This document shows, one piece after another, positions 1 through 24,793 of a DNA stretch of 24,793 bases. The position numbers and the translations under genes were made by a program. The stretch's first letter is position 1. Each line of letters begins with the position of its first letter. The notes below the pieces were generated by a model, which saw only the letters and a list, made by a program, of their open reading frames with translations, was not told the DNA's origin and ran no database searches. The stretch lies in the NCBI RefSeq assembly GCF_000003605.2, contig NW_003121911.1, forward strand, positions 1,560,811 through 1,585,603. Direction: 5' to 3'. The stretch comes from Saccoglossus kowalevskii. Taxonomy: Eukaryota; Hemichordata; Enteropneusta; Harrimaniidae.

Positions 1-575
1 GGCAGCCTGATTAATTTTGGGTTAAAATCTGTTCATATTAACTCTCTAAATAGCATAATAATTAATATTTTTTGGGTTCTAATCACATTTCAATGAAACT
101 TGGTACATTGTGCAGACCTTATTAGTTTTACACTTAAATCTGTTCATATCAGTTACCTGATTTACATAATTAATTTTCAGCTATTCCATCAATATCTCAA
201 GTACAAGTAATTTTGAATTAATTGTTAATATGTCTTCAATACTCTCAGCACACGGGAGTTCTTTCTAAGCTTTCTTTGATGTACTCTTTCTGTTGGTATA
301 GTGAGCATAACAGTAAAACGTCAAACTTGCATGTTTCAATTGTAATACTGTATTTTCTCTATTAGAAATGCATCCAATAAAAGCACACATAAACCAACAA
401 TTGCATGCTGCTTTATTAAAATGTTACTAAATTATTAAATATTGTACAAAAGATACAGCTATCATACCTAGTTATATACCTAGTTTCCATATTATTGATA
501 AATACCTTGTGTGAAATGACCTTTCCCAGTACCTAGTATGTTATGTAATAGATATTAATATATTTATTCCTTCAG
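1..575 (+). other. B4GALT7 intron (3' part)
   Basis: AT-rich sequence upstream of the exon at 576. I see no coding potential, RNA gene or clear repeat. The intron's 5' end is outside the window. Confidence 0.7.
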
Positions 576-677
576 ATCACATATCCACAAGACATTGATA
601 CAGGCTATGAGTCGTTTAGACATATACACAGTTCCAAACGAGATCGTGATAAAAAACGATATTTTAATCAAAAAGAG
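576..677 (+). CDS. B4GALT7: B4GALT7 penultimate exon
   Basis: The acceptor TTCCTTCAG ends at 575 and the donor GTGAGA starts at 678. The exon is 102 bp, 34 codons in phase 0, reading ITYPQDIDTGYESFRHIHSS and then a basic segment ending NQKE. ESFRHIHSSKRDRDKKR corresponds to the human SFSHLHDPAWRKRDQKR region as I recall it. Confidence 0.87.
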
Positions 678-2309
678 GTGAGACTATGTTTATATATTAT
701 TTTCACTCAGTGCATGCTCCTTAAAGCAATATTAACATTATTGCCCACAATGCATTGCAATATATGTAAAACAAAGAAAGATGCTGCATAAGTTTTGTCA
801 CATGTGTGAAAGATCACCTCTAAATAAACCTTAAAATTTCTTTCTCATGATTACTCGCATACATTAGTTACCTTTGAAATGTTTGTCTCATGAATTCTGA
901 GGATCAATGTTGTCTTCCATGCATATCACTATATTTAGTGATATTTATGGACATGGTTTGGTTACTTTGTTGCAGACCCTCTAGAATTGTTTGCAATAGC
1001 GCCACCAAGTGGTCAGTCTTGAATTTAAATGCACACATTGGTATCCTTGTGGAGGAACAACGCTAAGGTGTGCACCACTCTACCATGTATTTCTATGGGC
1101 TCTGCGCAAGCTGTTGTGGAACACTGGTTGAAGAGTCAGTGAAAACAGCTAAAGTCAATAAACAGCAAATAGCAAACTCAACTTTGAAGTAATCCTGAAC
1201 AACCAAATTTATATATGTTACACATGTAGGGATAATATATCACACTGTTCAGGAGAGTCTCGACAACTAGACCAAAGTATAGTTTTCTGAGAGTTTTCGG
1301 TCTTTGTTTTCATCCATCCTCGCCAGCTAAGGACCATTTATTCGGCCGAAGCCTCAACATTAACCCTTGGCAGATTTCATCTTGATTTACTGTATGTCGC
1401 ACGCCTTCAAACAATTCACTTGGGCTCATTTGCATCACCCAATCAGAACTCACAATAGAAACGACACATACTTGGTAAAATTAAAATAGTGGAATATAGA
1501 AATGAACGTGTTGCTAGCTCTTTGCTCTGTGAACGTGCTTACTGACCATTAAAAGAAAGCGCTTTGTGTTGTATCTGAGGGAAATGATGTGTTTGTTGCA
1601 ACGAAGACCAGGTCGGGCAAGTCAACATGTTATCAGTTTCGACTGTCAGTTTACTAAAATACGATTTGCAAAAATCTTTAGACATCAGTCTTCATTCATT
1701 TACCCACAATGAATTTTCAACGCAGGTATAACCAAATTTGGAAACTGTCAACGCAAATAGTCCTTCTGTTCTTCACTTGCAGTGAATCAGTGCAAAGCCT
1801 TCACGCCGCCATTGTTTTATTCTGTGATGACCCCAGGCTTCACATTTATGATACAGCAATGCTGAGTGGTGGCGCCACTCCTTGGCGTGTCCAATCAAAT
1901 GACTCAATTTAACTGCAGTGAAATACAGCTTTTCCTAACACGATCACGCACAGGTTTGTGGGCCGGTTATGAATGGCCGGTTTTAGCGAAACCGTGCGAT
2001 TCGGGCGTTAGTTTTCACCGTGATGGTTGACAGGTCTGCCACCTGGGATGGTTAGAATAATAGGTTGTCATTAGCGATAGCATGAAACACATCATCTGAG
2101 AATTGAATGTATTTCAATGTATTTGTGTTCGTTTGTAATTGTAGGAATCTAGACGAAGAGATCGAATTACAGGATTAGACACCGTCAGGTACGAATTAGT
2201 AAGTAAACATGAAATGCATATAGACGGCGCACCCATTACAATGATTAATGTTATATTGGATTGTGACAAAACTGTTACTCCATGGTGTGACGTTCCAGAA
2301 CAAGTATAA
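576..2309 (+). CDS. B4GALT7: Beta-1,4-galactosyltransferase 7, C-terminal two exons (partial gene)
   Basis: Two exons at 576-677 and 2145-2309 join in phase 0 to give the last 88 residues of a protein ending at TAA 2307-2309. The end contains GLDTVRYELVSKHE, a GAPITMINV strand and the terminal DCDKTVTPWC block. From memory this matches the human B4GALT7 C-terminus, which has GLNTVKYHV, GGAPCTVLNIMLDCDK and TPWC. B4GALT7 is a Golgi type II membrane enzyme that adds the first galactose to xylose in the proteoglycan linker tetrasaccharide. The catalytic core with the DxD motif and the membrane anchor lie upstream of the window. The basic stretch SSKRDRDKKR (residues 19-28 of the visible part) resembles the basic helix before the C-terminal strands. 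The gene is convergent with BTBD16. Assignment is from recalled family sequence, not an alignment. Confidence 0.9.
678..2144 (+). other. B4GALT7 last intron
   Basis: A 1467-bp intron. The first part is AT-rich, while about 960-2060 is noticeably more GC-rich and unlike the flanks, possibly an old insertion. It has a CTCF-like core at 999-1012 and palindromes such as TTCGGCCGAA near 1340 and GTGGCGCCAC near 1869. The short open frame at 1709-1912 has no recognisable homology and no exon borders. Confidence 0.6.
999..1012 (-). promoter_or_regulatory. CTCF-like core motif
   Basis: On the - strand CCACTTGGTGGCGC fits CCASYAGRKGGCRS at 13 of 14 positions (T for A at position 6). Sequence match only. 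It lies inside a B4GALT7 intron. Confidence 0.35.
2145..2309 (+). CDS. B4GALT7: B4GALT7 terminal coding exon
   Basis: The acceptor is TTTGTAATTGTAG, ending at 2144. The exon has 54 codons plus TAA, beginning ESRRRDRITGLDTVRYELVS and ending DCDKTVTPWCDVPEQV. A GT at 2195 (GTCAG|GTACG) could be an alternative donor. The open frame continues through it with conserved residues, so it is read through. The tail extends a few residues beyond the conserved TPWC. Confidence 0.9.
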   Translation, partial: ESRRRDRITGLDTVRYELVSKHEMHIDGAPITMINVILDCDKTVTPWCDVPEQV

Positions 2310-2425
2310 AAGATGATTTTTAAACATTTAAATTTTTAAAAATATAATTTTAGCAAAAGAATCGTGTAATTTCATGATCAATGATTGGCATGTTTAAGAA
2401 ATTTTTCCATGACAAAGTGTTGTTA

Positions 2426-2448
2426 AATAAATTCTCTTTTTAAATAAA
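2426..2448 (+). terminator. B4GALT7 polyadenylation signals
   Basis: Two canonical AATAAA hexamers lie 117 and 134 nt after the stop (2426-2431 and 2443-2448), on the same strand as B4GALT7. This gives a short, plausible 3' UTR. The cleavage site is inferred, not seen. Confidence 0.6.
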
Positions 2449-2820
2449 ATAAAACTTAGATATTTGTGATTTGCCAGCAATATAATATTATTTTCTTGTT
2501 TTTGCAAAATGTTGAATTTATAATTCTTTTGATTCAAATGTTGACCTATTAAAAAAGATTTTTTTTATCTTTTGTGGCAAAAAGTTGAATAACTGAACGA
2601 TTAATTTTGTATGTCGCCTATCATTCAGTAACTGATTTTACAAGGTCAGGAAATAATTTCTGTGATGGAATTGAAATTCAAAATGATACATGTACATGAA
2701 TTGTTTTTCTTGATCCCTGCTTAAGCAGCATCGTCAAACAAAAAATATATTTTTGTTGTTATTTTAGCATAAAAACAACATTTTACGGCGTAAATAAAAT
2801 CTGGTGACAGTTTATCATTA

Positions 2821-2946
2821 TCGTATTTACTCTATTAGTGCATTACTTACATAAATGACATGGTGTGTTTAAACATAAATTGAATGATGCAGCATATACT
2901 TAATGCAATTGATTGTTTACATGCACTTTAAATAGAGTAAATACGG
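2821..2946. mobile_element. TA-flanked MITE (126 bp)
   Basis: Terminal inverted repeats TCGTATTTACTCTATT (left) and, reversed, CCGTATTTACTCTATT (right) differ at one base. TA flanks the element at 2819-2820 and 2947-2948, as expected for a Tc1/mariner-type target duplication. No coding capacity. The superfamily is inferred from the TA only. Confidence 0.6.
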
Positions 2947-4074
2947 TATTTTGTGGAATTACTACTTGTAGTATCAACTTCAGATGGTGTTACCGAAAAC
3001 GCATTATAATTTTCCGAATTACTGTGAACAAAAAAAGCAACCCAACTAAAAGTATTGCAGTATATCTCACAAAATAGCAATATTTTTTATTTCAAATTTA
3101 ACAGTTTGTATTGGTAAGCTAATCAGATCTTGCCTTGCAATACTGCTGGACAAGTTGATTTTTTGTTCACAGTAACCTTTTGTATACAAAGGTTAACTTT
3201 TGTCACCACATATCAGAAACATTTTGAGCATAATCTGTAGCCAATTTAAAATTGTGTCCGTTTGGTCCAAAATAAACAAATAAATTATAGAAAAATCATT
3301 AAAATGTGCAAAATATGGCACTAAAATTTGGACGGGAAAAATTATGACATTCAAATGTTATATCATTACAAACTGGTATATTGAGTCAACAGTGAACATG
3401 ATAATATCTGATAAGAATAACCTGCAAGAATTGACCATAATTTGAATTGCAAATTTTGAATTTTGGTATTTATTATATTACTCTATATTTGCTGCCATCA
3501 CTGCCACACTTTTCAGTAATAGCTGTTTTTATTTACTATAAATCTAAAAAAAAAATCCAATGGAATTATAAATTCATTATTTTTTATCATCATTATTTTT
3601 TTTTTCAATTTTAGCTTGTAGAGTTTATTGCTATTTGCTGAAATATTTATTTTCATCGATTTATAACTTATTAAATTTTTATGCATTTTTGTCAAGAACT
3701 TTTATTTATATTACACCTTTTACCTAATTTTCATCTTGTATAGTAATATTGATGTCTAAATTAGATGAATTGATGAAATAGAATTACTTACGGTATAAGC
3801 CACAGAAAAAAAATTTCCGATCAAGTTGTTTTGCAAAATCAATGAGGGTGCATCTATACTTCAAAGAAAACCATGCAAGTGTGCAACATATCATTTCTTG
3901 AGAGAGGTGTTAATTTCAATCAAGTGCTATAATTTTAATTCAAACGTGCATTATAGCGTTAAAGTCTTAACTAATTTCAAGTTTTCAAAATACAAAATGT
4001 AGTAACCATGGTTACAAGAATAGGATTTTAACTACTGCACATAAATTTGAAATTTTACTGCAATTAAGGTTTAC

Positions 4075-4358
4075 TTAAAGCGCGGTAGTTGTCGCATGTT
4101 CGACATTGATTTTCCCACAATCCAATGCACTCTTCAAATGGAAATCACAAGTATGAGGTTTGACCTGGGTGCGACCTGCACTGATTACCGCCGGTGACTC
4201 CTTCGATACCTTCCAATCACATGAAAATTACCTAATTAAAGCTTGGAAACGTGTCAGTTCGTACTCCTTGATCTGCGCAACAGTCAAAGTCGCCATCTTT
4301 GTTTATATGAGTCCCATATATCTCGCACATGCGCAGCGCGACGACTACCGCACTTTAA
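4075..4358. mobile_element. TTAA-flanked MITE, copy 1 (284 bp)
   Basis: Starts and ends with TTAA (4075-4078, 4355-4358). Inside, the 17-bp ends AGCGCGGTAGTTGTCGC (4079-4095) and, reversed, AGTGCGGTAGTCGTCGC (4338-4354) differ at two positions. TTAA duplication is the piggyBac signature, so a non-autonomous piggyBac-like element is likely. Two short overlapping frames inside it (4160-4425) are chance. Confidence 0.65.
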
Positions 4359-5405
4359 TCCTTCTAACATGATATATCAAATATGTAAAAATAAAGAAAA
4401 TGGCGATATTTTTACGTTCGTGTAGCGTTCTACCGTGAAACCAGCACCTGAATCATATTTTTATTATTTTAAGATAATTATGACATTTGTGCTTACAAGC
4501 TACTAACCATTGTTAATTTTATCCTATAGTTTTTTAACATTTTTAATCACAATTTGTTTATATCGCTAATACTTTTCTTGCAATGACATGCATTTTAGCT
4601 GTACTAATTTAATAACAAATTGACATGATTGATAACACTACTATTCATTGCAGACTTTTATTTTTTGTAATTTTATCATCAAATTCTTTCATTGATCTTG
4701 TGTTTTGTTGTTGGTGATCTTTAAAAAATGTGAGTAACAAACAACATTTTAAACATCTCTAGTTGTTGACATATCACTGCCTTTGCTTTTTAAAATAAAT
4801 TCAATTACATATATCTAGTAGCTGTTTGTCTTACATTCCCTTTTAGGATGCAGTCCAAAAATAGGGACTTGTGCGTTGTCTTTCATGTGTGTATGTTTTC
4901 CATCTGTATCTCGGATATTCCTAAACAAAATGTATTCATTTGTGTTAAAAAATAATCTAAATCAAGAAATTCTGTTATTCCAGAACTGAATCTTGGTCAT
5001 GTATGGTCAGATTTGATTAAAACGTGGTATATCCATTGAAAATAATGGGACTTTGATTTTGTATTTCAGATCAGATTCAAAATGGCCAATTGACAGACAT
5101 GTTATATTTTGCAGTTCCAGGGCCATGTCTCTGACATGCCTTGACCTATTACAATCAAACTTTACAACTACATTGTACACCATGTCACACTATTGACATG
5201 CATTTGTTTCAAGTTCTGATTCGATATGATCAACTCATTTCAGTTTCGTTTGATAATGAACATTGGGGACCGTTTCATATCATGACGTGTTGTTGGATAC
5301 TGGGTAGCGAGTCTTGTGTATAAAATGAATAACTTTTGATGTGATGTGGTTATCCATGCTTTGCTTGTGAAAATACAGCCATAAGATACAAGTATTACAT
5401 TATTT

Positions 5406-5741
5406 ATGAGATTAACTTTCATACTCGACAAAGTTAATTTGGATCTCGTACACACAAGTGAACAGATTCTACAGAGTAGGTTTTTGAACCAAAGTTGTTT
5501 ATTGGCACACTTCTTTGAAAAACAACATGCTATAAAACAAACTGCTGTTGAAACACAACTGTGCATGCAACTTGCACTCATTCAAATGTTACATGCTTTA
5601 TATAAAGAATTTAACATCATTCAAAAAGGAGAGTGGACACAGAGAATTGGACGGATTGTGTCCATCTACTCCATAACGTGCATCAGACAGAAAGTGGTGA
5701 ATGGAAACGTATGTATGGTTGAGATATCTTGTTTGTGGTAA
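5406..5741 (+). other. Unassigned 111-codon open frame
   Basis: This frame has a fairly protein-like stretch (FEKQHAIKQTAVETQLCMQL). It lies in the spacer between convergent genes, has no convincing flanking splice sites, and overlaps an equally long antisense frame. I recognise no domain. It could be a decayed transposon or pseudogene fragment, or chance. Confidence 0.15.
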
Positions 5742-6046
5742 AAATTCATGTTTCATGCTATTCTAAACAGAGCAAGAAATTGCATGATATGTACATTGTG
5801 GTTCGTGCGAGATAAAGAATTAAATGTTTCACAGCGGATGCAAACACGATTTGTGTGGGTAACTTGCAACTTTCATGCGAAAGTCTATCAATTTTCAGTT
5901 GAAACAACTGCAAATAAAATTCAATTGAATAATTTACAACTTCCTTTGTATAAGTATCACAACAATGTTGCAATATCAAAACAAAATTGACACCGTCTGC
6001 CCATGGACTTATCACTGACCAGGAGATGTGGGATTGATAGTGCTAA

Positions 6047-6092
6047 TAGGAAAGTCCCTTACTATATTGCAGTGTTCATAGGGACTTTCCTA
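6047..6092. repeat. Inverted repeat carrying two NF-kappaB-like sites
   Basis: TAGGAAAGTCCCT (6047-6059) and its exact reverse complement AGGGACTTTCCTA (6080-6092) are separated by 20 nt. Each arm contains GGGACTTTCC, the classic kappaB consensus. It may be a pair of regulatory sites or just the stem of a small transposon relic. Confidence 0.55.
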
Positions 6093-6179
6093 ATCAATTT
6101 GCTAATTTCCCCCGTACATATCTTGTTTGCACCTGCTGTTTAAAAACAAATGCCCATATATAACTAACATCTCAGTAGC

Positions 6180-6342
6180 TTAACCCTTTGAGCACATTTT
6201 TTTTCGCCCCAAATTTTGGTAAACATTTCACGCATATTTATTTATTTGTCTTGATAAATGAAAACAAAAATGTAAAAAAAAATTATTTGGGGTTTGTTTT
6301 GTGATACCAGACAAAAGTGGACTTAGGTGTTCAAAGAGTTAA
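6180..6342. mobile_element. TTAA-flanked MITE with CCCTTTGAGCAC ends (163 bp)
   Basis: The left end is TTAACCCTTTGAGCAC (6180-6195). The right end reversed is TTAACTCTTTGAACAC (6327-6342). There are two mismatches in 16, and TTAA sits at both outer edges. The ends begin CYCTTTG, consistent with piggyBac-type termini. It lies just past the BTBD16 3' end. Confidence 0.6.
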
Positions 6343-6536
6343 TAGTCTCAGGAAAGATTTGTTCACACAGCAAGCACAATATCAGGCCAACACTTAGAAG
6401 CCTTTCACACTTCAAAAACCACTCAGCGTTGCTAGCTATGTTAGCAACGTAAAAACACATATATGTAATCCATATAAATTTTAAAAGCAGACGTAATTAT
6501 TAAAATACAAATGCAAGGCACTTCCAGTCTGTATAT

Positions 6537-6611
6537 TTTAATATAATATTTACAAATATGTCAATTTATAACACAACACATGCAATCATTGTAATTCCCT
6601 GAAAATTTAAT
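6537..6611 (-). terminator. Candidate BTBD16 polyadenylation signals
   Basis: On the - strand, variant hexamers ATTAAA occur 51 and 120 nt after the stop (6611-6606 and 6542-6537). No AATAAA lies closer than about 6240. Weak evidence because the region is AT-rich. Confidence 0.3.
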
Positions 6612-6661
6612 ACTCATAATATGTCTGTACATAAAAGCTAAAATGTATGGCACACGTATTT

Positions 6662-6919
6662 TTATGATGGGGGAAAAAATAGAGAGAATGTAGCATATAT
6701 AGGAAGTTGTAGTCCATCCAATGTCAAGATTTCACTTCGACTTGTTTTGTTTCCTAGTCCAAATCGCTTTGTTAATGAGCCAGTTGTGAATGTGTAGATT
6801 TGCCCCTTGATGATGCACTGCACACGAATGCTGTAGCGGACTTCACGATCTTGTCTGAGTGAGAAAGTCTGGCGTTCACAGGCACGAAATGACAAAGTTG
6901 GATCATTGGGTCTAAGTCT
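6662..6919 (-). CDS. BTBD16: BTBD16 terminal exon 17
   Basis: Residues 597-681 plus TAA at 6664-6662, starting RLRPNDPTLSFRACERQTFS and ending LQLPIYATFSLFFPPS. The acceptor is ATTACCTTGCAG. The last residues match the human ending IPIYASFAFIFPAS closely (recalled), which supports both the stop and the family. Confidence 0.92.
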   Translation of the reverse strand, partial: RLRPNDPTLSFRACERQTFSLRQDREVRYSIRVQCIIKGQIYTFTTGSLTKRFGLGNKTSRSEILTLDGLQLPIYATFSLFFPPS

Positions 6920-9900
6920 CTGCAAGGTAATTTAATTTAATGTTCATTATATCCTTTTTTTTTTTTAACACAAACAGAAAGAGAGAGAGAGCAAGAGAGA
7001 ATCTCTGGAAATTTGATAATTTTAGTTCACAGAATCTCTGGTTTACTAATGTGCACTGAAGGACAAGAACGGCACATGTACAGATCCAGTTTTTTTGTTA
7101 TAGTCCTGATCAGATAAGACAGCATTCTCTTCAACTTTGGCTGTGTGTGATGCGGGCAGAAGAATATACTCTAACTAATACTACTGAGTGAGCAATCATG
7201 CTGCGAGAGAGGATATTTAGCACATATACACTGGTATATACCGGTATTACCAGAATATCAAGAACATTTGGACTATTAGAAGCCATACATCAACAACAAA
7301 TCTTATTATGGTAGTCTTTGCACTGTATTAATAACCTAACATTGTCTTCTGTTTAAGGGGGCATGATGGTATATGACAAAATACAAACTATTGTTGATGC
7401 AACACATTAACTAGAGCTGTAATTGTATACAATTTGTAGAGTGAATTCTATCCTACCTGCATATAGAATTGATATGTATCTGCTCCAGTGCCAACTCTAC
7501 ATGCTTTTAACTCAAAATGAAATCCATGCACAGAGAGGACATCAGCATGGTACTGTGGTTCCTGTCAAGTAAGAGACAAATAAGAGAATTTTTAATTTAT
7601 TGTAATTTGTGCACATTCATTTAAAGTTTGTTATATTACCGGTACTATAAATCGCTGTAAAAATAACTGAACAGTACAGTTTAGTTACATACCTGATCAA
7701 TCACAAATCCGGCTCTGATCGCGTCCTTGTCGAATTTCATCAACAGTGGCATGTCACCACCACCTTGTAGCTGTTATGATTAGAATGAATGGTTATGAAA
7801 CATTAGTCATTGAAGCTTATTAACAAGAATATTCTTGGGTGCGATATCAGTGTTCATAAATCATCATTTCTACCAGTCTTACTACTCTATTTCAATGTGT
7901 TTTTTTGTTTTTATTCTAAAATTCTGACAAATAAACTTTTTAAAAATTACGTGGACAGGAAAATGTACCTGTTTAAATAATCAAAAATTATTTATATACT
8001 CACCGCTTGGTAATGCATATTTAAGGTTCGTAACACCCATTGTTGGGGTATAATGTTCATTTTCAACATATCTTCCAATGGTCTGGCTGCAAATCAGAGA
8101 ACATTAGTATGACATTAATTTCTACAAACAGTGTAAGGATGAGCGTATTACCGCTGTACCAGTATATTAGCTTTTTATTTCAATATTTTTGTGCCAAGGA
8201 AAAAGTTCCCATTGACAGACATTGAATTGGTGACACACTTACACAGGATCAACAGTATTTTTGAGTTCAACCCCTAGGTAAGATGTAAATACATTCTGTC
8301 AATCTGATTAAAATCTGATGTAAGTATAGGTAGGCTCCTATTTTTGTTTATTTAATTTTTACATTTTTTTTTTATTAGTTTTGTTTATTTATGAATATTT
8401 TTCGCGTAGTTATGGTGACTAATAGCGATCGAGATACAATATACAAAAAACTTAATAACGGCAAGTAAAACCAATAAAAAATGTATAAATTAAAAAATAT
8501 AAAAATACTAAACCATCACATTTACTAGCAAGACTGACTTACTTTCTAGTACTCCATGTAGTCTTAGTGTCATAAACAAACATGCATATTGTTGGCCTTC
8601 TTCTCGTTCTATGTAAGCACTCGTCCTTGGCAAACTGTAACACAAATATATGAAAATAATAGCAACAATTGTCTACAGGGTCTGAACTTTAATTCCATAT
8701 ATCATAATGAAATTTCCCATAAAAAGTGTTGCAGAGTGAGATTTTTTTTAATGTTTTTGTTGCTGATAAGATAGTATACAGGTTTTATACTACAACATAA
8801 ACTCCCCATACACAACAAGGTAAGGAATTAACAAGCTATTTTACACAGAGCCAATGAGTCAAGAACCCTTAATTTCTTTATTTTTTAAATACAGTAGTGA
8901 ATAAACAACATCGTCACAGATGATGAAAGTCTTGAAAATGAAGCTGATTCAACTGACTGAATAGTGGCAGTATTGGTAAGGTTATACCCAGCTGAGTACT
9001 TGTTATAAATGAGTAATTTTTAAAACCATTGGTTTTCTCAAAAATTCAAATGATAAATCTAATGCTTGGTAATTCTGGTATCAAAGTTAATAAAACAATA
9101 ATAATAACTTATTATTATTCAACAAGTCCATCTGAGGGTACTGCATGGTAAAGACAAAACATAAAATACATTGCACAGATAGACAAAAACTGGGAAACTA
9201 ATAAAAAAGAAAATATCTGTGCAAATAGCATCTTTTCAAGTTTGAGGCGATTACATTCATGGGTGTCTGTGACCCCACACCTTGACATAAATTCTAATTG
9301 TAATACAAACCTACAACTTTGCACTTACCTATTAAAGTATGTGATAACTGTACTCATGGAAGGCATCAACTGAATCTCAGGATGATTTTGCAAAAATACC
9401 CAATAACACAAAACTTTGTAAATAGAATATTCATTGAATGTGAAAAGTCTATAAGAAAAAATACAAAAATGTGGAATTAATACTTTACAACTAAAACAAA
9501 ATCTTCTAGCTTGGAAATACACAATAAGTAGGATGCAAGATGTATGTACATGTATACAATGATGATGTTCACACTACTAGTACGCCCTCTAGTGTTCATT
9601 TTTACACCTTTTGTTTTTTTTAGTGTCCTTGCTGTTTACAATATTTCACAAGATAAATTAAATAGCAAAATTTATTCACCTGCTAGATTTGATAATTTTC
9701 TGTAACAGTTCTAAAGGAAGCTCACGTAATTGGATCTGAACTGAAAGCTGTGAATTAAAAGACATGAATAGATTAGATGCAATCACACTAAAAACTAATT
9801 TCCTGCAAGATCTGACACATAAATTCCATACTTATAAACTAGAGAAAAATATTTTAGTTCTCATGGCTATGACCCAATGTATGATCCTCTCCAAATATCT

Positions 9901-12900
9901 GACAACATATTGTTTTCACTTTAGGAAATCTTAGATGATTTCGTGGATTTATCAACGTCTAAATGCTTTCTAATTTTCTAATCTCAATAATGCTACACAC
10001 TCAAGTACATGGATACTTACATGAGGAACAAGATTGAGTTCCAACCATCTTTCACATGCATTAGTAACTAAACCAACACCATACTGAAAATTTAAAATAA
10101 AATACAGGTTAGAAAACCTAAAAAATGCTGCTCTGATGAAAGAATATTACCGGTACAGATTTTTTCACAAATTCTCAGGGTGGCAAACACTTTGCGGAAT
10201 TTGTTTCCCACATTTTTCGGTGGCTCATTCTTGTATGCATTTTGGGTTAATGTCTCATTAGTCTCAATACTATGAGGTTATTACGAGGATACCGAAAAGT
10301 ATGCACGAAGAAAGTACAGGGGAGTATCAACCAATGCGCAGTGGAGGTATCCTCGTAATAACCTTATTATTATACATCTTTTCCTCCAAAGGATACATCA
10401 TGGGAATGCCGAAATCTAAAAAGTTTAGAACAGAATCAGCGAACTTCTTTGTGTGGAATCCAGTCAAACCCTAGTGGAAGCCATGTTTGTTCTTATTATT
10501 AGAGGATGCTTACGCGCAGGATCATTCTATATTTGGAATTTGCATTTCCTAATATGGTAGGATGAAAATACCCTGTAAATTACTGCAAAATTACGACACA
10601 CTGTAACTTATGGCGTTACGGTGACAGATGTATAATGATATTTATTATTTCAGTGTCAAGGGTTAGTAATACTGAACAATCAAGAAGTGTCTAAGTACAT
10701 GCCAAGTATATCACATTTCCTTCACACAAAACAAATGTCCTTGTTTTTAGGGATTTATTTCAAAGGTTGTATTTTTAAGAGAATGTGCTTCACATGGCCA
10801 CAGTTCAGTTTATTTTGTGAGTTACAGAAGTGCTAAGATAAAAAAGACATTGTATTGATGATAACCTAAACGCATTGGAGGACTGCCTCTATCCTCTATA
10901 ACTGATGTAATATGTGAGATGTACCTTCATTGCTGAATGGTGGTATGAACATACAGAATTAGCACTGATGCTGCTCATCATTACTTCAGTACATCTGAAA
11001 AAACAATAAAAATCACAAATCTAGCAGCCATGTAATAATACCAAAATTCAATATTTCATTAAATATTCACATTTCAAGTCTTTGCACGCATCAGTTAAAA
11101 ACGTGTGTCAGTTTTTTTGTATTTGCAGGTTTTTGTCAAAATCTAGAAAAAATCACAAAAAATCATAATATAACATAAATAAAATGTCAAAAAACAAAAT
11201 TGTCAAGAATAGTGTTCACGGCCTTTGTTTATGTGTTCTATTATCATACATGACATGCATTGTCTTGTTACGTGTGTACTCTGGATTTGTCTTTTGTTTT
11301 CTTTTGAATTTTAAATTGTAACAATGCTCTAGTTTTAATCTTGGAAATAACATGTATTTTTTGCACAACCATTATAAACCAGGGAGCATGAAATGAATTA
11401 TCTGGACAACACTTTTATTCTTTCGTCAATTGATTTTTTCTTTGCAGAACTTAAACTAGACTCAAAACGATCAATTATTTGTTTGTAACATAATTGCTAT
11501 TGATCATTCCCATTATAGGGTGAGGTAGGCTTTCAGCACTCCAAAGGAATCAATTGACTATATTGATGTTGCTCCGATAGTAGTAAATGGAAGTTACAAG
11601 ATTACTTGACAGTCTTACATGTCATTTTCGGTATAGTGCTTTTCTCTACACGTTACATCATCAGTATGTTACCTATATGCTAAGAATTGGCCTTTATTCA
11701 TAGCACAAGCTTTACAGACAGTTTGTTCCATTATTCAGAAAGAACAGTGTAATTTATTAATAGTTTGATGCTTGTATCTTACTTTTTTTCCAACTCTGTA
11801 AACTTCAAGGCACTGGCAGCAGCAAGGACTCCAACCACATCAACATGGTCTACAATAATCTCATCATGATACAGATTACCAAGGGCAATAGCAAAAGCTG
11901 TTGAAATAAACAATACATATTACCAAGGGCAATAGCAAAAGCTGTTGAAATAAACAATACAGATTACCAAGGGCAATGGCAAAAGCTGTTGAAATAAACA
12001 ATACATATTACCAAGGGCAATAACAAAAGCTGTTGAAATAAACAATACAGATTACCAAGGGCAATAGCAAAAGCTGTTGAAATAAACAATACATATTACC
12101 AAGGGCAATAGCAAAAGCTGTTGAAATAAACAATACAGATTACCAAGGGCAATGGCAAAAGCTGTTGAAATAAACAATACATATTACCAAGGGCAATAGC
12201 AAAAGCTGTTGAAATAAACAATACAGATTACGAAGGGCAATAACAAAAGCTGTTGAAATAAACAATACAGATTACCAAGGGCAATAGCAAAAGCTGTTGA
12301 AATAAACAATACAGATTACCAAGGGCAATGGCAAAAGCTGTTGAAATAAACAATACAGATTACCAAGGGCAATGGCAAAAGCTGTTGAAATAAACAATAC
12401 AGATTACCAAGGGCAATGGCAAAAGCTGTTGAAATAAACAATACAGATTACCAAGGGCAATAGCAAAAGCTGTTGAAATAAACAATACAGATTACGAAGG
12501 GCAATAACAAAAGCTGTTGAAATAAACAATACAGATTACCAAGGGCAATAGCAAAAGCTGTTGAAATAAACAATACAGATTACCAAGGGCAATAACAAAA
12601 GCTGTTGAAATAAACAATACAGATTACCAAGGGCAATAACAAAAGCTGTTGACACAAACAATAGATTAGGGCAATAGCAAAAGCTGTTGAAATAAACAAT
12701 ACAGATTACCAAGGGCAATAACAAAAGCTGTTGAAATAAACAATACAGATTACCAAAGGCAATAACAAAAGCTGTTGAAATAAACAATACAGATTACCAA
12801 GGGCAATAACAAAAGCTGTTGAAATAAACAATACAGATTACCAAGGGCAATGGCAAAAGCTGTTGAAATAAACAATACANNNNNNNNNNNNNNNNNNNNN

Positions 12901-15900
12901 NNNNNNNNNNNNNNNNNNNNNNNNNNNNNNNNNNNNNNNNNNNNNNNNNNNNNNNNNNNNNNNNNNNNNNNNNNNNNNNNNNNNNNNNNNNNNNNNNNNN
13001 NNNNNNNNNNNNNNNNNNNNNNNNNNNNNNNNNNNNNNNNNNNNNNNNNNNNNNNNNNNNNNNNNNNNNNNNNNNNNNAAAATGCTATAGGCACAAATAA
13101 AGCAAATTACCAAAGAATACCAAGCAAGTATTGTAGATACAAATGATATAGATTTTCACATGGTTGCTACAAAAACAGAAAAAACAAAACATGCATAAAA
13201 TACAAATTAGATATTGTGTTTGCTTATATTTTATACTTACAATGTTTGGTTACTAGAGAGTCCTTAATTTTCAACTTTAGTCTCAGCATATTTTTCGTTC
13301 TAGCTTCCATGATATGCGCTGAATCGTCTAAACTCTTTCTAGCAATTTTGTCCTCCTCAATAGTATCTGTTGTACACAGCCTTCTCGTCACTTCTTTGTA
13401 GTCTGTACTGTAGAAGCCACTTTTATTGATGTATTCATCTAATGTAGAGGCCATGGGATCTCTGTAATAGCGCGCTTCTGTTGGACCACTCTCTGCTTTT
13501 TGCAGCAACATACCCAGTACTTGTGACTTCTGTAGATATGGTTTGTGTAACTCCCAGTTTGTACCCAAACAACTCAGTAGAACATCTAGTAAATCAAATA
13601 TACGAGGACAATAAAGTTTTTTGCTTGATCGGGGTTTCATTTATGTTCCATATTTGAACAAATCACATTATGTAATAAAACTAATACTAGGTTTAAGATA
13701 ATAATGAGAAGAACATCCATGGTATTTTGTGGTTCAGTGATGCTTGTGTTAATCACAGCAAACAGCAGTTCAAGATGGTGGCCATCTGCGAAGTTCAGCT
13801 GGATATATTAGTTAACTGTTATGTTTGTGTATTTGGATATAAAGTAATATTGTTCATTCTGACAGATATACTTGAAATAAAAATGTTACAGCCGGAATAT
13901 GGGTATTTGTGCTCTTGCACAACAATCAAGTTCTCCTGCACTCAGGTGTGCCAATAATTGGTTAGTACAATGTAATAGATAATCACATCGGCCGATGCAT
14001 AGCCTTATTAATATACATCTTTTCCCTCTTGTAGTAATAATTTAAAGAGAGATAACAGCAAAAAAAATCAGTGAAAAGCATTTTGTGTTGTGCAGTTGTT
14101 TGTGTCAAGTCATGGTATTTAATTACCATCACAAGCTGATAGCGCTTCTATGTCTGAAGTAAACAAAGGAAAGTGTTTCAGTGTGACAGAAACATGATGC
14201 ACAATTTCCAAATAAGGAAGACATTCAAACACTTTCCCACACACTTGTACATCCTTTTACAGACAAATAATGTATAATAAATTCCTTCATTTATGTATGA
14301 AATGCATAAAAAGAGATTGAGTAAGGGTATTCACTAACCTGGTCCAAGTGGACTTTTATTGTTGACATGCTTAGAATGATAATGAAATATATCAATAGGT
14401 GTTGGTGTCCTGGCTGTTGGTGGCCTGTATGTATTCAATGGCAGTGGGCTGTAAGTAATACATGTAAAATAGAAATTTATAAAATATTCACATTATTTCG
14501 AAGTATTCTTTCTATTTCTACATGTACATGACAAATGAAGTAAATGCAACTATGGATACTAAAGAACATTATCATGGACATGCAACTGCAGTTTTTCTTT
14601 GATGTGGTATGCAATGTCTTAGAATTGGAATTTAATTTGTTAAATACCATTTTTATACACATGGATAGGCATTGTCATTTTTCTATAAATATACTGTTAC
14701 TCTAGCCTGACAAGTAATAAATGCAAAAAATTTTGCAGGGAAATGCATGCTCAATAGAGCATGTTGGTTGCACACTAGAATGTTTTTTATTTGAACTATG
14801 TTTGCTGCAATTGCCTGTCCTTTCAATACAATATGTATACTCTGATATAAAAATTCAGTAATTTTGAAGTATGTTGCTGCAATTGCTCATGCTTGTTCTT
14901 CAGAGTAATTTTGAAATACAAAATTGTGATGTTGTGACTCAGAAACACACAAAACATCAAAGAAACCAGTGAGCTTCAAGTTTAACTTCAGGTTTATTCT
15001 GCCATTTTCAGTTACACCAACATATCAATACACTTGGGTGATTAGGTGACATCTAACACCATTACAAAAGTATGTATTCTGACTCATGCAATAAAGTAGT
15101 CACAAAAAACGTGAAAATTACCTTGGGAGTTTTCTTGTAGTTCTGGCTGGAGCTGATGCAGGCAGTGGTGGCTGGGTTGGTGTTTTGGATCTTGCTTCAC
15201 GGATCCATTCTTGACTACTTAGAGGTCGTGTGTGGCCTTCAGTCGACGGAAACTCATACGGTTTTTGTGCATCAAGATTAACAATGGTACTTGGATGTTC
15301 ACCTAAAGCAATAAAGCATATTTTGTAATACAATGTATATGTTATAGAATATCAAAACCAAAACCAAAAGTTTACAAGAAGCACAACACTTTTCCTCTAA
15401 AAAAAAAGTGATATTTTTGACTTCTTGTGAAAAACCACAAGTCCGATTGCTTTGATATTACATATATATAGGTACTACATGTGGACCTCTCTCAGATTTG
15501 TTCATTTCGTGATGATATCTTTAATCCTCTAATTTTAGTGAATATTTTTGTCATTTTTGGTAAAAAGTGATATTTTCGACTTCTTATTGAAAACCGCAAG
15601 TCTGATTGCATTGATATTACATATATACGTACTACATGTAGACCTCTCTCACATTTGTTCATTTTGTGATGATATCTTCAATTCTCTAATTTTGAGAATT
15701 TTTTTTGTCATTTTTGGTAAAAAGCCGACAGGCTGTTTGTTTGAAAAAAAACATGTCGTTTATTCACTGATATCAATTCCAACAGATCTTACTTTGACAT
15801 CGATAATTCACTTCCGCATTGCGCTACCAGAAAGTCTTCTGGAATTTTCGAAGAATTGCGTCAGTACAACACAGCATTCTGATTGGTTAAAAACAGACTT

Positions 15901-18900
15901 GACCAATTATAGGTCAAAGGACGTTGTTGCAGGTCAAATCATGCAAATACATGATTGTGGAAAGTGCATGCTTTTCATCAAGAGTTTGCAAACAATCGAA
16001 CTCATTTGTCAGTGGAGATAATGATGACGACTTTGACTGTGTTCTGACAGATCTTGTAAGACGTAATATCCCCCTCAATCTGTCACAAGGTCAATTAAAA
16101 TTTTCATTTGCAAACTTTTCCGAGGGGGGTGCTCTGGTAAGCGCCCACCCCTAAAAAATCATGATTTTCTGTATTGAGGACTCTAGGCGCTAACACGATC
16201 GAGTACGGTACATTAATAAAAAAAACATATAATGCACATTGAAAAGTGCTATAAATTACATAAAATATGCTTGTTCAGTTTTACCGTATGTATTTTACAG
16301 TACATATAATTATGTAAAACCTTTATTAACATATATTAACCAAAAAAGAAATGTCACAATATTTTATGGTGTTAATAAAAAAATTCTATTCTATTCTAAA
16401 TATAATACATGACAATTATAGATGCCTTCTAGTATTTCCGCTATCCTAATATGTGTTAATTATAAATACATGAGTGTTTTCTACATGGGTATCTATCTAT
16501 TTATAGTGTGTATTTAATCAAAATACACTGACCATTAATCATTAATAAATTATTTAAAACATTTATTGTTGTAAACACTGAAAATAGGCAACATGTCTGT
16601 ATGAAAAAGTTCAGTAAGAAAATGCATGAGTCCAATGAAATGTAAATACTGTCAGATGTATTTTTTATATGAAAACAGTGTTCTCCCTGAACAGGACAAC
16701 GGGGCCGCATTGCACCCATACAATTTTTGAGTGCTTCCTTGCTGTACCAAGTAGTATAATGATTTATATCATTTTTTTTTTAATTCTTGTTTTTTAGTTA
16801 AAACTCAGAATTTGAAAGAAAATTAGAAAATTAGCACAATTGTTGCACTTTCAAATAAAAGATTGTAACTGCAATTCTACGCATACATTTCACATCACAA
16901 CAAGCATCAAATATATTTTCTTGATGTCTTCTTGCTAACAAAATTCTGGGGAGAACACTGTATGAAAATAAGAACTACTCCTGTAAAATCTGTATTAGAA
17001 GCCGTGGCTTCTATTAAAATGGTACAATACAACAGAAGGAATGCAGATTCTATTAGAGCATCTAAACATACAAGATAAGCTGGTTCTCAATTGTTTAAAA
17101 GGAATGGGTGTGACTTACTAGTATTAGGGATGTGGTTTCTAATAGAGATTTTATGGTATACAGTATGTACATACCTGATATGATCCTCATAAGTGTTTTA
17201 TTATATGGAACATGTAATGATCTCAATGCTTGTGATGTGCCCAACAAATCACCACCTAAAGATTCTGGTAATCTCCATCGATTAGTGCCACCTACTTGGT
17301 TACGTATACGGCATCTTGGAGATGAGGGAAACTAAAAATAAAAATAAAACTTTTGTTATTGTATGCTGCCTTACATTATAATATTGAAGGTGCTTTACAA
17401 GTAGGAAAAAGCCTTTTACCAATATGCATTGTAATTCATAATTTCTGTGAAAAAAAAACACTAACTTAATTGATGGATGTTACATCACTATTTAAAGGTT
17501 GCCATGGCCGCATATGTTTAAATTTTGTGTTTCAAATGAAGCGACCTAACGATTGAAATAGCTCTGCTGCCTTTGTAGAGTGTCTTTCTCAGAATAAAGT
17601 TGTACGATGAGCTATTTAATAACTATTTGCCATGGTTATTAGTGTTCCCACAATGTTTTTGCTGTATTACTACCATGGTAGTTTATTTGGTTAATGCCAT
17701 GGCAATTAAAATTATTTTATCTTGTTACAAAACGTTTATATCAATATATCAAGTATAAAAGCAATTAGTTTTCAAGAAGAGGAAAAAAATGTAACTGGCA
17801 GGCGGTCAACAACGACAGACAATTGTCTACATGAACAGCCCGCCCTGTAGTAGAGTTATAAAACACCTTTGACCCATGTGCGTATAGTATGTGGGACCAT
17901 GTTGAATGCCCATGACTGTGTCGACTTACAACTCTTTTAAGTGTTGCAGTGATCACACATTTTTTAGTAAATGTTGCACATGGACCCATGGCACTCGTAA
18001 AAGGTTGGATAGTATTACAGTTGGTGAAAAATCTTTGAAACAGGTGGCTGAACAGGTGTCCTATTCAGCCACAAGTGCTGATCGTGTATCAGTTTCCATA
18101 GACACTAATGTTTCTTTTCAATCTGTACTTATAGTCATTCATCTAGGCTGGGTTATTAAAACATTGTTTTGCATGTCTGCAGAAAATACATACCAGTGAT
18201 AGAGGAGAATATTGAACAAATAAATTGATACATGTATCTACAACGACTGTCCAGCCATGACTGGCATAGATTTATCCACTTTATACTCAATGATTTATGA
18301 GTGAGCAATAAACAAAACCACTGAAGTACCACTGAAGCAGGGAAATAAACTAGTTAGTAAACAAACATGGAATAATTTAGAAGACTGGTACCATTGACGT
18401 GGAACATGATAACCCAGTTAAGTTTAACATTTTAGTTGTTGCCATCATAGAAACTTTGTTATACAATCTATAAACACTCAGTGAGAATTTGATGCACTTT
18501 AACATAGTGTATTAGTTATATATTATAAATAGAAAACCATTTGTGATATGCTTTTATCTCTATAGGAGAATGTTAATATTAAAATAAACACCAAAGCAAA
18601 ATACATGTATTACATTTTTGGATGGGAATTACCTAATGTGACTAACAAGATGGTGAATTTACATTTATATACTGTAAAATACTTTATTTTAGCTGGAATT
18701 AATTTTCACTGTAAAGACTTTTTTGGGTGTTTTGTATGGAATTTATTTTCACTGATTTTTGACAAGTTGAATGTAAAATAAAGGAAAGAAGGTATATTCG
18801 CTGGATTTTATTTTCACTGAATCATTCATTCAGCGAAAATAGCAAAAAATAAAGTATTCTACAGTATTATAATTAAAACCTTGGCCATCGTTTTATATTT

Positions 18901-21900
18901 CATAACAACTACCGCGGGGGTTGGGCAGAAAAGATATGGTGCGACAAGCTCATACTTGCCTGATAAAAGACAGGGGAAAAGGAGAGAGGTTTACTGAATG
19001 TTTATCAGATATAATGTGTATATATATATAATTATGGCCTTATAAGGTATTGATATTCTGCATTAATATTTGTTCAAGCTGCTTAATCAGAACAATAAAT
19101 ACTGCCATTTGATTCTTATAAATTTTATTTCTGAATATTATTGTAAATATTGCAGTTTAATTGTCACTGCTTGGAATTTTCAAGTTTTGATGATATAATT
19201 CTGTTCATAACATTATTTCACAAAGGTCACCGTGAAATATTGACTGCACATTGACTTCCAAATTTTTCAAAAATTGTCTCTTACAAATTTGAGTGCTTCA
19301 GGTTTCAAAATGAATACGTAACAAAGATTATTGATCAACTGATATTTTATCCATAATATGTGCATCTCTCCTTGAAGATCTGTAGTCAATACAAAAACTA
19401 ATTAATCAAGACTCACTCTTGGAGGTATTCGACCATCAACCACTACACCAGCTAGTGCTGTCATTGGTGCGCTTTCCATTGCCCTGAAGAAAGAAAAAAG
19501 AACAATAAAGCATATACAACAATAGTAGAGAACTACTTTCTTGATGCCTTATGGCTTACACAACACACTGTTACTTGGATGGTAATACACACCACTATAG
19601 AAGGATTGACCCGGAACTGTGTAAGACGCCTTTAATCGACTTCACAAAGCCTCTTTAAAAATAGGTAGAATCGCACATAATACATCTCTGTTTGAATGAG
19701 GTATTATACAACCCCGGAGGTCGTTAAAAGGCGCTTGCAAATCATTTGATGTGTAATAAATACACGGGTATGACAAATACAACAGAGTGTTGCTGCCAGC
19801 CTGCTGAATGTACTTATTGGTATTTACAAGTCGCATATAGTGACTCAGATGTTAAAGCTTGCAGCAATAATTGATAGTTGTGTTACCGTGACTACTATAG
19901 ACAATAACAATTGTCAATTATTCTTAACTATCACACATGTTTGACTATTGCTATATTGTCCTGCAACACGTCCAGCCATTATCAAGATATTTTTTACCAT
20001 AACTAGGATTACCAGTATAATACTGAAAAACTTCAAAATATACCAATTTAGCAAATTTATAGAAACATCACATCTAACCATTACCAAGATATTTTTGCCA
20101 TAAGTAGGATTATAATACTATAAAATTTTTAAATATCTGCATACCAATTTAGCAAATTTATAGTTTAATACTATAGTTTAAAGCGTGGTGGTTGTCGCAC
20201 AGCACATGTTCAAATTTCATGTAAATAAACAATGTATTTTACACACGTTGTATACGTCGCTATGAGTCCTATATCGAAGAGGATACGGCGCCCTTTAATT
20301 ATAAAAACTATAATTTAGCTAGTACCCACAATTTCATTATACCTACTCATTTTGCTGAATTAGGAACGACTGAAATCATCAAAAATATAGAAACTAAATT
20401 TGCTAAAATATAGCGCTAGCTAAAATGACTTATTTTAAATTATGCCAAACTTATATAAAGAATCATTTCAAACTGCTAACTTTTCAACTGCGTCTGCTTG
20501 TGAGAGTACTACCGGTAGTAAAGGGATTTATAGAGAATTCAAACATGGTAAGCTTGTGTTTGCCATGAATAACTCTTTAAGAGGGCTGTTCTATATGGGT
20601 ACATGACCAACCTTTGTGTTTAAGGTCCCAAAGGAGAATAATACATCAATGTGTCACATACCATCAAGAAATTCCAATAAAGGAGATTAAAAATACCTTA
20701 ACCCAGAAATGTCTTCCACAAGACCAAGTTCATGCCTAAACCCTGCCCGAGGATAAAATCATTCTTTATATATCAGTACTTTGATCATACCCGCAAAAGA
20801 TTACTGTAAAACGACTAATTTTCACTGGGTTTAAATTTCACTGATTTACCATTTCACGCATATTCAGTGGGTTTTAAATTCACGGTTTCGTCATTTAGAT
20901 AATGTGTTCTATGCTAAATTTTACACAATCACTGGGTTTTAATTTAGCGCATTTTCCAGTCAGCGAAATAAGCTAAATTAAAACCCAGTGAATAATTACC
21001 CCCTTCACAGTACCGGTATTTCCTATTTGAATGTATCGGTCAAATTGAAGAAGGGAACACAATTAACAGTTAGTGACACTGGTCTTATTGCCTCAGGTGA
21101 TATTTATTAAGTTACATTTTTTATAGCTTTGTTTTTTACAATTGTTCCAATTGTTCAACAGTTTGCAAAAACAATTGTTATATCAGTACAGTAAATAGTC
21201 AAACTTGCGTTAGTGATCACCTCCATATAAAGACCACCTGCCCTATAATGACACTTTTAGGCAGACCCAAAGTATAGCATATGTATAACATGTGTATGGA
21301 GATCACCTGTCTTATGTGACCAGCACTTCAGCAATATTTTCACAGATTTTTTTCTGTTTAGAGACCAAAATAATAATTAGCATTCCGTTTATAAATCAAT
21401 TTTTAATTTTCTCAAGTCAAATTTATTTGATTTTGATCAACTCAAATGAATGTGTTTTCGTTGCAACGGTACAATCTCATTATTTTTTGAACAAATATTT
21501 TGTCGAATGTACAAGATGGAAATTCATAATCAAATAATCCAACCTCTATATAAAGACCATATTCAATAACCACCATATTCAATAACCACTCTGTGTAATC
21601 AAATAATTTGCTCTATTAGAAGCGCATCTCACACATGCCAAAAAAATGGATTTATTATATGCTGGATCATTATAACATGACACACCTTGTGAAATATGGT
21701 ATCTATAACAACCACAGAATATTTTCACACTGAGGTGTCGTTATGACTCAATCAATTCTTATGCCACCAGTTGTGGACAGGTATCAAATTTACACCTGCA
21801 GCTGCTTTTAACGGCAGCAACACATATTATTTTATTTTTAAAATTATTTTCCACTTCACGGCTCGCGTATCAATTTTGATTTGCGAAAAGTTTCAAAGTC

Positions 21901-22399
21901 CTAGGAATGGTTATAATTTGACAAACAGAGATTTGCAACTTTTTTTGCCTGTAAATTGTATAAATTACAAACACTGGAACACTCCTATGGACTGGAGTGT
22001 TTGGCGTTGATCAACATCTAAGCAATATAGCTGTGCTGTGAAGGATAAAGGCATCGAATTAAGTATTTACCGAGCCACGCACCAGTTTACATTGTGAATT
22101 ATAGTGCAAAGTAACCCTATGATCGCGTCATTGTGGATAACCAATAAAGCTTAAATTCAAAGTAAATACGTGTCTACAACAGCATTCACATCACATGTCG
22201 GAAAGGACCTGTCGCCTGCTACGTTGAACAGCAAAAAACACCCGTTTATCCTAATTTTATCGCTACTCGACTGAATTTAATAAAATACATACCTCGGGTA
22301 AGCAGCTGCGTGTTTTGGAGTATGGGGTGGTAATGAAGGGAGATATGACATCCCCAACTTCACAGGTGAAAAGCTCGCAGGTGAAACATCGGCAGCCAT
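6662..22399 (-). CDS. BTBD16: BTB/POZ-BACK domain protein 16, complete 17-exon gene
   Basis: Seventeen exons (high to low): 22399-22293, 19483-19417, 17331-17175, 15302-15122, 14448-14339, 14153-14127, 13585-13241, 11897-11783, 10994-10925, 10083-10021, 9747-9680, 9448-9329, 8634-8543, 8086-8004, 7770-7693, 7561-7457, 6919-6662. They sum to 2046 nt, 681 residues plus TAA, with GT-AG borders and matching phases throughout. The order is a proline/threonine-rich N-terminus (1-207), a BTB domain split by a long insert (about 217-370), BACK (about 371-480) and a C-terminal domain (about 485-681). DSLVTK, GVLA, CERWLELNLVP, RLFTF, LRLHG and LPIYATFSLFFPPS match human BTBD16 as I recall it. Human BTBD16 is near 506 residues, so the N-terminus here is longer. 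Germ cell-less is a more distant relative. BTB-BACK proteins are often cullin-3 adaptors, but the function of BTBD16 is not established. Confidence 0.92.
6979..7000. repeat. GA microsatellite
   Basis: An imperfect (GA)n run in BTBD16 intron 16, next to a T-rich tract. Confidence 0.8.
7457..7561 (-). CDS. BTBD16: BTBD16 exon 16
   Basis: Residues 562-596, EPQYHADVLSVHGFHFELKA then CRVGTGADTYQFYMQ. It is a beta-rich segment of the C-terminal domain shared with BTBD16 and germ cell-less proteins. The donor GTAGGA is weaker than the others. Confidence 0.87.
7693..7770 (-). CDS. BTBD16: BTBD16 exon 15
   Basis: Residues 536-561, LQGGGDMPLLMKFDKDAIRA then GFVIDQ. It corresponds to the human ESGGDMVHLKDF...AVRFGLL region as recalled. 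The exon is 78 nt in phase 0 with donor GTATGT. Confidence 0.88.
8004..8086 (-). CDS. BTBD16: BTBD16 exon 14
   Basis: Residues 508-535, RPLEDMLKMNIIPQQWVLRT then LNMHYQA. The acceptor is CTGATTTGCAG and the donor GTGAGT. This is the linker into the C-terminal domain. Confidence 0.88.
8543..8634 (-). CDS. BTBD16: BTBD16 exon 13
   Basis: Residues 477-508, LPRTSAYIEREEGQQYACLF then MTLRLHGVLE. LFMTLRLHGV is shared with the LFLCLRLHGI segment I recall from human BTBD16. The donor is GTAAGT. Confidence 0.88.
9329..9448 (-). CDS. BTBD16: BTBD16 exon 12 (BACK end)
   Basis: Residues 437-477, LFTFNEYSIYKVLCYWVFLQ then NHPEIQLMPSMSTVITYFN. RLFTFNE and the following Trp-Val-hydrophobic-Leu helix are BACK hallmarks. 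The acceptor is TTTTTTCTTATAG and the donor GTAAGT. Confidence 0.9.
9582..9595 (-). promoter_or_regulatory. CTCF-like core motif
   Basis: On the - strand ACACTAGAGGGCGT matches CCASYAGRKGGCRS at 12 of 14 positions, with both differences at the outer edges. It is in BTBD16 intron 11. Sequence match only. Confidence 0.3.
9680..9747 (-). CDS. BTBD16: BTBD16 exon 11 (BACK)
   Basis: Residues 415-437, LSVQIQLRELPLELLQKIIK then SS and split R. The acceptor is TTAATTCACAG and the donor GTGAAT. Confidence 0.88.
10021..10083 (-). CDS. BTBD16: BTBD16 exon 10 (BACK)
   Basis: Residues 394-414, YGVGLVTNACERWLELNLVP then H. This is a typical BACK helix pair, close to CEKWLEMNLVP in human BTBD16 as recalled. 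The exon is 63 nt in phase 0, with acceptor TTAAATTTTCAG and donor GTAAGT. Confidence 0.9.
10275..10364. mobile_element. Short inverted-repeat element, perfect 19-bp arms
   Basis: AGGTTATTACGAGGATACC (10275-10293) is the exact reverse complement of 10346-10364, with a 52-nt centre. It lies in BTBD16 intron 9. Perfect arms suggest a recent MITE or a snap-back hairpin in the pre-mRNA. No clear target duplication was found. Confidence 0.6.
10925..10994 (-). CDS. BTBD16: BTBD16 exon 9
   Basis: Residues 370-393, CTEVMMSSISANSVCSYHHS then AMK, the BTB end and BACK start. The acceptor is ATTGTTTTTTCAG and the donor GTACAT. Confidence 0.87.
11783..11897 (-). CDS. BTBD16: BTBD16 exon 8: second half of BTB domain
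   Basis: It completes S332 (T|CT), then FAIALGNLYHDEIIVDHVDV and VGVLAAASALKFTELEK, the BTB C-terminal helices (residues 332-370). The donor is AA|GTAAGA. The acceptor TTTATTTCAACAG is the exon-side copy of the 44-bp array. Only this copy continues into unique exon sequence (YHDEII), and it fits the phase left by exon 7. Human BTBD16 has a similar join (LVTK then FATALKNLY, from memory). Confidence 0.9.
11869..12879 (-). repeat. 44-bp minisatellite made of the exon 8 splice-acceptor junction (about 23 copies)
   Basis: The period is 44 bp. Read on the - strand, each unit is 15 nt of intron end (TGTTTATTTCAACAG) plus the first 29 nt of exon 8. Copy 1 (11869-11912) contains the real junction and the rest lie upstream in intron 7. 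Variants sit at a few positions: GCT/GCC/GTT in the second full exon codon, TGTAT preceded by C or A, and a CG change at 12231 and 12495. One copy is altered around 12650-12670. The first eight copies alternate between two variants, an 88-bp dimer. The CG variants are 264 bp apart (6 units), suggesting later block duplication. The array runs into the sequence gap, so its true length is unknown. Confidence 0.97.
12880..13078. other. Assembly gap (199 N)
   Basis: A run of N directly abuts the 44-bp array, so the array probably caused the gap. The recorded size may not be the real size. No exon of BTBD16 needs to lie in it, because exons 7 and 8 join in phase. Confidence 0.99.
13079..13118 (-). 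repeat. Possible decayed unit of the 44-bp array
   Basis: The first bases after the gap (aaaatgctat...aaattaccaaagaa) weakly resemble a unit (aaaagctgtt...agattaccaaggg). If real, the array spans the gap and this is its diverged far edge. Confidence 0.35.
13241..13585 (-). CDS. BTBD16: BTBD16 exon 7: first half of BTB domain plus insert
   Basis: The acceptor TTTGATTTACTAG fits the incoming phase: G|AT gives D217. It reads DVLLSCLGTNWELHKPYLQK, the BTB beta-hairpin with its LHK motif, then a charged insert of about 70 residues (about 245-315), and returns to BTB with LKLKIKDSLVTKH. The donor GTAAGT starts at 13240. The same frame runs upstream to an ATG at 13640, but TAA lies just before that ATG and the reading would skip the N-terminus, so 13640 is not taken as a start. 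Confidence 0.87.
13986..13997. repeat. 12-bp perfect palindrome CATCGGCCGATG
   Basis: It lies in BTBD16 intron 6. The sequence just after it (ttattaatatacatcttttcc) also occurs after the hairpin element at 10364 (ttattattatacatcttttcc), so both sites may carry parts of one repeat family. Confidence 0.4.
14127..14153 (-). CDS. BTBD16: BTBD16 microexon 6 (27 nt)
   Basis: The acceptor TTTCCTTTGTTTACTTCAG is strong and the donor is GTAATT. It encodes residues 208-217, D-IEALSACD-D, with the first and last codons split. At 27 nt it is in frame whether included or skipped. Inclusion is inferred from splice-site quality and from protein-like sequence leading into the BTB strand DVLLSCLG. Confidence 0.65.
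14339..14448 (-). CDS. BTBD16: BTBD16 exon 5
   Basis: Residues 171-208, SPLPLNTYRPPTARTPTPID then IFHYHSKHVNNKSPLGP. The acceptor is ACTTACAG and the donor GTTAGT. It leaves in phase 1 (G|), which must match the microexon and exon 7. Confidence 0.83.
15122..15302 (-). CDS. BTBD16: BTBD16 exon 4
   Basis: Residues 111-171. It starts GEHPSTIVNLDAQKPYEFPS, then a Pro/Thr-rich linker KTPTQPPLPASAPARTTRK. The donor is GTAATT and the acceptor GCTTTAG. Probably disordered. Confidence 0.85.
15402..15724. repeat. Tandem duplication of a 160-bp unit
   Basis: Two direct copies, about 15402-15561 and 15562-15724. They share AAAGTGATATTTT.GACTTCTT, the ACATGT.GACCTCTCTCA block, and the ending TCATTTTTGGTAAAAAG. 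They differ by scattered substitutions. The duplication lies in BTBD16 intron 3. The 157-codon frame starting at 15548 uses its second copy and is not a gene. Confidence 0.8.
16676..16960. mobile_element. hAT-type MITE with 8-bp target-site duplication
   Basis: Perfect 12-bp terminal inverted repeats, CAGTGTTCTCCC (16676-16687) and GGGAGAACACTG (16949-16960). The element is flanked by the exact 8-bp direct duplication TATGAAAA (16668-16675 and 16961-16968). CAGTG ends with 8-bp duplications are diagnostic of hAT transposons. At 285 bp it has no transposase and is non-autonomous. It sits in BTBD16 intron 3. The exact duplication indicates recent insertion. Confidence 0.85.
16969..17130. other. 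Rest of BTBD16 introns: nothing recognised
   Basis: This stretch stands for the intron parts outside the listed elements (intron 8 at 10995-11782, intron 4 at 14449-15121, intron 3 at 15725-16667 and 16969-17174, intron 2 at 17706-18669 and 18867-19416, intron 1 at 19484-19975 and 21621-22292). They are AT-rich, with several short frames lacking splice context or homology. Part of 15725-16150 is more GC-rich and may be an old insertion. Confidence 0.5.
17175..17331 (-). CDS. BTBD16: BTBD16 exon 3
   Basis: Residues 59-110, beginning FPSSPRCRIRNQVGGTNRWR and ending KTLMRIIS, with G111 split across the intron. The acceptor is TTTATTTTTATTTTTAG and the donor GTATGT. This is N-terminal sequence with no recognised domain. 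Confidence 0.85.
17490..17705. other. Cluster of CCATGG palindromes with RFX half-site character
   Basis: CCATGG occurs at 17502, 17630, 17673 and 17697, with a fifth at 17986. Contexts include GTTGCCATGG, TTTGCCATGG, ACTACCATGGTAGT and TGCCATGGCAAT, all close to the RFX X-box GTTGCCATGGCAAC. It is in BTBD16 intron 2. None is a full consensus. Confidence 0.3.
18670..18866. mobile_element. MITE with TACTGTAAAATACTTTATTTT ends (197 bp)
   Basis: The 21-bp left end and the reversed right end (18846-18866) differ by one base. The element is flanked by TA. Internal ATTTTCACTG motifs repeat. It lies in BTBD16 intron 2. A close relative is at 24001-24097 and a more distant one at 20801-21012. Confidence 0.75.
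19417..19483 (-). CDS. BTBD16: BTBD16 exon 2
   Basis: Residues 36-58, AMESAPMTALAGVVVDGRIP then PR. The acceptor is CTTTCTTCAG and the donor GTGAGT. It enters completing AG|G and leaves in phase 0. It is too short to show as a standalone open frame. Confidence 0.82.
19976..20163. repeat. Direct duplication of an 87-bp unit
   Basis: Units at 19976-20062 and 20078-20163 both run from CCATTA.CAAGATATTTTT to ACCAATTTAGCAAATTTATA, separated by 15 bp and moderately diverged. BTBD16 intron 1. Confidence 0.7.
20178..20298. mobile_element. TTAA-flanked MITE, diverged copy 2 (121 bp)
   Basis: The left end TTAAAGCGTGGTGGTTGTCGC resembles the element at 4075. The right end shares ATGAGTCC.ATAT followed by a GC-rich stretch and CTTTAA. 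It sits in BTBD16 intron 1, is shorter, and its two ends no longer match well. Confidence 0.45.
20801..21012. mobile_element. Distant relative of the 18670 MITE
   Basis: It begins TTACTGTAAAACGACTAATT and ends near CAGTACC. Inside, TTTCACTGGGTTTAAA-like motifs recur, and GGGTTTTAATTTAGC is inverted as GCTAAATTAAAACCC. Same architecture as the 18670 family (CACTG-rich subterminal repeats, TACTGT ends). It lies in BTBD16 intron 1. Confidence 0.5.
21180..21620. mobile_element. Probable decayed transposon with AGACCAC motifs
   Basis: It contains AGTCAAACTTGCGTTAGTGATCACCTC (split here at 21198-21224), TATAAAGACCACC, and later CTCTATATAAAGACCATATTCAATAACCACC-type repeats near 21540-21590. The pattern looks like an old interspersed repeat, but I cannot set its ends. 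BTBD16 intron 1. Confidence 0.3.
22293..22399 (-). CDS. BTBD16: BTBD16 exon 1 with start codon
   Basis: Begins MAADVSPASFSPVKLGMSYL and ends ...AAAYP with a split codon AG|G (residues 1-36). The context AACATGG has A at -3 and G at +4. An in-frame TGA lies two codons upstream (TGA GTG AAC ATG), which supports this start. The donor is GTATGT. A longer - strand frame over the same bases (22263-22454) is a shadow. Confidence 0.85.
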
Positions 22400-23085
22400 G
22401 TTCACTCAAAATTCTCATCGCTAGGTTCTGCCAATTCACTGTGTAGCCTTCCACTAAGATAAAATAGTTCCATATTTTATACGCATAATGTGGAATTTAC
22501 AACACATCACAGATCCTGAATTGGATTCGTTAGTTCTATTATTTATATATGATTTCTAGGCATTAATCAGCATATTGTATAATTCAGATCGTGTTTCGAA
22601 AGTGTATTAATATATAGAACGTGATTCGGTCCAGTTGCTAAGGTAAACCATCACAATGAGAGATCGAAGGCGCACGTTTTGTTATTCTTTACAATAAAGT
22701 CACGCCCCAAAGAGTGTAACAATGCCCCCACCAGCAAGACGTAAAGTGGATTCTAACATTTCTTTGCTTTGTTTACTTTTGACTGCATATAATGGGATTA
22801 TCTAAAGCAATCGAGTAAACCACGAGTAAAGTACACACACAGATCAGACTGTGTCTACAAACCATTGCGAGTTTACTTAGTAAACCAAGAATAAACTTTC
22901 CAGTCTGTAGTCCAACTGTTAGGCGTTTTTATTAAAAGTTGACACATACATCAGTTTTAGCGTAGACTTGTCTTCTTAGGTACCTGCGCTGTGTCGACTG
23001 TGCCAGGCCTGTGCTTTGCCGGTTGCTTCGTGTCTCGCGTTTGCTGTAACAATTTTCAGTTCCCGTCTCGGTCTGCTACATTCTG

Positions 23086-23114
23086 TCACCGTCCCTCGTG
23101 TTGAGGGACGGTGA
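23086..23114. repeat. Perfect 12-bp hairpin
   Basis: TCACCGTCCCTC (23086-23097) and GAGGGACGGTGA (23103-23114) form a perfect stem with a GTGTT loop. It lies in the GC-richer block about 690 bp upstream of the BTBD16 start codon. The stem is too short for a typical miRNA precursor. Confidence 0.7.
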
Positions 23115-23168
23115 TTCTGTGCAGTCCATCAACAACGAAAACACCGGCCACTGTGCTGCGTACATGAC

Positions 23169-23181
23169 GTTGCCGGGCAAC
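23169..23181. promoter_or_regulatory. Perfect RFX-type X-box
   Basis: GTTGCC-G-GGCAAC is a perfect inverted repeat with a 1-nt spacer, matching the RFX X-box (GTYRCC, 1-3 nt, RGYAAC). A CRE-like TGACGT overlaps its edge (23165-23170). It is 770 bp upstream of the BTBD16 ATG, in a GC-richer block. RFX factors drive ciliary genes in animals. A link to BTBD16 or to an unseen divergent gene is inference. Confidence 0.55.
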
Positions 23182-24000
23182 GCGACAGAGTTACTATTTG
23201 ATTACTGGTATTCTCCCTAATAAATACGGACGAAACAATTATAACTATTTATATATATATATATATATTTCACCATATGTGACCAAAGGGATTCTTTTTA
23301 GATATAATGAGAACTTTTTACCCTGGCTCAATAATCACCATATCATGGGTGATTGACCTGAGTGGTGTTTTGTTGCGAAAAGTAGTTTAATGACTACATA
23401 CTTTTAATCTGGGCTTTGACTAATACAAAACTGAAAAGAAAACAACGATTAGTTTACAAACAATGCTTTTCACTGGGATTTGTATTCATTTGATTCAACC
23501 CTTTTTTTGGAAAACACAATTAAGTAACTGTAAATCGCAATCTAAATACAGCCGACAAAAAAAAAAAAAAAACGATTTATGCGTTGTGCGTGGTCATTTG
23601 TACTACAACCGGAAAGACTAATTATTTCTGTGCCCTGTACGAACTCTATATAGATTTTGCTACACACGATTTTCGCTCAAATTTGGTCCATAACTGAAAC
23701 ACAGAGCATAAAGTGCAATGTTATTAAATTACTGGTTTGTAGAACTAGCTAGCCTGAGGGTTGCCCGTTGGAAAACCGACATGTAGACCTGTAGATGATG
23801 CAAAAAAAAAAGTTGTCGTGGATGAGGACAAGCAAATTTTACACAAAGTCTGCATAATTTAAATGTAAAAAAATTGGAAGAATATTTATGCGACAAAATT
23901 CCTCCAGCACAACAGATATCAAACGAGTCCATCCGACATTGACAGTGGGGCGGCACCGCCGCCTCTGGTTGACAAGCAAATTATCTACTAAAAATACATT

Positions 24001-24097
24001 TTCGCTTGGATTCAGTGAAAATAAATTCCATACAAAACACCCGAAAAACCTTTTCAGTGAAAATTAATTCCAGCTAAAAATAAAGTATTTTACAGTA
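24001..24097. mobile_element. Truncated relative of the 18670 MITE, inverted
   Basis: Reversed, it reads TACTGTAAAATACTTTATTT, then AGCTGGAATTAATTTTCACT and TTTTGTATGGAATTTATTTT. This follows the left half of the element at 18670 almost base for base. The other terminal repeat is missing. Confidence 0.75.
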
Positions 24098-24321
24098 GTT
24101 TGTCCTTGAGTGGTGACCATTTACACAGGTGAACAATATTTACATTCCATTTTTAAATTTCTAGTGTGCACTTCTACTAATGTACAGGCCCGCTTCATAA
24201 CTTGTACAACTATCTACTGCTCATTTCATAAGACATTCCGAATGTATTAAAAACAAAATAACAATCTCACTGATCGCATGGGGGCGCTATACATACTAAA
24301 CTCATTCGTAATACCGGTATT

Positions 24322-24489
24322 ATGTATACCAGTACCAGGCTAACAATCCCTGAATTGAAAATAGAAGAACAACCTGTTACTAAGCAAAAATGGGATATTA
24401 ACAGATATACAGATTGGAATTCACTTCAAAAAAGACTTAATTTGCCAATTTCGTCACTTCAAAATCTGTTGAAACTGATAAGCAAATAG
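24322..24489 (+). other. Protein-like 55-codon open frame, possible retroelement relic
   Basis: From ATG 24322 to TAG 24487-24489, with the frame open upstream to about 24272. The middle reads KIEEQPVTKQKWDINRYTDW then NSLQKRLNLPISSLQ. The composition is protein-like. The Trp-rich K.WDINRYTDWNSLQKRL resembles, loosely, the segment between endonuclease and reverse transcriptase in non-LTR elements. There is no splice support. Confidence 0.25.
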
Positions 24490-24793
24490 CGTCTAACGAA
24501 GTAGGGTAACTTTTGGTTGAACTGTGTTACTGAAACGTGTCATAGTTGTTTAGATAAAAAAAACCATTAACAATCATCACTACACACTGATTTGATAAGG
24601 AAATAAAAACTGTGATAACTGAAGTAACTCAAATAAATGACACAAACTGTGGGTAAAAGGAAATGAAAAATCATCTGCCAGTGAAGACCAGAAATATGGC
24701 ACACATACAACTGTATCTAGATAATAAGTCTCATGTCCAAAACCTGTTGAGAAATTGATACTAAAGTTAAACAATGTGTTAAAGCGGGGGAGT

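Follow-up and report, generated by a model that had tools for sequence, protein, structure and literature searches.

The stretch of DNA analysed here (the window) comprises 24,793 nt of the hemichordate Saccoglossus kowalevskii and carries exons of BTBD16 on its minus strand. A minisatellite whose units span the boundary between intron 7 and exon 8 lies directly 5' of exon 8. The numbers "exon 7" and "exon 8" are those of the earlier note on this sequence and are kept as labels. The features of the locus are as follows.

13241–13640, minus strand: preceding exon (exon 7), start of the BTB domain; 13640 is a nominal 5' limit
13235–13240, minus strand: intron 7 donor, GTAAGT
13095–13174, minus strand: sequence resembling degenerate units, 5' of the gap, including the end of a pyrimidine tract with TAG
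12880–13078, no strand: assembly gap of 199 N within intron 7, adjoining the array
11898–12879, minus strand: array of 22 decoy acceptors, each with 29 nt of exon start after it (one unit shortened to 38 bp); the real acceptor is at 11898
11897–11869, minus strand: first 29 nt of exon 8, the genuine copy with which the repeated exon parts end
11783–11897, minus strand: exon 8 of BTBD16, coding and 115 nt long; frame from exon 7, Pfam match
11777–11782, minus strand: intron 8 donor, GTAAGA
10925–10994, minus strand: next in-frame exon, acceptor TTTTTTCAG, donor GTACAT; frame read by eye
6665–6931, minus strand: last coding exon, BTBD16 C-terminal domain, PF21059 at 4.3e-24

The last coding exon matched the BTBD16_C domain (PF21059), while exon 7 matched BTB_BTBDG (PF23998) with an E-value of 4e-07 that reached 1e-20 when exons 7 and 8 were joined at CATT/CTTTTGC. 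These matches confirm the identification of the gene as BTBD16 in the earlier note. The best PF23998 stretch of the joined exons placed residues 93–169 on domain positions 40–114 and crossed the junction at residue 133/134; the joined exons scored 74.7 bits, whereas splicing to the nearest decoy would give a product of 47.6 bits. On its own, the exon 8 peptide matched PF23998 positions 79–114 from its first residue (1.5e-07). Because the match runs across the junction and the exon peptide aligns from residue one, the start of exon 8 used in the earlier note is well supported. The alignment sets 77 residues on 75 domain positions and accordingly reveals no large insert in exons 7–8. Eight PF23998 matches were found, of which two were above the cut-off, and both are exons of BTBD16. 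As the array and the exon 7 flank each occur at one place in the assembly (572,110,611 bases in 4830 contigs), a paralogue or a second allele was rejected.

Tandem Repeats Finder (TRF), run on the window, reported a repeat at 11869–12879 with a period of 44, 23.1 copies, 95% matches and a score of 1819. Read on the minus strand, it consists of 22 tandem units directly 5' of exon 8, 21 of 44 bp and one of 38 bp. They bring the number of CAACAG acceptors to 23, the final one being the real exon's own, in agreement with the proposal of about 22 near-perfect decoys directly upstream. Each full unit contains the 29-nt exon start and the 15-nt intron-side acceptor TGTTTATTTCAACAG, and thus includes the intron-exon boundary; the acceptor is exact in 21 of the 22 units, and every unit has a single AG. 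As had been claimed, the unit therefore combines a 3' splice site of the gene itself with the opening 29 nt of the exon. The predicted spacing of a TAAT before each AG was also found, its second A lying 22 nt before the G in 21 of 22 units and 20 nt before it in the 38-bp unit. The motif GGTAAT, a weak-looking donor-like site, is present in 19 of the 22 units and also inside the real exon, as coding sequence. Sixteen of the 102 14-mers of exon 8 recur in the window, as against none of 387 for exon 7, and a chance match was therefore rejected.

The units are near-identical and bear signs of turnover. Compared with the real exon, the 29-nt exon part has no difference in 4 of the 21 full units, one in 13 and two in 4. 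Five positions vary among these full units, all within the 29 exon-derived nucleotides and none within the 15 intron-derived ones, which gives selection on the decoy acceptors no clear support ((29/44)^5 = 0.12); the 38-bp unit, whose intron part does carry changes, was excluded from this count. Unit types alternate near the exon end of the array, as read by eye.

At its other end the array runs into the 199-N assembly gap, a feature absent from the earlier note, so that 22 units is a minimum. Beyond the gap, the sequence at 13095–13174 resembles degenerate units. Its local score of 24.5 was reached by 8 of 1000 dinucleotide shuffles, and when the rest of the window was scored in 286 overlapping stretches, the best reached 20.0 on the minus strand and 21.0 on the plus strand. 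It includes a strong pyrimidine tract ending in TAG, the AG of which ends at 13167. Given this unit-like sequence, the array may, on modest support, once have reached 13095–13174. The neighbouring gap, together with an assembly in which 84,197 of 180,000 bases were N across 18 sampled stretches of 10 kb, although some of these N may stand for withheld sequence, could suggest that the array itself, or its length, is an artefact of assembly. The variants at five positions, the single 38-bp unit and the degenerate sequence past the gap argue against this explanation, which we regard as highly improbable.

The 23 acceptors offer little in their upstream sequence by which the real one could be told apart. 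Over the 60 nt upstream, 20 of the 22 decoys were compared with the real site: two were identical, 17 differed by one to four bases, and one, standing behind the short unit, was out of register. The downstream context differs, in that the full 115-nt exon beside the GTAAGA donor is found only at the last unit. The main differences between the acceptors are how far they lie from the downstream donor and which sequence follows nucleotide 29. RNA structure hiding the decoys was rejected, as a folded stretch of 476 nt, which contained the exon together with 7 of the 22 decoys, was no more structured than shuffled sequences (z = -0.00). Were the 23 sites used equally, simple arithmetic would give one right product in 23, and the array could then be damaging the gene, with most splicing failing and BTBD16 heading for loss in this lineage. 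We consider this very unlikely, since the subset of BTBD16 exons that was read is open, and both exon 7 and the last exon score above the Pfam cut-off.

When exon 7 was joined to each decoy, a premature stop appeared in 22 of 22 products, lying 5' of the exon 8 donor by 67–967 nt. Only the last acceptor thus preserves the frame. Under the 50–55 nt rule for nonsense-mediated decay, all 22 decoy products would qualify as targets. One frame-keeping path involves GGTAAT as a donor: each unit would then add 18 nt, and the frame is kept with one to three such pieces. Each unit might on this basis be an 18-nt exon (CAG/CTTTTGCTATTGCCCTTG/GTAATC), whose inclusion would lengthen the BTB domain in frame by six residues (AFAIAL). 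The presence of the motif in most units would suit such a scheme. Against it, the site looks weak by eye and occurs in the real exon as coding sequence, and exons as short as 18 nt are difficult to define. Use of this putative donor is suggested by sequence alone, and we judge the scheme extremely improbable.

Most of the observations are probably best explained if the array is a tolerated minisatellite, of the type called "mirage" in lancelets, in a minisatellite-rich genome. A 44-bp stretch over the intron 7/exon 8 boundary would have been tandemly duplicated by replication slippage or unequal exchange, and the same turnover, to judge from the unit types, would keep the units alike. As regards the correct mRNA, the array would be intronic. 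Since intron 7 (about 1343 nt, counting the gap at its drawn length) and intron 8 (about 788 nt) are both long, exon 8 would be recognised as a unit, and the acceptor nearest to the downstream donor would probably pair with that donor. In transcripts spliced to a decoy, the reading frame would close before exon 8 ends, and such transcripts would presumably undergo nonsense-mediated decay. Two things would make the array tolerable: the preference of exon definition for the acceptor nearest to the donor, and the stops in decoy transcripts. A neutral array of this kind gives GGTAAT, although present in 19 units, no role.

An excerpt of PMC9225289 is consistent with such a choice: in exon definition with long flanking introns, preference goes to the splice sites that lie nearest to each other across the exon. 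According to the same excerpt, the preference for the upstream 3' site is described as reduced with long introns, not as always reversed (PMC9225289), so the proximity rule gives no guarantee that the last site is chosen. From exon-definition proximity and the distinct downstream context, we infer that the last acceptor is the one used most.

The earlier note knew of no described system of this kind, and on this point it was wrong. Published excerpts on lancelets describe minisatellites spanning intron-exon boundaries, termed mirages, in globin, Adh, troponin C and PGBD5 genes (PMC3087553, PMC3902484). The kind is thus already known, and the BTBD16 array is a real, very regular further case. 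Like the lancelet examples, as far as these excerpts go (Adh3, BflGb6, BflGb9, troponin C and PGBD5), it consists of tandem repeats across such a boundary, and in BflGb6, as in BTBD16, the repeat joins the 3' end of an intron to the 5' part of an exon (PMC3087553). Splice signals are kept by many lancelet units (excerpts of PMC3087553 and PMC3902484), as in the BTBD16 array. The CAG, present in all 22 BTBD16 decoys, is retained in many but not all lancelet repeats in those excerpts, and the PGBD5 repeats are described as imperfect in the excerpt that also cites troponin C (PMC3902484). The two systems differ in size: the BTBD16 array has at least 22 units of 44 bp, compared with six and three units in two BflGb6 haplotypes, and with unit lengths of 150–160 bp in BflGb6 and 10–72 bp in Adh3 (excerpt of PMC3087553). 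The lancelet mirages also sit in genes other than BTBD16. Among the literature matches listed, no mirage outside lancelets was found, which is weak evidence of absence.

More distant likenesses are also found. Intron gain by tandem duplication (Rogers 1989; Gao and Lynch 2009, both as cited in the excerpt of PMC3087553) shares the tandem duplication of a unit that contains both an AG and a GT-like site. That process makes a new intron position, whereas the BTBD16 array shows none. In the ABCA7 intronic VNTR, the unit is reportedly not a copy of an acceptor plus exon start, unlike that of BTBD16. By its partial description, this VNTR shares an intronic tandem repeat bearing on splicing (PMC5954066), and intronic motifs and minisatellites tied to multiple splicing decisions in C. 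elegans resemble the present case by title (PMC4039745), though the listed entry makes no mention of repeats that copy splice sites.

The lancelet data also bear on whether the array could have a function. A share of the pre-mRNAs could use decoys and be destroyed, in which case array length would set the amount of BTBD16 protein and vary between individuals. The stops in every decoy product and the close match of the decoys' upstream sequences to that of the real site are compatible with such a throttle on splicing, as is the variation of mirage length between lancelet haplotypes (excerpt of PMC3087553). RT-PCR in lancelets, according to the same excerpt, suggests that regular splicing is undisturbed, which speaks against it, and we hold it to be unlikely. 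That the array is a dial, the number of its self-contained decoys setting the share of BTBD16 transcripts that either are lost through stops or receive 18-nt microexons in frame, seems quite unlikely; if true, minisatellite length would tune a gene through competition between 3' splice sites. Somatic instability has been reported for the lancelet Adh3 mirage (excerpt of PMC3087553).

With at least 23 near-identical acceptors competing in cis, the array is a natural test of the choice among equal splice sites, and could separate exon definition from a first-come choice or one of the site nearest to the branch point. It would also extend mirages beyond lancelets, its host not being one.

Minisatellites were surveyed in two samples of the assembly. 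In 40 stretches around kinase exons (64,040 bases, 1,516 of them N; exon-like partial matches picked by hand out of 143; three of the 40, L032, L034 and L040, contain an internal stop), TRF arrays with a period of at least 15 were present in 11, and seven had at least 2.5 copies. By the stricter definition (period of at least 15, at least 2.5 copies), arrays were found in 6 of the 18 sampled 10-kb stretches. Repeated exon 14-mers were found in none of the 40 kinase-exon stretches, compared with the 16 of 102 in BTBD16 exon 8. The sample therefore does not show mirages to be common in this genome, where, on these 40 stretches, they may be rare. An array lay within 60 nt of the exon match in two of the 40 (L047 and L066); both look intronic when read and were rejected as mirages. 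In L066, a 22-bp minisatellite of 13 copies (154–442) starts about 8 nt into the intron past the donor of a kinase-like exon, and in L047 a 43-bp minisatellite (1076–1228) starts about 40 nt past the likely donor of such an exon. In the 10-kb sample, a 32-bp minisatellite at 2012–4969 of L024 has 93 copies.

Other repeats were noted within the window itself. Positions 15403–15724 hold two copies of a 157-bp tandem unit belonging to a large dispersed family, with at least 155 matches in the assembly as judged from 40 scored of 3361 candidates; a like array occurs in L025 and L033. Open frames on opposite strands at 18566–18781 and 23839–24063 share FFGCFVWNLFSL and are perhaps a dispersed repeat.

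The mitochondrial contig of the assembly (C4830; L011 and L012) was also read; its features speak against a lancelet and may fit a hemichordate. COX1 is encoded on the other strand from ND1 and COX2, and ND2 precedes ND1, the genes other than COX1 being named by eye; we take the gene order to be otherwise deuterostome-like. Aligned with the best COX1 chain in the PDB, the nine ATA codons of COX1 fall on Ile (5), Val (2), Leu (1) and Met (1), and TGA falls on Trp in 6 of 8 cases.
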